64,000 nt of DNA, from assembly GCA_028291405.1 (NCBI GenBank), contig JAQGID010000235.1, positions 1-64,000 of the forward strand, given 5' to 3'. The DNA comes from Rhodospirillales bacterium. Its GTDB lineage: Bacteria; Pseudomonadota; Alphaproteobacteria; ATCC43930; CGMCC-115725. The translations under genes and the position numbers were made by a program. The first letter of the stretch is position 1, and every line of letters starts with the position of its first letter. Shown here piece after piece: positions 1 through 64,000 of this stretch. The notes beneath the pieces are model-generated. The model saw nothing but the letters and a program-made list of their open reading frames with translations. It was not told where the DNA came from and ran no database searches.

Positions 1-1
1 G

Positions 2-709
2 GCGCCGCCCGCGACGGCGCCAGCCTCGTCCCCGCCGAGCGTGGCGCCAGCCCCGGCGTCTCCGCCGCCCGCCGCGTCGCCGCCGCCGTCGCACTCGCTC
101 GTCAGCTTGAATGCGCCCGACCCGGCCCCAGCGTCGGCATCTTCGGCTTCCTCACCTCCGGCTGCGTCATCGGCTGCCGCGCCGCCGCCTGCCAATCCGC
201 CGCCCGCCAATCCGCCGCCCGCCAATGCGCCGCCGCCGCTGGTCAGTCCCAGCGTGCGCAGCGTTCCCGAGCCGGAGACGCCGCGGGCGCCGCCGCCGGC
301 CCCGACGATCCCCGGCGCCCGGCCCATTCCGGGTCCGGCTGCCGCCGCGCCGCCGCGCCTCGCCTCGCGGCCGCCGCCCGCCGCGACGCCGGAGTCCGGC
401 ACGGTGCTGGGTCAGGTCAGCTTCGCACCGAACTCGGCGCGGCTGAGCCCCAGCGGCAGCCAGGCCGTCGCGGCCGCCGCCAAGGCGCAGCGCGACAGCG
501 GCTCGCCGCTGCGCGTCGTCGGCCATGGCGGCACCGGCGGCGACAGCCCGACGCAACAACTCGCCGGTTTCCGCATCGCGCTCGACCGCGCCAACGCGGT
601 CGCCGTCGCCCTGACCCAGGCCGGCGTCCCGACCGATCAGATCCTGCTCGAGACAGCCCCAACCGACGGCAACGCCTCCAACCAGGCCGAGATCTTCCTG
701 GGGAACTGA
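2..709 (+). CDS. OmpA-like C-terminal domain protein, proline-rich linker, 5' end missing
   Basis: This reading frame is open from the window edge, so the start lies outside; the GTG at 41 is probably internal. The first half is low-complexity Pro/Ala/Ser, including short repeats of the type PPPAN at about nt 186-225, which looks like a periplasmic linker. The last roughly 100 residues resemble an OmpA/MotB-type peptidoglycan-binding domain: VSFAPNSARLSPSG, then RVVGHGG, a helix with LDRANAVAVAL, and GVPTDQILLE. Family knowledge says such domains anchor envelope proteins to the cell wall. It precedes hom by 41 bp on the same strand. The exact subfamily and the N-terminal domain cannot be seen. 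Confidence 0.7.
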   Translation, partial: APPATAPASSPPSVAPAPASPPPAASPPPSHSLVSLNAPDPAPASASSASSPPAASSAAAPPPANPPPANPPPANAPPPLVSPSVRSVPEPETPRAPPPAPTIPGARPIPGPAAAAPPRLASRPPPAATPESGTVLGQVSFAPNSARLSPSGSQAVAAAAKAQRDSGSPLRVVGHGGTGGDSPTQQLAGFRIALDRANAVAVALTQAGVPTDQILLETAPTDGNASNQAEIFLGN

Positions 710-750
710 CCCCGGAAGACGCGGCGAACGCGCAAAGGACGATTCGCATC

Positions 751-2055
751 GTGAACCGCCCGCTCAACCTCGCCATTGCCGGTCTCGGTACCGTCGGCGC
801 GGGCGTCGTGCGGCTGCTCCGCAGCAACGGCAAGCTCATCGCCTTGCGCGGCGGCCGGGCGTTCACGATCGCCGCCGTCGCGGCGCGCGATCCCGGCAAG
901 GCACGCGGCCTCGATCTTTCGGGGGTGCGCTGGTGCGACGACGCGGTCGCGATGGCCGCCGACCCGACGGTCGACGTCGTCGTGGAGCTGATCGGCGGCT
1001 CCGACGGCATCGCCCGGCAGATCGTCGAGACCGCGCTGACGCACGGCAAGCACGTCGTGACCGCGAACAAGGCGCTGATGGCGCAACATGGCAGCGCGCT
1101 GGCGCTGCTTGCCGAGACGAACGACAAGGTGCTGGCCTTCGAGGCGGCCGTTGCCGGCGGCATCCCGGCGATCAAGACGCTGCGCGAAGGCCTCGCGGCG
1201 AACCAGATCGCGCGGCTCTATGGTATCCTCAATGGCACCTGCAACTATATCCTCACGCAGATGAGCGAGCCTGGGCGGGAGACCGGCCGCGAGTTCGGCG
1301 ACGTCCTCGCCGAAGCGCAGGCGCTGGGCTATGCCGAAGCCGATCCCAGCTTCGACGTCGACGGCGTCGACGCGGCGCACAAGCTGGCGATCCTGACCAG
1401 CCTCGCCTTCGGCAGCGCGGTCGATTTCGCCGGCATCCACGTCGAGGGCATTCGGCACGTCTCGGCGCTCGACATCGATTTCGCGGCCGAGCTCGGCTAT
1501 CGCATCAAACTGCTCGGAATTGCGCGGCTGACCGAACGAGGCGTCGAGCAGCGCGTTCATCCCTGCATGGTTCCCCTCGCCACCCCGATTGCCGCCGTCG
1601 ACGGCGTCTTCAACGCCGTCGTCGCGGAGTGCGATTTTGCCGGCCGCATCGTGCTGCAGGGCCGCGGCGCCGGCGCGGAGCCGACCGCCTCGGCGGTGGT
1701 CGCCGATCTGATCGACATCGCCGCCGGGCGGCGGACGCCGACGTTCGGCGTGCCGGCCGCCTCGCTGGCGCGCCGGCCAGCCTCGCCGATGCTGCACCAC
1801 CGCGGCGCCTATTACATCCGCCTCATGGTGCTCGATCGGCCCGGCGTCATCGCCGACATTGCCGCGGCGCTGCGCGACGAGCAGGTCTCGATGGAGGCGA
1901 TGATCCAGCGTGGCCGCTCGCCCGGCGAGGCGGTGCCGATCGTGCTGACGACGCATGTCACCGAAGAGGCGGCGATGCGCCGCGCCCTCGACCGTATCGC
2001 GCTGCTCGATACCGTCACCGAGCCGCCGCGCATGATCCGCATCGAGGATCTATAG
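751..2055 (+). CDS. hom: Homoserine dehydrogenase
   Basis: Catalyses NAD(P)H-dependent reduction of aspartate semialdehyde to homoserine, the branch point to threonine and methionine. The 434 residues match the usual length of about 430-440. A Rossmann nucleotide-binding GLGTVG lies at residues 11-16, the catalytic-domain signature NGTCNY near residue 161, and DGVDAAHKLAIL follows in the dimerisation/catalytic region. From about residue 350 there is a C-terminal ACT domain (YIRLMVLDRPGVIADIA), the usual site of threonine feedback inhibition. The start is GTG with AAAGGA about 10 bp upstream. It is followed after 34 bp by glpX, an order common in Rhodospirillales and sphingomonads. Confidence 0.95.
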   Translation: MNRPLNLAIAGLGTVGAGVVRLLRSNGKLIALRGGRAFTIAAVAARDPGKARGLDLSGVRWCDDAVAMAADPTVDVVVELIGGSDGIARQIVETALTHGKHVVTANKALMAQHGSALALLAETNDKVLAFEAAVAGGIPAIKTLREGLAANQIARLYGILNGTCNYILTQMSEPGRETGREFGDVLAEAQALGYAEADPSFDVDGVDAAHKLAILTSLAFGSAVDFAGIHVEGIRHVSALDIDFAAELGYRIKLLGIARLTERGVEQRVHPCMVPLATPIAAVDGVFNAVVAECDFAGRIVLQGRGAGAEPTASAVVADLIDIAAGRRTPTFGVPAASLARRPASPMLHHRGAYYIRLMVLDRPGVIADIAAALRDEQVSMEAMIQRGRSPGEAVPIVLTTHVTEEAAMRRALDRIALLDTVTEPPRMIRIEDL

Positions 2056-2089
2056 TATTGTTGAACGCCTGAAACCGCCGGGAGACACG

Positions 2090-3079
2090 ATGACCGACAT
2101 GACGATGATGGACCGCAACCTCGCCCTCGAGGCGGTGCGGGTCACCGAGGCGGCGGCGTTGACCGCCTCGCGCCTGATGGGGCGCGGCGACGAGAAGGCG
2201 GCCGACCAGGCCGCCGTCGACGCGATGCGCATGGCGCTGAACGGGCTCGCGATCGACGGCACCGTGGTGATCGGCGAGGGCGAGCGCGACGAGGCGCCGA
2301 TGCTCTATATCGGCGAAAAGGTCGGCACAGGGCAGGGCCCCAAGATCGACATCGCCCTCGACCCGCTGGAAGGCACGACGATCACCGCCAAGGGCGGACC
2401 TAACGCGCTCGCCGTCATCGCCATGGCCGAGGCCGGCGGCTTCCTCAACGCCCCCGACGTCTACATGGACAAGATCGCGGTCGGCGGCGATCTGCCGCCC
2501 GGCGTCGTCGATCTCGACGAGAAGCCGGCGACCAACCTCAAGAACCTCGCGAAGGCGAAGAAGCTCGACGTCGCCGACCTCGTCGTCTGCATCCTCGACC
2601 GGCCGCGCCATTCCGAGCTGATCGCCAAGGTCCGCGAGGCCGGCGCCCGCATCATGCTGATCGGCGACGGCGACGTCAGCGGCGTCATCTCGACCTCGCA
2701 GCCGGACAGCGGCGTCGATTTCTACCTCGGCTCGGGCGGCGCGCCGGAAGGCGTCCTCGCGGCGGCGGCGCTGCGCTGCATCGGCGGCCAGATGCAGGGA
2801 AGGCTGATCTTCCGCAACGACGACGAGAAGGGCCGCGCGACTCGGATCGGCATCACCGACTTCAACCGCAAATACGATCTGCTCGACCTCGCCAAGGGCA
2901 ACGTCATGTTCGCCGCGACCGGCGTCACCACCGGGACGATGCTGCAGGGCGTCCGCCGCTTCGCCGGCGGCGCCACGACGCATTCGCTGGTGATGCGCTC
3001 GAAGAGCGGCACCGTCCGCTACATCTCGGCACAGCACAATCTCGAGCGCAAGACCGGGTTCCTGCCGGCCGATCGGTGA
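2090..3079 (+). CDS. glpX: Class II fructose-1,6-bisphosphatase
   Basis: Hydrolyses fructose-1,6-bisphosphate to fructose-6-phosphate in gluconeogenesis; many alphaproteobacterial versions also act on sedoheptulose-1,7-bisphosphate. At 329 residues it has the normal length. The metal- and phosphate-binding motifs are visible: GEGERDEAPML near residue 62 and DPLEGT near residue 91, followed by the GGxPEGVLAAAALRCIGG segment. The ATG at 2090 has GGGAGA 8 bp upstream. Its stop codon overlaps the GTG start of recJ by 4 bp (GTGA), implying translational coupling. Confidence 0.96.
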   Translation: MTDMTMMDRNLALEAVRVTEAAALTASRLMGRGDEKAADQAAVDAMRMALNGLAIDGTVVIGEGERDEAPMLYIGEKVGTGQGPKIDIALDPLEGTTITAKGGPNALAVIAMAEAGGFLNAPDVYMDKIAVGGDLPPGVVDLDEKPATNLKNLAKAKKLDVADLVVCILDRPRHSELIAKVREAGARIMLIGDGDVSGVISTSQPDSGVDFYLGSGGAPEGVLAAAALRCIGGQMQGRLIFRNDDEKGRATRIGITDFNRKYDLLDLAKGNVMFAATGVTTGTMLQGVRRFAGGATTHSLVMRSKSGTVRYISAQHNLERKTGFLPADR

Positions 3080-4884
3080 CGGCTCCGCTCGCCGCGCTTG
3101 CCGGGGAAGAGGCCGACGCCGGCTTCTACCTCGGCGTCGCGCGCTCGTTGTGCGGCCGCCAGTGGCGGCAGGCGCCGGGCGACGACCGGCTGGCGCTCGC
3201 CCTCGCGCAGCGCTTCGGCCTGCCCGAGGTGCTCGGCCGCATCATGGCCTCGCGCGGCATCGACCTCGACGGCGCCGAGGCGTTTCTCGAGCCGCGGCTG
3301 CGCAGCGCGCTGCCGGATCCCAGCCTCCTGCGCGACATGGACAAGGCGGCGGCAAGACTTGCCGCGGCAGTGACGGCCGGCGAGCAGATCGCGGTGTTTG
3401 GCGATTACGACGTCGACGGCGCGACCTCCTCGGCGCTGCTGCAGCGCTTTTTCGAAGCCGTCGGCGGCAAGGTCGCGGTCTATATTCCCGACCGCCAGAA
3501 GGAGGGCTACGGCCCCAATCTGCCGGCGCTGCTGCGCCTGCAGGCGGCTGGCGCCGGCGTCGTCGTCACCGTCGATTGCGGCACGACGGCGCATGACGTC
3601 CTCGCCGCCGCCGCCGCCGCCGGCATCGAGATCGTCGTCGTCGACCACCACGTCGCCGAGCCGGCGCTGCCGCCGGCGCTGGCGATCGTCAATCCGAACC
3701 GGCTCGACGAGAGCGGCGCCCACGGCCAACTCGCCGCCGTCGGCGTCGCCTTCCTGCTGATCGTCGCGGTCAACCGGGCGCTGCGCGACACCGGCTGGTT
3801 CAACAACCGGCCGGCGCCGCATCTGCTGCAATGGTTGGACCTGGTGGCGCTGGGCACGGTCTGCGATGTCGTGCCGCTGACCGGCATCAACCGCGCTCTC
3901 GTCGCGCAGGGTTTGAAGGTGATGCAGCGCCGCGGCAATCCCGGCATCGCGGCGCTCGCCGACGTCGGCCGGGCGAACGAGCGGCTCGAGGCCTATCACG
4001 CCGGCTTCATTCTGGGCCCGCGGGTCAATGCCGGCGGTCGCGTCGGCAGCGCCGATCTCGGCTCGCGGCTCCTCGCTACCGATGATCCGGCGCTGGCGCA
4101 GGAGCTCGCGCGACAGCTCGACGGCTTCAACTCCGAGCGGCGCGAGATCGAGGCCGCCGTGCTCGAGGCGGCGATCGCCGCCGTCGAGGCGCGGCCGCTG
4201 ACGGCGCCGCTCGTCTTCGTCGCCGGCGCCGGCTGGCACCCCGGCGTCATCGGCATCGTCGCGAGCCGCCTCAAGGAGCGCTACAACCGCCCCGCCTGCG
4301 TCGTCGCCTTGGGCGAGGACGGCATCGGCAAGGGTTCCGGCCGCTCGGTCGCCGGCGTCGCGCTCGGCGATATCGTCATCGCGGCGCGCCAGGAAGGGCT
4401 GCTGCTCAACGGCGGCGGCCATGCGATGGCGGCGGGCTTCGCCGTCGCCGCCGGCGGGCTCGAGGCCTTCAGCGACTTCCTCGCCGCCCGCATCGCCGCG
4501 GCGATCGGCAGCGAGGAAATCGTGCCGCGGCTGATGCTCGATGGCGCGCTGACCCCGGCGGCGGCGAACGGCGAGCTCTACGCGATGGTCGAGCGTCTCG
4601 CCCCCTTCGGCGCCGGCAATCCCGAGCCGCGCTTCGCCATTCCCGCCGCCCGCCTCCTCTACGCCGAGCCGGTCGGCGGCCAGCATGTCCGCTGCACGAT
4701 CGGCGACGGCGCCGGCACCGCGCGGCTCAAGGCCATCGCCTTCCGCTGCATGGAGAACGCGCTCGGCGCCGCCCTGCTCGAGCGCAGCGGCGCCCTCTTC
4801 CATTTCGCCGGCCACCTGCGCGCCGACACCTGGGCCGGCAACGGCGCCGTACAGTTCTGCATCGACGACGCGGCGCCGGCGTGA
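3076..4884 (+). CDS. recJ: Single-stranded-DNA-specific exonuclease RecJ
   Basis: A 5'-3' single-strand DNA exonuclease used in RecF-pathway recombination, mismatch repair and base-excision repair. It is 602 residues long. The DHH phosphoesterase core is present: FGDYDVDGATSS near residue 110 and the name-giving VDHH near residue 189. The DHHA1 part contains GGGHAMAAGF near residue 445 and is followed by the RecJ OB-fold C-terminus. The start is a GTG overlapping the glpX stop by 4 bp; no other start is better placed. It closes the hom-glpX-recJ run and is followed by a tRNA gene 68 bp downstream. Confidence 0.95.
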   Translation: MTAPLAALAGEEADAGFYLGVARSLCGRQWRQAPGDDRLALALAQRFGLPEVLGRIMASRGIDLDGAEAFLEPRLRSALPDPSLLRDMDKAAARLAAAVTAGEQIAVFGDYDVDGATSSALLQRFFEAVGGKVAVYIPDRQKEGYGPNLPALLRLQAAGAGVVVTVDCGTTAHDVLAAAAAAGIEIVVVDHHVAEPALPPALAIVNPNRLDESGAHGQLAAVGVAFLLIVAVNRALRDTGWFNNRPAPHLLQWLDLVALGTVCDVVPLTGINRALVAQGLKVMQRRGNPGIAALADVGRANERLEAYHAGFILGPRVNAGGRVGSADLGSRLLATDDPALAQELARQLDGFNSERREIEAAVLEAAIAAVEARPLTAPLVFVAGAGWHPGVIGIVASRLKERYNRPACVVALGEDGIGKGSGRSVAGVALGDIVIAARQEGLLLNGGGHAMAAGFAVAAGGLEAFSDFLAARIAAAIGSEEIVPRLMLDGALTPAAANGELYAMVERLAPFGAGNPEPRFAIPAARLLYAEPVGGQHVRCTIGDGAGTARLKAIAFRCMENALGAALLERSGALFHFAGHLRADTWAGNGAVQFCIDDAAPA

Positions 4885-4952
4885 GCCTCGGCCCGACTGC
4901 CACCTTGATTTATCCCGCCCGCACGTCTATCCACTGCGCGCCAGCCTCCCAC

Positions 4953-5028
4953 GTCCCCATCGTCTAGAGGCCTAGGACATCGCCCTTTCACGGCGGTAAC
5001 ACGGGTTCGAATCCCGTTGGGGACGCCA
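4953..5028 (+). tRNA. tRNA-Glu (TTC)
   Basis: A complete cloverleaf can be drawn. Acceptor GTCCCCA (4953-4959) pairs with TGGGGAC (5018-5024), followed by discriminator G and an encoded CCA (5026-5028). The anticodon loop is CTTTCAC (4985-4991) with anticodon TTC at 4987-4989. The T-arm is GGGTTCGAATCCC. It lies alone downstream of recJ. A degraded copy of its 3' end lies 58 bp after it (see 5030-5113). Confidence 0.96.
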
Positions 5029-5029
5029 A

Positions 5030-5113
5030 GAGTTCATCAATGGGCAGGTAGAGGGCAATATTCTCTGCTCGTGACTGCTCATGCACTGGGTTCAAATCCC
5101 GTTTGGAACGCCA
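5030..5113 (+). repeat. Degenerate tRNA-like remnant repeating the tRNA-Glu 3' end
   Basis: Positions 5086-5113 match the T-arm, acceptor strand and CCA of the upstream tRNA-Glu (5001-5028) at 23 of 28 bases. The preceding bases (GTTC at 5031-5034, GGTAGAG at 5047-5053) loosely recall an acceptor start and D-arm, but the acceptor pairs only four of seven positions and no sound anticodon arm forms. It is either a decayed second tRNA or the 3'-end duplication left by an integrase that used the tRNA gene as its target. Confidence 0.6.
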
Positions 5114-5557
5114 ATTGGCAGCCGGCTCAGGTCGGTTCGGCGATTTGGTCGCAGCCGCCGGCGAACACGCCGATTTTCACTTGGGCGGCAGGTGTCGAAG
5201 GGCATTACCAAGCCTATCGGGAACCCTCTCTCGGTGTCAGCGAGGACGGCGGATTCGGCAGCGTCACGCTCGACGGCCGGGTGACCTTCAACCAGTGGCA
5301 ATTGCGCGGGGAGGGGTCGGTGGTCTATGGCATGATGGATTACTCGGGGTCCGGCATGATCGATGGCATAAACGATCTCGAAATCGAGGCCAGAATCATC
5401 GGGGCTTACGTCTTCACGATCGATACGCTCGGCAACCAGCTGACCCCTTATTCCGGCTATGGCTATCGGCGCCTCTAGGGGTGTCACCGTCGGCGGCGGC
5501 TATGAGCCGGCGAATAATACGACCGAGGTCGGAGTCAGTCTCAAGGCGTGGTTCTGA
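5114..5557 (+). pseudogene. Broken outer-membrane beta-barrel protein fragment
   Basis: From just after the tRNA-like repeat, the frame of positions 5017-5478 encodes alternating hydrophobic/aromatic strands (FTWAAGVEGHYQAY, FNQWQLRGEGSVVYGMMDYSG, GAYVFTI, TPYSGYGYRRL) typical of a small barrel. It then hits TAG at 5476. A different frame, beginning near 5480, supplies a convincing last strand (GVTVGGGYEP... ending VSLKAWF, stop 5555-5557) with the terminal Phe that barrel-assembly signals normally have. No signal peptide or start codon precedes it. The gene has therefore lost its 5' end and probably an internal piece as well as frame. The specific porin family is not recognised. Confidence 0.65.
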
Positions 5558-5637
5558 GGATCGGATTGAGACTCGGGAGGCGTCGTGCCAGATTTCGTGA
5601 TGCGCGCGTCTTTCCAATCACTCGAGAAACGAAGGCG

Positions 5638-6546
5638 ATGGCAAGGGAACGATCGTCGATGCATCCTGCGCGAACTTGCCGACCGGTTCTTCATGGTTGC
5701 GCGGCGGCCTGTCTCTTCTGGAGCATCGCCGCGGCGCGGGCCGAGACGCCCGTGCCGATGCCCGACAAGAGCGCCTATACGCTGTTCAATCCGACGCCCG
5801 ACGACCAGATGCGCGCCTTCGCGCCCGACCGGCCGACCAAGATCACCGGCCCGACCACGGTGGATGCCGGCCATTTTCAAATCGAAACGGACATCTTCAA
5901 CTACACTTACGATCGCCGAAACGATCAGCGCATCACGACGAAATCGAGCCTGTGGTTCGATCCGACGCTCAAGCTGGGGCTCACCAACGACATCGACGCC
6001 GAGGTGACGCTGACCCCCTATCTGAAGAGCCGCGCAAGTGACCAGCGCAGCGGAGACAGTACTCAGGCGGAAGGAATAGGCGACACGGTCCTGCGGCTGA
6101 AGATCAATCTCGAAGGCAACGACGGGGGCGATTTCGCGCTGGCGGTGCTGCCTTACGTCAAGCTGCCGACGGCCGCCGCCAACCTCGGCAACAATCAGCT
6201 CGAGGCGGGAATCCTCCTTCCGATGACGTATGCGCTGGGGAGCGATTTCACGGTCGCTTATCAAACGTCGGTCAATTGGCTCAAGGATAATTTCGACAAC
6301 GGCTTGCACTGGGACTTTCAGAACACGCTGACGCTCGGCCACCCGGTTCTGGAGCGGGCATCGGTGTTCGTCGAACTGTTCCACGAGATCGGAATCGATA
6401 AGGGGGCACGCAGCATTATCACCGCGGATCTCGCCGCGGCGTACCTGCTGACGGACAATCTGCAAATCGATGCCGGCGTGAATTTCGGCATCACCCGCGC
6501 CGCGCCGGACACCAACATCTATGTCGGGATCGCGCTGCGCCTCTAG
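5638..6546 (+). CDS. Outer-membrane channel-like protein (phenol MetA-pathway family)
   Basis: A secreted beta-barrel protein of about 302 residues. A signal peptide ends near AAARA, followed by the mature start ETPVPMPDKSAYTLFNP. The segment PTTVDAGHFQIETDIFNYTYDRR and later alternating strands (DFALAVLPYVKLPTAAANLG, LPMTYALGSDFTVAYQTSVNW), ending IYVGIALRL, are typical of the 'putative MetA-pathway of phenol degradation' outer-membrane family, whose substrates are mostly unknown. ATG 5638 is chosen because AAGG lies 5-7 bp upstream and gives a normal signal peptide; ATG 5659 is also possible. No partner enzymes for aromatic degradation are nearby, so no substrate is assigned. Confidence 0.65.
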   Translation: MARERSSMHPARTCRPVLHGCAAACLFWSIAAARAETPVPMPDKSAYTLFNPTPDDQMRAFAPDRPTKITGPTTVDAGHFQIETDIFNYTYDRRNDQRITTKSSLWFDPTLKLGLTNDIDAEVTLTPYLKSRASDQRSGDSTQAEGIGDTVLRLKINLEGNDGGDFALAVLPYVKLPTAAANLGNNQLEAGILLPMTYALGSDFTVAYQTSVNWLKDNFDNGLHWDFQNTLTLGHPVLERASVFVELFHEIGIDKGARSIITADLAAAYLLTDNLQIDAGVNFGITRAAPDTNIYVGIALRL

Positions 6547-6685
6547 GTACCCCGCGGACGGAACGTTCGGGTTCGGGAGATTACTTGCCGCACCTGGTCG
6601 CGGCTTCCGCTGTGAACCTGCGGCTATCGAGGAGCGCGATCATCTCGTCGCGCCCGAAATCCTGGCGCTCGGAACTTGAGGTTTC

Positions 6686-7561
6686 ATGAAACGTACACAT
6701 CGGTCGTCGATGGAGGGACCGGTGAGCCTGGATCTTGCGATTTTTCACGTTATTAACGGCGTCGCCGGCAGTTGGACGATGGATCGGATCGTCAACTACG
6801 TCTCCGACAGCACGATGCTGCGCACCGCGCCGTTCCTGGTGCCGCTGTGGTATTTCTGGATGGCGCCGAGTGCAGACCTCGAGCGCCGGCGAAGAGTCAT
6901 CATGAGTACGCTGCTCGGCGTCGCCGTGTCGCTCGTCGCGAATCGCGTGATTGCCAGCTTCTTGCCGTTCCGGGTCCGCCCGATGTTCACCGAGGGCATC
7001 GGCTTCCATGCCCTGTCGGTGAACCCGCCGATGGATCTCGAGAATTGGAGCTCATTTCCGAGCGACAACGCGACGTTCTTCTTCGCCCTCGCGACGGGGC
7101 TCTTTTTCCTGACGCGGCGATACGGAATCTATCTCTGGCTCCACGCCCTGGCAGTCATCTGCCTGCCGCGCATCTACATGGGGATCCATTATCCGAGCGA
7201 CATCGCGGTTGGGGCGGTGCTGGGCATAATCGGCGGCTTTCTCGCCCTCGTGCCGGGCTTGCCGCGCCTGTTGCGCTTTTCCGAGATCAGTCGATGGTCG
7301 GACGATCATCGCGGAGTCTTCGCGGCGCTTTTCTTCCTCGTCACCATGGAAATGGCTCTCATCTTCGATGATCTGCGCAACCTTGCGCATGGCTTCATCA
7401 GGGGGCTGAAAGTGGCGGGATTGCCGGTGCGCGAGGAGATCGGCCTGTTCGCGATGGGCGCAGCCCTCGTCGGCCTCGCGCTCATCGGCCGCGGCATCGT
7501 GACATACCGTCTCAAGGCAAGTCGGCGGCCGGGCGAGCAATCCGCCTCCGGCGCCGTTTGA
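6686..7561 (+). CDS. PAP2-superfamily membrane phosphatase
   Basis: An integral membrane protein of about 290 residues with several hydrophobic helices. The three phosphatase motifs of the PAP2 superfamily are recognisable: FRVRPMF (motif 1), SFPSDNATFFFALA (motif 2, with PSDN in place of the usual PSGH) and RIYMGIHYPSDIAVGAVLG (motif 3, with the catalytic His and Asp). Such enzymes dephosphorylate lipid phosphates such as undecaprenyl-diphosphate or phosphatidic acid at the outer face of the inner membrane. The long C-terminal part adds two more probable helices. ATG 6686 has TTGAGG upstream; GTG 6722 has GGAGGG and is an equally good start. The substrate is unknown. Confidence 0.8.
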   Translation: MKRTHRSSMEGPVSLDLAIFHVINGVAGSWTMDRIVNYVSDSTMLRTAPFLVPLWYFWMAPSADLERRRRVIMSTLLGVAVSLVANRVIASFLPFRVRPMFTEGIGFHALSVNPPMDLENWSSFPSDNATFFFALATGLFFLTRRYGIYLWLHALAVICLPRIYMGIHYPSDIAVGAVLGIIGGFLALVPGLPRLLRFSEISRWSDDHRGVFAALFFLVTMEMALIFDDLRNLAHGFIRGLKVAGLPVREEIGLFAMGAALVGLALIGRGIVTYRLKASRRPGEQSASGAV

Positions 7562-7693
7562 GGCTGGGGGCAGCCCCTTTCCAATCTTCCAGAGGGGTGC
7601 TACGTTCCCGCCTTGTTCTTGGCGGCGCCACCTCAATCTCGAAGCGGATCTCGTGTCTTCGGGCTCCCGGGCGTCGGGTACCCCGGAGACTTC

Positions 7694-9763
7694 ATGAGCC
7701 CCGCGCATCTGCGAGAGTTGAATCCCGAGCAGCGCAGGGCCGTCGAATATGGCGTCGGGCTTGCCGATGGCGCCATCGGCGGGCCGCTTCTCGTCATCGC
7801 CGGGGCAGGGTCGGGCAAGACCAACACGCTCGCGCATCGCGTCGCGCATCTCGTCGTCAGCGGCGTCGATCCGCGGCGCATCCTGCTGATGACCTTCTCG
7901 CGCCGCGCGGCGGCCGAGATGACGCGGCGGGTCGCGCGGATCTGCACGCAGGTGCTGGGGGCGAATGCCGGCGTCATGACTGATACGCTGGCCTGGGCCG
8001 GCACGTTTCACGGCATCGGCGCGCGGCTGCTGCGCGATTACGCCGAGCAGATCGGGCTCGATCCCGATTTCACGATCCACGATCGCGAGGATTCCGCCGA
8101 CCTCATCAATCTCGTGCGGCACGAGCTCGGGTTCTCGAAGACCGAGAGCCGCTTTCCCGCCAAGGGCACGTGCCTCGCGATCTATTCGCGCGCGGTGAAC
8201 GCCGAGCTGCCGCTCGATCGCGTGCTGATGGCTCACTATCCCTGGTGCGCCGTTTGGGAGGCGCAGCTGCGCCAGCTGTTCGCCACCTATGTCGAGGCCA
8301 AGCAGGCGCAGAACATCCTCGATTACGACGATCTGCTGCTCTACTGGGCGCGCACCGTCGGCGATCCGATGCTCGCCGAGGACATCGGCGGCAGGTTCGA
8401 CCACGTGCTGGTCGACGAGTACCAGGACACCAACCGCCTGCAGTCGGCGATCTTGCTGGCGCTGAAGCCGCAAGGGCGGGGACTCACCGTCGTCGGCGAC
8501 GATGCGCAGTCGATCTATTCCTTCCGCGCCGCCACCGTCCGCAACATCCTCGACTTTCCCGGCAGCTTCAGCCCCGCCGCCGAGATCGTCACCCTCGACC
8601 GCAACTACCGCTCGACGCAGCCGATCCTCGCGGCCGCCAACGGCGTCATCGAGCTTTCCGCCGAGCGCTTCACCAAGAACCTGTGGACCGAGCGCCTGTC
8701 GGCCGAGCGGCCGCGGCTGGTCAGCGTCCGCGACGAGACCGACCAGGCCGGCTATATCGTGGAGCAGGTGCTCGAAGGCCGCGAATGCGGCACGCCTTTG
8801 AAGCAACAGGCGGTGCTGTTCCGCACCTCGCATCACAGCGGCCCGCTCGAGGTCGAGCTGACGCGCCGCAACATTCCCTTCGTCAAGTTCGGCGGCCTCA
8901 AATTCCTCGACAGCGCGCATGTCAAGGACATGCTGGCGATGCTGCGCTTCGCGCAGAATCCGCGCGACCGAGTCGCGGGGTTTCGCCTTATGCTGCTGCT
9001 GCCGGGGGTGGGGCCCGCCTCGGCGCAGCGCGTCCTCGACGGGATGGCCGAGCAGCCGGATCCGCTCGCCGCGCTCACCGCGATCGCGCCGCCGCCGCGC
9101 GCCGGCGACAACTGGGTCGGCTTCGTCGAGACGCTGCAGCTTCTGCGCGCCGGAAAGTCCGGCTGGCCAGCCGAGATCGAGCATGCGCGCCGCTGGTACG
9201 AGCCGCATCTCGAGCGCATCCACGACGATGCGGCGATGCGCCAGCTCGATCTGCTGCAGCTCGAGCAGATCGCGACGGGCTATCCGTCGCGCGATCGCTT
9301 CCTGACCGAGCTGACGCTCGATCCGCCGGATGCCACCAGCGATCAGTCGGGCGTGCCGTTTCTCGACGAGGATTATTTGATCCTCTCGACCATCCATTCC
9401 GCCAAGGGGCAGGAGTGGAAATCGGTCTTCGTGCTCAACGTCGTCGACGGGTGCATCCCGTCCGATCTCGGGACCGGCACGACGGCGGAGATCGAGGAGG
9501 AGCGGCGGCTGCTCTATGTCGCGATGACGCGGGCGAAGGACAATCTGCATGTCGTCGTGCCGCAGCGCTTCTTCACGCACGGGCAGAATCCGCAGGGCGA
9601 CCGCCATGTCTATGCCTCGCGGAGCCGGTTCATTCCGGGGAGCCTGCTGCCGCATTTCGAATGCACGGCATGGCCGGCGGCTGCGGCGACGGTCGGCGCC
9701 GCTCCCGACGTCAGGCAGCGCCGGATCGACGTCGGGGCGCGGATGCGGGCGATGTGGCGGTGA
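7694..9763 (+). CDS. UvrD/PcrA/Rep-family ATP-dependent DNA helicase
   Basis: A superfamily 1A 3'-5' DNA helicase of 689 residues. The motifs occur in order: Walker A AGAGSGKTNTL near residue 36, motif Ia LLMTFSRRAAAEM, Walker B VDEYQDTN near 239, motif III GDDAQSIYSFRAA, motif IV RNYRSTQPIL, motif V STIHSAKGQEW near 565 and motif VI YVAMTRAKDNL near 608. ATG 7694 is preferred over upstream in-frame starts because GGAGA precedes it by 7 bp and the protein then begins with the usual LNPEQRRAVE motif. It lacks the long C-terminal tail of canonical UvrD, so it is probably an accessory paralogue. Its last 53 bp overlap alkB on the other strand. Confidence 0.92.
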   Translation: MSPAHLRELNPEQRRAVEYGVGLADGAIGGPLLVIAGAGSGKTNTLAHRVAHLVVSGVDPRRILLMTFSRRAAAEMTRRVARICTQVLGANAGVMTDTLAWAGTFHGIGARLLRDYAEQIGLDPDFTIHDREDSADLINLVRHELGFSKTESRFPAKGTCLAIYSRAVNAELPLDRVLMAHYPWCAVWEAQLRQLFATYVEAKQAQNILDYDDLLLYWARTVGDPMLAEDIGGRFDHVLVDEYQDTNRLQSAILLALKPQGRGLTVVGDDAQSIYSFRAATVRNILDFPGSFSPAAEIVTLDRNYRSTQPILAAANGVIELSAERFTKNLWTERLSAERPRLVSVRDETDQAGYIVEQVLEGRECGTPLKQQAVLFRTSHHSGPLEVELTRRNIPFVKFGGLKFLDSAHVKDMLAMLRFAQNPRDRVAGFRLMLLLPGVGPASAQRVLDGMAEQPDPLAALTAIAPPPRAGDNWVGFVETLQLLRAGKSGWPAEIEHARRWYEPHLERIHDDAAMRQLDLLQLEQIATGYPSRDRFLTELTLDPPDATSDQSGVPFLDEDYLILSTIHSAKGQEWKSVFVLNVVDGCIPSDLGTGTTAEIEEERRLLYVAMTRAKDNLHVVVPQRFFTHGQNPQGDRHVYASRSRFIPGSLLPHFECTAWPAAAATVGAAPDVRQRRIDVGARMRAMWR

Positions 9764-10358
9764 GCGAGCGTGCCTGACGCTCGTCCGCGGTGAAATTCCG
9801 AAAGGTCACCGAGTATCTGAGGGCATCGACGACCGGCAGGCTGTGCTCCCATTCGCGCCGCGCCGGGCCGCGCAGGAGATAGGCCGACCGCGGCTCGACG
9901 ATCCGGGAAAGACGATCCCAACCCGATCCCGCCTTGCGGCGGAAGCGCAGAACGCCGGGCGAGAGGAACGAGATGCCGATCACGTCCTCGAACATCGGCT
10001 TGTCGCGATGCCAGCCGATGCCGGCACCGGGCGCATATTCGGTGACGAGAATTTGCTGGAGCCCCGCGGGGTCGACACCGGCAAAGGCGGCGGCCTTCTC
10101 GCGCAACGGGAAGAAGAAGCTCGGTATCTCCTCGCTCTGCCGAAGCGCGCGGCCGGCGTAGTCATAGCGCCAGCCGAACGAGACGATCCGCCGCTTGCCG
10201 AGATAGCCGTGAAACTCGAAAGGCTGGAACGGCAGATCGGCGAAGCGCTCGACGAGCGCGCCCTCCTCGCTCTCGGCAATCAACTCGGCTCGGTAGGCGA
10301 AGCCGGGCGGCATCGTTCGCTCGGCGGCGAAAAGATCGGTCTGTTGCAGGCTGAGCAT
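9711..10358 (-). CDS. alkB: AlkB-family alpha-ketoglutarate-dependent dioxygenase
   Basis: An Fe(II)/2-oxoglutarate dioxygenase of 215 residues, of the type that oxidatively removes alkyl lesions from DNA or RNA bases. The iron triad is visible as HRD (GIGWHRDKP, residues about 117-119) and a later His in EHSLPVV near residue 168. The 2-oxoglutarate-binding arginines sit in LRYSVTFRNF. The N-terminal part (LPFQPFEFHGYLGKRRIVSFG) is typical of the small bacterial/ALKBH-like group. Its 3' end converges on and overlaps the helicase gene by 53 bp, so the extra C-terminal tail after RNFTADE is encoded antisense to the helicase. It begins 82 bp downstream of the carboxylase stop on the same strand. 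Confidence 0.9.
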   Translation of the reverse strand: MLSLQQTDLFAAERTMPPGFAYRAELIAESEEGALVERFADLPFQPFEFHGYLGKRRIVSFGWRYDYAGRALRQSEEIPSFFFPLREKAAAFAGVDPAGLQQILVTEYAPGAGIGWHRDKPMFEDVIGISFLSPGVLRFRRKAGSGWDRLSRIVEPRSAYLLRGPARREWEHSLPVVDALRYSVTFRNFTADERQARSLTATSPASAPRRRSGAA

Positions 10359-10440
10359 GGCGGCTATATCGCCCCGTGCGAGACGGCCTGCAAGATGTCG
10401 GGCCTAGGCTTTCTCCCCGGTCTTTAGCCCGCGCGGCGCG

Positions 10441-13400
10441 TCAGGCTTCCTCGATCAGCGCGACGATCTGGCCGGCCTTGACGACCCGGCCGGGCTGGAA
10501 GCGCAACTCGCGCACGGTGCCGCCGACCGGCGCGACGACGGCGATCTCCATCTTCATCGATTCCGTCACGACCAGGACCTGACCGGCGGTCACGGAGTCG
10601 CCGACCGCGACCTCGATCTTCCAGACGACGCCGGTCGTGGAGGCGTGCACGGGGCTGGTGCCTTCGGGCCAATTCTCCTCGGCCAAGGTGGAAGGGTCGA
10701 CGGCGTCGTCGGCGACATAGGTGTCGAGCCCCTGCTCGCGCCAGCGTTGCCGTTCGGCCTCGAAGGCTTGTTGCTGGCGCGACTTGGCGCCGGCGATCTC
10801 CGCCGCGTTCGCCGCGAGGAATTTCTCGTGCTCGCCCAGCGTGAAGCGGCTCTCCTCGATGCGCAGCGGATAGAGTCCGTGCGGGAAGGCCGCGCGCGCC
10901 TCGACGAGCTCGTCGCCGGAGACGGGAAAGAAGCGGATTTGGTCGAAGAACCGCAGCAGCCAGGGCTGCTCGAAGCAATCCGTCTTCCGCCAGCGATTCC
11001 ACATCTGGATGGTGCGGCCGAACAGCTGATAGCCGCCCGGACCCTCCATGCCGTAGACGCAGAGATAGGCGCCGCCGATGCCGACGGCGTTCTCCGGCGT
11101 CCAGGTGCGCGCCGGATTGTACTTGGTGGTGACCAGCCGGTGGCGCGGATCGAGCGGCGTCGCCACCGGGGCACCGAGATAGACGTCGCCGAGGCCGAGG
11201 ACGAGGTAGCTCGCGTCGAAGACGATGCGTCTGACGTCGTCCTCGCTGTCGAGCCCGTTGATGCGGCGGATGAACTCGATGTTCGACGGGCACCAGGGCG
11301 CGTTCGGACGCACCAGCTCGGCATATTTCCGCATGGCGAGCTGCGCCTGCTCGTCGTTCCAGGACAGCGGCAGATGCACGATGCGGCTGTCGATGGAAAC
11401 CGAGCGGGGATCCGGGAGCTCGCTTTCCAGCGCGACGAGCGTGTCGAGCAGGCGGCGCTGCGAGAGGATGCGGCTGTCGTAATGAATTTGCAGCGAGCGA
11501 ATCCCCGGCGTCAGGTCGATGATCGCCGGCAGCTTCGCGACGTGCACGCTCTGCATCAGCAGGTGCACGCGGACGCGCAACGCGATGTCGAGGACCATCG
11601 CGCCGTATTCGACGAGCAGGTAATCGTCGCCGGCGGCGCGATACGCGACCTCGACCGCGCGATCGAGACTGCGAAGGACGTCGCCCTGCGGAACCGCGCC
11701 GGAAAAGACGATCGGCGCCGCCTGGCGAAGCGCCACCGCCTGCTCCGGCGTCATCGCGCGGAAGCGGAGCCTGTCGCCGGGCTTCAGCTGGCCGAGCTTC
11801 CAGAGTTCGCCGCTCGCCACCACCGCCGGACACACGAAGCCGCCGAGACTCGGACCGTCGGGGCCGAGGATGATCGGCATGTCGCCGGTGAAATCGATGG
11901 CACCGACGGCATAGGCATTGTCGTGGATGTTGGACGGGTGCAGCCCCGCCTCGCCGCCGTCGGCCCGCGCCCATTGCGGCCGCGGCCCGATCAGGCGGAC
12001 GCCGGTGCGGGCGCTGTTGAAATGGATCTCGTATTCGTCCGCGAAGAGGGCGACGATATCGGCCTCGGTGAAGAAGTCGGGAGCGCCGTGCGGGCCGTAG
12101 AGCACGCCGATCTCCCAGCGGTCGGTCAAGGGCGGCAGGTCTTCGGGCAGCGTTGCCATTGCCGGCGCGGCGGGCTCGCTGCTGATGCGCAGCGTGTCGC
12201 CGGCCTTGAGGACGCCGGTCGCATGGCCGCCGAAGCCGCCAAGCGAGAAGGTCGAGCGCGAGCCGAGATAGAGCGGCGCATCGAAACCGCCGCGCACCCC
12301 GAGATATGTCCGCATCCCCGGCCCGGCGATTCGGCCGAGCGCCAGCACCTGACCGGGCTTGACGCCGATCGGCTGCCAATATGGGATTGGCACGCCGTCG
12401 AGCGTCGCGGTCATGATCGCGCCGCCCAGCGCGATCGTGGCGTCGCTGAGGAAGCGCAGGCTCGGCCCCATCAGGGTGCATTCGAGCACGGCGCAGCGCT
12501 CGTCGTTGCCGAGGACGCGGTTGACGATCCGGTGCGAGCGCTCGTCCATCGGACCGCTGGGCGGGATGCCGACATCCCAATAGCCGAGCCGACCCGGAAA
12601 ATCCTGCAGGCTCGATTGCGCGCCGGGCGCCAGCACCTCGAGGCTGCGCGAGCGGAAGGCGAAGTCCTTGAGCGTCGCGGTCGTGGCGGTGCCGGAGCGA
12701 AATCCATCGCCGCGCAGGATCTGCGACAGATAGGCGAGATTCGTCTCGACGCCCCAGACGCTGGTCTCGTCGAGCGCGTTCGTCATCTTCGCGAGCGCGT
12801 CGCGCCGGTCTCGGCCATGCACGATGATCTTGGCGAGCATGGGATCGTAGAACGGCGATACCTCGGCGCCGGTCTCGATCCAGCTTTCGACGCGCGCCTG
12901 GGCCGGCATCGCGAGCGCGGTGATGACGCCGGTCGAGGGGCGGAAATCCTGCGCCGGATTCTCGGCATAGAGGCGCGTCTCGATCGCATGGCCGCGCGCC
13001 ACCAGCTGCTCCTGCGGCGGCAGCGCGAATTCGCCGGCCGCCTGCCGCACCATCCATTCGACGAGGTCGACGCCGAAGACTTCCTCCGTCACCGGATGCT
13101 CGACCTGCAGGCGCGTGTTGACCTCGAGGAAATACGGCTCCTGACGCGCGACGTCGTAGACGAACTCGACGGTCCCCGCGGATTCGTAGCCGACCGCCCG
13201 CCCCAGCGCGATGGCGGCGCGGCGCAGCCGGTCGCGCATCGCCTCGCTCAAGTTGGGCGCCGGGGTTTCCTCGACGACTTTCTGGTTGCGCCGCTGCAGC
13301 GAGCAATCGCGCTCGCCGAGCGCGACGACTCCGCCCTTGCCGTCGCCGAAGATCTGCACCTCGATGTGGCGCGCCTGCGCGACGAAGCGTTCGAGGTAGA

Positions 13401-13986
13401 GCCGGGCATCGCCGAAATTGCCGGAGGCCAACCGTGCTACGCCGTCGTAGCGCTGTGACAGCTCCTCCGGGGTGCGGCAGAGCTGCATGCCGATGCCGCC
13501 GCCGCCCGCCGTGCTCTTCAGCATGACGGGGTATCCGATGCGGGCGGCTTCGACGAGCGCCTGCGCCCCGTTCTCGAGCAATCCGCTGCCAGGCAGCAGT
13601 GGCACGCCGGACTGTGCCGCGATCTCACGCGCCGTATGCTTCAGGCCGAAGGCGCGGATATGGTCGGGGCGCGGCCCGATGAAGACGATGTTCTCGGCGG
13701 CGAGGCGCTCGGCGAAGCCGATGTTCTCCGAAAGGAATCCGTAGCCGGGGTGCACCGCCTGTGCGCCGGTCGCGCGGCAGGCGGCGATGATCTTGTCGAC
13801 GTCGAGATAGGTTTCCGCCGCGGCGCCGGCGCCCAGCCGCACCAAGCGGTCGGCGCTGCGCATCGGCGCGGTGAAGCGGTCGGCGTCCGACGCGACGGCC
13901 ACCGCCTCGATGCCGAGGCGATGCAGCGTGCGAATGACGCGGGCTGCGATCTCGCCGCGGTTGGCAACCAGGACTGTCTTGAACAT
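10441..13986 (-). CDS. Urea/guanidine carboxylase (biotin-dependent)
   Basis: A biotin-dependent carboxylase of 1181 residues. The biotin carboxylase domain (about 1-450) starts KTVLVANRGEIAARVIRT and contains the ATP-grasp glycine loop STAGGGGIGM and EVNTRLQVEHPVTEE. The KipA/KipI-like carboxyltransferase domains follow (GRLGYWDVGIPPSGPMD; later KYNPARTWTPEN and GMEGPGGYQLFGRT). The C-terminal biotinyl domain has the attachment motif ESMKME near residue 1142. Enzymes of this layout carboxylate urea to allophanate, or guanidine to carboxyguanidine when they occur with UAAP1/UAAP2. The context favours guanidine or a related compound, but sequence alone does not settle it. The start at 13986 gives MFKTVLVANRG. 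It is the last gene of the operon, 8 bp after UAAP2. No allophanate hydrolase follows. Confidence 0.9.
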   Translation of the reverse strand: MFKTVLVANRGEIAARVIRTLHRLGIEAVAVASDADRFTAPMRSADRLVRLGAGAAAETYLDVDKIIAACRATGAQAVHPGYGFLSENIGFAERLAAENIVFIGPRPDHIRAFGLKHTAREIAAQSGVPLLPGSGLLENGAQALVEAARIGYPVMLKSTAGGGGIGMQLCRTPEELSQRYDGVARLASGNFGDARLYLERFVAQARHIEVQIFGDGKGGVVALGERDCSLQRRNQKVVEETPAPNLSEAMRDRLRRAAIALGRAVGYESAGTVEFVYDVARQEPYFLEVNTRLQVEHPVTEEVFGVDLVEWMVRQAAGEFALPPQEQLVARGHAIETRLYAENPAQDFRPSTGVITALAMPAQARVESWIETGAEVSPFYDPMLAKIIVHGRDRRDALAKMTNALDETSVWGVETNLAYLSQILRGDGFRSGTATTATLKDFAFRSRSLEVLAPGAQSSLQDFPGRLGYWDVGIPPSGPMDERSHRIVNRVLGNDERCAVLECTLMGPSLRFLSDATIALGGAIMTATLDGVPIPYWQPIGVKPGQVLALGRIAGPGMRTYLGVRGGFDAPLYLGSRSTFSLGGFGGHATGVLKAGDTLRISSEPAAPAMATLPEDLPPLTDRWEIGVLYGPHGAPDFFTEADIVALFADEYEIHFNSARTGVRLIGPRPQWARADGGEAGLHPSNIHDNAYAVGAIDFTGDMPIILGPDGPSLGGFVCPAVVASGELWKLGQLKPGDRLRFRAMTPEQAVALRQAAPIVFSGAVPQGDVLRSLDRAVEVAYRAAGDDYLLVEYGAMVLDIALRVRVHLLMQSVHVAKLPAIIDLTPGIRSLQIHYDSRILSQRRLLDTLVALESELPDPRSVSIDSRIVHLPLSWNDEQAQLAMRKYAELVRPNAPWCPSNIEFIRRINGLDSEDDVRRIVFDASYLVLGLGDVYLGAPVATPLDPRHRLVTTKYNPARTWTPENAVGIGGAYLCVYGMEGPGGYQLFGRTIQMWNRWRKTDCFEQPWLLRFFDQIRFFPVSGDELVEARAAFPHGLYPLRIEESRFTLGEHEKFLAANAAEIAGAKSRQQQAFEAERQRWREQGLDTYVADDAVDPSTLAEENWPEGTSPVHASTTGVVWKIEVAVGDSVTAGQVLVVTESMKMEIAVVAPVGGTVRELRFQPGRVVKAGQIVALIEEA

Positions 13987-13994
13987 TGCCGCTC

Positions 13995-14639
13995 TTAGCT
14001 GTCGGGCGCGTCCCAGATGAGGACTCGGATCGGCGTCGGGTCGAAGCCGTTGCAGGGATTGTTGACCTGCGGGCAATTCGAGATGACGCAGAGCACATCC
14101 ATCTCGGCGCGCAGCTCGACGTAGTCGCCCGGCTTGGACGCGCCATCGACGATCGCCAGCTCGCCGTCGGGCAGGATCGGGACGTTCATGAAGAAGTTGA
14201 TGTTGCTGACGATGTCGCGCTTGTCCATGCCGTGCCGCGCCAGCTCGACGAGGAAATTCTCGCGACAGGCGTGCATGTAGCGGGTGTGATGGCCGAACCG
14301 CACCGTGTTGGCCTCGCAGCTGCAGGCGCCCGCCGAGGTGTCGTGATCGCCGCTGGTATCGGCGGTCACGATCGCCATGACGTTGCCGTCGTTCGAGAGA
14401 AGCCGCGTTCCAGCGGTGACATAGGCGGAGCCTTGCGCCGCCACGGTGTCCTGGGCGCTGTAGCGCTCGATCAATTTGTCGGCGCGATAGAGCAGCGTGT
14501 CGACCGCCTGCTGGCCCTCGAGGTCGACGATGCGCAGGGATTGTCCCTTGCGGACGAGGCCGGACCAGGGCGTGCGGGCCGGAACGACGTGGTCGTAGAC
14601 AGCCTCAGTAGGATCGAGCGGAGAGGTTGCGATCGTCAT
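13995..14639 (-). CDS. Urea carboxylase-associated protein 2 (UAAP2; carboxyguanidine deiminase subunit CgdB-like)
   Basis: A DUF1989-type protein of 214 residues. The core GQSLRIVDLEGQQAVDTLLY, the cysteine/histidine run DHDTSAGACSCEANTVRFGHHT and the ending CPQVNNPCNG are typical of UAAP2. In guanidine-using bacteria the UAAP1/UAAP2 pair was shown to form a heteromeric carboxyguanidine deiminase that converts the carboxylase product to allophanate. The ATG at 14639 is chosen because it overlaps the UAAP1 stop by 4 bp and removes a poorly conserved 30-residue extension. The ACSC and HH residues could form a metal site. It is placed between UAAP1 and the carboxylase in an unbroken operon. Confidence 0.85.
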   Translation of the reverse strand: MTIATSPLDPTEAVYDHVVPARTPWSGLVRKGQSLRIVDLEGQQAVDTLLYRADKLIERYSAQDTVAAQGSAYVTAGTRLLSNDGNVMAIVTADTSGDHDTSAGACSCEANTVRFGHHTRYMHACRENFLVELARHGMDKRDIVSNINFFMNVPILPDGELAIVDGASKPGDYVELRAEMDVLCVISNCPQVNNPCNGFDPTPIRVLIWDAPDS

Positions 14640-15448
14640 GGCCGGCCTGCCGTATTCTCGAAGGCGCGCACGGCTTCTTCCGTCGCCGTGCGACAGAGAT
14701 CGTCCGCGGCTGCTTGCGGAGAGCGCCACAGAATGGCGCGGACCGGCTCCGCGCTCCAGTCCGGCGCGGGGCTGAGGGGATGGGGACAGTTGGAGAGCGC
14801 GACGATGAGGTCCATCTCGGCGCGCAGGTCGATATAGTCGCCCGGCTTCACGGTGCCGTCGCGCCAGACGAGCTTGCCTTTCTCGTCGGTGCCGACCGGC
14901 ACGAAGAAGCTGATGCAGGGGCCGACGTCGCGCACGGTCATGCCGTGTTTCGCGGCCGCCAGGATGAAATTCTCATGCGAGTTGCGGCGCGTCGGGCTGA
15001 CGCCGTATTTGCGCGCGTCGCTGCTCCGCGTGCTGGCGCCGGCGACGCAATCGTGCTGGCCGCAGGTGTCGTCGGTGATCGAAGCGATGACGCGCCCCAT
15101 GTCGGAGAGCAACAGCTTGCCGCGCGCCAGCCGCGCGGTCCATTGCACCTTGACCGAATCCGCGGGGTTGAAGCGCTCGCTCGTGTCGTCGGCGTTCCAG
15201 AACAGCGCTGCGACGCCATGCGTCGCATGGTCGTTGACGAGGCGCAGACTTTGCCCGCGAATCATCCGGCATGTCCAGTACCAGCCGGCCGGGATCTCCT
15301 CCTCGTGCTCGATCAGGGCGGCAGGCAGCGTCTGGGGATTGGCCGCGTGGCTCGCCGCCGGGCGGCTGGAATTGACCGATTGCGCGCGCGCCTTCAGCTC
15401 GAAATAGCGGCGGCGGTATTCCTCGGGCGTTGCAAGCGTCTCGCTCAT
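14636..15448 (-). CDS. Urea carboxylase-associated protein 1 (UAAP1; carboxyguanidine deiminase subunit CgdA-like)
   Basis: A DUF1989-type protein of 270 residues, paralogous to UAAP2. It starts MSETLATPEEYRRRYFELKA, has the core GQSLRLVNDHATHGVAALFW, the TDDTCGQHDCVAGAST segment and CPHPLSP near the end. The Cys/His spacing parallels that of UAAP2, and both contain PGDYIDLRAEMD or a near copy of it. Family knowledge assigns the UAAP1/UAAP2 complex to removal of ammonia from carboxyguanidine. It overlaps the NikR-like gene by 4 bp upstream and UAAP2 by 4 bp downstream, so three genes are translationally coupled. Confidence 0.85.
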   Translation of the reverse strand: MSETLATPEEYRRRYFELKARAQSVNSSRPAASHAANPQTLPAALIEHEEEIPAGWYWTCRMIRGQSLRLVNDHATHGVAALFWNADDTSERFNPADSVKVQWTARLARGKLLLSDMGRVIASITDDTCGQHDCVAGASTRSSDARKYGVSPTRRNSHENFILAAAKHGMTVRDVGPCISFFVPVGTDEKGKLVWRDGTVKPGDYIDLRAEMDLIVALSNCPHPLSPAPDWSAEPVRAILWRSPQAAADDLCRTATEEAVRAFENTAGRP

Positions 15449-15930
15449 CCTGGCCTCCGGGCTTTGTCGTCGTCCTGGCGAAACGGATGAAGCTGGGGAA
15501 TCAGCGCCGCGATCAGATGCATCTTGCCGGAGATGACGCCGCGCCGCGACGTCATCTCGTCGGCGATCACGCGCAGCTTATGCGCCGGCCCTTGCACCAG
15601 GATGACCTCCATCGTCTGATTATGCATGAGATGGACGTGCAGCGAGCTGATGACCTCGTCGATGTAGCGAAACTGCAGATCGGCGAGCTGCTTCTGCAGA
15701 CCGGAGGCGGAATTGTCGTAGAACAGCGTCACGACGCCGACCATGACGTCCTCGCCGAGATTGCTTTTGTGCTCGACCAGCGACTGGTAGAGCATGTCGC
15801 CGATCGCGTGGGACCGGCTGCCGAAGCCGCGCTCCTCGACCATGCGGTCGAGGTCGCACAACAGGCTCTCGGGCAGCGACATGCTGATCCGCGAGACCTG
15901 TTTGCTGTTGCCACGCACATGCGTGCTCAT
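15445..15930 (-). CDS. NikR-family ribbon-helix-helix regulator with altered metal site
   Basis: A 161-residue repressor-like protein. Residues about 11-55 form the ribbon-helix-helix DNA-binding arm (QVSRISMSLPESLLCDLDRM). The rest is a NikR-type ACT-like metal-binding domain with SSLHVHLMHNQTMEVI and VIADEMTSRRGVISGKMHL. In characterised NikR, nickel is held by His76, His87, His89 and Cys95 (E. coli numbering). Here the aligned positions are Phe87, His98, His100 and Thr106, so half the ligands are lost while spacing is kept. It is therefore unlikely to bind Ni(II) in the usual way and may sense another metal or a small molecule. The start at 15930 lies 14 bp after the glutamine-synthetase-like gene and the stop overlaps UAAP1. 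It is the likely regulator of this operon (see 21021-21048). Confidence 0.85.
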   Translation of the reverse strand: MSTHVRGNSKQVSRISMSLPESLLCDLDRMVEERGFGSRSHAIGDMLYQSLVEHKSNLGEDVMVGVVTLFYDNSASGLQKQLADLQFRYIDEVISSLHVHLMHNQTMEVILVQGPAHKLRVIADEMTSRRGVISGKMHLIAALIPQLHPFRQDDDKARRPG

Positions 15931-15944
15931 CGTTTTCTCCCGAC

Positions 15945-17306
15945 CTAGAACAGGCTGCTGTATCGCTCGATCTCCCATTTGCTGACCGACAGATGATAGG
16001 ATTCCCATTCCATCGTCTTGTACTTGATGAACTCGTCGCGCAGCGCCTTGCCCAGCGTCGCCTCGACCAGCGGGTCGGCGGCGAAGGCCGCGACGGCCTC
16101 CTGCAGCGTCTGCGGCAGGAACTCGATGCCGCGATCGCGTCGCTCGGCGTCGGTCATCTCGTAGAGATTGTCCTCGTTCGGCTTGCCGGGGTCGATCTTG
16201 TTCCGGATGCCGTCGAGACCAGCCGCCAGCGCCAGCGTCGCCGCGAGATAAGGGTTCACCGCGCCGTCGGCGTTGCGCGACTCGCAGCGGCCGCCGCCGG
16301 CCGGGACGCGCACCGAATTGGTGCGATTGTTCGAGCCGTAGGAATTGAACACCGGCGCCCACGAGAAATTGCTCATCGCGCCGCGCCGCACCAGACGCTT
16401 GTAGCTGTTGACCGTCGGCGCGAAGGCGGCGCAGAGCGCGCGGCCGTGCTTGAGAATGCCGCCGATGAAATGATAGCCGGTCTCGGTCAGCCCGATGCCG
16501 CGCGGATCCTCGGACGGCGAGCAGGCGAAGGCGTTGGCGCCGCTCTTCAGATCGTAGAGCGACATGTTGAAATGCGCCCCGGTGCCGGTCTTGTCGGCAA
16601 AGGGCTTCGGCATCATCGTCGCGTGCAGCCCCTGCTCGCGGGCATAGTGTTTGGCCATATAGCGGAAGAAGATGAAGCGGTCGCACATGGTGAGCGCGTC
16701 GGCGTAGTTGAAGTCGAACTCGTACTGGCCGTTCGCGTCCTCGTGATCGAAGGAATAGAGATCCCAGCCGAGGTCGTTGATGCAGCTCGCGACCTTGTCG
16801 AGCCAGGTGAAATTGGCGAGGAAGCCGCGTACGTCGTAGCAGGGCTTGACGAGCGTGTCCTCGGGGTCGGGCACCGAGAGCGAGCCGTCGGCATTCTGCT
16901 TGAGGAGGTAGATCTCGCATTCGATGCCGAGGTTGAGGCCGAAGCCGAGCTCGCCGGCCTGCGCCAGCACGTTCTTCAGCGCGACGCGGGTGTTCAGTGG
17001 ATAGGGCTTGCCCTGGAACATGTTGTCGGCGGGCATCCAGGCGACCTTGGGCTCCCACGGCAGCTGGATGATGTGGTCGAGATCGGGGACCGAGGTGATC
17101 TCGTCGTCGTTCGGCTCCTGCCCGAGACCGTCCAGCGCATAGCCGGTATAGCGTTCGGAGCCATGCGCCATATGGGCGAGATGCGACAGCGGCACGACCT
17201 TAGCCTTCGGCACCCCGTGGATGTCGACATAGGCGCCGATGCAATACTTTACCCCGCGGTCGCGCAGGCTGTGCTCGACCTCAGAGATTTTTTCCTGTGT
17301 GTACAT
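15945..17306 (-). CDS. Type III glutamine synthetase-like ligase (GlnT/GmaS group)
   Basis: A 453-residue member of the glutamine synthetase superfamily: beta-grasp N-terminus ([20 protein letters not shown]), metal-binding [21 protein letters not shown], the GAHFNMSL segment and [11 protein letters not shown], which corresponds to the ATP/glutamate-binding region. This subgroup is usually annotated type III glutamate-ammonia ligase. It also contains gamma-glutamylmethylamide synthetases and other gamma-glutamyl-amine ligases, so the acceptor may be ammonia or an amine released from the imported substrate. It sits 31 bp after the creatininase-family gene and 14 bp before the NikR-like gene. 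Being embedded in a guanidino/urea operon, a role in capturing the liberated nitrogen is inferred. Confidence 0.85.
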
Positions 17307-17337
17307 CAGTCTCCGTCCTTGTTCGGGCGCATCGGCC

Positions 17338-18090
17338 TCAGGCGAAATACGAGTGATCGAGCGGCGGCGTTTCGGCGACGCCGCGCTGGATGAGGGAGGC
17401 GAGATCCTCCACCATCCAGGAGAACCAGAGCCGGCCGTTCTCGACGGTGGCCTTGCTCGGCGTCCCGGTGACGCCGTTGGTGCTCGTGCGGTTGACGGGA
17501 TGGGAGAAGACCAGCCCCTCGGTACGATCCGGATCGTCGGCGGTGGCGATCAGCGCCTCGCGCACCAGCTCGGGCGCCACCGCCAGCATCATCGAGGTCT
17601 CGGCGTCGTTGGCGTGCCAATCTTCGCCGTCGGAAAAATGCGCCGCCCGGACGCGTGGGCTCAATGTCGCGGAGTTGAACAGCGCGACCATCAGATCGTC
17701 GTGCTCGCTGCGCAGCATCTCGAGCGCACAGCGCAGCGGTGCGGCGTTGGTGACATGGGTGTTGACGATGAAGAGCCGGCGCACGCCGCTGTGATAGGCC
17801 CAGTCGCCGATGTCCTTGACGAAATTGATCAGCGTGACCGGCTGCACCGCGAGCGTGCCGGCCCAGCGCCGGCTGTGGCCCAGCGAGCAGCCGTATGGGA
17901 GGGGCGGGAGCATCGGCACCTTCGTCCGCCTCGCGACCTCGGCGCACAGCCGGTCGGCGAGCACGGCATCGACGCCGGTGCCGAGGTGCGGACCGTGCTG
18001 CTCCGTCGCCCCGACCGGCAGGATCGCGGCATTGCCGACCTGCTGCAGATCGTGCGGAAGCTCCGCCCAGCTGCGCTCCGACCAGATCAT
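17338..18090 (-). CDS. Creatininase-family amidohydrolase
   Basis: A 250-residue protein of the creatininase/formamide-hydrolase-like family. [20 protein letters not shown] supplies the expected metal ligands Glu30, His32 and Asp41. NTHVTN (about residue 110) corresponds to the NGHGGN or NGHYEN motif and keeps only the His. [12 protein letters not shown] carries a further acidic ligand. Known members hydrolyse creatinine, cyclic amides or formamides. The altered NTHVTN motif suggests a different substrate. It follows the ABC ATPase gene by 9 bp and precedes the synthetase gene by 31 bp. The inferred job is to open or trim the imported nitrogen compound before carboxylation. Confidence 0.85.
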
Positions 18091-18099
18091 CGTGCCTGC

Positions 18100-19017
18100 C
18101 TATTCGACATTATCGGCGACGTCTGTAAGGCGCGCGACTGCCGGGTAGCTCTCGAGCTCGTCGTCGCCGGTCGATTGATGGATGAGCTCCTCCAGCCGCC
18201 CCTTGGTCGCGAGAAACTCGGGGGTGATGCATTGCATCAGCGCGCGCGGACGCGGCACCGGCACCTCGATCAGCTCCTGGACGCGGCCAGGATGCGGCGA
18301 CAGGACGAGGATGCGGTCGCCGAGAAAGATCGCCTCGTCGAGATCGTGGGTGATGAAGATGATCGTGATGTCGATCTTCTTCCAGATTTCCAGGAGATAG
18401 GCCTGCATGCGCGCCCGCGTCTGCGCGTCGAGCGCGCCGAAGGGCTCGTCCATCAGCAGGATGCGGGGCTGGTTGGCGAGCGCCCGGACGATCGCGGCAC
18501 GCTGCTTCATCCCGCCGGAGAGCTGGTGCGGGTAGGCTTCGGCGAATTTCTCGAGGCCGACGAGCTGCAGCCATTGCAGGGCCTCGCGCTCTGCGGTGGA
18601 TGCGCCGGTCCCGTTGACCTCGAGGCCGAACATCACGTTCTTCTTCACCGTCAGCCAGGGAAAGAGCGTGTAGCCCTGGAACACCATGCCGCGGTCGCGC
18701 CCCGGCCCGGAGACCGGCTTGTCCTGCAGCAGGACCTGGCCGGAGGTCTTTTCCTCGAGCCCGGCGAGGATCCGGATGAGGGTGGATTTGCCGCAGCCCG
18801 AGGGGCCGACGACGCAGAGGAACTCGCGCCGCTGCGTCGAGAAATTGATGTCGTCGAGCGCCACCGTCGTGCCGCTCGCCGACTTGAAGGTCTTGCCGAG
18901 ATGCTCGACCTCGAGGATGGTCTCACGCGACTTCATCCGGTCGAAGCGGGCGCGGACGGCGTCGGACTGATCGAGATAGGAGGGCAGGGTGGCCGCTGTC
19001 GCGGCGGGATGGTTCAT
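18100..19017 (-). CDS. ABC transporter ATP-binding protein (NitT/TauT type)
   Basis: A 305-residue ATPase of the nitrate/sulfonate/taurine importer class. Walker [10 protein letters not shown] is at residues 71-79, the Q-loop in [11 protein letters not shown], the signature LSGGMKQR, Walker [13 protein letters not shown] and the switch His in FITHDLDEA. It carries about 35 extra residues before the usual start (EVEHLGKTF) and a C-terminal extension rich in acidic residues. The next gene upstream is the permease (9 bp) and the one downstream the creatininase-family gene (9 bp). TauB/SsuB-like importers next to urea/guanidine carboxylases are a recurring arrangement. Confidence 0.92.
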
Positions 19018-19026
19018 CGCCTGCCC

Positions 19027-19986
19027 TCAGCCGGTCTTGGCAAGGGAGCGATCCCACGGGAACAGGCGCCGGCTGAGCTGCGCCAGGATCATGTCGGTCC
19101 CGAGACCGAGAATGCCGATCATGATGATCGCAGCGTAGACGTTGGGGAAATGCTGGTAGCGGGCCTGTTGCGTGATGAACCAGGTGATGCCGCTGGTCGT
19201 GCCGATCAGCTCGGCGACGATGAGATAGGTCCAGGCCCAGCCGAGCAGGATGCGCTGATCGCGATAGAGGTCCGGCAGGATCGCGGGAAGCACGACGCGG
19301 CGGAGCAGCTGCGAATTCTTGGTGCCGAGCGTCAGCGCCGCCTCGACCAGCGCGATGTCCAGCTTGCGGGTTGTATTGGCGATGATGAGGATCTGCTGAA
19401 ACAACGTGCCGATGACGATGATCGTGATCTTGGGCCCGTCGTAGATGCCGAGGATCGCGACCGCCAGCGCGCCGAACGCCGGCGCGGGCAGGTAGCGGAA
19501 GAACTCGGTGAAGGGCTCGAACAGCCGGGCGATGGCGGCATAGGTGCCGCAGAGGACGCCGAGCGGCACGCCGATGATCGACGAGATCACGAAGCCCCAG
19601 AAGATGATCTTGATGCTGTGCCACAGGCTCTGGTGCAGCCAGACGCCGTCCTGGGTCGGCGGCGGCGTCGTGAACGAACGGTAGAAGGCTGTCGCGACCT
19701 CGTCGGGCGACGGCAAGTAGATCGGGTTCGAGGCAATGCCTTGCGGCGGCGCGCGGTCCTCGGCCTTGGCATCGGCGACCTCGGCATCGAAGGCCGCGCG
19801 GTCCATCCGCATCTCGACCTGCAGATAGTCGGCCGAACCCGGATCGGTGATGAGGACCTGCGGGTGCCAGACCGCCGGGACGTAGCTCACGATGCTCCAC
19901 AGCGCGATCGGCAGGACGAACGACATGACGCCGATCGAGAGCCTTGCACGCTGCGAGAGAGCGCGGTGAAGCTGGAACAGTTTCAT
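19027..19986 (-). CDS. ABC transporter permease (NitT/TauT type)
   Basis: An inner-membrane permease of 319 residues. A first helix near residues 17-40 (SIGVMSFVLPIALWSIVSYV) is followed by a long periplasmic loop of about 75 residues (ITDPGSADYLQVEMRMDRAAF and onwards). The BPD-transport core then contains IIFWGFVISSIIGVPLGV, the cytoplasmic ATPase-contact loop around ALTLGTKNSQLLRRVVLPAILPDL and LGWAWTYLIVAEL. The large N-terminal periplasmic insertion is longer than in SsuC/TauC and may be specific to the urea-carboxylase-linked permeases. It lies between the binding-protein gene (25 bp) and the ATPase gene (9 bp). Confidence 0.9.
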   Translation of the reverse strand: MKLFQLHRALSQRARLSIGVMSFVLPIALWSIVSYVPAVWHPQVLITDPGSADYLQVEMRMDRAAFDAEVADAKAEDRAPPQGIASNPIYLPSPDEVATAFYRSFTTPPPTQDGVWLHQSLWHSIKIIFWGFVISSIIGVPLGVLCGTYAAIARLFEPFTEFFRYLPAPAFGALAVAILGIYDGPKITIIVIGTLFQQILIIANTTRKLDIALVEAALTLGTKNSQLLRRVVLPAILPDLYRDQRILLGWAWTYLIVAELIGTTSGITWFITQQARYQHFPNVYAAIIMIGILGLGTDMILAQLSRRLFPWDRSLAKTG

Positions 19987-20011
19987 CGTGAGCTACGCCC
20001 GGCGCCCGGCG

Positions 20012-21001
20012 CTACTTCAGGGCTGCGTCGGTTACCGACCCGTCGATCGCCGCGTTGATGTCCTGCGGCTCCTTGTAGACGTCGTTGGCGACGTTGAAGT
20101 CGTCGGCGATCTTCGACGAGCCGTAGAGCGACGTCAGCCCCTCGGCCTTGCCGAAGGTCTTCTTGCCGTCCGCGAGGCCAATGAGATGCGTCCCTTGCAG
20201 CAGCGGCTTGTAGGCGGCGGGGGTCAGGCCGACGCGCGCCGACATGATCTTGACGGCATCGTCCTGGGTCTTCGGATCGTTGATGTAAGAGACGACGTGA
20301 TCCCACACCTTGGCGAGCTTCACGTAGTCGGCGCGATGCGCGTTGAGGCTCGTCGGCGAGGCGTAGAGGACGTCATAGATCAGCCCCGGCGCCTTGGCCG
20401 AGGTGTAGATCGGACGCGATCCCGGCAGGCCCTTGATCGCCTGCCCCGAGACCGGCTGCCAGGCGCCGATGGCGTCGACCTGGCCAGAGGCCAGCACCTG
20501 CGGCGTGTCGTTGGTCTTGGCGTTGACCAGGGTCACGTCCTTCTCGCTCATGCCGACGCTCTTCAAGCCGTTGAGCAGCAGGAGGTGCTCGACGAGGCCG
20601 GTCTCGATCCCGATCTTCTTGCCCTTGAGGTCCTGCAGCGTCTTGATGCCCGGCTTGCCGACGATCATGTCGTTGCCGTTCGAGTAGTCGGTCAGCATGA
20701 TCATGACGCCCTTGGCGCCGCCCGAGCCGGTGACGAGCGCGTCGCCGTTGGTGACGCAATCGGCGTCGATCTTGCCGGCGGCGAAGGCGTCCATCGACGC
20801 CGAATAGTCGAACCACTGGAAATTCACGTCGATGCCGGCCTGTTTCAGCCAGCCCTTGTCGATGGCGACCTGCCAGGCGACCCAGCCCGGCCAATCGCTG
20901 TAGCCGATCGTCAGCGGAGCGGCCGCGGCCGGCTGCGTGACGGCAAATACGCCCGACAGAATTAAGCCGAAGGTGACACCGAGACTTAATTTGCGATGCA
21001 T
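20012..21001 (-). CDS. ABC transporter substrate-binding protein, urea-carboxylase-region type
   Basis: A periplasmic binding protein of 329 residues. The signal peptide ends near PAAAA (about residue 27), and the mature protein starts PLTIGYSDWPGWVAWQVAID. DVNFQWFDYSASMDAFAAGKIDADCVTNGD and KKIGIETGLVEHLLLL are typical of the NrtA/SsuA/TauA superfamily, and in particular of the subgroup encoded beside urea carboxylases. The ATG at 21001 is chosen because GGAGAGG lies about 6 bp upstream and it gives a normal signal peptide; an upstream in-frame extension would have none. It is the first gene of the nine-gene operon, preceded by a palindromic operator. The ligand is inferred to be guanidine, urea or a related amide. 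Confidence 0.9.
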   Translation of the reverse strand: MHRKLSLGVTFGLILSGVFAVTQPAAAAPLTIGYSDWPGWVAWQVAIDKGWLKQAGIDVNFQWFDYSASMDAFAAGKIDADCVTNGDALVTGSGGAKGVMIMLTDYSNGNDMIVGKPGIKTLQDLKGKKIGIETGLVEHLLLLNGLKSVGMSEKDVTLVNAKTNDTPQVLASGQVDAIGAWQPVSGQAIKGLPGSRPIYTSAKAPGLIYDVLYASPTSLNAHRADYVKLAKVWDHVVSYINDPKTQDDAVKIMSARVGLTPAAYKPLLQGTHLIGLADGKKTFGKAEGLTSLYGSSKIADDFNVANDVYKEPQDINAAIDGSVTDAALK

Positions 21002-21020
21002 CGCGCCTCTCCGATCCTGA

Positions 21021-21048
21021 GTATTACGAAATCCATAAAACGTAATAC
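21021..21048 (-). promoter_or_regulatory. 28-bp palindromic operator with NikR-type geometry
   Basis: GTATTACG (21021-21028) and CGTAATAC (21041-21048) are perfect 8-bp inverted arms separated by 12 AT-rich bases, 20 bp before the binding-protein start. Written as GTATTA-N16-TAATAC, the length and spacing are the same as the E. coli NikR operator GTATGA-N16-TCATAC. The most probable ligand is the NikR-like protein of the same operon, which would repress transcription here. Confidence 0.7.
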
Positions 21049-21088
21049 CGGGATGCAACGGGCGTGCCAGTCCGGAACGTTCGGGGGA

Positions 21089-21114
21089 GGCGCCGCCGTT
21101 CCGGCGGAAGCGCC
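21089..21114 (-). other. G+C-rich hairpin between propeller gene and ABC operon
   Basis: GGCGC (21089-21093) pairs with GCGCC (21110-21114), and CGCCG (21094-21098) with CGGCG (21102-21106), giving a 10-bp interrupted stem. No T-run follows on the minus strand. It may end transcription from the propeller gene or lie in the leader of the ABC operon. The 225-bp gap from 21002 to 21226 otherwise holds the operator and no gene. Confidence 0.4.
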
Positions 21115-21226
21115 GCGTTCGAGACGCCGGCACCGCGCGCAGTTGCTCACGAACCGGGCGACCCGATGCGCGGCAGCCTATTTCGCGATCACCGGTTGCG
21201 GCGGCGTCGGACAAGGAGGCTGGTGG

Positions 21227-22696
21227 TCACTCCGCCTGGATCTGGACGGGTGCGCCGTGCTGCTGCGGCGTGCCGGGGGCGATCACCAGATAGCGGCGTT
21301 CGGACTTGTCCTCGCCGCGCACCAGCTGGCGGATCGGGCCGATCGCGTTGACGATGGCGGATCCGGCGGGATTCGTCACGAAGCCCGATAATGGCTCGAG
21401 GCCCCCGGTGCCGTTCGCCTCGCGGGACAGGGCGAGGACGTAAGGCTGCTTCGGCGCGAGGCCGGTGGCGGAGGCTTGCAGCACTTGCAGGAGCCCCTGG
21501 TCGAAGAGCGAGATGCTGGTGGGCGCCGCGGCGACCTTCGCATGCTTGTCGCCCTTGAGCGGCGCCAGCGTGAGGTGCGCGACCTGCCCGGCAATTCCGA
21601 GCGGCTGCAGCCCTTGCATGCCGTCGCCCTCGGGAACCGCGCCGGGGACGTAGTTGACGGCCTGCGCCGCCTGCCCGATCGGGATGGTCGCGACGACCTT
21701 GTTGGCGAGCGTATCGATCCCAGCAAGCTTGTCCTCGTTCTCGAGGCCGACATAGATCCGCGTGCCGTCGCCGGACGGCCAGATGCCGTGCGGCAGCTTG
21801 CCGACCGGAATCGTCGCGACCTTGGCGAAGTCGTCGGTGCGGAACACCTGCACCTGATTGAGGCCGCCGACCGTGACATAGGCGAAATTGCCGTTCGCGT
21901 TGTGCACGAGGTTGACGTGGTTGGTAATCGGTCCCGTGTCGAGCGTCTTCAGGATCGCGAACGGCGGATTTGCGTCGAACACCTGGGTCTTGCCGGTATC
22001 CTTCAAGGTGAACCAGACCTGCTTGCCGTCCGGCGTCGCCGCGATGTTCGGGCAGAAGGGGCTTGCCTGCGGCACCCGCCCGACGATCTGGTGATCCGCG
22101 ACGGTGATCACGACGGTCTCGGGATTGAAGGACGAGCAGACGTAGCCGTATTTTCCGTCGGGCGAGAAGATCTGCATTCCGGGACCGCCCGGCACGATGA
22201 TACGGGTCTTTTCCTCATAGGTGGAGCCATCGAGAACCGAGACGTAGTTCTCGCCGCGCACCGTCACCCAGACCTCCTTGCCGTCCGGCGTGAAGAACGC
22301 CTCGTGCGGCGAGCGCCCGACGTAGGTCACGTGCTTTACCGCATTGGTCGGCGTATCGATGAAGGTCACCGAGTTCGAGCCGATCGAGACCACGGCGATG
22401 GTCCGATGGTCGGGCGAGAAGCCCATGCCGTGAACCAGTAGCTGGCCGCGGTAGAGCGGGCTGAAATTGCCCGGCGCCGGATCGCCCAGCCGGATGACGC
22501 CGAGCAGCTTGTTGTCGGCTGGATCGGTGACGGAAACGGTATTCGAGAATTGCTCCGCCGCGTAGACGCGGTCGTGATGGCTAAGCGGGAAATCCGGGTC
22601 GGACGCCGCCCCGGGCGCCTGCCCGGCCCCGGCGGGTTGAGCGGCCGACAAGGCCGTCGCGGCGAGCAATGCCATGAAGAAGCGCGCCCGATTCAT
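21227..22696 (-). CDS. Secreted YVTN-type beta-propeller protein
   Basis: A 489-residue exported protein with a signal peptide ending near AGAGQA. It contains repeated propeller blades of the YncE/40-residue YVTN type: VYAAEQFSNTVSVTDPADNKLLGVI, IGSNSVTFIDTPTNAV, VWVTVRGENYVSVLDGSTYEE, FAYVTVGGLNQVQVFRTDD and IYVGLENEDKLAGIDTLANKVV. The last 130 residues form a different, non-propeller domain. Such proteins often bind DNA, peptidoglycan or metals, and some accompany c-type dehydrogenases. It starts 1 bp after the DUF305 gene stop, so the two are an operon and may act together at the cell surface. Confidence 0.85.
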   Translation of the reverse strand: MNRARFFMALLAATALSAAQPAGAGQAPGAASDPDFPLSHHDRVYAAEQFSNTVSVTDPADNKLLGVIRLGDPAPGNFSPLYRGQLLVHGMGFSPDHRTIAVVSIGSNSVTFIDTPTNAVKHVTYVGRSPHEAFFTPDGKEVWVTVRGENYVSVLDGSTYEEKTRIIVPGGPGMQIFSPDGKYGYVCSSFNPETVVITVADHQIVGRVPQASPFCPNIAATPDGKQVWFTLKDTGKTQVFDANPPFAILKTLDTGPITNHVNLVHNANGNFAYVTVGGLNQVQVFRTDDFAKVATIPVGKLPHGIWPSGDGTRIYVGLENEDKLAGIDTLANKVVATIPIGQAAQAVNYVPGAVPEGDGMQGLQPLGIAGQVAHLTLAPLKGDKHAKVAAAPTSISLFDQGLLQVLQASATGLAPKQPYVLALSREANGTGGLEPLSGFVTNPAGSAIVNAIGPIRQLVRGEDKSERRYLVIAPGTPQQHGAPVQIQAE

Positions 22697-22697
22697 C

Positions 22698-23144
22698 TCA
22701 CGGCTTCTCGTTCATCTGCATCGAGTGACGCGACATCGGCGGCACCGCCGTCGAGTCCATGGACGCCGGCTGGTCCGGCGACGCCTCGGAGGAGGGAGGC
22801 TTCTCGCCGATGGCGAGATACATCGTGGCGATCTCCTGCTGTTGCGTCACGATGATCTCTTGCGCCATACGGCGGAGCTGCTCGTTCTTGCCGTAGCGGA
22901 GCTCTGCCTTCGCCATGTCGATCGCGCCTTGATGATGCGGTGCCATCGACGCCACGAAGTCGCGGTCGACGTCGCCGGTCGGCTTGACCGTCATCGCCTC
23001 CATCATCTTGGTCATGGCGGCGTCGTTCTCGGCCAGGAACGGCGCGTCCGCGAGGCTCGCCGCCCAAGCCACCCCGCCACTGAAGAAAACGACAGCGAGC
23101 AGCGCCGGTTTCGTGCCGAGAAATATGCGTCGAGCGAGCGACAT
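22698..23144 (-). CDS. DUF305 (CopM-like) periplasmic protein
   Basis: A 148-residue exported protein. After a signal sequence (LLAVVFFSGGVAWA) comes the four-helix DUF305 core with the diagnostic MAPHHQGAIDMAKAEL and EIIVTQQQEIATMYLA. The Met- and His-rich residues (MTKMMEAM, HSMQM at the C-terminus) resemble the copper-binding CopM group. DUF305 proteins are ferritin-like helical bundles linked to metal handling. GGAGG lies 6-10 bp before the ATG at 23144. It is the upstream partner of the propeller gene (1-bp gap), suggesting a common envelope or metal-related role. Confidence 0.85.
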   Translation of the reverse strand: MSLARRIFLGTKPALLAVVFFSGGVAWAASLADAPFLAENDAAMTKMMEAMTVKPTGDVDRDFVASMAPHHQGAIDMAKAELRYGKNEQLRRMAQEIIVTQQQEIATMYLAIGEKPPSSEASPDQPASMDSTAVPPMSRHSMQMNEKP

Positions 23145-23222
23145 TGTTCCTCCTTCTATCCCATGCGACGAGTCCTGCCGATCGTGATCCCGGGCGGGTG
23201 CCGCGACGACATCAATTCTTCG

Positions 23223-24086
23223 CTATCGTATGCCGCGCATGGCGCGGCGCAGCTTTTCGATCGCGTGGATCTCGATCTGCCGCACCCGCTCGTGAGAGAT
23301 CGCATATTTCTGCGAGAGCTCGTCGAGGGTCGCAGGGTCGTCGCGCAGCCGCCGCGCGACCAGGATGTCGCGCTCGCGCGCATTGAGGTGATCGAGAGCC
23401 CCGTGCAGCAGGCGGCTCCGCCATTGGAATTCCTGCGCATCCGCGAGGACTCGTTCCTGATCGAGGGAGTCGTCGGCCAGCTGGTCCAGCCACTGCCCAT
23501 CGGTCTCGTCGTCGGGCGGCGCGTTCAGCGAGTAGTCCGGACCGGAAAGCCGTTGGTTCATGCTCACGACCTCGGCCTCGGGCACCGAGAGCTCGGTCGC
23601 GATCTTCGTGACATTCTCCGGCGACAGGTCACCATACTCGAGAGCCCGCAAATGTCCTTTGAGCCGGCGCAAATTGAAGAACAGCTTCTTCTGCGCCGCG
23701 GTCGTCCCCATTTTCACCAGCGACCAGGAATGCAGGACGTATTCCTGGATCGCCGCGCGGATCCACCACACCGCGTAGGTCGCCAAGCGGAAACCCCGCT
23801 CCGGGTCAAAGCGCTGGACCGCCTGCATCATCCCGACATTGCCCTCGGCGACGAGGTCGGCGACTGGCAGGCCGTAGCGGCGATAGCCCATCGCGATCTT
23901 CGCGACGAGCCGGAGGTGACTGGTCACGAGCTGATGCGCCGCATCGCGATCGGCATGCTCGCGCCACCGCTTGGCGAGCATGTACTCGTCGCCGGCCTCG
24001 AGAATGGGATATGAATGGATCTTCCGGAGATAGGAAGAAAGGCCGCCTTCCGATGCCAGGCTGGGCCAGGATGCTGCAACTGCCAC
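23223..24086 (-). CDS. rpoH: RNA polymerase heat-shock sigma factor RpoH (sigma-32 family)
   Basis: A group 3/alternative sigma-70-family factor of 287 residues. Region 1.2/2 begins SYLRKIHSYPILEAGDEYML, region 2 contains LVAEGNVGMMQAVQRFDPERGFRLATYAVWWIRA, the RpoH-specific box is QKKLFFNLRRLK, and the region 4.2 helix-turn-helix is LSQKYAISHERVRQIEIHAIEKLR. The GTG at 24086 is chosen because GGAGG lies 7 bp upstream and the length becomes typical. A longer form from ATG 24191 would add 35 atypical residues. Alphaproteobacteria often carry several RpoH paralogues, and this one, placed next to stress and envelope genes, may not be the main heat-shock factor. It is transcribed away from the histidine kinase gene. 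Confidence 0.9.
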   Translation of the reverse strand: MAVAASWPSLASEGGLSSYLRKIHSYPILEAGDEYMLAKRWREHADRDAAHQLVTSHLRLVAKIAMGYRRYGLPVADLVAEGNVGMMQAVQRFDPERGFRLATYAVWWIRAAIQEYVLHSWSLVKMGTTAAQKKLFFNLRRLKGHLRALEYGDLSPENVTKIATELSVPEAEVVSMNQRLSGPDYSLNAPPDDETDGQWLDQLADDSLDQERVLADAQEFQWRSRLLHGALDHLNARERDILVARRLRDDPATLDELSQKYAISHERVRQIEIHAIEKLRRAMRGIR

Positions 24087-24318
24087 GAGATACCCTCCAT
24101 TGGTTTGCCGATCTCGGCTCCATCGAGAAGGATTTTGGCCGCCGACGGAGGGAGCGTCTTTCGCGAAGCCACGCATTTTTCGATATCGCACGATCAGTCG
24201 CGCAACCGTGTGGTCCTACCGCTCCGGCCAAGCTTGTCGCGAGTTTGCCGGGGCTGATATGATGCCGTCGTCATCTCTTCCGGCATTGCCGGATCATGCT
24301 TCAGGACATTTCGTCTGA

Positions 24319-25791
24319 ATGGAGCGGCCTCTTACATCCGCGGATTTCCTCGTTTCGGACGGCGCCTTATCCTCACGGCCGACGACGGTGAGGTCGCTCG
24401 TTCTCGGCGCTGCGGTTGTGTTCTCGATCGCCGTCTTCCTGATCGACACCTACGTCATGTTCGATATTGCGATCGCCGTGCTCTATGTCGCGGTCGTCCT
24501 GGTATCGGCCAGCGCCTTCGATCGGCGCGGAATTCTCGTCGTCTCGGTGGCGTGCATGACGCTCACCGTCCTCAGCTTCGTCATTCAGCACGACACTTTC
24601 TATTCTGCCGAGTCGATAGGGCGCTGCTTCGTCAGCCTGTTGGCGATCGCAATCACGGCAATCCTCGCAGTGCGGATCCAATCGACCACGGCGACCTTGC
24701 GGAGCCAGGCCCAGCTTCTCGATCTCACGCACGATGCGATCTTCGTGCGCGACATGAACGACGTCATCACCTACTGGAACCGCGGCGCCGAGAAACTCTA
24801 CGGCTGGCCGGCGAGCGACGCCATGGGGCAGCTCTCGCGTCGGTTGGTCCAGACGCGCTTGCCGGCGCCGTACGACGAGGTGTTGGCGCAGCTGCTGCGA
24901 ACCGGGCGTTGGGAAGGCGAGCTCGTCCACACCAAGCGCGACGGGGCGACGGTGACGGTCGCGAGCCGCTGGTCGCTGCAGCGGGACGAAAGGGGCCAGC
25001 CCACCAGCATTCTCGAAACGAATACCGACATCGAGGAAACCAAGCAGGCGCAGGAGATCCTGGCAAGGACGCAGGCAGAGCTCGCGCATGTCTCCCGCGT
25101 CTCGACGATGGGCGAGCTGACGGCGTCGATTGCCCATGAGGTCAATCAGCCGCTTGCGGCGATCGTCACCAGCGGCGAGGCTTGCTTGCGATGGCTCGAT
25201 CGGGACGTGCCGCAGCTCGATGGCGTGAAGCGCGGCGTCGAGCGCATGATCGGCGATGGCCGACGCGCGAGCGAGGTCGTCCGCCGATTGCGGGCATTGT
25301 CGAGAAAGGGCGATTTGCAGAAGACCGCCGTCGACCTCAATGAGGTGATCGACGACGTTCTTCCGCTCATCCAGCGCGAAATTTTCAATCACCGAGTGGC
25401 GCTGGAGCTTGATCTTTCGACGAGCTTGCCGGCGGTGCCGGGTGATCGTGTTCAATTGCAGCAGGTCGTGATCAATTTATTGATGAACGCGATCCAGGCC
25501 ATGGCGACTCTCGCCGACGGTCGGCGCGAGCTGGTCCTCCGCTCGCGAGCGGAGGACGACGGTCAGGTGCTGGTCGCCATCCAGGATTCCGGTCCCGGCT
25601 TCGCTCCGGAAAGCGAAGATCAGCTTTTCAACGCGTTCTTCACGACCAAATCCGACGGGATGGGCATGGGGCTGTCGATCTGCCGTTCGATCATCGATGC
25701 CCACGGCGGCCATATCTGGGCATCTCGCGAAGCCGCTGGCGGCGCGACGTTCCAATTCGTCCTACCTTCGTCGACGGAAAGCGCGCCATGA
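24319..25791 (+). CDS. Membrane PAS sensor histidine kinase (FixL-like)
   Basis: A 490-residue two-component kinase. Four hydrophobic segments occupy about residues 28-115. A PAS domain follows ([28 protein letters not shown]) with its C-terminal PAC part. HisKA has the phospho-accepting His near residue 273 ([14 protein letters not shown]). The ATPase domain contains [18 protein letters not shown] and [12 protein letters not shown]. No haem-binding FixL signature was identified, so the signal is unknown. The ATG at 24319 is 232 bp from the divergent rpoH start. Its stop overlaps the response regulator gene by 4 bp, so the pair is clearly cognate. Confidence 0.92.
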
Positions 25792-26453
25792 TCAGCGAAC
25801 GATCGCCAGCGAACGGCCTGCTCCCCCCGACATCCATCGTCCTCATCGTCGACGACGATCCATCGTTGCGCGAGGCGCTCAGCGACCTGTTCCGGTCCGT
25901 CGGCTTGCATACGCAGTCTTTCGCCTCGGCTGCCGAATTGCTGCAGAACAAATTGCCTGATCTACCGAGCTGCCTGGTGCTCGACATCAGATTGCCCGGG
26001 TTGAGCGGATTGGATTTCCAGGCTCAGCTCGCGCGGTCGGGCATCCATATTCCGGTCATCATCATGACGGGCCACGGCGATATACCGATGTCGGTGCGCG
26101 CGATGAAGGCGGGCGCGGTCGATTTTCTCACCAAGCCGTTCCGCGACCAGGACATGCTGGACGCCGTCGCCCAGGCGATCGAGCGGGATCGTGGGAGACG
26201 CGAGAGCGAAAAGTCGGTCGTCGATCTGCGGCGCCTCTTCGAAATGCTGACGGCCCGCGAGCAGGAGGTCATGACCCTCGTCACGAAAGGGCTGATGAAC
26301 AAGCAGGCCGCCGCCGAAATCGGCCTCAGCGAGATCACGGTCAAGATTCATCGGGGGCACGTCATGAAAAAAATGGGCGCGCGATCGTTGGCGGAACTCG
26401 TACGAATGGCCGAGACTTTGGAGCTGCATGACCCGAAGAACCTTCGGTCATAA
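25788..26453 (+). CDS. FixJ-family response regulator
   Basis: A 221-residue regulator with an N-terminal receiver (acidic DDD at about 22-24, phospho-acceptor Asp66 in [20 protein letters not shown]) and a C-terminal LuxR-type helix-turn-helix ([37 protein letters not shown]). It is the cognate partner of the upstream PAS kinase, with a 4-bp overlap of start and stop. FixJ proteins activate promoters on phosphorylation, classically that of a FixK/FNR-type gene. Whether this pair feeds the FNR-type boxes at 52-63 kb cannot be told from here. Confidence 0.92.
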
Positions 26454-26537
26454 ACCTCTGTATAATTTTATATTCTCCAGCCGGACGTATCTTTACAACG
26501 CGAGATGGCCGCGCAGGCTCGTGCGGCGAACCGTCTA

Positions 26538-26936
26538 ATGACAGATCAGGATTTCCGCGTGTCCAATGTTCCCACGATTTCGATCATCGACGACGATTCG
26601 TCGGTTCGCGTCGCCATGGAAGATCTCGTGAACTCGCTCGGCTTCGTCGCGCACGCTTTCGAATGCGCCGGGGACTTTCTGCGCTCGCCCCAGATCGACA
26701 ATACCACGTGCTTGATTGCCGATGTCCAAATGCCGGGCATGAACGGGCTGGAGCTCCAGAGCGAGCTGCTGGCTCAAGGCCGCCGCATTCCGATCATCTT
26801 CATCACCGCCTTTCCCGACGTGCGCCTTCGGAAGCGCGCCGAAGCGGCGGGCGCAGTCGCGTTCCTCGAGAAGCCTTTCGACGGCTGCACCTTGGTCAGC
26901 ATTCTTCACACGGCCGTGAAAAGCGAGGACCAGTAA
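26538..26936 (+). CDS. Stand-alone receiver-domain protein (FixJ-type receiver)
   Basis: A receiver domain with no output domain: 132 residues from ATG 26538, with DDD at 18-20, phospho-acceptor Asp62 in IADVQMPG, the ITAF switch and LEKPF. It resembles the receiver half of FixJ proteins. An earlier in-frame start at 26505 would add 11 unremarkable residues. It follows the kinase-regulator pair by 84 bp, with an AT-rich stretch (TATAAT at 26461-26466) in the gap that could be a separate promoter. A likely role is a phosphate sink or a diguanylate/kinase-modulating partner for the kinase upstream; this is inference. Confidence 0.8.
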   Translation: MTDQDFRVSNVPTISIIDDDSSVRVAMEDLVNSLGFVAHAFECAGDFLRSPQIDNTTCLIADVQMPGMNGLELQSELLAQGRRIPIIFITAFPDVRLRKRAEAAGAVAFLEKPFDGCTLVSILHTAVKSEDQ

Positions 26937-27046
26937 TCCGCACGAGATGCGTCGGCTCGATACGGCCGGCGGCATTTTCCGGGATGACAGTTGCGATCCT
27001 CCGTGTCGGCACCGCGGCAGCCGCCGTCACGATCGTCGCGCCGGGG

Positions 27047-27062
27047 CGATACCTAGGTATCG
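27047..27062. promoter_or_regulatory. Perfect 16-bp palindrome upstream of AraC gene
   Basis: The sequence CGATACCTAGGTATCG is a perfect, uninterrupted palindrome in the 266-bp gap between the receiver gene and the AraC-type gene, 140 bp before the chosen AraC start. No transcription terminator T-run follows. It could be an operator for a dimeric regulator. Nothing else gene-like is seen in the gap. Confidence 0.4.
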
Positions 27063-27202
27063 ATGCATCACGCCAATATACGGGTTGAAGCAACCAATGT
27101 CGGATCGGCAGCTGGGATCTTCAACTCTATAAATTGTCCTCCAACAACGATTGCCGGCTCGCCAAAAAAAACGGCCGGTCTCGAAGCGCGAAGGGCAAGT
27201 CC

Positions 27203-28000
27203 ATGCTGAGCAATTCCATGCATAGCGGCGCATCGCATTCTATCGTTCGCCGAGCGAGCACTGAATCGCGCCGGGAAGACAGGCCGCCGTCATACGCTTT
27301 GGCCGACGCCCGGCGCGCCGTCGTGCCGACGAGCGTCGATCTCGGCGCAACATCCGAGGGCAGCCGGCGGACGGACGCGGAGCATACGGTTACGATCGCG
27401 TTGCCGCAGATGAGCATCATGCTTCGCGTTTCCGTCGCCGCGGGCGAGGAGGCGCGTCCGCGCGCCGCGAATACGTACGAATCCGAGCCGGGAATCGCGG
27501 TGAAGCCCGGTCGTGACCCGGAGATCTTCTATGTCGACGTTCGAGACGGCAGCCTGGCCGAGTTCTTCGAGGAGCTGGGCGAGCGCGCAGCCGCCAACGA
27601 GCGCGCGCGGCGCGTGCCGGAAGCTCGTGACGCGGTCACGATCGGGCAACCGAGAACGAAGGGTACGGCGCTTCCGAAGTGGCGGCTCAGGCGCGCTGTC
27701 GACTATATCGAAGCTCATTTCGGCGAGCCCGTCACCCTCGCCGATCTCGCCGGCTCCGTCGGTCTGACCCGCATGCATTTCGCTGCGCAATTCAGGGCAG
27801 CCACCGGCATTCGGCCGCACGAGTATCTTCTTCGCAAACGGATCGACCGCGCGCGGGAGCTGCTGGCAAGCTCCGAAGCGACGCTTATCGACGTCGCATT
27901 CAGCGTGGGGTTCCAGACGCAAGCGCATTTTACGACCGTATTCAAGCGCTTCGTCGGCGAGACGCCGTCCCAATGGCGTCGCGAGAGTCACCTTGAATAG
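27203..28000 (+). CDS. AraC-family transcriptional regulator
   Basis: A 265-residue regulator. The C-terminal about 100 residues form the double helix-turn-helix: LRRAVDYIEAHFGEPVTLADLAGSVGLTRMHF and LIDVAFSVGFQTQAHFTTVFKRFVGETPSQW. The N-terminal portion is poorly conserved and hydrophilic and contains no cupin fold that I can recognise, so the inducer is unknown. ATG 27203 is chosen because AAGGG lies 8 bp upstream; a TTG at 27134 would give a 23-residue extension. It precedes the RND adaptor gene by 171 bp on the same strand and is a plausible regulator of that pump. Confidence 0.85.
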   Translation: MLSNSMHSGASHSIVRRASTESRREDRPPSYALADARRAVVPTSVDLGATSEGSRRTDAEHTVTIALPQMSIMLRVSVAAGEEARPRAANTYESEPGIAVKPGRDPEIFYVDVRDGSLAEFFEELGERAAANERARRVPEARDAVTIGQPRTKGTALPKWRLRRAVDYIEAHFGEPVTLADLAGSVGLTRMHFAAQFRAATGIRPHEYLLRKRIDRARELLASSEATLIDVAFSVGFQTQAHFTTVFKRFVGETPSQWRRESHLE

Positions 28001-28171
28001 GCGGTCGCCGGACGAGTCCGGTGGTCTTCGAGAGCGCGCCGCCGCCGCGATTCAGCAGCCGCGAATCAATTCCATCAACGATCGATGAGACTCCGCAATC
28101 AGCCCTGCCTACATAGCGAATGTCTTGGGCCCGAGCCCAACGCCGACTTCCGAACGCGAAGGGGGTTTACG

Positions 28172-29329
28172 ATGATTGCCGAGCTGGCAAGAACCGGTCG
28201 CCGCGCGCGGATCGTCGTCGTCGCCACCGTCATCGTCGCCGCGTCCGCCGGCTACCTGCGCTGGCAGTCGCGCGCTGCGCCGATGCCGGGGGCTACCGCC
28301 TCGCCGACCGTGGCGTCTGTCCCGGCCGGCATCGCAACCGTCGCGCGACACGACGTCCCGGTCTATCTCAGCGGCCTCGGGACGGTGCAGGCTTTCAATA
28401 CGGTGACGATCAAGACGCGGGTCGACGGCGAGCTGCAGAAGGTCGCGTTCACCGAGGGGCAGGAGGTCAAGGCCGGCGATCTTCTCGCCAAGATCGACCC
28501 GCGTCCGTTTCAGGCGACGCTCGACCAAGCGGTCGCGAAGAAGACGCAGGACGAGGCGCAGCTCGCCAATGCTAAGCTCGACCTGACGCGCTTTGCCAAT
28601 CTTGCGACGCGCGACTATGCGACGAAGCAGCAGCTCGATACCCAGCGGGCGTTGGTGGCGCAGCTCGAGGCGCAAATCGAGGGCGATCAGGCGTCGATCG
28701 ACAGCGCGCAGACGCAGCTTGATTATACGACGATCACCTCGCCGCTCGCCGGACGGACCGGCATCCGGCTCGTCGACCAGGGAAACATCGTGCACGCGAC
28801 GGACACGACCGGCCTTGTCGTCGTGACGCAGCTCCAGCCGATCTCCGTCATCTTCACGCTGCCCGAGGATCAGCTCGCGTCGGTCAAGGCGGCGATGGCT
28901 CCTGGTCCGGCGTCGATCGCCGCGACGACCCGCGACGGCAAGCGGCTGCTCGCCCAAGGCACGCTCGCGCTCGTCGACAACGAGATCGACCAGAGCACCG
29001 GCACGATTCGCCTCAAGGGCACCTTCGCCAATCGCAACGGCACGCTGTGGCCGGGCGAGTTCGTCAACGTACGCCTGCTCGCGCAAACCGCGCACAACGT
29101 CGTGACGATTCCCTCGGGCGCGCTGCAGCGGGGGCCGGCTGGCTATTATGCCTATGTCGTCAAATCGGACGGCACGGTGGAGATGCGGCCGCTGCAGGTG
29201 GGTCAGATCGACGACGACCTTGCCGTCGTCGATGCGGGCGTCGACGCCGGCGAGAAGGTCGTCACGAGCGGGCAATACCGCCTCCGGCCGGGCGCTCGCG
29301 TCGTGGCGGACAATAGCGCCCACACGTAG
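28172..29329 (+). CDS. RND efflux periplasmic adaptor (MdtA-like)
   Basis: A membrane-fusion protein of 385 residues. An N-terminal membrane anchor (IVVVATVIVAASAGYL) is followed by the lipoyl/beta-barrel/hairpin layout: VPVYLSGLGTVQAFNTVTIKTRVDGELQKVAFTEGQEVKAGDLLAKIDPRPFQATL is the lipoyl half-motif and start of the alpha-hairpin, and TITSPLAGRTGIRLVDQGN the return. The sequence GTVQAFNTVTI and LDNEIDQSTGTIRLKG are typical of MdtA. ATG 28172 has AAGGGGG 6-12 bp upstream. It links the inner-membrane pump encoded 54 bp downstream to an outer-membrane channel. Confidence 0.92.
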   Translation: MIAELARTGRRARIVVVATVIVAASAGYLRWQSRAAPMPGATASPTVASVPAGIATVARHDVPVYLSGLGTVQAFNTVTIKTRVDGELQKVAFTEGQEVKAGDLLAKIDPRPFQATLDQAVAKKTQDEAQLANAKLDLTRFANLATRDYATKQQLDTQRALVAQLEAQIEGDQASIDSAQTQLDYTTITSPLAGRTGIRLVDQGNIVHATDTTGLVVVTQLQPISVIFTLPEDQLASVKAAMAPGPASIAATTRDGKRLLAQGTLALVDNEIDQSTGTIRLKGTFANRNGTLWPGEFVNVRLLAQTAHNVVTIPSGALQRGPAGYYAYVVKSDGTVEMRPLQVGQIDDDLAVVDAGVDAGEKVVTSGQYRLRPGARVVADNSAHT

Positions 29330-29383
29330 CGCTTATCCCGAGGATGAGCGCGCAGTGGGGCCGGCGTCGCGGAAGGTGAACGG

Positions 29384-32300
29384 ATGAACATTTCGCAGAG
29401 CTTCATCGAGCGGCCGATCGCGACGTCGCTGATCATGGCGGGGATTCTGCTGGTCGGTGTGGCCGCCTATCCTCTGCTCCCGGTGGCGCCCCTGCCGCAA
29501 GTCGATTTCCCGACCATCCAAGTGTCGGCGCAGCTTCCCGGCGCAAGTCCCGAGACGATCGCGTCGTCGGTGACGCAGCCGCTCGAGCGGCAATTCGGTC
29601 AGATCCCCGGCGTCACGCAGATGACCTCTAGCAGCACGCTGGGCAACAGCGCGATCACCGTGCAATTCGATCTCGGCCGCAACATCGACGGCGCGGCCCA
29701 GGACATCCAGACGGCGATCAACGCCGCCGGCGGTCAGCTCCCGAAAGACCTGCCGTCGCCGCCGACCTATCGCAAGATCAATCCGGCGGACGCGCCCGTT
29801 CTCATTCTTGCGCTGACCTCGGACGCTCTGCCGATGATCCAGGTCGACGATTACGCCGAAAATATTCTCGCGCAGCATATCAGCCAGATCTCGGGCGTCG
29901 CCCAGGTGACGATCGGCGGCCAGCAGAAGCCGGCGGTGCGCATCCAGGTGGATCCCGCGAAAGTCGCTTCGCTGGGCCTATCGCTCGAGGACCTTCGCGC
30001 CGTCATCACCATCGCCACCACCGACAGCCCGAAGGGCAGCATCGACGGAGCTACCCGGAGCTTCACGATCTACGACAACGACCAGGAGCTGAAGGCCGCG
30101 CCGTGGAACGACATCGTCGTCGCCTACAAGAACGGCGCTCCCGTCCGGGTGCGCGACATCGGCCGTGCGGTCGACGGTCCCGAGAATGTCCGGCTCGCCG
30201 CGTGGGCGCAGGGCAAGCCGGCCATCCTCCTGCCGGTCTACAAGCTGCCGGGGGCCAACGTCATCGAGACGGTGGATCGCATCAAGTCCGCCCTGCCGCA
30301 GCTCCGCACGGCGATACCGCCGGTCGTGAATATCGACGTCCTGAGCGACCGGACTCAGACGATCCGTGCGGCGGTCGCCGACGTGCAATTCACCCTCGTC
30401 CTCACGATCGGTCTCGTCGTGATGGTGATCTTTCTTTTTCTGCGCAATCTGTGGGCGACGGTGATCCCCAGCATCGCCGTGCCACTGGCGCTCGTCGGGA
30501 CCTTTGGGCTGATGTATATCCTCGGCTATAGCCTCGACAATCTATCGCTGATGGCGCTGACCATCGCCGTCGGCTTCGTCGAGGACGATGCGATCGTGAT
30601 GCTCGAGAATATCCATCGCCATATCGAGGACGGGCTCGGTCCGATGGAGGCCGCGATCAAGGGAGCCGGCGAGATCGGCTTCACCATCATCTCGATCAGC
30701 CTCTCGCTCATCGCCGTGTTCATCCCGCTGCTGCTGATGGGCGGCATCGTCGGCCGGCTGTTCCGTGAGTTTGCGGTGACCGTGGCGATGACGATCGTCG
30801 TCTCGGCCGTCGTCTCGCTGACCTTGACGCCGATGATGTGCTCGCGGTTCATGCGCAGCGAGCGGGATGTCCGGCACGGCCATCTGTATATGCTCTCCGA
30901 GCGCTTCTTTGACCTGCTGCTCGCCGGCTACCGCCGCGGTCTCGATGCCGCGCTTCGGCATCGCCGCACGACCTTGGTCGTCTTCCTTGCGACCCTCGTC
31001 GCGACCGCCTATCTCTTCGTCGCCATTCCCAAGGGCTTCTTCCCGCAGGAGGACACCGGTTTCATCATCGGCACGTCGGAGGCGGCGCAGGACGTCTCCT
31101 TCATCGAGATGCTGCGCCGCGAGCGTGCGATCGCCGACGTCGTCGCCAAGGATCCCGACGTCGCCACCGTCGGGATGAGCGTCGGCGCCGGCGGCGCGCA
31201 GACCCAGAACAACGGCCGGCTCCTCATCACCCTGAAACCGCGCGACGAGCGGAAAGCCTCTGCCGACCAGGTCATCCGGCGGCTGGCGCCGCAACTCGCC
31301 AAGGTCGAGGGCATCGCCCTCTTCCTGCAAGTGGCGCAGGACATCAACGTCGGCGGGCGGTTGGCGCGCACGCAGTACCAGTACACGCTGCAGGATGCCG
31401 ATCTCGACGAGCTCGATCAATGGGCGCCGAAGATCTTCGCCAAGCTGAAAACGCTGCCGGAAATCCGCGATGTCGCGACCGACGAGCAGACCGGCGGTGC
31501 GACCCTGACCTTGACGATCGACCGTGACCAGGCGGCGCGCTTCGGCATCCAGCCGCAGCTGATCGACGACACGCTCTACGACGCGTTCGGGCAGCGCGAG
31601 GTGACGCAGTATTTCACGCAGCTCAACAGCTATCACGTCGTGCTGGAAGTCCTGCCCGAGCTGCAGAGCCAGCCGAGCGCGCTCGACGCGATCTATGTGA
31701 ATTCGCCGACCACGGGCCAGCAGGTTCCGCTCAGCACGCTCGTCAAATGGACGACGCAGCCGACGACGTTTCTCTCGATCAACCACCAGGGCCAGTTTCC
31801 CTCGGTGACGCTGTCGTTCAACCTCGCCCCGGGCGTCGCCCTGGGTCAGGCGACCCAGGCGATCGCCGATGTCGAGGCACAGCTCGGCGTCCCGGCGTCG
31901 CTGAGTGGCGCCTTCCAGGGCAATGCTCAGGCGTTTCAGGCCTCGCTCGCCAGCGAGCCCTATCTCGTCGCGGCGGCGATCATCGTCATCTACATCATCC
32001 TCGGCGTTCTTTATGAGAGCTACGTGCATCCGCTGACGATCCTCTCGACGCTGCCGTCGGCCGGACTCGGCGCGCTGCTGACCTTGATGGTGTTCGGCTT
32101 CGACTTCAGCCTGATCGCCCTGATCGGCATCATTCTGCTGATCGGCATCGTCAAGAAGAACGGCATCATGCTCGTCGACTTCGCGATCGAGGCGGAGCGC
32201 CATCGCGGCCTTTTGCCGGAGGCGGCAATCCGCGAGGCGTGTCTCCTTCGATTCCGGCCGATCATGATGACGACGATGGCGGCGCTCTTGGGCGGCGTTC

Positions 32301-32500
32301 CGCTGATGGTGGGCAACGGTACTGGCGCCGAGATCCGCCAGCCGCTCGGCTATGCCATGGTGGGCGGTCTCATCGTCAGCCAGGCGCTGACGCTCTTCAC
32401 GACGCCGATCGTCTACCTCTATCTGGACGGGGTGAACGCATGGCTCGGGCGGCGCAAAGCGGCCAAGAAGGTCGCTCCCGCCTACGGAGCTGCCGAATGA
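29384..32500 (+). CDS. RND multidrug efflux permease (MdtB/MdtC-like)
   Basis: An inner-membrane proton-driven pump of 1038 residues, the usual HAE-1 length. It starts MNISQSFIERPIATSLIMAGILLVG; the first porter region holds PQVDFPTIQVSAQLPGASPETIASSV. Transmembrane segment 4 has VGFVEDDAIVMLENIHRH, corresponding to the proton-relay aspartates, and the second half repeats the fold (GIVKKNGIMLVDFAIEAE). The pattern VEDDAIVMLENI with a single permease is typical of MdtB-like pumps, which in enterobacteria work as MdtB/MdtC heterotrimers; here only one is encoded. Cargo is unknown. A NodT-type outer-membrane factor lies 1.1 kb downstream on the opposite strand. Confidence 0.93.
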   Translation: MNISQSFIERPIATSLIMAGILLVGVAAYPLLPVAPLPQVDFPTIQVSAQLPGASPETIASSVTQPLERQFGQIPGVTQMTSSSTLGNSAITVQFDLGRNIDGAAQDIQTAINAAGGQLPKDLPSPPTYRKINPADAPVLILALTSDALPMIQVDDYAENILAQHISQISGVAQVTIGGQQKPAVRIQVDPAKVASLGLSLEDLRAVITIATTDSPKGSIDGATRSFTIYDNDQELKAAPWNDIVVAYKNGAPVRVRDIGRAVDGPENVRLAAWAQGKPAILLPVYKLPGANVIETVDRIKSALPQLRTAIPPVVNIDVLSDRTQTIRAAVADVQFTLVLTIGLVVMVIFLFLRNLWATVIPSIAVPLALVGTFGLMYILGYSLDNLSLMALTIAVGFVEDDAIVMLENIHRHIEDGLGPMEAAIKGAGEIGFTIISISLSLIAVFIPLLLMGGIVGRLFREFAVTVAMTIVVSAVVSLTLTPMMCSRFMRSERDVRHGHLYMLSERFFDLLLAGYRRGLDAALRHRRTTLVVFLATLVATAYLFVAIPKGFFPQEDTGFIIGTSEAAQDVSFIEMLRRERAIADVVAKDPDVATVGMSVGAGGAQTQNNGRLLITLKPRDERKASADQVIRRLAPQLAKVEGIALFLQVAQDINVGGRLARTQYQYTLQDADLDELDQWAPKIFAKLKTLPEIRDVATDEQTGGATLTLTIDRDQAARFGIQPQLIDDTLYDAFGQREVTQYFTQLNSYHVVLEVLPELQSQPSALDAIYVNSPTTGQQVPLSTLVKWTTQPTTFLSINHQGQFPSVTLSFNLAPGVALGQATQAIADVEAQLGVPASLSGAFQGNAQAFQASLASEPYLVAAAIIVIYIILGVLYESYVHPLTILSTLPSAGLGALLTLMVFGFDFSLIALIGIILLIGIVKKNGIMLVDFAIEAERHRGLLPEAAIREACLLRFRPIMMTTMAALLGGVPLMVGNGTGAEIRQPLGYAMVGGLIVSQALTLFTTPIVYLYLDGVNAWLGRRKAAKKVAPAYGAAE

Positions 32501-32555
32501 TCGCCGGATCGGCCTGCGGGATGCGGGCGCGCCCTTCGGCCGCAGGGCTTCGCGC

Positions 32556-32641
32556 GATGCTGCTATGCAGCATCATCGGGGAGATTCTCCGTTCACGCTG
32601 CCAAATATCTAAAGCTTGACATTGTTGCAGTGCTGCATAGT
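32556..32641 (+). promoter_or_regulatory. Inverted repeats and possible promoter before AraC gene
   Basis: The 184-bp gap between pump and AraC genes contains GATGCTGC-TAT-GCAGCATC (32556-32574), an 8-bp-arm palindrome, and 53 bp later TGCAG-TG-CTGCA (32627-32638). Both share the GCAG/CTGC core. A perfect -35 hexamer TTGACA (32616-32621) lies between them, with a weak CATAGT (32636-32641) as the only -10 candidate at short spacing. The second palindrome would overlap the promoter, as expected of an autoregulatory operator. The first may also act as a hairpin after the pump gene. Confidence 0.4.
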
Positions 32642-32684
32642 TCACCGCGGCACGCCGCCTAGAGCGAGAGACGAGGTGCAGAGC

Positions 32685-33566
32685 ATGCCACAATCATCGC
32701 AGGCCCGTGTCGTCATCAACCCAGGCGAGCTAGCGAAGCGCCAAGCGGCGAGCTGGCGCGGTCTCGACGCCGAGATCGTGCAGTTCCCCGGAAATGACGC
32801 GTCCATCTACGAGTTCCGCGCGAACGCGCATCTCTTCATCGCCTGCCAGCGCGCGTCCCGCACCGCCGGCGAGACGCATATCGAGGGGCTGCGACCCTCG
32901 ACGCTGCGCGACTTCAGCCGCAAGATGCTCTTCGTCCCGGCCGACCACGGGTTCAAGGGCCGTTTCGTGCCGCGCATCCCGTTGCGGACGACGTATTTCT
33001 ATATCGACCCGTCTCGGCTCGCGGTCGACCCAGAGCTGGATTTTTCCAGCATCGCATTCACGCCGCGCCTCTTCTTCGACGATCCCGTGCTGTGGAGCAC
33101 AGCCGAAAAGCTGATCGCGCTGATCGAAAGCCCGGGCGAAGGGACGCGTCTCTACGCCGAGGCGCTGGGCGCCGTGCTCGCGGTCGAGCTGGTTCGGCTG
33201 GAACGCGGTACGCCGGGGGCCTCGACCGCGGCGACACGCGGCGGCCTCGCCGGTTGGCAGCGCCGTGCCGCCTGCGATTACATCGAGGAGCATCTCGCCG
33301 AGGACGTCGCGCTGGCCGACCTTGCCGCCGTCGCCAAGTTGAGCCCGGCGCATTTCTGCCGCGCCTTCAAGCGCTCCGTCGGCCTGCCGCCGCATCGCTA
33401 TCAGCTGCAGCGCCGCATCGAGCAGGCGAAGACCTTGCTCGCCGATGCGGAGACGCCGGTGCTGAATGTCGCGCTCGCCTGCGGCTTCGGATTCTCGAGC
33501 AATTTCACGCAAGCCTTCCGCAAGGTGACCGGCGTCACGCCGCGCGAGTTCAGACGAGGCTTGTAA
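32685..33566 (+). CDS. AraC-family transcriptional regulator
   Basis: A 293-residue regulator with the C-terminal AraC double helix-turn-helix: AACDYIEEHLAEDVALADLAAVAKLSPAHFCRAFKRSVGLPPHRY and VLNVALACGFGFSSNFTQAFRKVTGVTPREFRR. The N-terminal 170 residues resemble the sensing part of regulators that precede efflux or detoxification genes, but no ligand is recognised. ATG 32685 has GAGAGACGAGG upstream; a TTG at 32616 would read through the promoter-like TTGACA and is rejected. It is convergent with the NodT gene (13 bp between stops) and lies just downstream of the pump. The repeat pair upstream of it suggests autoregulation. Confidence 0.88.
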   Translation: MPQSSQARVVINPGELAKRQAASWRGLDAEIVQFPGNDASIYEFRANAHLFIACQRASRTAGETHIEGLRPSTLRDFSRKMLFVPADHGFKGRFVPRIPLRTTYFYIDPSRLAVDPELDFSSIAFTPRLFFDDPVLWSTAEKLIALIESPGEGTRLYAEALGAVLAVELVRLERGTPGASTAATRGGLAGWQRRAACDYIEEHLAEDVALADLAAVAKLSPAHFCRAFKRSVGLPPHRYQLQRRIEQAKTLLADAETPVLNVALACGFGFSSNFTQAFRKVTGVTPREFRRGL

Positions 33567-33579
33567 CCCCCGGGCACGC

Positions 33580-35106
33580 TCAGGCGACGGCTTGCCAGCC
33601 GCCGCCGAGCGCCTGGTAAAGCGTAACGATCGCCTGGATGTGCGTCAGCCGGACCTGCGCGAGCAAGGTCTCGGACTGAAACAGCGCGGTCTCCGTGTTG
33701 AGGACGGTCTGCAGGTCGACGACGCCCGCGCGAAGCTGTGCCAGGGCAATGTCGTAGGATTGTCGCGCCGTCGTCACCGCCTGGTTCTGAAGCCGCTCCT
33801 GGTCCGCCGTCTGCTGCACGCCGACGAGGGCATTCTCGACGTCGCTGAAGGCGGAAACCACGGATTTGCGGTAAACCTGCTCGAGCTCGTCGTAGCGCGC
33901 CTTCTGCTGCTCCAGGGTGCCTTCGAGAAGGCCGCCTTCGAAGATCGGCTGCGTCACGCCGGCGGCGAGCGAGTAGAGAGCGCTCGTTGGGTTGAAGAGG
34001 GAGCCGAGTGCCACGCTCTCGAACCCGCCCTGCGCGGTGAGCGTGATGCTCGGGAAGAAGGCGGCGCGTGCTGCCTTCACGTTGGCATTGGCGGCCATCA
34101 GCTGCGCCTCGGCTTCCTGGACGTCCGGCCGCCGGAAAAGGAGCTCCGACGGAAGACCGGGCGCGACCGCGGGGACGGACACCTTCGTCAGCGTGCCCGG
34201 TGCGACATCGACCTGCTCCGGCAGCTTGCCGACCAGGATCGCCAGCGCATTGACGAACTGCCGCAGCTGCTGCTCGAGCGGCGGGATCTGCGCCCGCAGC
34301 CCGGCGACGACGGTTTCCTGCTGCGACACGTCGAGTGCCGACGCCGTTCCGGCGGTAAGCCGTCCCCGCAGCAGGGCGAGCAAATCCTCGCCGGCTTTCA
34401 GATTGTCGCGCGCGACGACGAGCTCGTCCTGCAGGCCGACGGCCGCGAAGTAGGTGATGGCGGTGTTGCTGACCACCGAGAGATAGACGACCTCCTCGTC
34501 GAAGCGGCTGGCGCGATCGCTCGCCTGCGCCGATGCGAGCACGTCATGGTTCTTGCCCCAGAAGTCGATCTCGTAGCTCGCCGTCAGCCCCACGGCGTAA
34601 AGGTTCGAGATCGATCCGGTCCCGCCGGTGCTGGCCCCGCCGATGGATCCGAAGCCTGTCCCGCTCGGCTGGACCGAGGCGCCGGTGATGGGCGGTCGGC
34701 GTATTCGCTCGGCCAGCCCACTTGCCTGGACGGACGGAAGCAGCGCCGCACCGGAGATGCGGATCTGGGCATCCGCCTCGCGGACCCGCGCGATCGCAGC
34801 GCCGAGATCGTAATTGTTGTGCTCGGCCTCGGCGATGAACTGGTCGAGCTCGGCCGAACCGAAACCGCGCCACCAATCGGGCGATGGCCAAACCGCCGGT
34901 CCTTGCCCGGCCGCCCGCCAGGCCGCCGGCGTCTCGGTCTTCGGCCGCGCATAGTCGGGGCCGACACTGCAGCCGGCGAGCATCACGGCACTGGACATCG
35001 CGATAAGGGTCACGAGCCGACCGGGTGTTCTCCGACGCCGCTCGGCGCGGCGAGAAATTCGCGTTGCCGGTCGTCTTGCCGTGAGGAAGAACAGTCCTTG
35101 CGTCAT
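33580..35106 (-). CDS. NodT-family outer-membrane efflux lipoprotein
   Basis: An outer-membrane channel subunit of RND pumps (OprM/NodT type), 508 residues. The lipobox is LAGCS (acylated Cys near residue 46), followed by the family start SVGPDYARPKTETPAAWR. Two OEP repeats form the hairpin-rich barrel/tunnel: WWRGFGSAELDQFIAEAEHNNYDLGAAIARVREADAQIRI opens the first and FRRPDVQEAEAQLMAANANVKAARAAFFPSITL the second. The roughly 30 basic residues before the signal helix suggest the true start may be the GTG near residue 32. It is the only outer-membrane factor in the window and could serve both RND pumps. Confidence 0.92.
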   Translation of the reverse strand: MTQGLFFLTARRPATRISRRAERRRRTPGRLVTLIAMSSAVMLAGCSVGPDYARPKTETPAAWRAAGQGPAVWPSPDWWRGFGSAELDQFIAEAEHNNYDLGAAIARVREADAQIRISGAALLPSVQASGLAERIRRPPITGASVQPSGTGFGSIGGASTGGTGSISNLYAVGLTASYEIDFWGKNHDVLASAQASDRASRFDEEVVYLSVVSNTAITYFAAVGLQDELVVARDNLKAGEDLLALLRGRLTAGTASALDVSQQETVVAGLRAQIPPLEQQLRQFVNALAILVGKLPEQVDVAPGTLTKVSVPAVAPGLPSELLFRRPDVQEAEAQLMAANANVKAARAAFFPSITLTAQGGFESVALGSLFNPTSALYSLAAGVTQPIFEGGLLEGTLEQQKARYDELEQVYRKSVVSAFSDVENALVGVQQTADQERLQNQAVTTARQSYDIALAQLRAGVVDLQTVLNTETALFQSETLLAQVRLTHIQAIVTLYQALGGGWQAVA

Positions 35107-35128
35107 GAGGTCTTACGATCCGGCGCCG

Positions 35129-36133
35129 TCACGCGACCGAGCGCGCAGCAGGGCTGGCGGCCGGCGCCACGAATTCGGCTCCGACGGGATGATTGATCGT
35201 CGCCGCGAGGATGCCGTCGATCTCACGCATCGCATCGCGTCCGAGCGACCAGCCCATCACATCGCCGATCGGGTCAAGCTGATCCGGCCGTCGTGCCCCC
35301 CATAGCGCGATGGTCGGACCCTGATCGAGGATCCAGCGGACGGCGAGGGCGAGCACCGTCTTGCCGAAATTGAGCCGGGCGAAGCGGTCCAGCTGACTTA
35401 CCGCCGCGAGATACTGGGCGAGGCGCGGCTGCTGGAATTTCGGATCGTTTCGCCGGAGGTCGTCGCCGTTGAATCGGGTCGCGGCGGTGATCTTGCCGGT
35501 CAGCAAACCGCGGCACAGCGCACCGTACGCGAGGACGGCGGTCCCGGTCTGCACCGCATGTGGGAGAACGTCTGCCTCGATCGCCCGCTCGAACAGATTG
35601 TATGGCGGCTGGATAGTGCGCACTGGCGCTATTGCGCGAAAGGCGTCGAGCTGGGCCGGGCTGTAGTTGCTGACGCCAATCGCCCGGATCTTGCCCTCCT
35701 TCAGGAGCTCGCCGAACGTCGCGGCCGTCTCCTCGATCGGGACCATCGGATCGGGCCAGTGCAGCTGATAGAGATCGATGCGATCGGTCCGAAGCCGGCG
35801 CAGCGATTGCTCGACCTCCTGCCGGATCCGCGCCGGGCTCGCGTTGCGGGAGATCTTCCCGTTGCGCCATTCGAGACCGCCCTTCGTGGCGATGAGCATG
35901 CGCTCGCGTAGGCCACCGACTGCCAGCGCTTTCCCGACGATCTCTTCGGAGCGGCCGAAGCCGTATACCGCGGCGGTGTCGATGAGGTTGACGCCGCGGT
36001 CGATCGCCGAGCGGATGGTGCGAATGGATTCGCGCACGTCCGTTCCGCCCCACATCCAGCCGCCGATCGCCCAGGTGCCGAGTGCGACTCTCGATGCCAC
36101 CATCCGCGGTCCGTCGATTTCGATCATTTCCAT
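35129..36133 (-). CDS. Aldo/keto reductase
   Basis: A 334-residue NAD(P)H-dependent oxidoreductase with the (beta/alpha)8 aldo/keto reductase fold. The catalytic tetrad is visible: Asp and Tyr in NLIDTAAVYGFGRSEEIVG, Lys in IATKGGLEW and His in LYQLHWPDP. The nucleotide-binding end contains WGARRPDQLD. It resembles the general-stress/YajO-like group that reduces small aldehydes; the physiological substrate cannot be told. It lies 22 bp upstream of the NodT gene on the same strand, so the two may share a transcript. Confidence 0.88.
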   Translation of the reverse strand: MEMIEIDGPRMVASRVALGTWAIGGWMWGGTDVRESIRTIRSAIDRGVNLIDTAAVYGFGRSEEIVGKALAVGGLRERMLIATKGGLEWRNGKISRNASPARIRQEVEQSLRRLRTDRIDLYQLHWPDPMVPIEETAATFGELLKEGKIRAIGVSNYSPAQLDAFRAIAPVRTIQPPYNLFERAIEADVLPHAVQTGTAVLAYGALCRGLLTGKITAATRFNGDDLRRNDPKFQQPRLAQYLAAVSQLDRFARLNFGKTVLALAVRWILDQGPTIALWGARRPDQLDPIGDVMGWSLGRDAMREIDGILAATINHPVGAEFVAPAASPAARSVA

Positions 36134-36301
36134 GAGGGTCTATCCCCAGTCATCACGCTAGACGATAGATGGGGATGCTCGCGGCGGCGTATTTTGCAGC
36201 CATTGCCGCGAGTGGTCGCATTTTGCTGAAACCGATCCCGCCGCCTCGCAGCTGGATCGGCGCGCATCGTTCCACGTCGTCTGGCGTCCGCGTCTGACGC
36301 C

Positions 36302-36640
36302 TCAGGGGCGGTTAAGCGCCCCATTCACGCGGTCGAGCTCGCCGCTGAGGTTGAGCATCTCGTGCGCTCCGCCCGGCGTCGTGCTGCGGCCCGACAAGCG
36401 GTCATCCTCCATTCGGCTCTGGATCTGATTGCGGTAGACGGAGAGCCGGTCGCGATCGAGCCCGCTCAGCGGCTGGCCGGGTTGGAGCAGCGGCGCCGGC
36501 CGTGGATCGAGCGGCGTCGGTCGAAACGTATCGGGAAAATGCCCGACCGATTGGGCGGTGGCCTGCGTCGAGAAGACCGCGGCCAAGACCGCCAACAGGG
36601 CCGTGGCATTGCGAATGAGGCGCCGGTTCGGGTCCCTCAT
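36302..36640 (-). CDS. Small secreted protein of unknown function
   Basis: A 112-residue predicted exported protein. An N-terminal signal (NATALLAVLAAVFSTQATA, cleavage after ATA) is followed by a Pro-rich stretch (DTFRPTPLDPRPAPLLQPG) and a short helical C-terminus (DRDRLSVYRNQIQSRMEDDRL). No family is recognised. ATG 36640 is chosen because AGAAGGAG lies 8 bp upstream; an ATG at 36667 would put extra residues before the signal. It lies 54 bp after another small exported protein on the same strand, and they may be cotranscribed. Confidence 0.65.
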   Translation of the reverse strand: MRDPNRRLIRNATALLAVLAAVFSTQATAQSVGHFPDTFRPTPLDPRPAPLLQPGQPLSGLDRDRLSVYRNQIQSRMEDDRLSGRSTTPGGAHEMLNLSGELDRVNGALNRP

Positions 36641-36694
36641 GGTGAAGGCTCCTTCTGAGCGGCGCACGGATCTCGGCGACGACGAGAAACCGGA

Positions 36695-37054
36695 TCAGTG
36701 CATCTCTGCGGCCGAATCTGTGGCCGAACGGGTGGAAGGTGGCGGCGCGACCGGGGAGTTGGGATCGTGGCCGGTGAGCTGGCGATAGAGCTCGTCGACC
36801 TCCTTGGCGGCGCTTGAATCGACGTCAGGCGGATTGGGCGACTTGAACTCGCTCTCCGGCGGCTGCACCTGGACGGTGTTGGTTTCCGATCCGGCCGACC
36901 CTTGCTCCGTCGGGTTGTCCGCGGCGTAAGTCACTTGCGCGGCTGTCGCAATGAAAATGGCGGACGCGACGACAATGCCGGTCAACAGCGGCGCCGCCGC
37001 GCGCGAGGGTGCCGGTACGGATCGCGAGGAATGCCAAATCTGAGATCGCATCAT
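36695..37054 (-). CDS. Small exported hypothetical protein
   Basis: A 119-residue protein with a long N-terminal signal or anchor (LLTGIVVASAIFIATAAQVTYA) and a hydrophilic mature part (NPTEQGSAGSETNTVQVQPPESE, then SSAAKEVDELYRQLTGHDPNSP). No family is recognised. An AAGGAG-like GGAGC precedes the ATG. It lies downstream of the second RND adaptor gene, with a 139-bp gap, and upstream of the other small exported protein. Function unknown. Confidence 0.6.
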   Translation of the reverse strand: MMRSQIWHSSRSVPAPSRAAAPLLTGIVVASAIFIATAAQVTYAADNPTEQGSAGSETNTVQVQPPESEFKSPNPPDVDSSAAKEVDELYRQLTGHDPNSPVAPPPSTRSATDSAAEMH

Positions 37055-37193
37055 CAGCTCCTTGGTCGAGAAAGGATGACCGTCGAGAGCTGGTGAGGCG
37101 CCGTCTATGGTTGTCCGTCGATCTTGCCCGAAGTGAGCGGCGATTGCTGCGATCGAAGGCTCCGCAGCAAGACGCGATGCGCCTCATCGCGCC

Positions 37194-38456
37194 TCACGAG
37201 GCCGCGTCCGACGCGGATCGAACCGCTACGTGATCGCCGTCGCGGAGGTCGACCGGCGGGTTCAGCACCACCTGGTCGCCCGGCTTGACGCCGTCGCGGA
37301 CTTCGATGGTCGTTCCGAAATCGCGCGCCAGATCGACCTTGCGGATGCGAGCGATGCCGTTCTCGACGACCGCGACCTGCAGCCCGTTACTGTTGAAGAT
37401 GAGGGCATCGGCGGGAACCATCAGCGCCGGCGCCTTGCGCGGAATCTGCAGCTCGACGGTGCAATACATTCCAGGGGCCAGGATGCCGTCGGGATTGGGG
37501 ACGTCGATCTCGGTGAGGAGCGTTCGCGTTCCCGGCTGCAGCGCGTCGGCGATCATCGTAACCTTCCCCGGGAAGCTGCGGTCCGGCAATTCTGGAATAT
37601 TGACCACGGCATCGACGCCGGGAACGACTCCGAGCGCGGCATCCTGCGGCACGAAGAGCTGGATGCGCATGACGTCGCTTTGCGCGATCGAGAACATCGA
37701 CGTGCCGCTCGAGGCATCGGCCTGGACGAGGCTTCCGACGTCGATGTTCCGCTGCGTGATGACGCCGTCGAACGGCGCGACGACCTGCTGATACGCCTTC
37801 TGTTGCTGCAGCACCTTCACCTGCGCGTCCTGCGCCGCGATGCTCGCCTGGCCGGCCTCGGCGGCCTGCTGCTGTGCCGCATAGTTCAAACGGTCCGTGT
37901 CACCCTGCAGCTGGGAGACGAAGTTCTTGGCGACGAGTGTCGCGTTGCGCTGGTTCGTGACGCGCGCCAGCTCGCGATTGGCTTCCGTCTGCCGGAGTGC
38001 CGCCTGCAGCTGCAGCGCGCTCGCTTGCGCCTGGGCGATCTGATGGTCGAGCTCGGGCGCGGTGATCTGGGCCAGGAGCTGACCCGCCTTCACCTGCGAG
38101 CCGATGTCGACATATCGTTTCTCGATGTAGCCGCTCGCCCGCGCGAAGATGTTCGCCGCCGCGAAGGCGTTCGTCGTCGCGGGAAGCGACACGACCATCT
38201 TGGCGTCGCTCGCTTGCACCGTCCCGACCCGGACCTGCGGCACGAAGTCGCGGTGGAAGTCCGCAGCGGTCTCGACCTGACGATGCTGCCGCTCATGCTG
38301 CAAGATTCCAAAACCCAGCGCGCCGATGAGGATAGCGATCGCGGCAAGCCAGGTCGGCCAACGACGCGTCTTTACAGTCCCCCGTCTGCCCTCGCCTTCG
38401 TCTAGCTTCTCGCGCGCCGGTCCCTCGAGCACGGACGGTTGATCGATATCCGTCAT
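37194..38456 (-). CDS. RND efflux periplasmic adaptor
   Basis: A membrane-fusion protein of 420 residues. The single anchor helix is WPTWLAAIAILIGALGFGIL (about 33-52), preceded by a 32-residue cytoplasmic tail. The lipoyl/hairpin part reads ARASGYIEKRYVDIGSQVKAGQLLAQITAPELDHQIAQAQASALQLQAAL, with a Gln/Ala-rich coiled-coil, then VVAPFDGVITQRNIDVGSLV and a beta-barrel with FVPQDAALGVVPG. It resembles adaptors of HAE-1/CzcA-like pumps. Its start overlaps the pump gene stop by 4 bp (ATGA), so pump and adaptor are translationally coupled, in the order pump-adaptor rather than adaptor-pump. Confidence 0.92.
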   Translation of the reverse strand: MTDIDQPSVLEGPAREKLDEGEGRRGTVKTRRWPTWLAAIAILIGALGFGILQHERQHRQVETAADFHRDFVPQVRVGTVQASDAKMVVSLPATTNAFAAANIFARASGYIEKRYVDIGSQVKAGQLLAQITAPELDHQIAQAQASALQLQAALRQTEANRELARVTNQRNATLVAKNFVSQLQGDTDRLNYAAQQQAAEAGQASIAAQDAQVKVLQQQKAYQQVVAPFDGVITQRNIDVGSLVQADASSGTSMFSIAQSDVMRIQLFVPQDAALGVVPGVDAVVNIPELPDRSFPGKVTMIADALQPGTRTLLTEIDVPNPDGILAPGMYCTVELQIPRKAPALMVPADALIFNSNGLQVAVVENGIARIRKVDLARDFGTTIEVRDGVKPGDQVVLNPPVDLRDGDHVAVRSASDAAS

Positions 38457-41400
38457 TGGGCGAGCTCCTCGAAGACGCCATGGGCTTGCTTGCCGTCATT
38501 GCCTCTGCGCAGCAGGGCGAAGAGATACGGGACGACCAGCAACGTCGTCGGCGTTGCGAACAGAAGGCCGCCGATGACGGCGCGCGCCAGCGCCGCGTTC
38601 TGCTCGTCCCCGGCGCCGCCGATCGCCATCGGGATCATGCCGACGATCATCGCGGCGGCGGTCATGAGCACCGGGCGGATCCGGGTATGGCCGGCGGAGA
38701 GCGCCGCGTCGAACGCCGTCATGCCGGCGAGCTGTTGCTCGCGCGCGAAAGTCACGAGCAGGATCGAATTCGCCGAGGCGACGCCGACCGCCATGATCGC
38801 CCCCATGAGCGAGGGCACGCTCAACGTCGTGTCGGTGATGTAGAGCATGGTGATGATGCCGCAGAAGGTCGCCGGCAGGGCGAGGATCACGACGAACGGG
38901 TCTCCGAAGTTCTGGTAGTTGACCACCATCAGCAGGTAGACGAAGACCGCGGCGAAGATCAGTCCGATGCCGAGGTCGCGGAAGGCGCCGTTCATGCTGT
39001 CGATCTGGCCGACGACCTCGATCGAGTTGCCGGGCGAAAGCTGCTTTTGCAGATCCTGCGTGATCTTGCTGATATCGCCGGCGACGCCGCCGAGATCGCG
39101 GCCGGCGACGCTGGCATAGACCTCGTAGACCGGTTGGATGTTCGCCTGGTTCGCGTTGGCCGGCACCGAATCGCGATTGAAGGTGGCGACGTTGCTGAGC
39201 AGGCCCGGCACGGGGTCGCCGTCCGGCAAGGGATTGGTGGCGACCGGCGTATTACCGAGATCGTTGAGCGAGCTCACACGGTACTCCGGCGTCTGAACGG
39301 CGAAATAATAGGGAATGCCCGATGTCGGATCGGTCCAGAAATTGGGCGACACCTGCTCGGACGAGCTGAGGCTCACGTTGACCTGATTGGCGATCTGAGT
39401 GGTGGTGAGGCCGAATTGCGCCGCCCGCGTGCGGTCGATGTTCACGAGGAAATCGGGCGCGTCGACCTCTTGCTGGAGATGCGCGTCGGCAATTCCCGGA
39501 AGGGCGGCGATGCGCTGCCGCAGCTCCTGCGCGATGCGGAGGTTCTTGGCGCGATCGTAGCCGACGGTCCGGACGTCGATCTGGGCCGGCAGGCCGAAGT
39601 TGAGAATCTGCGTCACGATGTCGGCGGCCTGAAAATAGAAAGTATCTTCCGGAAACGACGTCGGCAGCACCTCGCGGAGCTTGCGTACGTAATCCGCCGT
39701 CGGGGCGTGGCCGTCCTTCAGCGCCACGAGAATGACGCCGTCATTGACGCCGATCGTGGAGCCGTCGGTGAACGCCAGATTATAGGTACGCGCCGGCAGT
39801 CCGATGTTGTCGACGATCAGCTCGCGCTGGTCGGCGGGGATGACCTGGCGGATCTTGTTCTCGACGGCCTCGAAGATCTGCTCGGTCTTCTCGATCCGGG
39901 TTCCTGCCGGCGCGCGGACATGCAGCTGGATCTGGCCGCCGTCGATGTTGGGAAAGAAATCGCGACCGACGAACATCGACAGGGTCCCGCCGAGTGCGAG
40001 CACCGCCGCCGCCAGCACGGGAACGATGATGCGACGCGTCAGCAGCGTGGTCAGGAGCCTGTTATAGGCGTTGCGAAAGCGCTCGAAATTGCGCTCGAAA
40101 CCTTGCTGCAGCCGCGCGAGGAAATTCCATCTTCCGCCGCCGCCCGGCTCCCCGTGATGCTCGCCCTTGAGCAGCAGGCCGATGGTGATCGGCGTCAAGG
40201 TGCGCGACAGGCCGTAGGATGCCATCATCGCGAAGACGACCGCGAGACCCAGCGGCGTGAAGAGATACTTTGCCGGGCCTTGGAGGAAGATCACGGAGGT
40301 GAAGACGCAGCTGATCGCGAGGGTCGAGACCAGCGTCGGAATGGCGATGCCGGCCGCGCCGTAGAGCGTCGCCTCGGCAAGCGGCTTGCGCTCTTCGGTG
40401 AGAAGGCGATGGGTGTTCTCGATCGTCACCGTCGAATCGTCGACTAGAATGCCGACGGCCAGGGCGAGGCCGCCGAGGGTCATCGTGTTAAGCGTTTCGC
40501 CGAGGAAATACAGCACGACGATCGAGCTGAGGATCGCCAGCGGAATCGAGATCATGACGACCAGCGTCGATCGCCACGAGCCGAGGAAGGTCAGAATCAT
40601 CATCGCGGTCAGGCCTGCGGCGATGGCGCCCTCGCGCAGCACGCCGTCGATCGACGAGATGACGAAGACCGACTGGTCGAAGAGCTCGTTGATGTGCAGC
40701 CCCGGCGGCGCGGCGGCGCGTGCGACCGTCATGGCTTGCTTGACGCGGTTGACGACGTCGAGGGTCGAGGCGTTGCCGTTCTTGATGATGCTGAGGAGGA
40801 CCGAGCGGCGACCATTCTCACGCACCACGTTCTGCTGGACGAGCGAGCCGTCGCGCACGTTGCCGACGTCCTTCAGGAAGACCGTCGCGCCATTGTTGAA
40901 TTTGACGGGAATGTTGTTGAGGTCAGCGACGGTCGACGGCATTCCGTTGGTACGCACGGTGTATTGCGTGTCGCCGATCTTCGCCGTCCCGGACGGCACG
41001 GTGAGGCTCTGTGCGTTGACCGAGTTGACCACGTCGAGCGGGGTCAGGCCGCGCGCGAGCAGCTTCGCCGGATCGAGATCGACCATGATCTGACGATACT
41101 TCCCGCCGGCGGGGGTCGGCAGCGTGACGCCATGGATCGGCGCCAGCTGCTGCCGCAATTTGTAAATGCCGTAGTCGTAGAGCTGTTGCTCGTTGAGCTT
41201 TTCGGAGCTCAGGCTGAGCTGCAGCACCGGGACGCTGGATGCGTTGAACTGCACGACGATCGGCGGCTGGATGCCGGGCGGCATCAACGCGCGGATCGCG
41301 TTCGTTGCCGAGACGATCTGCGCGATCGCGAGGTCGAGATTGACGTCCGGCTGGAAGTAGATCTTCTGCACGGAGATGCCGTTCAGCGTCTGCGCCTCGA

Positions 41401-41641
41401 TGTCGCGGATGTTGTTGACGTTGGCGCTAATCGAATACTGGCTGTAGGTGGTGATGCGCTGTTCCATCTCCGGCGTGCTGAGCCCGGTGTATTGCCAGAT
41501 CACCGTCACGACGGGGATGTCGATCTCGGGGAAGATGTCGGTCGGCATCGTCACGACGGCGCTGATGCCGAGAAAGACGATGAGCGCGGCCAGGACGTAG
41601 AACGTATGAGGCCAGCGTAACGCGAAGCGAACCAATCCCAT
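38453..41641 (-). CDS. RND efflux permease
   Basis: A proton-driven inner-membrane pump of 1062 residues. It starts MGLVRFALRWPHTFYVLAALIVFLG, the porter region has DIFPEIDIPVVTVIWQYTGLSTPEMEQRI, and transmembrane segment 4 contains AVGILVDDSTVTIENTHRLL with the Asp pair of the proton relay. The second half contains IMAVGVASANSILLVTFAREQ, where the usual GIVxKN motif is VGVASAN. Members of this subgroup with the VASANSILLVTFAR motif are found in many soil and rhizosphere bacteria and have poorly known substrates. It heads the pump-adaptor pair; no outer-membrane factor is encoded next to it. Confidence 0.92.
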   Translation of the reverse strand: MGLVRFALRWPHTFYVLAALIVFLGISAVVTMPTDIFPEIDIPVVTVIWQYTGLSTPEMEQRITTYSQYSISANVNNIRDIEAQTLNGISVQKIYFQPDVNLDLAIAQIVSATNAIRALMPPGIQPPIVVQFNASSVPVLQLSLSSEKLNEQQLYDYGIYKLRQQLAPIHGVTLPTPAGGKYRQIMVDLDPAKLLARGLTPLDVVNSVNAQSLTVPSGTAKIGDTQYTVRTNGMPSTVADLNNIPVKFNNGATVFLKDVGNVRDGSLVQQNVVRENGRRSVLLSIIKNGNASTLDVVNRVKQAMTVARAAAPPGLHINELFDQSVFVISSIDGVLREGAIAAGLTAMMILTFLGSWRSTLVVMISIPLAILSSIVVLYFLGETLNTMTLGGLALAVGILVDDSTVTIENTHRLLTEERKPLAEATLYGAAGIAIPTLVSTLAISCVFTSVIFLQGPAKYLFTPLGLAVVFAMMASYGLSRTLTPITIGLLLKGEHHGEPGGGGRWNFLARLQQGFERNFERFRNAYNRLLTTLLTRRIIVPVLAAAVLALGGTLSMFVGRDFFPNIDGGQIQLHVRAPAGTRIEKTEQIFEAVENKIRQVIPADQRELIVDNIGLPARTYNLAFTDGSTIGVNDGVILVALKDGHAPTADYVRKLREVLPTSFPEDTFYFQAADIVTQILNFGLPAQIDVRTVGYDRAKNLRIAQELRQRIAALPGIADAHLQQEVDAPDFLVNIDRTRAAQFGLTTTQIANQVNVSLSSSEQVSPNFWTDPTSGIPYYFAVQTPEYRVSSLNDLGNTPVATNPLPDGDPVPGLLSNVATFNRDSVPANANQANIQPVYEVYASVAGRDLGGVAGDISKITQDLQKQLSPGNSIEVVGQIDSMNGAFRDLGIGLIFAAVFVYLLMVVNYQNFGDPFVVILALPATFCGIITMLYITDTTLSVPSLMGAIMAVGVASANSILLVTFAREQQLAGMTAFDAALSAGHTRIRPVLMTAAAMIVGMIPMAIGGAGDEQNAALARAVIGGLLFATPTTLLVVPYLFALLRRGNDGKQAHGVFEELAQ

Positions 41642-41924
41642 CGAAGAGCAAGTCTCCCGTCGAGCGCGCGGCAGGGCTTGGTGGCAAGGGCATCAGCGCG
41701 CTTGGCACCGAGGACCGAGCGCGACGGCCCGTCCTGTCCCTCGGACATATGAGGACGGCAAGGCCGGCATTCTCACGCGTCATTGCTGAGATTGCGTCGT
41801 TTTTGCCGCGATTATGCAGTCACGGAGCGCTGACGCCTTGAGCTGCGACGCGCTGTGCGGGAAGAAGCTGCCGGCGCCGCGTCTCCCGGGAGAACGCGAC
41901 GTCGGCAGCTGAATCGCCGAAATG
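41642..41924. other. Intergenic gap
   Basis: This 283-bp gap precedes the minus-strand pump operon, so it should hold its promoter. I see no clear -35/-10 pair, no palindrome longer than 6 bp and no credible gene. Confidence 0.5.
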
Positions 41925-42278
41925 TCAGCGTCCGTGCCCGCCACCCCCACCATGGCCGCCGCCGAAGCCGCCGCCGGAATGCCCGCCACCGAAATGGCCG
42001 CCGCCTGGATGGCCGCCCTCGAAATGGCCAGCGTGCACAAATCCGTGATCATGTCCATGGTCCCACCCCTCATGGTGATTCCATCCGTGATCGTAACCGC
42101 CGTACCACCCGAAGCCGTCGTCGAGCTCCAGCGAACCGGTGACTCCCGGGTCGTAGTAGTAAGAATCGGGGTAGCCGGCATAGGGATCGTCGGTCGCCAC
42201 CGCGGTGCAGGACGCCAGCGCGAGGCCGGCACCGACCAGAATGGCGATTGTTTTAGTCTTTGCTGTACTGCGAGTCAT
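41925..42278 (-). CDS. His/Gly-rich small lipoprotein
   Basis: A 117-residue predicted lipoprotein. The N-terminus is MTRSTAKTKTIAILVGAGL, the lipobox LASC is near residue 24. The mature part has an acidic/aromatic middle (DDPYAGYPDSYYYDPG) and a C-terminus very rich in His and Gly (YDHGWNHHEGWDHGHDHG and GGGHFGGGH repeats). Such His clusters can bind Zn, Ni or Cu, but no family is recognised. ATG 42278 is chosen because GGAGG lies 6 bp upstream. Upstream in-frame starts would bury the signal peptide. Confidence 0.7.
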   Translation of the reverse strand: MTRSTAKTKTIAILVGAGLALASCTAVATDDPYAGYPDSYYYDPGVTGSLELDDGFGWYGGYDHGWNHHEGWDHGHDHGFVHAGHFEGGHPGGGHFGGGHSGGGFGGGHGGGGGHGR

Positions 42279-42602
42279 CGCAGCCTCCATATAAACCGTT
42301 CGGCCCGTTATTGTCGCGAGCCGTAAGAATCTCTCTGCATGTATGGAATCTGGGAACGCTGCAGCGACGGCATCCATGGCAATGGCGCATGGCTGGCTCT
42401 CGCTTGGTGGGCTGGTGCTGCGTTCCACAGATCGCGCCGGCGCTCAGCTGGTCGTCGCGGCCCGATGCATGCCGCCGCCGCGCCAAGCTACGACATTGCC
42501 GTGTTCCGACGATTCGCAGGCAACTTCTGGCATGTTGCGATGCAAGCGGCGGCCGAATACGGCTATCGTGTCGTCGCGCCGCAATAGCCCTGGCCGACAA
42601 CG
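42279..42602. other. Divergent intergenic region
   Basis: This 324-bp region separates the His-rich lipoprotein gene (minus) from the gamma-glutamylcyclotransferase-like gene (plus). Frames through it translate to non-conserved, arginine-rich sequence and no gene is supported. It should contain the promoters for both neighbours, but no clear motif was identified. Confidence 0.5.
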
Positions 42603-43055
42603 ATGCGAGCCTATTTTGCTTACGGTTCGAACATGATCGTGGAAGACATGCGGGAACGCTGCCCGACGGCGCGGTTTCATGGCATCGCGCGGCTGCGTGA
42701 TCACGGCTTCCGCATCGTGCGTTCGGGCTATGCCTCGCTGGCGTGGGAGCGCGGCGCGACGGTCTATGGCGTTCTTTGGTCGGTCGCGCCGCGTGACGAG
42801 CGGTACCTCGATGCGTATGAAGATATTGCCGCGGGTCTCTACCGCCGCGCCTGCCGCACGGTCGAGGCGTCGTCCGACGCAGCCCGTATCGTGGCGCTGA
42901 CATACCTCGCCCGCGATGGTGCCCTGGGCCGGCCGCGGCGGTTCTACGTCGAGACGATTGTCCAAGCGGCACAATCCCATGGATTGCCGCCCGCCGCAGT
43001 TGCGGATATCGCGCGGTGGCTTCCCGATGCTAACGGCGCTGCCTCGGGTAGGTGA
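42603..43055 (+). CDS. Gamma-glutamylcyclotransferase-fold (AIG2-like) protein
   Basis: A 150-residue protein of the GGCT/AIG2 superfamily. The substrate-binding signature YGSNM is at residues 7-11 (MRAYFAYGSNM). VYGVLWSVAPRDERYLDAYEDIAAGLYRR carries the expected Glu region. Family members release 5-oxoproline from gamma-glutamyl amino acids or gamma-glutamylamines, or act on glutathione. Close proteins in Proteobacteria are often unassigned. It stands alone, 208 bp before the large sensor kinase gene. Confidence 0.8.
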   Translation: MRAYFAYGSNMIVEDMRERCPTARFHGIARLRDHGFRIVRSGYASLAWERGATVYGVLWSVAPRDERYLDAYEDIAAGLYRRACRTVEASSDAARIVALTYLARDGALGRPRRFYVETIVQAAQSHGLPPAAVADIARWLPDANGAASGR

Positions 43056-43263
43056 TGATCGAGAGATACTGGCTCGGTCACAGTCGAGCCTCTGGCGTGC
43101 GCTGGCGATCCTCTTCGCAGCGGGTTTCGTCGTTCCGCTCGTTGTGCTCCTGAGACTCCGACCATAGCGTCGCTACGACGAAGGATCGGGTTTCGTCTAC
43201 TCGCATCGGGACGAGGGCGATATACTGACCGGCCGTGATCCCAAGGAAGGAGAGAGGCCGTCG

Positions 43264-46200
43264 GTGACGGAGCTTTCCGGATATATCCTCGAATCGTTGC
43301 AAAACGGCAGCGAGTTCGCCCTCTACCGGGGGCGGCAACCCGGCAACGCGGTCCCGATCCTCGTGGTGGCGCCCGCCGCCGCGCAACAGACGCCAGCGAA
43401 TCGCGGACGTCTCGAGCACGAGCTCTCACTTGCGGACAAGCTCGATTCCGCGTGGGCCGTACGCCCTGTGGCGCTCGCGCGGCACGAGGGACGCACCGTC
43501 CTCGTGCTCGAAGATCCCGGCGGCGATCCGGTGGGCGCGACCATCGGGCGGCCGCTTGAGCTCGCGCGCTTCCTGCAGGTCGCAATCGGCCTTGCAATCG
43601 CTCTGGGTCAGGTCCACCGCCACGGCCTCATTCACAAGGACATCAAGCCGGCAAATCTGCTCGTCGATGCCGCCGGCAACGTTCGCCTCACCGGCTTCGG
43701 CATCGCGTCCCGGTTGCCGCGCGAACGTCAGGCGCCGGCGCCGCCGGAGGTCATCGCCGGCACTTTCGCCTATATGGCACCCGAGCAGACCGGGCGCATG
43801 AACCGATCGATCGACGCCCGTAGCGATCTCTATTCGCTCGGCGTCACACTCTACGAAATGCTGACCGGCGCCCTGCCGTTCACCGCCTCGGATCCGATGG
43901 AATGGGTCCATTGTCACATCGCCCGGCAGCCAATGCCGCCGAGCGAGCGACTGGATGGTATCCCCGGTCCGGTCGCGGCGATCGTCTTGAAGCTTCTCGC
44001 CAAGACGGCGGAGCATCGCTACCAGACCGCCGCCGGCGTCGAGGCGGACCTCCGGCAGTGCCAGGCGGCGTGGCGGGAGCGCCGCCGCATCGACCCGTTC
44101 CCGCTCGCGGCGCACGATCTCTCGGACCGGCTGCTGATCCCGGAAAGGCTCTATGGACGCGAGGACGAGCTCGCGGCCCTCGTCGCGGCGTTCGACAGAG
44201 TCGCGAGCCGCGGCACGACGGAGCTCGTGCTGGTGTCTGGCTACGCCGGCATCGGCAAATCGTCGATCGTCAACGAGCTGCACAAGATGCTGGTGCCGCC
44301 GCGGGGTCTCTTCGCCGCCGGCAAGTTCGATCAGTACAAGCGGGACATCCCCTACGCGACCGTCGCCCAGGCCTTTCGGAACCTCGTCTGCGAGTTGCTG
44401 AGCAAGAACGATGCCGAGCTCGACTCCTGGCGCAAGGCGCTGCTGGAGGCGCTCGGCGCCAACGGTCGGCTCATGGTCAATCTCATGCCGGAGTTGGCTC
44501 TCGTCGTCGGTGAGCAGCCGCCGGTTCCCGACCTCCCGCCGCATGATGCGCAGAGCCGCTTCCAGGTGATTTTCCGCCGATTTCTCGGAGTGTTCGCCCG
44601 GCCGGAGCACCCACTTGCACTGTTCCTCGACGATCTGCAATGGCTGGACTCGGCAACGCTCGATCTGCTCGGCCGTCTCGCCACCGATCCGGAGCTGAAG
44701 CATCTCCTGCTCGTCTGCGCCTATCGCGACAGCGAGGTCGGCCCCGCGCATCCGCTCACGCGAGCGCTGAAGACGATCCGCGATGCCGGGACAAGGGTCG
44801 AGAATATCGCCCTCCTGCCTCTCGGGCTCGACGATTTGACGCAGCTCGTCGCCGATTCTCTGCGCGCGGAACGGGTGCACGTCCACCGACTGGCCGAGCT
44901 GGTGTTTCGGAGGACGGCGGGCAATCCGTTCTTCGCAATCCAGTTTCTCACCGCGCTCGCAGAAGAGGAGCTGCTCACGTTCGACCCCGACGCGCGGGCC
45001 TGGCGATGGGACTTGGATCGAATTCGGGCGAAGGGCAGCACCGACAACGTCGTGGATCTCGTGGCGGGAAAGCTGAACCGTCTTCCGGGCGCCGCGCTGG
45101 AAGTCCTGAAGGAGCTTGCCTGCCTGGGGAACAATGCGCAGACCGCGACGCTGAGCACGGTCCTCGCGTTATCGGAAGAGGAGATTCACGCGGCGCTCTG
45201 GCACGTCGTTCGCGCCGGACTCGTCTTCCGTCAGGACGGTGCCTATGTCTTTCTCCATGACCGCGTCCAGGAGGCGGCTTATGCGCTTATCCCGGATGGC
45301 GAGCGGGCCCGGGCACATTTACACATTGGCAGGGTACTCGCATCGCGAACGGCGCCTTCGGATCTCGAAGAGAAGATTTTCGAGATCACCAATCAGCTCG
45401 ACCGCGGCGCCGCCTTGATCCGCTCGCCGGAAGAGCGTCGCAAGGTCGCCGAGCTCAATCTCGCAGCGGGAAGACGCGCCAGGACGTCGACGGCCTATGC
45501 ATCCGCTCTGGCGTATTTGATGGCCGGTCGCGCGCTGCTGTCGGAGAGCAGCTGGGACGATCACTACCGGCTGACCTTCGATCTCGAATTCCACCGCGCC
45601 GAATGCGAGTTCCTGACGGGCGAGCTCGCCGCCGCGGCGGAGCGTCTCTCTGCACTGGCGGGACGTGCCGCCAATCTCGTCGACGCGGCGGCGGTCGCGC
45701 GCTTGCGCCTGGCGCTCTACACCACCCTCGATCGCTCGGACCTCGCGGTCGAGGTCGGCCTCGACTATCTTCGGCACGTCGGCATCGACTGGTCGCCGCA
45801 TCCGAGGTCCGAGGACGTCCGCGAGGAATGCGACCGGATGTGGCTTCTCCTCGACGGACGATCGGCCGACGAGCTTCGGAACCTGCCGGTGATGAGCGAT
45901 ACGGTCTGGCGGGCGACGATGGATGTTCTCGTCGACATCAACCCGCCGGCCTCGTTCACCGACCCGAACCTTCGCGACCTCGTGCTTCTCCGCATGACGA
46001 ACCTCAGTCTGGAGCACGGGAACTGCGATGGGTCATGCTATGCCTACGTAAGTCTCAACATCGTCCTCGGCGTGCGTTACGGCGATTACCGGGCGGGGCT
46101 GAGCTTCGGCAAGCTCGGCTTCGATCTGGTGGAAGGACTCGGGCTGCCCCGTTTCAAAGCGCGGGTGCAGATGAATTTTGCCAGCATGGTGCTGCCGTGG

Positions 46201-48657
46201 ACGAATTCCCTCCATGCGAGCCAGGCGTTGATGCGACTGGCGCTGGAGACGGCAACCGCGAGCGGCGACTTGACCTACCTCTTGTACAGCCGCAGAAACC
46301 TGGTGACGAACCTTCTTGTCTCCGGTACGCCGCTCGGCGAGGTGCAACACGAAGCGGAGGAGGGACTCGCCTGCGCGCAAAAGGCCAGGTTCGGCCTGGT
46401 GATCGAGGCTCTTCTCGCGCAGATCATGCTCATCCGCGGGCTTCGCGCTCCGGGAGCGGTCGACGAGGCGGCGCACGACGACGCCTCGTTCGAGCGCCAT
46501 CTCGGGGAGGATCCGTATCGGCCGATCGCGGCATTCGCCTACTGGACCTACAAGCTTCAGCTCGGCGTCTTTGCCGAGGATTACGCGAGCGCGGTCGCGG
46601 CGGCGGAGAAGGCGATGGGCCTTCTCTGGTCGGCGCGGTCATTCCTGGAGGTCGCCGAATACCATTTCTACGCCGCGCTCGCGCGGGCGGGCGTCTGCAG
46701 CTCCCTGCCGACCGACTCCCAGCGGCAGCACCGCGATGCGCTGCGCGAGCATCAGGAACAGATTGCGATCTGGGCGGCGAATTGCCCGGAGAATTTTGCC
46801 AACCGCGCTTTTCTCGTCGGCGCCGAAGTCGCACGTCTGGAAGGGCGGGAGCTCGATGCCGAGCGCCTCTACGAGGAGGCCATCCGCTCGGCCCACGAGT
46901 ACGGCTTTGCCCAGAACGAGGGCCTCGGCAACGAGCTCGCCGCGCGATTCCATGCCGGGCGCGGCTTCCGGACGATCGCCGATGCCTATCTTCGGAACGC
47001 CCGATCCTGCTATCTCCGCTGGGGCGCCGACGGCAAGGTCGCTCGACTGGACGAAAGTCATCCGCAGCTGCGAATCGAGCCGTGGTCCGGGCGCGTCGGC
47101 GACACGGGCGGGACTCCGGTCGAGCACTTGGACCTCGCGACCGTGGTCAAGGTATCGCAGGCCGTCTCCGGCGAGATCGACCTCAGGAAATTGATCGATA
47201 CGCTGATGGTAATTGCGCTCGAGCATGCCGGCGGCGAGCGCGGCTTGCTTCTCCTTCCGCGCGGCGACGAGATGCTGATCGAAGCGGAAGCCATGACCGT
47301 CGGGGAGGCGGTGGAGGTCCGGCTGCGGCAAGCGCCGGCGACGGCGGCGGAGCTTCCCGAATCGATTCTCCGCTACGTGGCGCGGACGCACGACAGCTTG
47401 CTGCTGGATGATGCGTCGGAACAGAACCCCTTCACGGGCGATGACTATATCCGCCGCAACCGCTGCCGCTCGCTTTTGTGCCTGCCCCTGATCAAGCAGG
47501 CGAAGCTGATCGGCGTCCTCTACCTGGAGAACCGCCTAGCCTCACACGTCTTCACCCCGGCGCGCACCGCCGTGCTGCGACTGCTCGCGTCGCAGGCCGC
47601 AATCTCGCTGGAGAACGCTCGTCTCTACGGCGATCTGCAGCACGCGGAGGGTTTCCTGGCCGAAGCCCAGCGCTTGAGTCACACGGGCAGTTTCGTCTTC
47701 GATACGTCGAGCGGGGCGGTCTCATGGTCCGACGAGATCTTCCGGATCTACGAATTCGATTGCGCGGTCAAACCGACTCTGGGGAAGATCTTCGAGCGAA
47801 TTCATCCGGACGACATCGGGCGGGTTCAAGAGTTCGTCGCGCGCACCCCGCACGACGGCAGGGAGCATGACCTCGAGCATCGCATCGTGATGTCCGACGG
47901 TTCCGTCAAGTTCCTCCGTATCGTGGCGCATTCGGTAACCGACCAATCGGGAGCGGTCGAGCTTGTCGGGACGGCGATCGACGTCACCGCGTCGAAACAG
48001 GCGCAGGAGCGACTGCAGTCCTCGCTCGAGGAAAAGGAAGCCTTGCTCAAGGAGGTGCACCACCGGGTCAAGAACAATCTGCAGCTCATCAGCAGCCTCC
48101 TCAACCTACAGGCCGCCCGCATCGCCGACCGCAGTGTCGCGGAACTGTTTGCGGAGAGCCGGAACCGGGTTCGTTCGATGGCGCTGGTGCACGAAAACCT
48201 CTACCGCGCCGGCAATTTCGTCAGGATTCCCATGCGGGACCACATCCAAAGCCTGTGCGCTCACCTGATCCGCGCTTACGGCCTGCACGGCCATCATGTC
48301 GAGTTGGCGACCGAAGTCGACGACGTCCAGTTGAATCTGGACCGGGCGGTTTCCGCGGGCTTGATCATCAACGAGCTGGTCTCGAATGCCTTCAAGCATG
48401 CCTTCCCGGACGACCGGTCGGGATGCATCCGGGTTGCGCTGACGCTGCGGGACGAGGGGCGGTGCATGCTGTTGGTGAGGGACGACGGCGTCGGTCTTCC
48501 TCCCGAACTCGACGTCGGCCGGGCCGGCTCCCTGGGGCTGCAGCTCGTTCGCGACCTGACGGAACAGCTGCATGGCATCCTCGCCGTGCGGCGCGACGGG
48601 GGAACGATCTTTACCATTACCTTTGACGCGGATCTCCGCGCGGAAGCGAAACGATGA
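43264..48657 (+). CDS. Giant Ser/Thr-kinase-like / AAA ATPase / GAF / PAS / histidine kinase fusion
   Basis: A 1797-residue multidomain sensor. Residues about 1-275 form a eukaryotic-type protein kinase domain: HKDIKPANLL near 125 and GTFAYMAPEQTGRMN, but the DFG motif is LTGFGIA near 142, with Gly in place of the Mg-binding Asp. An AAA/NACHT-like ATPase follows (Walker A GYAGIGKSS near 326; LALFLDDLQWLD near 450), then a helical TPR-like region to about 1270. A GAF domain starts near 1289, PAS near 1470-1575, and a HisKA_2/HWE-type kinase has LLKEVHHRVKNNLQ near 1590. The start is GTG with GGAG upstream. The architecture is known from cyanobacteria, myxobacteria and rhizobia. The signal is unknown. 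It overlaps the next kinase gene by 4 bp. Confidence 0.92.
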   Translation: MTELSGYILESLQNGSEFALYRGRQPGNAVPILVVAPAAAQQTPANRGRLEHELSLADKLDSAWAVRPVALARHEGRTVLVLEDPGGDPVGATIGRPLELARFLQVAIGLAIALGQVHRHGLIHKDIKPANLLVDAAGNVRLTGFGIASRLPRERQAPAPPEVIAGTFAYMAPEQTGRMNRSIDARSDLYSLGVTLYEMLTGALPFTASDPMEWVHCHIARQPMPPSERLDGIPGPVAAIVLKLLAKTAEHRYQTAAGVEADLRQCQAAWRERRRIDPFPLAAHDLSDRLLIPERLYGREDELAALVAAFDRVASRGTTELVLVSGYAGIGKSSIVNELHKMLVPPRGLFAAGKFDQYKRDIPYATVAQAFRNLVCELLSKNDAELDSWRKALLEALGANGRLMVNLMPELALVVGEQPPVPDLPPHDAQSRFQVIFRRFLGVFARPEHPLALFLDDLQWLDSATLDLLGRLATDPELKHLLLVCAYRDSEVGPAHPLTRALKTIRDAGTRVENIALLPLGLDDLTQLVADSLRAERVHVHRLAELVFRRTAGNPFFAIQFLTALAEEELLTFDPDARAWRWDLDRIRAKGSTDNVVDLVAGKLNRLPGAALEVLKELACLGNNAQTATLSTVLALSEEEIHAALWHVVRAGLVFRQDGAYVFLHDRVQEAAYALIPDGERARAHLHIGRVLASRTAPSDLEEKIFEITNQLDRGAALIRSPEERRKVAELNLAAGRRARTSTAYASALAYLMAGRALLSESSWDDHYRLTFDLEFHRAECEFLTGELAAAAERLSALAGRAANLVDAAAVARLRLALYTTLDRSDLAVEVGLDYLRHVGIDWSPHPRSEDVREECDRMWLLLDGRSADELRNLPVMSDTVWRATMDVLVDINPPASFTDPNLRDLVLLRMTNLSLEHGNCDGSCYAYVSLNIVLGVRYGDYRAGLSFGKLGFDLVEGLGLPRFKARVQMNFASMVLPWTNSLHASQALMRLALETATASGDLTYLLYSRRNLVTNLLVSGTPLGEVQHEAEEGLACAQKARFGLVIEALLAQIMLIRGLRAPGAVDEAAHDDASFERHLGEDPYRPIAAFAYWTYKLQLGVFAEDYASAVAAAEKAMGLLWSARSFLEVAEYHFYAALARAGVCSSLPTDSQRQHRDALREHQEQIAIWAANCPENFANRAFLVGAEVARLEGRELDAERLYEEAIRSAHEYGFAQNEGLGNELAARFHAGRGFRTIADAYLRNARSCYLRWGADGKVARLDESHPQLRIEPWSGRVGDTGGTPVEHLDLATVVKVSQAVSGEIDLRKLIDTLMVIALEHAGGERGLLLLPRGDEMLIEAEAMTVGEAVEVRLRQAPATAAELPESILRYVARTHDSLLLDDASEQNPFTGDDYIRRNRCRSLLCLPLIKQAKLIGVLYLENRLASHVFTPARTAVLRLLASQAAISLENARLYGDLQHAEGFLAEAQRLSHTGSFVFDTSSGAVSWSDEIFRIYEFDCAVKPTLGKIFERIHPDDIGRVQEFVARTPHDGREHDLEHRIVMSDGSVKFLRIVAHSVTDQSGAVELVGTAIDVTASKQAQERLQSSLEEKEALLKEVHHRVKNNLQLISSLLNLQAARIADRSVAELFAESRNRVRSMALVHENLYRAGNFVRIPMRDHIQSLCAHLIRAYGLHGHHVELATEVDDVQLNLDRAVSAGLIINELVSNAFKHAFPDDRSGCIRVALTLRDEGRCMLLVRDDGVGLPPELDVGRAGSLGLQLVRDLTEQLHGILAVRRDGGTIFTITFDADLRAEAKR

Positions 48658-50165
48658 CGCCGGCCCGGATCCTCATCGTCGAAGACGACCGCGTGGTTGC
48701 CCGCGACATCGAGCAGCAGCTGCGCCGGATCGGCCACGTGGTGGTCGGGGCGACGGCCCGCGGCGAGGATGCCGTGCCGCTGGCGCGCAAGACGCAGCCG
48801 GAGATGGTGCTGATGGACATCCGGCTGGAAGGCGCGATCGACGGGGTCGATGCCGCCCGGCAGATCCGCAATCAATGCCACGTGCCGGTCGTCTTTCTGA
48901 CGGCCTATGCCGATGACGAGACCGTGCAGCGCGCGACCCTTACGGAGCCCTTCGGCTACCTCCTCAAGCCCTTCGAGGATTCCCAGCTGCGGACGGTCAT
49001 CGAGATGGCGCTCTACAAGCATGCCGCTGAACGCAAGTTGCACGCGAGTGAGCGCCGCTTCGTGGCGACGCTGTCGAGCATCGGCGATGCCGTCATCGCC
49101 ACCGACGACAAGGCGCTCGTGACCTTCATGAATCCGGTGGCCGAAGGCTTGACGGGCTGGCGACAGGAGGAGGCGGTCGGCCGGCCGCTTGCCGAAATCT
49201 TCCGCATCGTCAACGAGGAAACCCGCGAGACCGTCGAGGATCCCGCCGCCAAGGTGCTCCGCCTCGGGACCACGGTCGGGCTGGCCAATCACACCGTGCT
49301 GCTCGCCCGCGACGGAAGCGAGATTCCGATCGACGACTGCGGCTCGCCGATCGTCGACGACCATTCCGGCATCACCGGCAGCGTCCTCGTCTTCCGCGAC
49401 GTCACCCAGCGCCGCCGGGTGGAGGAGGCGTTGCGCAGGGCGCAGGACGATCTCGCGCGCGTCGGCCGGCTGACGACGATCGGCGAGCTCGCCGTATCGA
49501 TCGCCCACGAGGTGAACCAGCCGCTGATGGCGATCGTGACCAACGCCGATACCTGCCTGCGCTGGCTGGCGAAGGATCAGCCGCGTCTCGACGAGGCGCG
49601 GAAGGCCGCGGAACGCATCGTCAGAGACGGTCACCGCGCCGGCAAGGTCGTCACGAGCATCCGTGCCATGGCCCGGAAATCGTTGCCGGATATGTCGGAG
49701 CTGGACATCAACGACGCGATCGCAGAGGTCCTCGCCCTGATGCGCAGCGAGCTGCGGCGGCGCGAGATCGCGATCGAGACCGAATTATCGGCGGATCCCC
49801 GGCCCGTCGTCGGCGACCGGGTTCAGCTGCAGCAGGTCGTCTTGAATCTCATCATGAACGGCGCCGAGGCGATGAGCGCGAGCGGGCACTCGTCGCGGAT
49901 GTTGCGCATCACCTCCGGGAACCACGAGCCCGGACATATGCTCGTCGCCGTCGCCGACGCGGGTCCGGGGATCGACGCGATCATGATCGATCGCATCTTC
50001 GAGGCCTTCTTCACCACGAAGCCCCAAGGAACCGGCATGGGGCTGTCGATCTGCCGCTCGATCGTCGAGGCCCACGGCGGCCGTCTCTGGGTATCGCCGA
50101 ACCTGCCGCACGGCAGCGTCTTCCGCTTCACCGTGCCGACCGTCGGCCACGCGGAGCTCGATTGA
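48654..50165 (+). CDS. Receiver-PAS-histidine kinase hybrid
   Basis: A 503-residue protein with reversed hybrid order. An N-terminal receiver (VEDDRV, phospho-acceptor Asp near 55 in MVLMDIRLEG, FLTAY, LLKPF) is followed by PAS (about 130-250; FVATLSSIGDAVIATDDKALVTFMNP), then HisKA with His near residue 284 ([14 protein letters not shown]) and an ATPase domain ending in [18 protein letters not shown]. It lacks a transmembrane segment. The 4-bp overlap with the giant fusion upstream suggests that kinase phosphorylates this receiver, passing the signal to the second kinase. No output regulator is encoded next to it. Its HisKA/ATPase part is similar to that of the kinase at 24.3 kb. Confidence 0.92.
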   Translation: MTPARILIVEDDRVVARDIEQQLRRIGHVVVGATARGEDAVPLARKTQPEMVLMDIRLEGAIDGVDAARQIRNQCHVPVVFLTAYADDETVQRATLTEPFGYLLKPFEDSQLRTVIEMALYKHAAERKLHASERRFVATLSSIGDAVIATDDKALVTFMNPVAEGLTGWRQEEAVGRPLAEIFRIVNEETRETVEDPAAKVLRLGTTVGLANHTVLLARDGSEIPIDDCGSPIVDDHSGITGSVLVFRDVTQRRRVEEALRRAQDDLARVGRLTTIGELAVSIAHEVNQPLMAIVTNADTCLRWLAKDQPRLDEARKAAERIVRDGHRAGKVVTSIRAMARKSLPDMSELDINDAIAEVLALMRSELRRREIAIETELSADPRPVVGDRVQLQQVVLNLIMNGAEAMSASGHSSRMLRITSGNHEPGHMLVAVADAGPGIDAIMIDRIFEAFFTTKPQGTGMGLSICRSIVEAHGGRLWVSPNLPHGSVFRFTVPTVGHAELD

Positions 50166-50207
50166 ACGCTCCCCGACCGAAGCGTTCGGCCAATCGATTG
50201 AAATCAT

Positions 50208-50253
50208 TGGAGCGGGTGAAGGGAATCGAACCATCGTCGTACGCTTGGGAAGC
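50208..50253 (-). repeat. 3' half of a tRNA-Gly (CCC), probable integrase attachment scar
   Basis: Read on the minus strand, 50208-50253 carries an encoded CCA (50208-50210), a tRNA-Gly acceptor 3' strand (50212-50218), the T-arm with TTCGATTCCC and the anticodon arm with CCC (50247-50249). The D-arm and 5' acceptor strand are absent: sequence beyond 50254 is unrelated. One T-stem base is mutated. Such 3' tRNA-Gly halves are typical duplicated att cores of tyrosine-integrase elements. The plus-strand frame through it gives the spurious peptide ERVKGIEPSS, a well-known by-product of this tRNA end. Confidence 0.75.
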
Positions 50254-50360
50254 GGATTTTGGCCCTTTGATATCATTTGGCTTTTCAGAATCACCCTTTC
50301 CGATCAGTGTCTTGGGTGTTCGTGATGATTCGCCAAAGTTCCCCGAAATTCGCATGCCCT

Positions 50361-50378
50361 GTGCCAAATCGTGCCAAA
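50361..50378. repeat. Short direct repeat GTGCCAAA x2
   Basis: GTGCCAAA occurs at 50361-50368 and 50371-50378, one helical turn apart, in the AT-richer stretch next to the tRNA-Gly remnant. Paired short direct repeats near an att core are typical of integrase arm-binding sites, which is the suggested reading. The assignment is tentative. Confidence 0.35.
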
Positions 50379-50381
50379 ATC

Positions 50382-50418
50382 CGTCGTAAGCTTCGGCTAA
50401 GCTTCCGGGCTTACGACG
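50382..50418. other. 10-bp inverted repeat (hairpin)
   Basis: CGTCGTAAGC (50382-50391) and GCTTACGACG (50409-50418) are perfect inverted arms with a 17-base loop. The left arm also resembles the anticodon-arm region of tRNA-Gly on the minus strand. It may be a terminator-like hairpin or a decayed recombination site beside the tRNA-Gly scar. No T-run follows in either direction. The gap from 50166 to 50475 holds no gene. Confidence 0.45.
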
Positions 50419-50475
50419 CGTCAGCATCGGGCCGATGTCCGCGGCGAACTGAACCTGCGGCTATCGCTTCCGTTC

Positions 50476-50709
50476 TCATGGTCGCGTCGTCTTGCGACCG
50501 CCGTGATCGTTCGCCTGGCAGTGCCGGCGGATCCTGAAATCCATCGCCTTTATATTGCCGTTCTCGTCCTCGACCCAGATATCGGTCGGGTTGCGGAGAA
50601 GGACCGCGCAGGCAAAATCCATCGCATCCGTCAGCTCGACATAGGATTGGGGTTGCTCGATTACGTCGTCCTGGCCACCGGGGATCATCCACTTCACGAA
50701 ATAGGGCAT
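50476..50709 (-). CDS. Small conserved-looking hypothetical protein
   Basis: A 77-residue protein. It starts MPYFVKWMIPGGQDDVIEQP and contains DAMDFACAVLLRNPTDIWVEDENGN, a compact alpha/beta pattern with no membrane segment. I recall similar short proteins in other alphaproteobacteria but cannot assign a family or function. GAGGAC lies 6 bp before the ATG. It follows the release-factor-fold protein gene by 54 bp on the same strand. The last 20 residues are basic and less ordered. Confidence 0.65.
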   Translation of the reverse strand: MPYFVKWMIPGGQDDVIEQPQSYVELTDAMDFACAVLLRNPTDIWVEDENGNIKAMDFRIRRHCQANDHGGRKTTRP

Positions 50710-50763
50710 CGCTGTCCTCTAGAATCGCGGGCTGATCGACTGCTGCCTCGCCGAGCGCCGGCC

Positions 50764-51936
50764 TCACCACCGAAAGATCGCTGCGATCGGGCGATTGACC
50801 CGCAGTTGTCCCGGAGCGAGCACGACAACCGTGCCGCCATGAAGCATGGTTTCGATCGCGGCGCGGTCGATCAGATCCTCATCCTGCGGCATTGGGCTTT
50901 CGTGGATGTCGAGATTTCCTGGTTCGTCGCCGACACGGCCCCAGATCCGCGCCCCCTCTTCAATGAATAGGGTATCGACGCGTCCCCAGCGTGTGCCGTC
51001 GATGATGTCGAGCGGTTGCGTGCCGGCCTTGGCGCTGCCATTGCCCAGCAGCGTGTAGAAATGGTCGAGCGCCTGCTGGCGCCCGGCGGCGAAAGTCGGC
51101 CGGAGCAACTCGTAGGCGCGATCACGCTGCTCCTCGAGCGGCACCGTATCCGGATTGCTGTCGAGGCTTTCAGGCACCAGCGTCTTCAGGCGAATGATCG
51201 CGCGCAGATGGCCGGCGATCTCGGGGAGAGCGACCAGCACGACAGGCTCCGGCTTCCCGCTGAAATACTGGTTTACCACCGCGCCGACGCGGTTCAGGTA
51301 TTCGATGAACTCGGTGCGACGGAGCTCCTCCGGCGCCTCCCCGGCGTTGCTTACCTTGCCCATCCCCTGATGCGTCGGCCACACCCCGATCCCCGGCCGC
51401 GACACCGGATGGCCGAGCACCGTGTCCTGATACTCGGTCTCGCCGACGACCGCCTGCACGCCGGGCGGCATCCGCACGTCCTCGATGTCGCGGACCCGCC
51501 AGCGCGAGGCGGCGGCGAGGCGGGTGCCGGCGCTGCTGCTGGCGATGATGAAGAAGGCCCCGTCGTCGGCAAGCAACGGGAGGAGCGGCTTGATGCTGAA
51601 GTGGTCGCCCACCGTCAACTCCTCGCGCACGTCCTCCGGCATGCCGTATCGTCGTGCCTGGTCGGGACCGAGGAACATCGCGACTCCGCCATTCGCTTCG
51701 TCGCGCCAGAAATTGGCGTCGCCCGCGAGATCGACCGCTGGGCGGACGATTTCACGCGCGACCACCGGACGGCAGCCGCGCTCGACGAGGCGGCGCTCGG
51801 CCTCCTGGGCAAGGTTGCGCAGCCGACTCCGATCCTGGCGGAACTTCGGACCGCGAGGATGGAACGGCAAGAAAATCGATACTGCCGGGGAGACTGATTC
51901 CGCTGCCAGCGCCTTCACCTCTTCGAGACCGAGCAT
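50764..51936 (-). CDS. Release-factor-fold protein (bacterial archaeo-eukaryotic RF1, baeRF-type)
   Basis: A 390-residue soluble protein. The pattern VSIFLPFHPRGPKFRQDRSRLRNLAQEAERRL at the start, GGVAMFLGPDQARRYGMP, the central DDGAFFIIASSSAGTRLAAASRWRVRDI and the C-terminal ETMLHGGTVVVLAPGQ is that of the baeRF families (eRF1/pelota-like fold), which in other bacteria sit near hibernation or stress genes and are proposed to act on ribosomes. I am fairly sure of the superfamily, less of the subfamily number. ATG 51936 is chosen because it starts the conserved MLGLEEVKAL. An upstream extension to 52062 is unconserved in appearance. The promoter region faces the FNR-type box of the divergent gene. 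Confidence 0.75.
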   Translation of the reverse strand: MLGLEEVKALAAESVSPAVSIFLPFHPRGPKFRQDRSRLRNLAQEAERRLVERGCRPVVAREIVRPAVDLAGDANFWRDEANGGVAMFLGPDQARRYGMPEDVREELTVGDHFSIKPLLPLLADDGAFFIIASSSAGTRLAAASRWRVRDIEDVRMPPGVQAVVGETEYQDTVLGHPVSRPGIGVWPTHQGMGKVSNAGEAPEELRRTEFIEYLNRVGAVVNQYFSGKPEPVVLVALPEIAGHLRAIIRLKTLVPESLDSNPDTVPLEEQRDRAYELLRPTFAAGRQQALDHFYTLLGNGSAKAGTQPLDIIDGTRWGRVDTLFIEEGARIWGRVGDEPGNLDIHESPMPQDEDLIDRAAIETMLHGGTVVVLAPGQLRVNRPIAAIFRW

Positions 51937-52064
51937 TGCTGTGACCCTTGATTTTCCAAAGAACCTAATGGCGAGTCTCCCGCTCGCGCGTTGACCTCCA
52001 TCAACATTCCGTCGGGATCGACAGATTTGCGCCGGCGCGCGGGAGGAACGAACCGGCGACAATC

Positions 52065-52078
52065 TTGACGCCGGTCAA
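52065..52078 (+). promoter_or_regulatory. FNR/FixK-type box TTGACGCCGGTCAA
   Basis: A TTGAC-N4-GTCAA palindrome, the half-site pattern of FNR/FixK/DNR-type regulators. A -10-like TATCTT lies at 52099-52104, 20 bp after the box (22 is ideal for class II activation). It is 118 bp before the PRC-barrel gene and 128 bp before the divergent baeRF gene; the -10 favours the plus-strand gene. Confidence 0.65.
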
Positions 52079-52151
52079 GGCGGTGAACGGCAGGCTCGTA
52101 TCTTTATGACCGTGACACCGGCCTGTGCCTGCTTTGAGCGAAGTGGCACCG

Positions 52152-52189
52152 AAGGCCGGCACAATCGGAGAAGGCCGGCACAATCGGAG
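52152..52189 (+). repeat. Perfect 19-bp tandem duplication in the leader of the PRC-barrel gene
   Basis: AAGGCCGGCACAATCGGAG occurs twice head to tail at 52152-52170 and 52171-52189, with no mismatch, ending 7 bp before the ATG at 52197. Each unit ends in GGAG, so the second unit supplies the ribosome-binding site. The duplication looks recent and could alter leader folding or translation. Confidence 0.9.
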
Positions 52190-52196
52190 ATCGATC

Positions 52197-53063
52197 ATGA
52201 CGCAAGTATTCGCGTTACGTATGCTGTTGACCGGCGTCGCGGTTGGCGCGCTGATGTGTCTGGTAAACATCGCCGAAGCCACCGCCCAGGGTTCCACCGC
52301 CCCCGGTACTGGATCGTCATCTGCGATGACCCCCGCGGAGAGCGAGCAGCGCGCGCTCGAGGCCATTATGCAGGCCCGCAAGGCAGCACAGCAGCATAAG
52401 ATCCGCGCCGCGATCGACCAGATCGAAAGCGCCGAGGTTGCTCTCCTCAATCGCACCGTGGCACAGCCGGATCCGCACATCCAGGCCGCGCTGGATCAGC
52501 TCGATGCCGCCCGCGACGCAATCAGCCGCAAGGATGTCGCGGCGACCGAGCAGCAGCTCGCGCAAGCGTCCGGCCTCCTCACCGTCGCGGCGAATACGGC
52601 TGCCGCGCCGACCGGCTCCATCGGCAGCTCGATGCCGCCGCAAGCCGGAAATACGCCTGCGAGTGCAGGCGTCACCGCCGAGCAGGCCCGCCAGATGGTA
52701 GGACAGCAGGTGTACGATAGGGACAACGTCGACATCGGTCCGGTGATCGACGTCGTGCTCGACGACGACGGCACGCCGGCCGCGATCATCATCGCTGTCG
52801 CAGGACCGCCCGATGGCGGCTCGAGCAGCGTCGCGGTGCCGACGAGCAGCGTGAAGAAGAAGGGCAATCGGATGAGCACGGACCGCTCGAAGGACCAGCT
52901 CCGCAAAGCCGCGAATTACCGTCCCGCAGGGTCGACGACGTCCGGGTCCGGGAGCTCGAACTCGAACCCGCAGAATCAGTCCGGGAGCTCGAACTCCCAG
53001 AATCAATCGGGGAGCTCGAACACGCAGAACCAGTCCGGGAGCTCGAACTCGCAGAAGCAATAG
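52197..53063 (+). CDS. Secreted PRC-barrel-like protein with Ser/Asn/Gln repeats
   Basis: A 288-residue exported protein. The signal peptide is LLTGVAVGALMCLVNIAEATAQ. A helical region follows (ESEQRALEAIMQARKAAQQHKIRAAIDQIESAEVALLNR). A PRC-barrel-like domain contains VGQQVYDRDNVDIGPVIDVVLDDDGTPAAIIIAV. The tail is four near-identical units SGSSN(S/T)...QNQ (see 52947-53060). PRC-barrel proteins are often linked to membrane-surface or electron-transfer complexes; here the role is unknown. ATG 52197 has GGAG from the tandem duplication upstream, and an FNR-type box lies further upstream. Confidence 0.7.
   Translation: MTQVFALRMLLTGVAVGALMCLVNIAEATAQGSTAPGTGSSSAMTPAESEQRALEAIMQARKAAQQHKIRAAIDQIESAEVALLNRTVAQPDPHIQAALDQLDAARDAISRKDVAATEQQLAQASGLLTVAANTAAAPTGSIGSSMPPQAGNTPASAGVTAEQARQMVGQQVYDRDNVDIGPVIDVVLDDDGTPAAIIIAVAGPPDGGSSSVAVPTSSVKKKGNRMSTDRSKDQLRKAANYRPAGSTTSGSGSSNSNPQNQSGSSNSQNQSGSSNTQNQSGSSNSQKQ
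52947..53060 (+). repeat. Coding repeat, one 33-bp and three 27-bp units
   Basis: The 3' end of the PRC-barrel gene has four units starting TCSGGGAGCTCGAAC, encoding SGSSNSNPQNQ, SGSSNSQNQ, SGSSNTQNQ and SGSSNSQKQ. Units differ at a few third positions. The number of units may vary between strains, giving a variable low-complexity C-terminus. Confidence 0.85.
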
Positions 53064-53139
53064 CCCCGATCCAAAGCGCAGATGGCGGCGTTGCCGATCA
53101 CGCTCGCCAAGCTGCTCGATGGAACGGAAGGGAGTCGAA

Positions 53140-54114
53140 ATGCCGCATGCGATCCGTATCCATGAGACTGGCGGCCCGGAGGTTTTGCGCTGGGAAAAAG
53201 TCGAGGTCGGCGAGCCTGGCCCGGGTGAGGCGCGGTTGCGCCAGACCGCGGTCGGGGTCAACTTCGTCGACCTCTACGTCCGCAAGGGTCTCTATCCGGT
53301 GAAATTGCCGAGCGGGCTCGGCACGGAGGGGGCGGGTGTCGTGACGGCGGTCGGCCCGGGCGTCACCGAGGTCAAGCCGGGCGACCGCGTCGTCTATGTC
53401 GGCGGCCCGCTGGGTGCCTATGCCGAGGAGCGGATCGTGCCCGCCGACCGGCTGGTCGTCCTGCCCGAAGGCATCTCCGACCAGCAGGCGGCAGCGATGA
53501 TGCTCAAGGGCCTCACCGCGCAATACCTCATCCGCCAGATCCGCCGTGTCGGGCCGGGCGACACGATCCTGTTCCACGCCGTAGCCGGCGGCGTCGGGCT
53601 CATCGCCAGCCAATGGGCGGCGTCGCTCGGCACGACGGTCATCGGTACCGTCGGCAGCGACGAGAAAGCGAAGGTCGCGGCTGCCCACGGCTGCGCCCAT
53701 ACGATCGTCTACACACGCGAGGATTTCGTCGCGCGCGTCGCGGAGATCACACGCGGCGCCAAGCTCCCGGTGGTCTACGATTCGGTGGGCAGGGAGACCT
53801 TCACGAAATCGCTCGACTGTCTGCGCCCCAAGGGGCTGATGGTGAGCTTCGGTCAGTCCTCGGGGCCGATCGGGCCGCTCGATCTCAGCATTCTGGCGCA
53901 GAAGGGGTCGCTCTTCGTCACGCGGCCGACGCTCAACACCTACGCCGCCGCGCGCGAGGATCTCGTGGCGATGGCGAACGATCTTTTCGAGGTCGTGCGG
54001 TCCGGCAAGGTCAGGATCGAGATCCACCGGACCTTTCCGCTGAAGGAGGCGGCCCAGGCACATCGCGAGCTCGAGGCGCGCCGTACCATCGGCTCGACCG
54101 TGCTCGTCGTCTGA
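53140..54114 (+). CDS. NADPH:quinone oxidoreductase (zinc-independent MDR family)
   Basis: A 324-residue medium-chain reductase of the QOR type. It starts MPHAIRIHETGGPEVLRWE. The substrate-binding region has GVNFVDLYVRKGLYPVKLPSGLGTEGAG and the Rossmann fold VAGGVGLIASQWAASLG. The zinc-binding residues of alcohol dehydrogenases are absent, as expected. It reduces quinones with NADPH, protecting against redox cycling. ATG 53140 has GGAAGGGAG 6-14 bp upstream; an earlier GTG-like start at 53119 is less supported. It precedes the UBP zinc-finger gene by 20 bp and so may form an operon with it and topoisomerase IB. Confidence 0.93.
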   Translation: MPHAIRIHETGGPEVLRWEKVEVGEPGPGEARLRQTAVGVNFVDLYVRKGLYPVKLPSGLGTEGAGVVTAVGPGVTEVKPGDRVVYVGGPLGAYAEERIVPADRLVVLPEGISDQQAAAMMLKGLTAQYLIRQIRRVGPGDTILFHAVAGGVGLIASQWAASLGTTVIGTVGSDEKAKVAAAHGCAHTIVYTREDFVARVAEITRGAKLPVVYDSVGRETFTKSLDCLRPKGLMVSFGQSSGPIGPLDLSILAQKGSLFVTRPTLNTYAAAREDLVAMANDLFEVVRSGKVRIEIHRTFPLKEAAQAHRELEARRTIGSTVLVV

Positions 54115-54134
54115 CCGCGGCCGAGGAGCCGCGC

Positions 54135-54386
54135 ATGGTCGATCCGCATCTGGGCGCAATCCGCCCCGTCACGCCCAGCGCCTTTGGCTGCGAGGACTGC
54201 CTGAGAGTCGGTTCCGAATGGGTTCACTTGCGTCTCTGCCTGACGTGCGGTCACGTCGGCTGCTGCGATTCCTCGCCGCTTCGACATGCGAGGAAACATT
54301 TCCACGCGAGCGGACATCCGATCGTGCAATCCTTCGACCCCGGTGAGAAATGGCGTTGGTGCTACGTGCACGAGGCGGTCGCCTGA
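54135..54386 (+). CDS. UBP-type zinc-finger protein
   Basis: An 83-residue protein with the zf-UBP pattern: GCEDCLRVGSEWVHLRLCLTCGHVGCCDSSPLRHARKHF then HASGHPIVQSF, so Cys and His zinc ligands are all present. In bacteria such stand-alone UBP fingers occur beside quinone reductases, USP genes and antiporters, with unknown partner proteins. It lies 20 bp after the quinone oxidoreductase gene. Its stop TGA shares the final A with the ATG of the topoisomerase gene, so the two are translationally coupled. Confidence 0.85.
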   Translation: MVDPHLGAIRPVTPSAFGCEDCLRVGSEWVHLRLCLTCGHVGCCDSSPLRHARKHFHASGHPIVQSFDPGEKWRWCYVHEAVA

Positions 54387-55525
54387 TGCGGCTGGTGCGA
54401 GCGCAGCAACCCCACGCCGCCCGAGCGCGCCGCACGGCAGTGGGATCCTGCGTGCTGCCCGAACCGCCGACGCTCGACCCGGCCGTCGCGGCCGAGGTGG
54501 CGCAGCTTCACTACGTCAACGACCGTCTGCTGCCCGGGATCACGCGCCGAGCCGCCGATGGCGGCGGCTTCGTCTATCTCGACCCCGCGGGGCGCCAGAT
54601 CGACGACCCGGGGGAGCTGCAACGGATCCGCTCGCTCGCGATCCCGCCGGCTTGGAGCGACGTTTGGATCTGTCCCGATCGGGACGGTCATCTCCAGGCG
54701 ATCGGCTACGACGCCAAGGGCCGTAAGCAGTATCGTTACCATCCGCGGTGGCGCTTGGTGCGCGACGAGACCAAGTTCGAGCACATGCTCGGGTTCGGCC
54801 AGTCGTTGCCGCGCATCCGTCGCCGCGTCAAACGCGATCTCGACCGGAGCGGCCTGCCGCGCGAGAAGGTGGTGGCCGCCGTGGTGCGGCTGATGGAGCG
54901 GTCGCTCGCCCGCGTCGGCAACGAGGAATACGCCCGGGAGAACGAGCACTTTGGCCTCACCACGCTGCGCGACGAGCATGTCCGCGTCGAGAACGGCGTC
55001 ATCGAGCTCGATTTCCGCGGCAAGCATGGCGTCCACCATCACGTTCAAGTGAGCGACCGGAAGCTTGCCTCGATTCTCGAGAACTGCCGCGAGCTGCCGG
55101 GATCGGAGGTGTTCAAGTACCTGGACGAGAGCGGCGCGTGGCACCGCATTTCGTCGGAGCACGTAAACGCCTATCTGCACGAGACCGCCGGCGGTCCGGT
55201 AACGGCCAAGGACTTCCGGACCTGGGCGGCGACGAACCTCGCGCTCATTGAGGAGGCCAAGCTGCACGAGCGCAAGCCGACCAAGCGGAGTGCCGCCACG
55301 GTGGTGCGGCGCGTCGCGGCGCAGCTCGGCAATACGCCCGCGGTCTGCCGCAAGAGCTACATACATCCGCGCGTCCTCTCCTGCTATCTCGACGGCTCGC
55401 TCAGCCCCACCCTCGCGGAGATCGCGAGCGGCGAGAGACTGGCCGGAATGTGGGCGGTGGAAGGCATGACGATGCGCCTGCTCGCGCAATGGGCGGGAGT
55501 CCCGGAGAGCTGTGCACCGACGTGA
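54386..55525 (+). CDS. DNA topoisomerase IB
   Basis: A poxvirus/eukaryote-like type IB topoisomerase of 379 residues that relaxes supercoils via a 3'-phosphotyrosyl intermediate. The N-terminal domain has VYLDPAGRQIDDPGELQRIRSLAIPPAWSDVWICP. The catalytic domain has GRKQYRYHPRWRLVRDETKFEHM (Arg/Lys residues), a conserved HVQVSDRKLASIL and the active-site Tyr in KSYIHPRVL near residue 325. ATG 54386 is preferred because it overlaps the UBP-finger stop by one base; it also matches the usual start. Such enzymes are widespread accessory genes in soil alphaproteobacteria. Confidence 0.93.
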   Translation: MRLVRAQQPHAARARRTAVGSCVLPEPPTLDPAVAAEVAQLHYVNDRLLPGITRRAADGGGFVYLDPAGRQIDDPGELQRIRSLAIPPAWSDVWICPDRDGHLQAIGYDAKGRKQYRYHPRWRLVRDETKFEHMLGFGQSLPRIRRRVKRDLDRSGLPREKVVAAVVRLMERSLARVGNEEYARENEHFGLTTLRDEHVRVENGVIELDFRGKHGVHHHVQVSDRKLASILENCRELPGSEVFKYLDESGAWHRISSEHVNAYLHETAGGPVTAKDFRTWAATNLALIEEAKLHERKPTKRSAATVVRRVAAQLGNTPAVCRKSYIHPRVLSCYLDGSLSPTLAEIASGERLAGMWAVEGMTMRLLAQWAGVPESCAPT

Positions 55526-55662
55526 GAACCGTTCGAGTCATAGGCCTGATTGTGCAGCGAGCTTGAAGAGATCTCGAGAAATTGACGCTCGTCAGCGCGC
55601 AACGCGCCGCGCCGCCGGAGAGTCGCCCACGCTGCCGCAGGTTGATGTGCCGGTCGACGACG

Positions 55663-56136
55663 ATGATGCGCCCCCTGACGAGAGAAGCGGTCCAACGCGT
55701 GATTGCCGTGACGGCGTTGCTTTTCCTCTGCGTCGGCTGCGTGTCCGAACGCGAAAAATGGGAAGAGACCGAGCAGATACTGATCGCGGCGGGCTTCAAG
55801 ATGCAGCCGGCCGACACTCCCGAACGGCAAATGGAACTCGCTACCCTGCCGCCGCATAAATTGCAGTCGCAGCAGCTGCGGGCGAGCGGGACGCGGACCA
55901 TGGGATATGTCTATGCCGATCCCGATGTCTGCCACTGCGTTTTCATCGGTGACGACAAGGCCTACCAGGCCTTCGCTCAACTATCCCTCCAGAAGAAGCT
56001 CGCCGACGAATATCGCGAGGCGAGCGAGATGGCGGAAAACGCCGCCTTCAACTGGGACATGTGGGGTCCGGGATTCTGGGGCCCGCCGCCGGTCGTCGTC
56101 GTACACGAGCATGTGCCTCCGCCCGTTCGCCACTAG
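55663..56136 (+). CDS. Lipoprotein of unknown function
   Basis: A predicted lipoprotein of about 157 residues. The signal peptide is IAVTALLFLCVGC with lipobox LCVGC, and the mature part starts VSEREKWEETEQILIAAGFKM. A short conserved-looking motif is VCHCVFIGDDKAYQAFAQL. The tail is rich in Trp/Pro (FNWDMWGPGFWGPPP). No family is recognised. ATG 55663 or ATG 55666 is the start; no strong ribosome-binding site is seen, and an upstream GTG cannot be excluded. A mismatched FNR-like site at 55582-55595 has no -10 and is not counted. Confidence 0.65.
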   Translation: MMRPLTREAVQRVIAVTALLFLCVGCVSEREKWEETEQILIAAGFKMQPADTPERQMELATLPPHKLQSQQLRASGTRTMGYVYADPDVCHCVFIGDDKAYQAFAQLSLQKKLADEYREASEMAENAAFNWDMWGPGFWGPPPVVVVHEHVPPPVRH

Positions 56137-56211
56137 AATCGCTGGCCCCGGTCCCGGGCGGGGCGGCAGTTTTATCGGGTATCGCCGTCTCGGCCCGGAG
56201 CGAGGGACATC

Positions 56212-56601
56212 ATGCGCCACACCATGACCGCCCGCGAAACCACCGCTGCACCCATGGAGCGGCTCGCGCTCCATGGCGTGAAAGTCGCGTTCCGGCTCAC
56301 CGCCTGGATTCTGCTGCTGGCCGTGTCGTTTCCCTCCACCGCTGCCGCTCGCGGTTTCGTCAGCTTCCATTTCGGCGTGCCGCTGGTCGTCGGCCCGCCC
56401 GTCTATTACGCGCCGCCGCCAGTCTACTATGTGCCGCCGCCGGTCTACTACACGCCGCCGCCGGTCTACACCTACTCCACAGCAGCGCAGCAGCAGGCGT
56501 GCCACGAATATCAGACCACGGCGATGATCGACGGCAAGCCGCAGCCTGTCGTCGGAACGGCCTGCCTGCAAGCCGACGGCTCGTGGCGGACCAGCCAGTG
56601 A
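56212..56601 (+). CDS. Secreted Pro/Tyr-repeat protein
   Basis: A 129-residue exported protein. The signal peptide ends near STAAA, followed by FVSFHFGVPLVVGPP. Four tandem PPVYY-type repeats (PPPVYY with one variable residue between) lie at about residues 62-90. A C-terminal Cys-containing module follows (QQQACHEYQTTAMIDGKPQPVVGTACLQADGSW). Similar proteins with YxPPPVY repeats and this glycine-zipper-free Cys module are common in alphaproteobacteria, function unknown. It is the second of three small secreted proteins in a row on the plus strand. Confidence 0.75.
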   Translation: MRHTMTARETTAAPMERLALHGVKVAFRLTAWILLLAVSFPSTAAARGFVSFHFGVPLVVGPPVYYAPPPVYYVPPPVYYTPPPVYTYSTAAQQQACHEYQTTAMIDGKPQPVVGTACLQADGSWRTSQ

Positions 56602-56632
56602 TTTATTGGTCGTAATGTCGGAAGGGGAAGTC

Positions 56633-57091
56633 ATGACGATCATCCGGGAGACGCTGCTCGCCGCCACGATCGGGCTCGTCGCAACGACGGGTGCCTTCGC
56701 TCAAGCCGCCACGCCCCCGGGCCCGCCGGCCGCGAGCGGCGCGCCGCCCGCTCGGCAGCACAATTGCCTGCTCAAGGCACTCAATACCTGCGGGGCAAAC
56801 GGCAGCTGCAAGGGGCTCGACAATCTCAAGGGCGAGAAACTGCCGGTCAAGATGACGGTCGATCTCGCCGTGGGAATCGTCGCCGGCGTCGCCCCTGACG
56901 GGTGGGTCGATGCGACACGGATCATATCGCTCGGTCGAACCGCCGATGAGCTCATCCTGCAAGGCATCGACGGCGGCGTCGCCTGGCAAGTGCTGATCTA
57001 CGAGAAGAACGAGGTCATGTCCTTCTCGCTGGCGACCGCCGATGGCGTCACCACCGGCTTCGGCGAATGCACGGCGGTAAAGGAACCGTAG
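56633..57091 (+). CDS. Small secreted cysteine-containing protein
   Basis: A 152-residue exported protein. The signal peptide LLAATIGLVATTGAFAQA is followed by a Pro-rich linker (PPGPPAASGAPPARQ) and a compact domain with NCLLKALNTCGANGSCKGL and GWVDATRIISLGRTADELILQGIDGG. Cys pairs suggest a disulphide-bonded fold. No family is assigned. ATG 56633 has GGAAGGGG about 6-13 bp upstream. It follows the Pro/Tyr-repeat gene by 31 bp and is convergent with the DUF3775 gene. Confidence 0.65.
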   Translation: MTIIRETLLAATIGLVATTGAFAQAATPPGPPAASGAPPARQHNCLLKALNTCGANGSCKGLDNLKGEKLPVKMTVDLAVGIVAGVAPDGWVDATRIISLGRTADELILQGIDGGVAWQVLIYEKNEVMSFSLATADGVTTGFGECTAVKEP

Positions 57092-57126
57092 CGCAACCGC
57101 GGTAATCGCACGAGAGCATCCGGGCT

Positions 57127-57537
57127 TCACGTCGGCGCAAGCTCGAACAGTCCCTTCGCCAGCCATTCGTCGAGCCCGAGGGCCTCTGCGATCCGCTCGA
57201 CCTCGTCGGCGCCGTGCTGCGTGCGCGCGTCGTCGAGCGCCTTCTCCCAGTCGGTCGGCGCGTAAAAGCCGCGGCCGATCATGGCGACCGCCATCAGCTC
57301 GTGCCGAGCCTCGTCGTCGAGCGCCGTCAGCCGGCGTTTCAGCTCGGCGAGCGGCTCGTTGTCGAGCGTCGGGTCGAGCACCTCGGTCGAGCTGGTGATC
57401 TCCTGCTCGATCAGCTTGCCGTCGTCGTTGCGGTCGACCACGCGCAGCTTGTCGAGCAGCTTTTCCTGCGCCTCGCGGGCATGCTTTGCGAGTTCCGCAA
57501 TCTCGCGAATTTCTGCCGGTGTGATGACCTCGAGCAC
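57127..57537 (-). CDS. DUF3775 domain protein
   Basis: A 136-residue soluble protein: ITPAEIREIAELAKHAREAQEKLLDKL, DRNDDGKLIEQEI, then ELKRRLTALDDEARHELMAVAMIGRGFY and APTDWEKALDDARTQHGADEVERIAEAL. The GRGFY and helical pattern are typical of DUF3775. Function is unknown in general. It starts 29 bp after the UspA stop on the same strand, so it is probably in an FNR-type-controlled operon with it (box at 58412-58425). Confidence 0.8.
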   Translation of the reverse strand: MLEVITPAEIREIAELAKHAREAQEKLLDKLRVVDRNDDGKLIEQEITSSTEVLDPTLDNEPLAELKRRLTALDDEARHELMAVAMIGRGFYAPTDWEKALDDARTQHGADEVERIAEALGLDEWLAKGLFELAPT

Positions 57538-57566
57538 GTCGCCTCCTCAGGGGGTGAAGCGGGCGA

Positions 57567-58304
57567 TCAGTGAGACATTAGGATCGGCACCTTCGCGCGC
57601 TGCAGCATGTCGCGCGTCATGCCGCCGAGGATCGTCTCGCGCAGGCGCGAATGCCCGTAGGCGCCCATCACGAGAATATCCGCGTTGACGTCGGCAATAC
57701 GGGAGAGCACCGCCTCGGAGGTGGTGACACCCTTCGGTGAAACCTTCTCCTCCGTCGCCTCGATCGTGTGCCTCGCCAGATGGCGGACGAGTTCGCCGTC
57801 CAGCATCCAGTCCTCGTCGGGATCCGGATTGACCGAGAAGAGCGTGACGACCGCTGCTCCCGCGAGCAACGGCAGCGCATCGTGCAGGGCGCGCGTCGCC
57901 TCGCGGCTGCCGTTCCAGGCGACCAGCGCGATGGCGCCGATCCGCCCGATGAAATGCCACGCATAGGGCGCGATGAGAACAGGCCGGCCGCAGCCGAGGA
58001 TGACGTCCTCCGGCGCGTCGAGGACGCTCGAAACCGGCATGGGCTGGCCGAGGACGACCAGATCCGAAGCTTTGGCGCGGTCGGTGATGAAGGCGACGAG
58101 ATCGCCGGCCGACGCCTGCCACTCGCCGGCCACTTTCGCCTTGTCGAGCTGCTCCACGAACATCTCCTGCGCGGCGATATCGTCGGCGAGCCCGACGCCG
58201 GTGAGCCGCGCGTCGAACCGCTCGGCGACATCTGCGGCGAGCGCGAGGCGATCCTCGCAGGATGGAGTCGTGTCGACATGGACGAGGATGTCTTTGATGA
58301 CCAT
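57567..58304 (-). CDS. Universal stress protein, tandem UspA domains
   Basis: A 245-residue protein of the UspA superfamily. The first half is degenerate (KDILVHVDTTPSCEDRLALAADVAERFDARLTGV). The second half has the nucleotide-binding G-2x-G-9x-GS-like region (GAYGHSRLRETILGGMTRDMLQRAKVPILMSH) and a VVTLFSVNPDPDE start. USP proteins accumulate on starvation, hypoxia and redox stress. It is preceded by a perfect FNR/FixK-type palindrome 107 bp upstream and followed by DUF3775 after 29 bp. The same C-terminal sequence recurs in the partial USP at the right edge of the window, so the two are paralogues. Confidence 0.92.
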   Translation of the reverse strand: MVIKDILVHVDTTPSCEDRLALAADVAERFDARLTGVGLADDIAAQEMFVEQLDKAKVAGEWQASAGDLVAFITDRAKASDLVVLGQPMPVSSVLDAPEDVILGCGRPVLIAPYAWHFIGRIGAIALVAWNGSREATRALHDALPLLAGAAVVTLFSVNPDPDEDWMLDGELVRHLARHTIEATEEKVSPKGVTTSEAVLSRIADVNADILVMGAYGHSRLRETILGGMTRDMLQRAKVPILMSH

Positions 58305-58411
58305 GAGCCGTCTCTCGAGTGTCTGTCAGCTGCCCCTTGAGGAGTCGCACGCTGTCGCGGCGCGATGCCTCGCACGTCACCATTCTTAGATCGAGCCGCC
58401 CGGACCGTGCG

Positions 58412-58425
58412 TTGACGGCCGTCAA
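58412..58425 (-). promoter_or_regulatory. FNR/FixK-type box TTGACGGCCGTCAA
   Basis: A perfect 14-bp palindrome of the FNR/FixK half-site type, 107 bp before UspA. On the minus strand a -10-like TAAGAA lies at 58388-58383, 23 bp after the box (22 is ideal for class II). Confidence 0.7.
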
Positions 58426-58756
58426 GGTTCGCGAAGGCTCAATCGAGCTCGCGCGAGATCACCGCACCCACACCAACAGCATTTTAATTTCTGCAGTGCA
58501 ATGTGCGCTCTGCAATCATCCCATGAAAATGCATCGAGGAAGCTCAACGAGCTACGCAGGAAGCGCATCGGGTCCGGCAAAGTGAGATCACCGTGGAACG
58601 ACTTGACCTCGTGACCGGCGCGGCGGCGCTCCAAGGCGCCGATCGAGGGATGCAAGAGCCGGCGCCGCCGGTCCTTTTGGTTGCTCGCTTAAGTAAGCCT
58701 GGGATCAAACATCAAGGGCTCGGAAAGTCTTGCTCGGCCGCCGAGCGACCAGAACA

Positions 58757-58770
58757 TTGATGTCGGTCAA
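58757..58770 (+). promoter_or_regulatory. FNR/FixK-type box TTGATGTCGGTCAA
   Basis: A TTGAT-N4-GTCAA site with -10-like TATGCT at 58794-58799 (23-bp gap), immediately before the 126-residue hypothetical gene at 58820. The gap from 58305 to 58819 (515 bp) holds this and the UspA box, and no gene. Confidence 0.7.
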
Positions 58771-58819
58771 GGCACCATCGTGTCGTGGCGCAATATGCTC
58801 AGATAATGAGGAGCATCCT

Positions 58820-59200
58820 ATGGCCGTAAAGCTCAATCAAAGTTCGTACGAGTACGCAATGAGGCTCATCAAGGATGGCAAGGTCGTGCGCGACGTGAGG
58901 GATGACTGGAGCGAGCATCAGCCTTCAACACGAGAGCGAAATAAATTCATCGAGACCCATGGCTTCGCCGAGTACAGAAAGTGGCATCTTGGGATCGATG
59001 ACGAAGAGCCGGAGAACAAAAAGGACCATTACAAATTCCCGTATGGCGATTTCGTAAATGTTCATCGCTGCGCGGTGCTGACTGCGGAGTCGCGCGCCGG
59101 CCAGTACAAATACACGGATATCGAATTGGCGGCAGCACATCTGCACGGAATGCTCGACGCCCTGATGGAGCAGCATTCCGGCCAAAACCGCGATCGATGA
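58820..59200 (+). CDS. Conserved hypothetical protein, probable FNR-type regulon member
   Basis: A 126-residue soluble protein: MAVKLNQSSYEYAMRLIKDG, then DDWSEHQPSTRERNKFIETHGFAEYRKWHLG, KFPYGDFVNVHRCAVLTAESRAGQYKYTDIELAAAHLHGML. I recognise it as a recurring small protein in rhizobia and relatives, with no known function. ATG 58820 has GAGGAG about 5-10 bp upstream. A TTGAT-N4-GTCAA box and a TATGCT -10-like element precede it at class II spacing, so it is a likely target of an FNR-type activator. Confidence 0.8.
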   Translation: MAVKLNQSSYEYAMRLIKDGKVVRDVRDDWSEHQPSTRERNKFIETHGFAEYRKWHLGIDDEEPENKKDHYKFPYGDFVNVHRCAVLTAESRAGQYKYTDIELAAAHLHGMLDALMEQHSGQNRDR

Positions 59201-59478
59201 ACTCGCGTACCACCGGCGGCTGCTGGCCAGGATGCGACGGCGCGGTTCTTCCTCGAGCAGGACGCCGGGGCTGAAGCAGGCCTGCCTGGCGGCCTTCATT
59301 GGTCATGGAACCTGGCACCGGGATTGTGGTTCGAGCGGCAGCAGCCAAGATCGAGGCGCCGCCGGGCGGAAGCGCGAGGCATCTTCCCTGCGACAGACGG
59401 AGGACGGAAATGATTGCGACGCGGGTGAAGAAGCTGTCGGCCTGAATTTTGCGGAGAGCCGCGCGCGGGTTCTTTCCG
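59201..59478. other. Gene-free stretch before cytochrome remnant
   Basis: This 278-bp stretch lies between the 126-residue gene and the 3' end of the cytochrome remnant. Frames on both strands give arginine-rich, unconserved sequence. Nothing is supported here. Confidence 0.5.
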
Positions 59479-59879
59479 TCATGCCGATGCCGGTATCGTG
59501 ACACGGAAGTGGATGCGGGTCGGTTGTCCGTTTTTTGTCGCGCGCGCCGCGACCTCGACCGAGCTGCCGCCGCTGTCGGTGAATTCATCCTCCATCATGT
59601 TCTTGAGCGATTGGGCGAGATCCGGCGCGGAGGAGCTTCCCGCGGCGTCCGGCCCATGGCAGCGCAGGCAGGCTTCGGTGTAGCGCCTCCAGCCAATGTA
59701 GGTGTGCTGGTCGACCTTGCCGTCTACGACGGTGGAAGGCTTTTCTCGTCCGGCTGGTCTTCATTCTGATTGTCCTGCGCTCCTACTCCGCCGATCGGTC
59801 CAGGCACAAGCAATCCTCCGAGAGCGGAGGTGAGAACGGAGATGAGGTCCGTCGTTGCGCCAGGACAGGGCAGGAGCAC
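59479..59879 (-). pseudogene. Frameshifted c-type cytochrome remnant
   Basis: From a GTG near 59879 one frame encodes a signal-peptide-like segment (ISVLTSALGGLLVPGPIGGVGA, then QDNQNEDQPDEK). At the A-run in 59741-59744 (T-run on plus) the homologous frame changes. The next frame continues EKPSTVVDGKVDQHTYIGWRRYTEACLRCHGPDAAGSS, with the haem motif CLRCH, and ends at TGA 59479-59481. One base gained in the A-run would restore the frame. The sequence after SLKNM does not look like a normal cytochrome C-terminus, so the 3' end is also damaged. It resembles methanol-metabolism-related c-type cytochromes by its CxxCHGPDxAGSS segment; that is a recollection, not a search. Confidence 0.65.
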
Positions 59880-60021
59880 CAAAGCGTAGGTTGAACAGTG
59901 CCGCGGCGCACACTGCTCGGCGCCGATCGATTGCTCATGGTTCAAATCGGGCTGCAACCACCACAGGTTGAGATCCGGGTAGCGCCGGCGGCACGAGCAC
60001 GGCCGGCGCCGGGGGACAACC

Positions 60022-60035
60022 TTGACGGCCGTCAA
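60022..60035 (+). promoter_or_regulatory. FNR/FixK-type box TTGACGGCCGTCAA
   Basis: The same perfect 14-mer as the UspA box. A -10-like TATTTT lies at 60058-60063, exactly 22 bp after the box. It is 74 bp before the antiporter start at 60110. Confidence 0.75.
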
Positions 60036-60109
60036 GTCGGCGGAGATCGAAGCAACGTATTTTTCCTCGATGCAATCGAAGGGCCGTCGGTCGACAGGAA
60101 TTCATCTGA

Positions 60110-61813
60110 TTGCCCCACTCGCTCCCGACCGAAACGCTGATCGTCATCGCCGCCTCGGTCTGCGCGGTCGGCATTCTCACTCGGGCGGGCTTGCCGGCGG
60201 CTCTCGGCTATTTGATCGCGGGCCTCGCAATCGGGCCGCATGGGCTGCACCTCCTCGCCGCCAGCGACGAGACCCGGTTTCTCGCCGAGCTCGGCATCAT
60301 CTTTCTGATGTTCATGGTCGGGCTCGAGTTCTCGCTCCCTACCATCATCGCCGCGCGCCGAAACGTGTTCGGCGCTGGGATCCTTCAGGTCGGCATCACC
60401 ACACTCATGGTGGCGGGGATCGCGACGCTGTTCGCGGTGCCTTTGTTCGCCGCCATCGTGCTCGGCGGTGCAATGGCGATGTCGTCGACGGCAATTGCGC
60501 TGAAGCAACTCGCCGATCAGGACGAGCTCGGCAGCGAGCACGGCCGGCTGGCAGTGGGGATCCTGCTGTTCCAGGATCTCGCGACGATCCCCTTCCTGGT
60601 GATGGTGAGCGCGAGGGAGGAAGCCGAGGGAGCATCGATCCTGCGCGACCTCGCCGTCGCTGCCCTTGCGCTCGGACTGACCATTCTCGTCTCCCGGCCG
60701 ATATTCCGCGTAGGACTCTCCTGGGTCTCGGGCACGAACTCGCCCGATCTTTTCCTTCTCTCCGTGGGGTTGCTCGCCCTCGGCGCAGCCTTCGCGGTGC
60801 ATCTCGCGGGTCTCAACCCGGCGATCGGCGCCTTCCTTGCAGGGATGGTCATCGGCGAAAGCGACTTCCGACACAAGGTCGAGGACGATGTGCGCCCCTT
60901 CCGCGATGTCCTTCTGGGGTTGTTCTTCGTCACCGTTGGCATGGAGATCGACCCGTCGAGCATCGCCGTCGCGCCTTTCGCGACAATCGGCTGGATCTTG
61001 GTGCTGCTGCTCGGCAAGATGGCGGCGACCGGTCTCGTCGCGCCCATCATGCATTGGCCGGCGCACACCGCGGTGCGGTTGGCAACGATCCTGGCGCATG
61101 CTGGCGAATTCGGCCTGCTGCTGATTACCCAGGCGATCGCGGCAGGCGTGATCGCCCCGCAGGAGGCGCAGCCCGCGCTTTTCGCTGTGGCCGCAACGAT
61201 GGGCCTCGCGCCGCTTTTTATCCAGCGGAACGCGTCGATCGCCCAGCTTTTCCTCGGCGCTGCGTCGCGGCGCGCCGCGGCCGCTCAGGAGGACGGCATC
61301 CGGCAGGCAAGCAACGAATTGCGCGACCACATCCTCCTATGCGGCTGCGGCCGGGTGGGGCAGCTCGTGGCGCTCGTTCTTGGGTCGGCAAAGCTTCCGT
61401 ATCTTGCCATCGAGACCGACCACGAGCGGTTCCGCGAGGCGACAAGGAGAGGTTTCAAGGTCGTGTTCGGCGACGCGAGCCACCGGCGAATTCTGGCGGC
61501 CGCTGGACTATCGCGCGCTCGGCTGCTCGTTGTCACGTTCGACCGCCGCCCGGCCGTCGAACGGCTTCTTGATCACGCGCGGCACGAGAACCCGACTTTG
61601 CCGGCGATCGTCAGCGCCGCCGACGATCGCCAGATCTCGGCCCTCGTCAACGCGGGTGCCGCTGCCGTGTTCCCGGAAAATCTCGCCGCCGGCCTCGCGC
61701 TGGCGGATCAGGCGCTGCTAATGGCCGGCTACACTCAGGAGGAGGCAGCAAAGACCATCTCCGCCGTCCGCGCCGAGCTCAATCCCGAACTGCTATGGCG
61801 GGTCAGAATATGA
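60110..61813 (+). CDS. CPA2 monovalent cation:proton antiporter with RCK/TrkA-N domain (Kef-type)
   Basis: A 567-residue integral membrane antiporter. About 12 helices cover residues 1-380 (LPTETLIVIAASVCAVGILTRAGLPAALGYLIAGLAIGPHGL; FMVGLEFSLPTIIAARRNVFGAG; GAFLAGMVIGESDF). The cytoplasmic regulatory TrkA-N/RCK domain starts near 409 (LLCGCGRVGQLVALVLG). It exchanges K+ or Na+ for protons and is often linked to stress or electrophile response. The start is TTG 60110 with AGGA about 10 bp upstream; no better ATG is close. The FNR-type promoter upstream fits this start. Confidence 0.9.
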   Translation: MPHSLPTETLIVIAASVCAVGILTRAGLPAALGYLIAGLAIGPHGLHLLAASDETRFLAELGIIFLMFMVGLEFSLPTIIAARRNVFGAGILQVGITTLMVAGIATLFAVPLFAAIVLGGAMAMSSTAIALKQLADQDELGSEHGRLAVGILLFQDLATIPFLVMVSAREEAEGASILRDLAVAALALGLTILVSRPIFRVGLSWVSGTNSPDLFLLSVGLLALGAAFAVHLAGLNPAIGAFLAGMVIGESDFRHKVEDDVRPFRDVLLGLFFVTVGMEIDPSSIAVAPFATIGWILVLLLGKMAATGLVAPIMHWPAHTAVRLATILAHAGEFGLLLITQAIAAGVIAPQEAQPALFAVAATMGLAPLFIQRNASIAQLFLGAASRRAAAAQEDGIRQASNELRDHILLCGCGRVGQLVALVLGSAKLPYLAIETDHERFREATRRGFKVVFGDASHRRILAAAGLSRARLLVVTFDRRPAVERLLDHARHENPTLPAIVSAADDRQISALVNAGAAAVFPENLAAGLALADQALLMAGYTQEEAAKTISAVRAELNPELLWRVRI

Positions 61814-62206
61814 GGGATGCCCGAATTCCGGGCGCGCGGCCGGCTCGACTTCTTCGAGTCAGCGCAAGCCTTGATGGCGGGCTATCCAGGCTCAGGCAGG
61901 ACAGCAGTCAGCGCGTTCTTTGATGCGAGTGGCAGTGCAGGTCTGAGTACGCTCAGTCGGACGCGCGAACACTATGGCTCATCCAACGCTGATGGGGCCT
62001 GGCTAATTCTGTTTGCACGTAGGGCGGGGCAAGTTCGAGGACCCCACAGACGTTTCCCTGAGCTGAAAGCGGAGCGACTGCAGCCAGGAGTGAAGAAAAG
62101 CCTTCCTGGCGCAGTAGGTAGGGAAAGGGGCGAAGGGAACAAAGGCTAAACCGGAGGATGTAGTGATGATAGTTGAGTGTGGCTGCTGTTTGAGGGTCGG
62201 CCGCAG
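61814..62206. other. Gene-free stretch of lower G+C
   Basis: This 393-bp stretch has lower G+C than its surroundings. It begins with GCCCG-AATTC-CGGGC, a 5-bp-arm hairpin just after the antiporter stop. Frames on both strands give no recognisable protein. It may be the remains of a lost gene. Confidence 0.4.
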
Positions 62207-62534
62207 TTAGGCGAAGCACGCCCAGGATATCGGTGTGAATGATAGACCGCGCCACCGAAAGATCGATAGTATCGGCGGCGAGGTCTTCAGGCTTGGAATT
62301 TCAGGCATTGTTGATAAGGCGTTTAGTTGTGGGAACTGTTCCCGAATGTGGGCCGCGAAGGCATCAACGGCGCAAGGGTCTTCGACGTCGAGCTGGCTCT
62401 CCAGGTCCTCCGTCACTCGATGGATGGGATGGGGACGAGATCTGAGGAGCCTTTGACAGCTCCTGGTAGGTAATGAGGATTCGGCGCTCCGCGACATTCT
62501 TGAGGAAGACGCGCGCCCTTGCATGCGTTGGCAT
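62207..62534 (-). pseudogene. Frameshifted remnant of a small TYQEL/IHRVTE-type protein
   Basis: ATG 62534 with AGAGGA about 6-11 bp upstream opens a frame reading VFLKNVAERRILITYQELSKAPQISS. Near 62440 the similarity moves to another frame, PHPIHRVTEDLESQLDVEDPCAVDAFAAHI, ending at 62207. Intact relatives, as I remember them, run straight through as TYxELAKALxLxPPxTIHRVTEALE...EDAAAxRPFIAALV, so an indel of one base lies between the two parts and the distal part has also drifted. Function of the family is unknown to me. Confidence 0.5.
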
Positions 62535-62586
62535 CCGACCGTCCTCTATTGAAGTTCGGCATTGTCCGGTTCGTTTCTCGGCATGA

Positions 62587-62937
62587 TCAGTCCTGTATTG
62601 TCCAAGCTCGCCAATGCCGAGGCGTCACTGAGGCCGGCTGCACCACCACTATCCAGGAGCGCGCGCGGTAGCGGAAGGTGACACGCTTGCGCCCCTCATC
62701 CTCATCGATGCTTCGTTCCGTCACGCTATAGACGAGACGCCGGCGCACTTAGGCCTTGAGCGAATCCGTCGACAGGCCGAGCTTGGCAGCCAGGAATTCC
62801 GCGTCGACCATGCTCTCCCCGTTTTGGACGCTGGTGACAGAGACTGGACGCCGTACACCCGCTGCGTCCTCCGAACAGTGAACTTTTGGCAGGCATGTCC
62901 TGACCAAAAACGATAGCCCGCCACGCGACAGCATCAT
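62587..62937 (-). pseudogene. DUF6522-like gene interrupted by an in-frame stop
   Basis: The frame from 62937 reads SVQNGESMVDAEFLAAKLGLSTDSLKA and then meets TAA (62749-62751). The same frame continues past the stop as VRRRLVYSVTERSIDEDEGRKRVTFRYRARSWIVVV and ends at TGA 62587-62589. The pattern of VDAxLLAxxLGL, SVxERGxDEDxGRxRxTFxYR and RSWxVVV is the one I associate with DUF6522 proteins, which occur in denitrification or nitric-oxide gene neighbourhoods. The stop plus the adjacent decayed genes indicate loss of function, barring read-through. Confidence 0.55.
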
Positions 62938-63131
62938 TTAGTCGCCTCCCGGGGACCAGACTTGGGCCCTAATAAACAAGCGTGCCTTTGCGCGGGCGCA
63001 TCAAGGACGGGTGGCTCTTGTTGGCTTTATCACGGGAATCGGGGCCTGCGGGCAAAAGGGCAGGAAAGGCGTCCGTCACGCGGCTGCGGCGAAGCACGCC
63101 GACCGAAGTGTATTACGAAAATTTGAAGAAG
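62938..63131. other. Gene-free stretch before FNR-type promoter
   Basis: No supported gene is seen between the decayed DUF6522-like gene and the FNR-type box at 63132. A plus-strand frame from 62982 to 63200 is open but reads into the promoter box and has no family features. Confidence 0.5.
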
Positions 63132-63145
63132 TTGACGCGCGTCAA
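63132..63145 (+). promoter_or_regulatory. FNR/FixK-type box TTGACGCGCGTCAA
   Basis: A perfect TTGAC-N4-GTCAA palindrome with -10-like TATGCT at 63168-63173, exactly 22 bp after the box. The next gene on the same strand is the lipoprotein at 63340, which would have a leader of about 160 bases. Confidence 0.7.
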
Positions 63146-63339
63146 CGCCAGCGCGGACGGCGAAGACTATGCTCTCGATCTACGGAGCGTGCGCGGGTGA
63201 TCTCCTTCGGCATTGACATCGTCGGCGCCAACGACTCGCGGATGCGCCCGCGATGCCGGCGCGCCGCGCCGACGCCACGCCCGGTGGAGGAGCGGCTCGA
63301 CCTTGCCTGTCGTCCGACCGCAGCCAAGGAGAGAATCGT

Positions 63340-63660
63340 ATGAAACCGATCATTGCCTTCGTTGCGACGACAATGCTCCTCGCCGCCTGCACCCAGCCGC
63401 CCGAGCCTCCGGCCGAACAGTTCGTGCTCGACTGGAGCCGAGCGCCCCCGGAACCGCCGCTGCCTGTGAACTACCCGCCGGACGCTTTCGCGGTGCGCTG
63501 GAGTGCCGCAGACCCCGTCATCGATCCCAAGATCGCGGCCGAGCGGCACTGCCAGGCATGGGACGGGCACGCCGAGCTGGTGGCTGAATATGCGAGCGGC
63601 AACGAATTCGCTGCGGAATTCGTCTGCAAAGGCGTTCCAAAGCATTGGTGGACATTCTGA
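63340..63660 (+). CDS. Small lipoprotein, probable FNR-type regulon member
   Basis: A 106-residue predicted lipoprotein. The signal peptide is IIAFVATTMLLAAC with lipobox LAAC (Cys17), and the mature part starts TQPPEPPAEQFVLDWSRAPPEPPLPVNYPPDAF. A compact C-terminal part has a Cys pair (AERHCQAWDGHAELV and FVCKGVPKHWWTF). No family is recognised. ATG 63340 has AAGGAG about 9 bp upstream. It lies downstream of an FNR-type promoter and convergent with the partial UspA gene. Confidence 0.75.
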   Translation: MKPIIAFVATTMLLAACTQPPEPPAEQFVLDWSRAPPEPPLPVNYPPDAFAVRWSAADPVIDPKIAAERHCQAWDGHAELVAEYASGNEFAAEFVCKGVPKHWWTF

Positions 63661-63711
63661 CGGGATGAAGGGCCGCGTTGGAAGTGAGTTCCCGATCGCG
63701 CGGATTTCAAC

Positions 63712-64000
63712 TCAATGAGCCATCAGCACCGGCGTCGTCATGCGGCGGAGCAGGTCGCGCGTCATGCCGCCCAAGATCGTCTCGCGGAAGCGCGAATGCC
63801 CGTAGGCGCCTATTACCAGGAGGGAGGCGCGGAGAAGCGCGATGTGTGCCAGCGTCGCATCGGCGGCCGTCGGACCACTTTGGGAAATCCGCTCCGCTCT
63901 GGCGTCGATACCGTGGCGGGCAAGATGAACGATCAGCGCGTCCCTGGTCTCCGCTTGCGGGCGGTCGCGGGTACCGATCGTCATCACGGTCACCGATCGG
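63712..64000 (-). CDS. Universal stress protein, 5' end beyond window
   Basis: The C-terminal about 95 residues of a UspA protein: HIALLRASLLVIGAYGHSRFRETILGGMTRDLLRRMTTPVLMAH, with the nucleotide-binding GAYGHS and GGMTRD elements. The frame remains open to the window edge, so the start and N-terminal half lie outside. The C-terminus is nearly the same as that of the UspA at 57.6 kb, indicating a duplicated pair. Regulation cannot be seen because the promoter is outside the window. Confidence 0.9.
   Translation of the reverse strand, partial: RSVTVMTIGTRDRPQAETRDALIVHLARHGIDARAERISQSGPTAADATLAHIALLRASLLVIGAYGHSRFRETILGGMTRDLLRRMTTPVLMAH

Follow-up and report, generated by a model that had tools for sequence, protein, structure and literature searches.

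The regulators of the NikR family have been defined on the basis of a His3Cys high-affinity nickel site (His76, His87, His89, and Cys95 in the numbering of E. coli NikR); their C-terminal domain is ACT-like, and residue E30 of the DNA-binding domain corresponds to a second metal/K+ site. The sites recognized by canonical NikRs are inverted repeats, i.e., GTATGAT-[N13/14]-ATCATAC in enterobacteria and GTGTTAC-[N13/14]-GTAACAC in deltaproteobacteria (PMC545781). All sensors of guanidine described to date are RNA riboswitches, hence the interest in the signal read by the protein described below; according to a 2025 review, protein guanidine sensors are still to be found (PMC12186494). An (incomplete) search of the literature retrieved neither a protein of this kind nor any connection between NikR and guanidine, creatininase, or UAAP genes.

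The window analysed here is the whole stretch of 64,000 nucleotides (64 kb) from a Rhodospirillales bacterium. It harbors an operon (Table 1) whose nine genes belong to one transcription unit, with gaps of at most 31 bp and two 4-bp overlaps, the sixth of them encoding a variant NikR; the clade of these variants is hereinafter referred to as NikR*. The open reading frame begins with ATG and ends with TGA, and its product possesses both the ribbon-helix-helix (RHH) DNA-binding domain and the NikR_C domain of NikR, as judged from sequence and fold. The Pfam model NikR_C (PF08753) is matched at 86.5 bits (cut-off 22) and the NCBIfam model PRK04460, "nickel-responsive transcriptional regulator NikR", at 116 bits (cut-off 105); the best matches among PDB sequences are all NikR, the nearest being that of P. 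horikoshii (2bj1, E 1e-28). The AlphaFold2 model displays the RHH followed by the beta-alpha-beta-beta-alpha-beta order, and its C-terminal domain superposes on nickel-bound NikR domains at 1.2 A over 78 columns (1q5y_C) and 1.5 A over 83 columns (2y3y_A); the top 50 matches of a PDB fold search with this structure are all NikR. This monomer is modest (mean pLDDT 71.5), contains no tetramer pocket, and was used for fold assignment only. No second NikR_C protein was found in the genome of the window.

Table 1. Position of the regulatory elements and genes of the operon in the window, in the direction of transcription.
Feature	Coordinates	Strand	Basis
Sigma-54 (RpoN) promoter TGGCACGCCCGTTGCA, 10/10 scored consensus bases	21054..21069	minus	Consensus scan
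Predicted NikR* operator GTATTAC-N14-GTAATAC, 14/14	21021..21048		Dyad search and genome scan
ABC transporter substrate-binding protein, NMT1/SsuA type (first gene)	20012..21001	minus	Family matches
ABC transporter permease	19027..19986	minus	Pfam match
ABC transporter ATPase	18100..19017	minus	Pfam match
Creatininase-family amidohydrolase	17338..18090	minus	Family matches
Type III glutamine synthetase-like ligase	15945..17306	minus	Nearest PDB entry: glutamate-methylamine ligase (9qur)
NikR* (RHH + NikR_C/ACT-like regulator, 161 aa)	15445..15930	minus	Pfam, NCBIfam, PDB matches, alignment, predicted fold
UAAP1 (carboxyguanidine deiminase subunit family)	14636..15448	minus	NCBIfam match
UAAP2 (carboxyguanidine deiminase subunit family)	13995..14639	minus	NCBIfam match
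Urea/guanidine carboxylase	10441..13986	minus	TIGR02712, 1802 bits

The alignment with E. coli NikR places Phe87, His98, His100, and Thr106 of the window protein at positions 76, 87, 89, and 95, respectively, exactly as an earlier note on this DNA had claimed. The ligand columns are free of gaps and the change is clade-wide, which rules out chance, a sequencing slip, an artefact, or a mis-alignment. In the clade, 33/33 rows have Thr or Ser at position 95, whereas it is Cys in all of the 43 canonical NikRs, which are H-H-H-C without exception (the divergent L077, neither canonical nor NikR*, was left out of this comparison); additional members from annotated records carry Ser, Ile, or Val, and Cys95 is absent from all 36 distinct relatives, belonging to Alpha-, Beta-, and Gammaproteobacteria. 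As for the conservation of Phe and Thr, a check proposed in the same note, Phe76 is not maintained among the relatives (Y, H, F, S, R, V, Q, A, and L are all seen), while Thr95 is maintained in part (Thr, Ser, Ile, Val). His76 is retained in nine NikR* members, most of which are H-H-H-T, and His89 in about three quarters of them; only His87, the sole ligand kept in all, and Gln75 are invariant. In the Acinetobacter members the four positions are Gln-His-Gln-Ile/Val, so that His87 is the only ligand left, and in an alpha subgroup they are x-H-F/V-S. In the DNA-binding domain, E30, conserved in 42/42 canonical rows, is replaced by Q/H in 32/32 clade rows, and R33, also present in 42/42 canonical rows, is lost in the clade. 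With F-H-H-T in the window and no Cys95 in any member, the canonical His3Cys square-planar nickel site is predicted to be unable to form in NikR*, in agreement with the earlier note. L077 and L171, two solitary members of the NikR family that do not belong to the clade, carry N-L-C-R and R-Q-P-Y at the ligand positions and represent independent losses.

The relatives of the window protein were retrieved by a scan of 85,000 species genomes, which yielded 27 true relatives sharing 55-73% identity with it (L029, a spurious hit, was excluded); L073, L075, and L076 were added through family searches, and further members (Acinetobacter, Novosphingobium, Asticcacaulis, and others) came from annotated records, four of whose loci were read. 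Since L031 and L032 apparently duplicate the contigs L005 and L008, the 38 rows correspond to 36 distinct records. In a tree constructed with the ligand columns removed, NikR* is monophyletic, with a support (94/58; 95% of 200 bootstrap trees) that is below maximal, the tree containing few alignment columns. The sister of the branch is the P. horikoshii NikR, and the clade lies apart from the sampled proteobacterial canonical NikRs. In the Novosphingobium resinovorum plasmid pSA1 (L139), two nikR* genes (9001-9438 and 12534-12983) are located on either side of one ABC transporter, with operator-like sites ahead of the ABC genes and ahead of the second nikR*.

The gene order of the window operon, that is, three ABC transporter genes, a creatininase-like gene, a type III glutamine synthetase (GS)-like gene, nikR*, UAAP1, UAAP2, and the carboxylase gene, is maintained in methylotrophs as well as in other Proteobacteria. 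The last three genes form one operon, with TIGR03425, TIGR03424, and TIGR02712 all matched above cut-off and gaps of at most 8 bp, and the stop codon of nikR* shares an ATGA overlap with the start codon of UAAP1; the location of the regulator within a UAAP1/UAAP2/urea carboxylase operon, proposed from the start, is thus correct. For the "urea/guanidine" pathway proposed together with it, guanidine is a better reading than urea, because guanidine riboswitches are found in the operons of many relatives. The substrate-binding protein matches TIGR03427, "putative urea ABC transporter", at a sub-threshold level. No allophanate hydrolase gene is located beside the window carboxylase gene; the only strong copy in the genome lies on a different contig (C101:25089-26768), where a urease alpha gene (C101:17291-17644) is located at a distance of about 7 kb, and the handling of urea and allophanate may be clustered on that contig.

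In most cassettes the creatininase and GS-like genes consistently lie between the ABC transporter and nikR*, with the GS-like gene directly before nikR*; an amine or a substituted guanidine may be their substrate. Both genes are absent from the distant members L079, L080, L139, and L140 and from two Methylophilaceae (L020 and L026), all of which retain the transporter, NikR*, UAAP1, UAAP2, and the carboxylase, and they are absent from L141 as well. A regulator dedicated to the GS and creatininase genes was accordingly rejected as the clade-wide role. UAAP1 is present in 11/12 of the NikR* genomes checked, most of them having no UAAP gene beside the cassette, vs. 30/299 sampled genomes (p about 6e-10); no association with UAAP1 was detected for canonical NikR (4/27, p 0.20). 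In L141, a plasmid of Acinetobacter sp. NCu2D-2 (8989-11249 and 12314-14540), nikR* is located next to atzF, a gene for an SMR transporter labelled as qacG-like resistance, and a 2OG-Fe(II) oxygenase gene preceded by a Gd-II-like twin hairpin. By annotation only, the transporter resembles the family of guanidinium exporters, and the oxygenase that of methylguanidine demethylases (PMC12508155), and this SMR protein is possibly a guanidinium exporter.

The putative operator was disclosed by an unbiased search of 24 loci, in which every perfect 5-bp dyad was listed within the 450 bp preceding the first ABC gene. Three overlapping dyads, found in 12, 10, and 8 of the 24 loci (at most 3 in shuffles), merge into the sequence GTATTAC-N14-GTAATAC. 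In the window this is the sole match with up to three mismatches in 64 kb (0.18 expected) and the sole perfect match in the 6.5-Mb genome; the weaker matches elsewhere in the genome are four, with two mismatches each, the same level as that of the reversed-pattern control. The genome's only strong site is therefore that of the guanidine operon, and not one at genes for nickel transport or nickel enzymes. At a score of at least 12/14, 22 matches were found in 27 cassette loci vs. none for the reversed pattern, and genome scans allowing one mismatch disclosed one or two sites in 10/11 genomes (none in G169). The A. baumannii record (4.1 Mb) contains exactly three sites with up to one mismatch, all of them at the guanidine locus, i.e., ahead of UAAP1, nikR*, and the ABC genes. 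No operator was found in the roughly 3.7 kb examined at UAAP1 loci of genomes without NikR*. The canonical NikR loci of the window's own relatives show GTATGA-N16-TCATAC, and the His3Cys ligands are kept there. In the window and its relatives, the predicted NikR* operator appears to preserve the 27-28 bp inverted-repeat geometry of NikR at the target promoter, with a variant half-site.

The operator is adjoined, on its upstream side, by the sigma-54 promoter TGGCACGCCCGTTGCA, located 52 bp before the start codon of the first operon gene and representing the only exact match to the -24/-12 element TGGCAC-N5-TTGC in the 64-kb window. An rpoN gene is present in the genome, and a sigma-70 promoter scan upstream of the window operon found none. 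An element scoring at least 8/10 is located 4-18 bp upstream of the operator at 20/21 main-clade sites (background, scores of at least 9 at 12/187,478 positions) and on the upstream side of two of the three A. baumannii sites; it was not found at the operator in the L079/L080/L139/L140 branch. Assuming the usual spacing, the start site expected for the window promoter falls in the left half of the operator, and this position implies repression by steric block.

Guanidine riboswitches share many of the NikR* loci, with Gd-II located before the carboxylase gene or Gd-I before UAAP1. In the window none was detected at the gathering threshold, nor at E up to 10 over positions 10000-21400, and, since no riboswitch is present there, NikR* appears to be the only visible specific regulator of the window operon. 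At Rfam gathering thresholds a riboswitch is present in 10/26 NikR* loci vs. 18/20 controls (p 0.0006); once the Gd-II-like twin hairpins disclosed in six more NikR* loci by a sub-threshold motif scan are included, the figures become 16/26 vs. 18/20 (p 0.04), and several riboswitch-free control loci also exist, so that the replacement of the riboswitch by NikR* is suggestive only. Twin ACGR hairpins of this kind, scoring below the Rfam gathering threshold, are located before UAAP1 or the carboxylase gene in L005 (~2000), L008 (~3231), L011 (~9905), L013 (~7873), and L023 (~12068); Rfam probably under-reports the guanidine-II riboswitch. The coexisting riboswitches support the assignment of the pathway to guanidine, but the signal read by NikR* may not be that read by the RNA.

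Taken as a whole, NikR* is probably a NikR-derived, nickel-independent local repressor of the sigma-54-driven uptake and breakdown of guanidine. Its predicted DNA-binding role and target operon are well supported by comparative genomics, and the re-purposing of the regulator, already suspected in the earlier note, agrees with the existence of a clade, an operator, and a regulon of its own. According to the mechanism proposed, a NikR-type dimer-of-dimers would bind the 28-bp dyad over the sigma-54 start site and would repress the operon for the import and breakdown of guanidine (or of a guanidino-compound), its own gene included; nitrogen starvation would activate the operon from sigma-54, presumably with NtrC, and a small molecule hosted in or near the former nickel pocket might relieve or set the repression.

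This molecule is guessed to be guanidine, an intermediate of the pathway, or a signal of nitrogen supply. The guess placed first is a guanidino compound or a product of the pathway, because the importer and the guanidine carboxylase pathway are the constant partners of NikR*; it is tentatively suggested that NikR* responds to guanidine, perhaps through the formerly square-planar nickel pocket, which would now accommodate a guanidino compound or the planar guanidinium ion. Guanidine sensing by NikR* would, against this reading, be partly redundant where riboswitches share the locus. The main alternative signal is nitrogen status: glutamine, 2-oxoglutarate, or a gamma-glutamyl amide from the GS-like enzyme might be sensed via the ACT-like domain in place of guanidine. 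The sigma-54 promoters, the GS-like gene directly preceding nikR* in most cassettes, the ACT-like character of the NikR C-terminal domain, and the GlnK-like and ammonium-transporter-like genes (named by eye from sequence) following the cassette in L019 and L022 are all in keeping with it. This alternative is nonetheless somewhat doubtful, given that the GS and creatininase genes are missing in seven members (L020, L026, L079, L080, L139, L140, and L141) and NikR* is constantly accompanied by the transporter and guanidine genes, and that sigma-54 could already provide nitrogen control.

A persisting response to a metal (weakly bound Ni, or Zn/Cu/Co/Mn), mediated by the His residues still present and perhaps also by the clade-specific H54 and H148, would match expression to the metal need of the creatininase or GS-like enzymes. 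The invariance of H87, the presence of H89 in most members, the near invariance of H54 and H148 in the main clade, and the several H-H-H-T members fit such a sensor, and weak or different metal binding is possible in the nine members retaining His76. It is, however, unlikely for the clade, since the Acinetobacter members (Q-H-Q-I/V) are also devoid of the equivalents of H89 and H148, and in these and in the alpha subgroup the operator and targets are unchanged and the creatininase and GS genes are absent altogether; the suggestion, made in the earlier note, of a re-purposing towards another metal is disfavoured clade-wide by the same Acinetobacter members, in which His87 alone accompanies the same operator and genes. 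Sensing of nickel itself is unlikely because ligands are missing in every member, and the operator and targets persist with only His87. It is very improbable that NikR* has remained a normal nickel NikR, its ligands relaxed and its regulon still nickel-linked, and that its place in this operon is incidental: the NCBIfam name and the urease of the window's genome favour it, but Cys95 and E30 are universally lost in the clade, the sole perfect genomic operator is that of the guanidine operon, the weaker sites being at control level, the taxonomically near canonical NikRs keep both their own operator and His3Cys, and canonical NikR lacks the association with UAAP1.

If guanidine-responsive, NikR* would be the first protein known to sense guanidine, and would exemplify the natural conversion of a metal sensor into a sensor of an organic ligand. 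Whatever its signal, it might represent, on the evidence of its sequences, a metal-sensing pocket without its metal in a protein whose DNA-binding role has been kept, and the "nickel-responsive regulator" annotations within its branch are probably wrong. It is also a concrete candidate, with a predicted operator, promoter, and regulon defined in several groups of bacteria, some of them culturable (methylotrophs and Acinetobacter), and this makes the question directly testable.

The comparison with the known systems can be drawn as follows. With the canonical NikRs of E. coli, H. pylori, and P. horikoshii, NikR* has in common the RHH plus NikR_C fold, an inverted-repeat operator of about 28 bp, and the role (predicted for NikR*) of repressor of a transport operon. 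It differs from them in the ligands, H-H-H-C being replaced (by F-H-H-T in the window) and E30 and R33 lost; in the operator, GTATTAC-N14-GTAATAC being predicted instead of GTATGAT-[N13/14]-ATCATAC; and in the target, which is not nickel transport but a guanidine operon preceded by a sigma-54 promoter. The deltaproteobacterial NikR sites, GTGTTAC-[N13/14]-GTAACAC, share with the NikR* operator the dyad geometry and the TTAC/GTAA half-site core, but their outer bases differ and they serve nickel transporters and hydrogenase (PMC545781). The guanidine riboswitches Gd-I and Gd-II control the same genes as NikR*, often at the same locus (PMC12508155, PMC12186494); they are, however, RNA sensors, whereas for NikR*, a protein, an action on the initiation of transcription is predicted. 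NikR* thus appears to belong with NikR by its fold and style of DNA binding, and to stand apart from it by its defining chemistry and its regulon.
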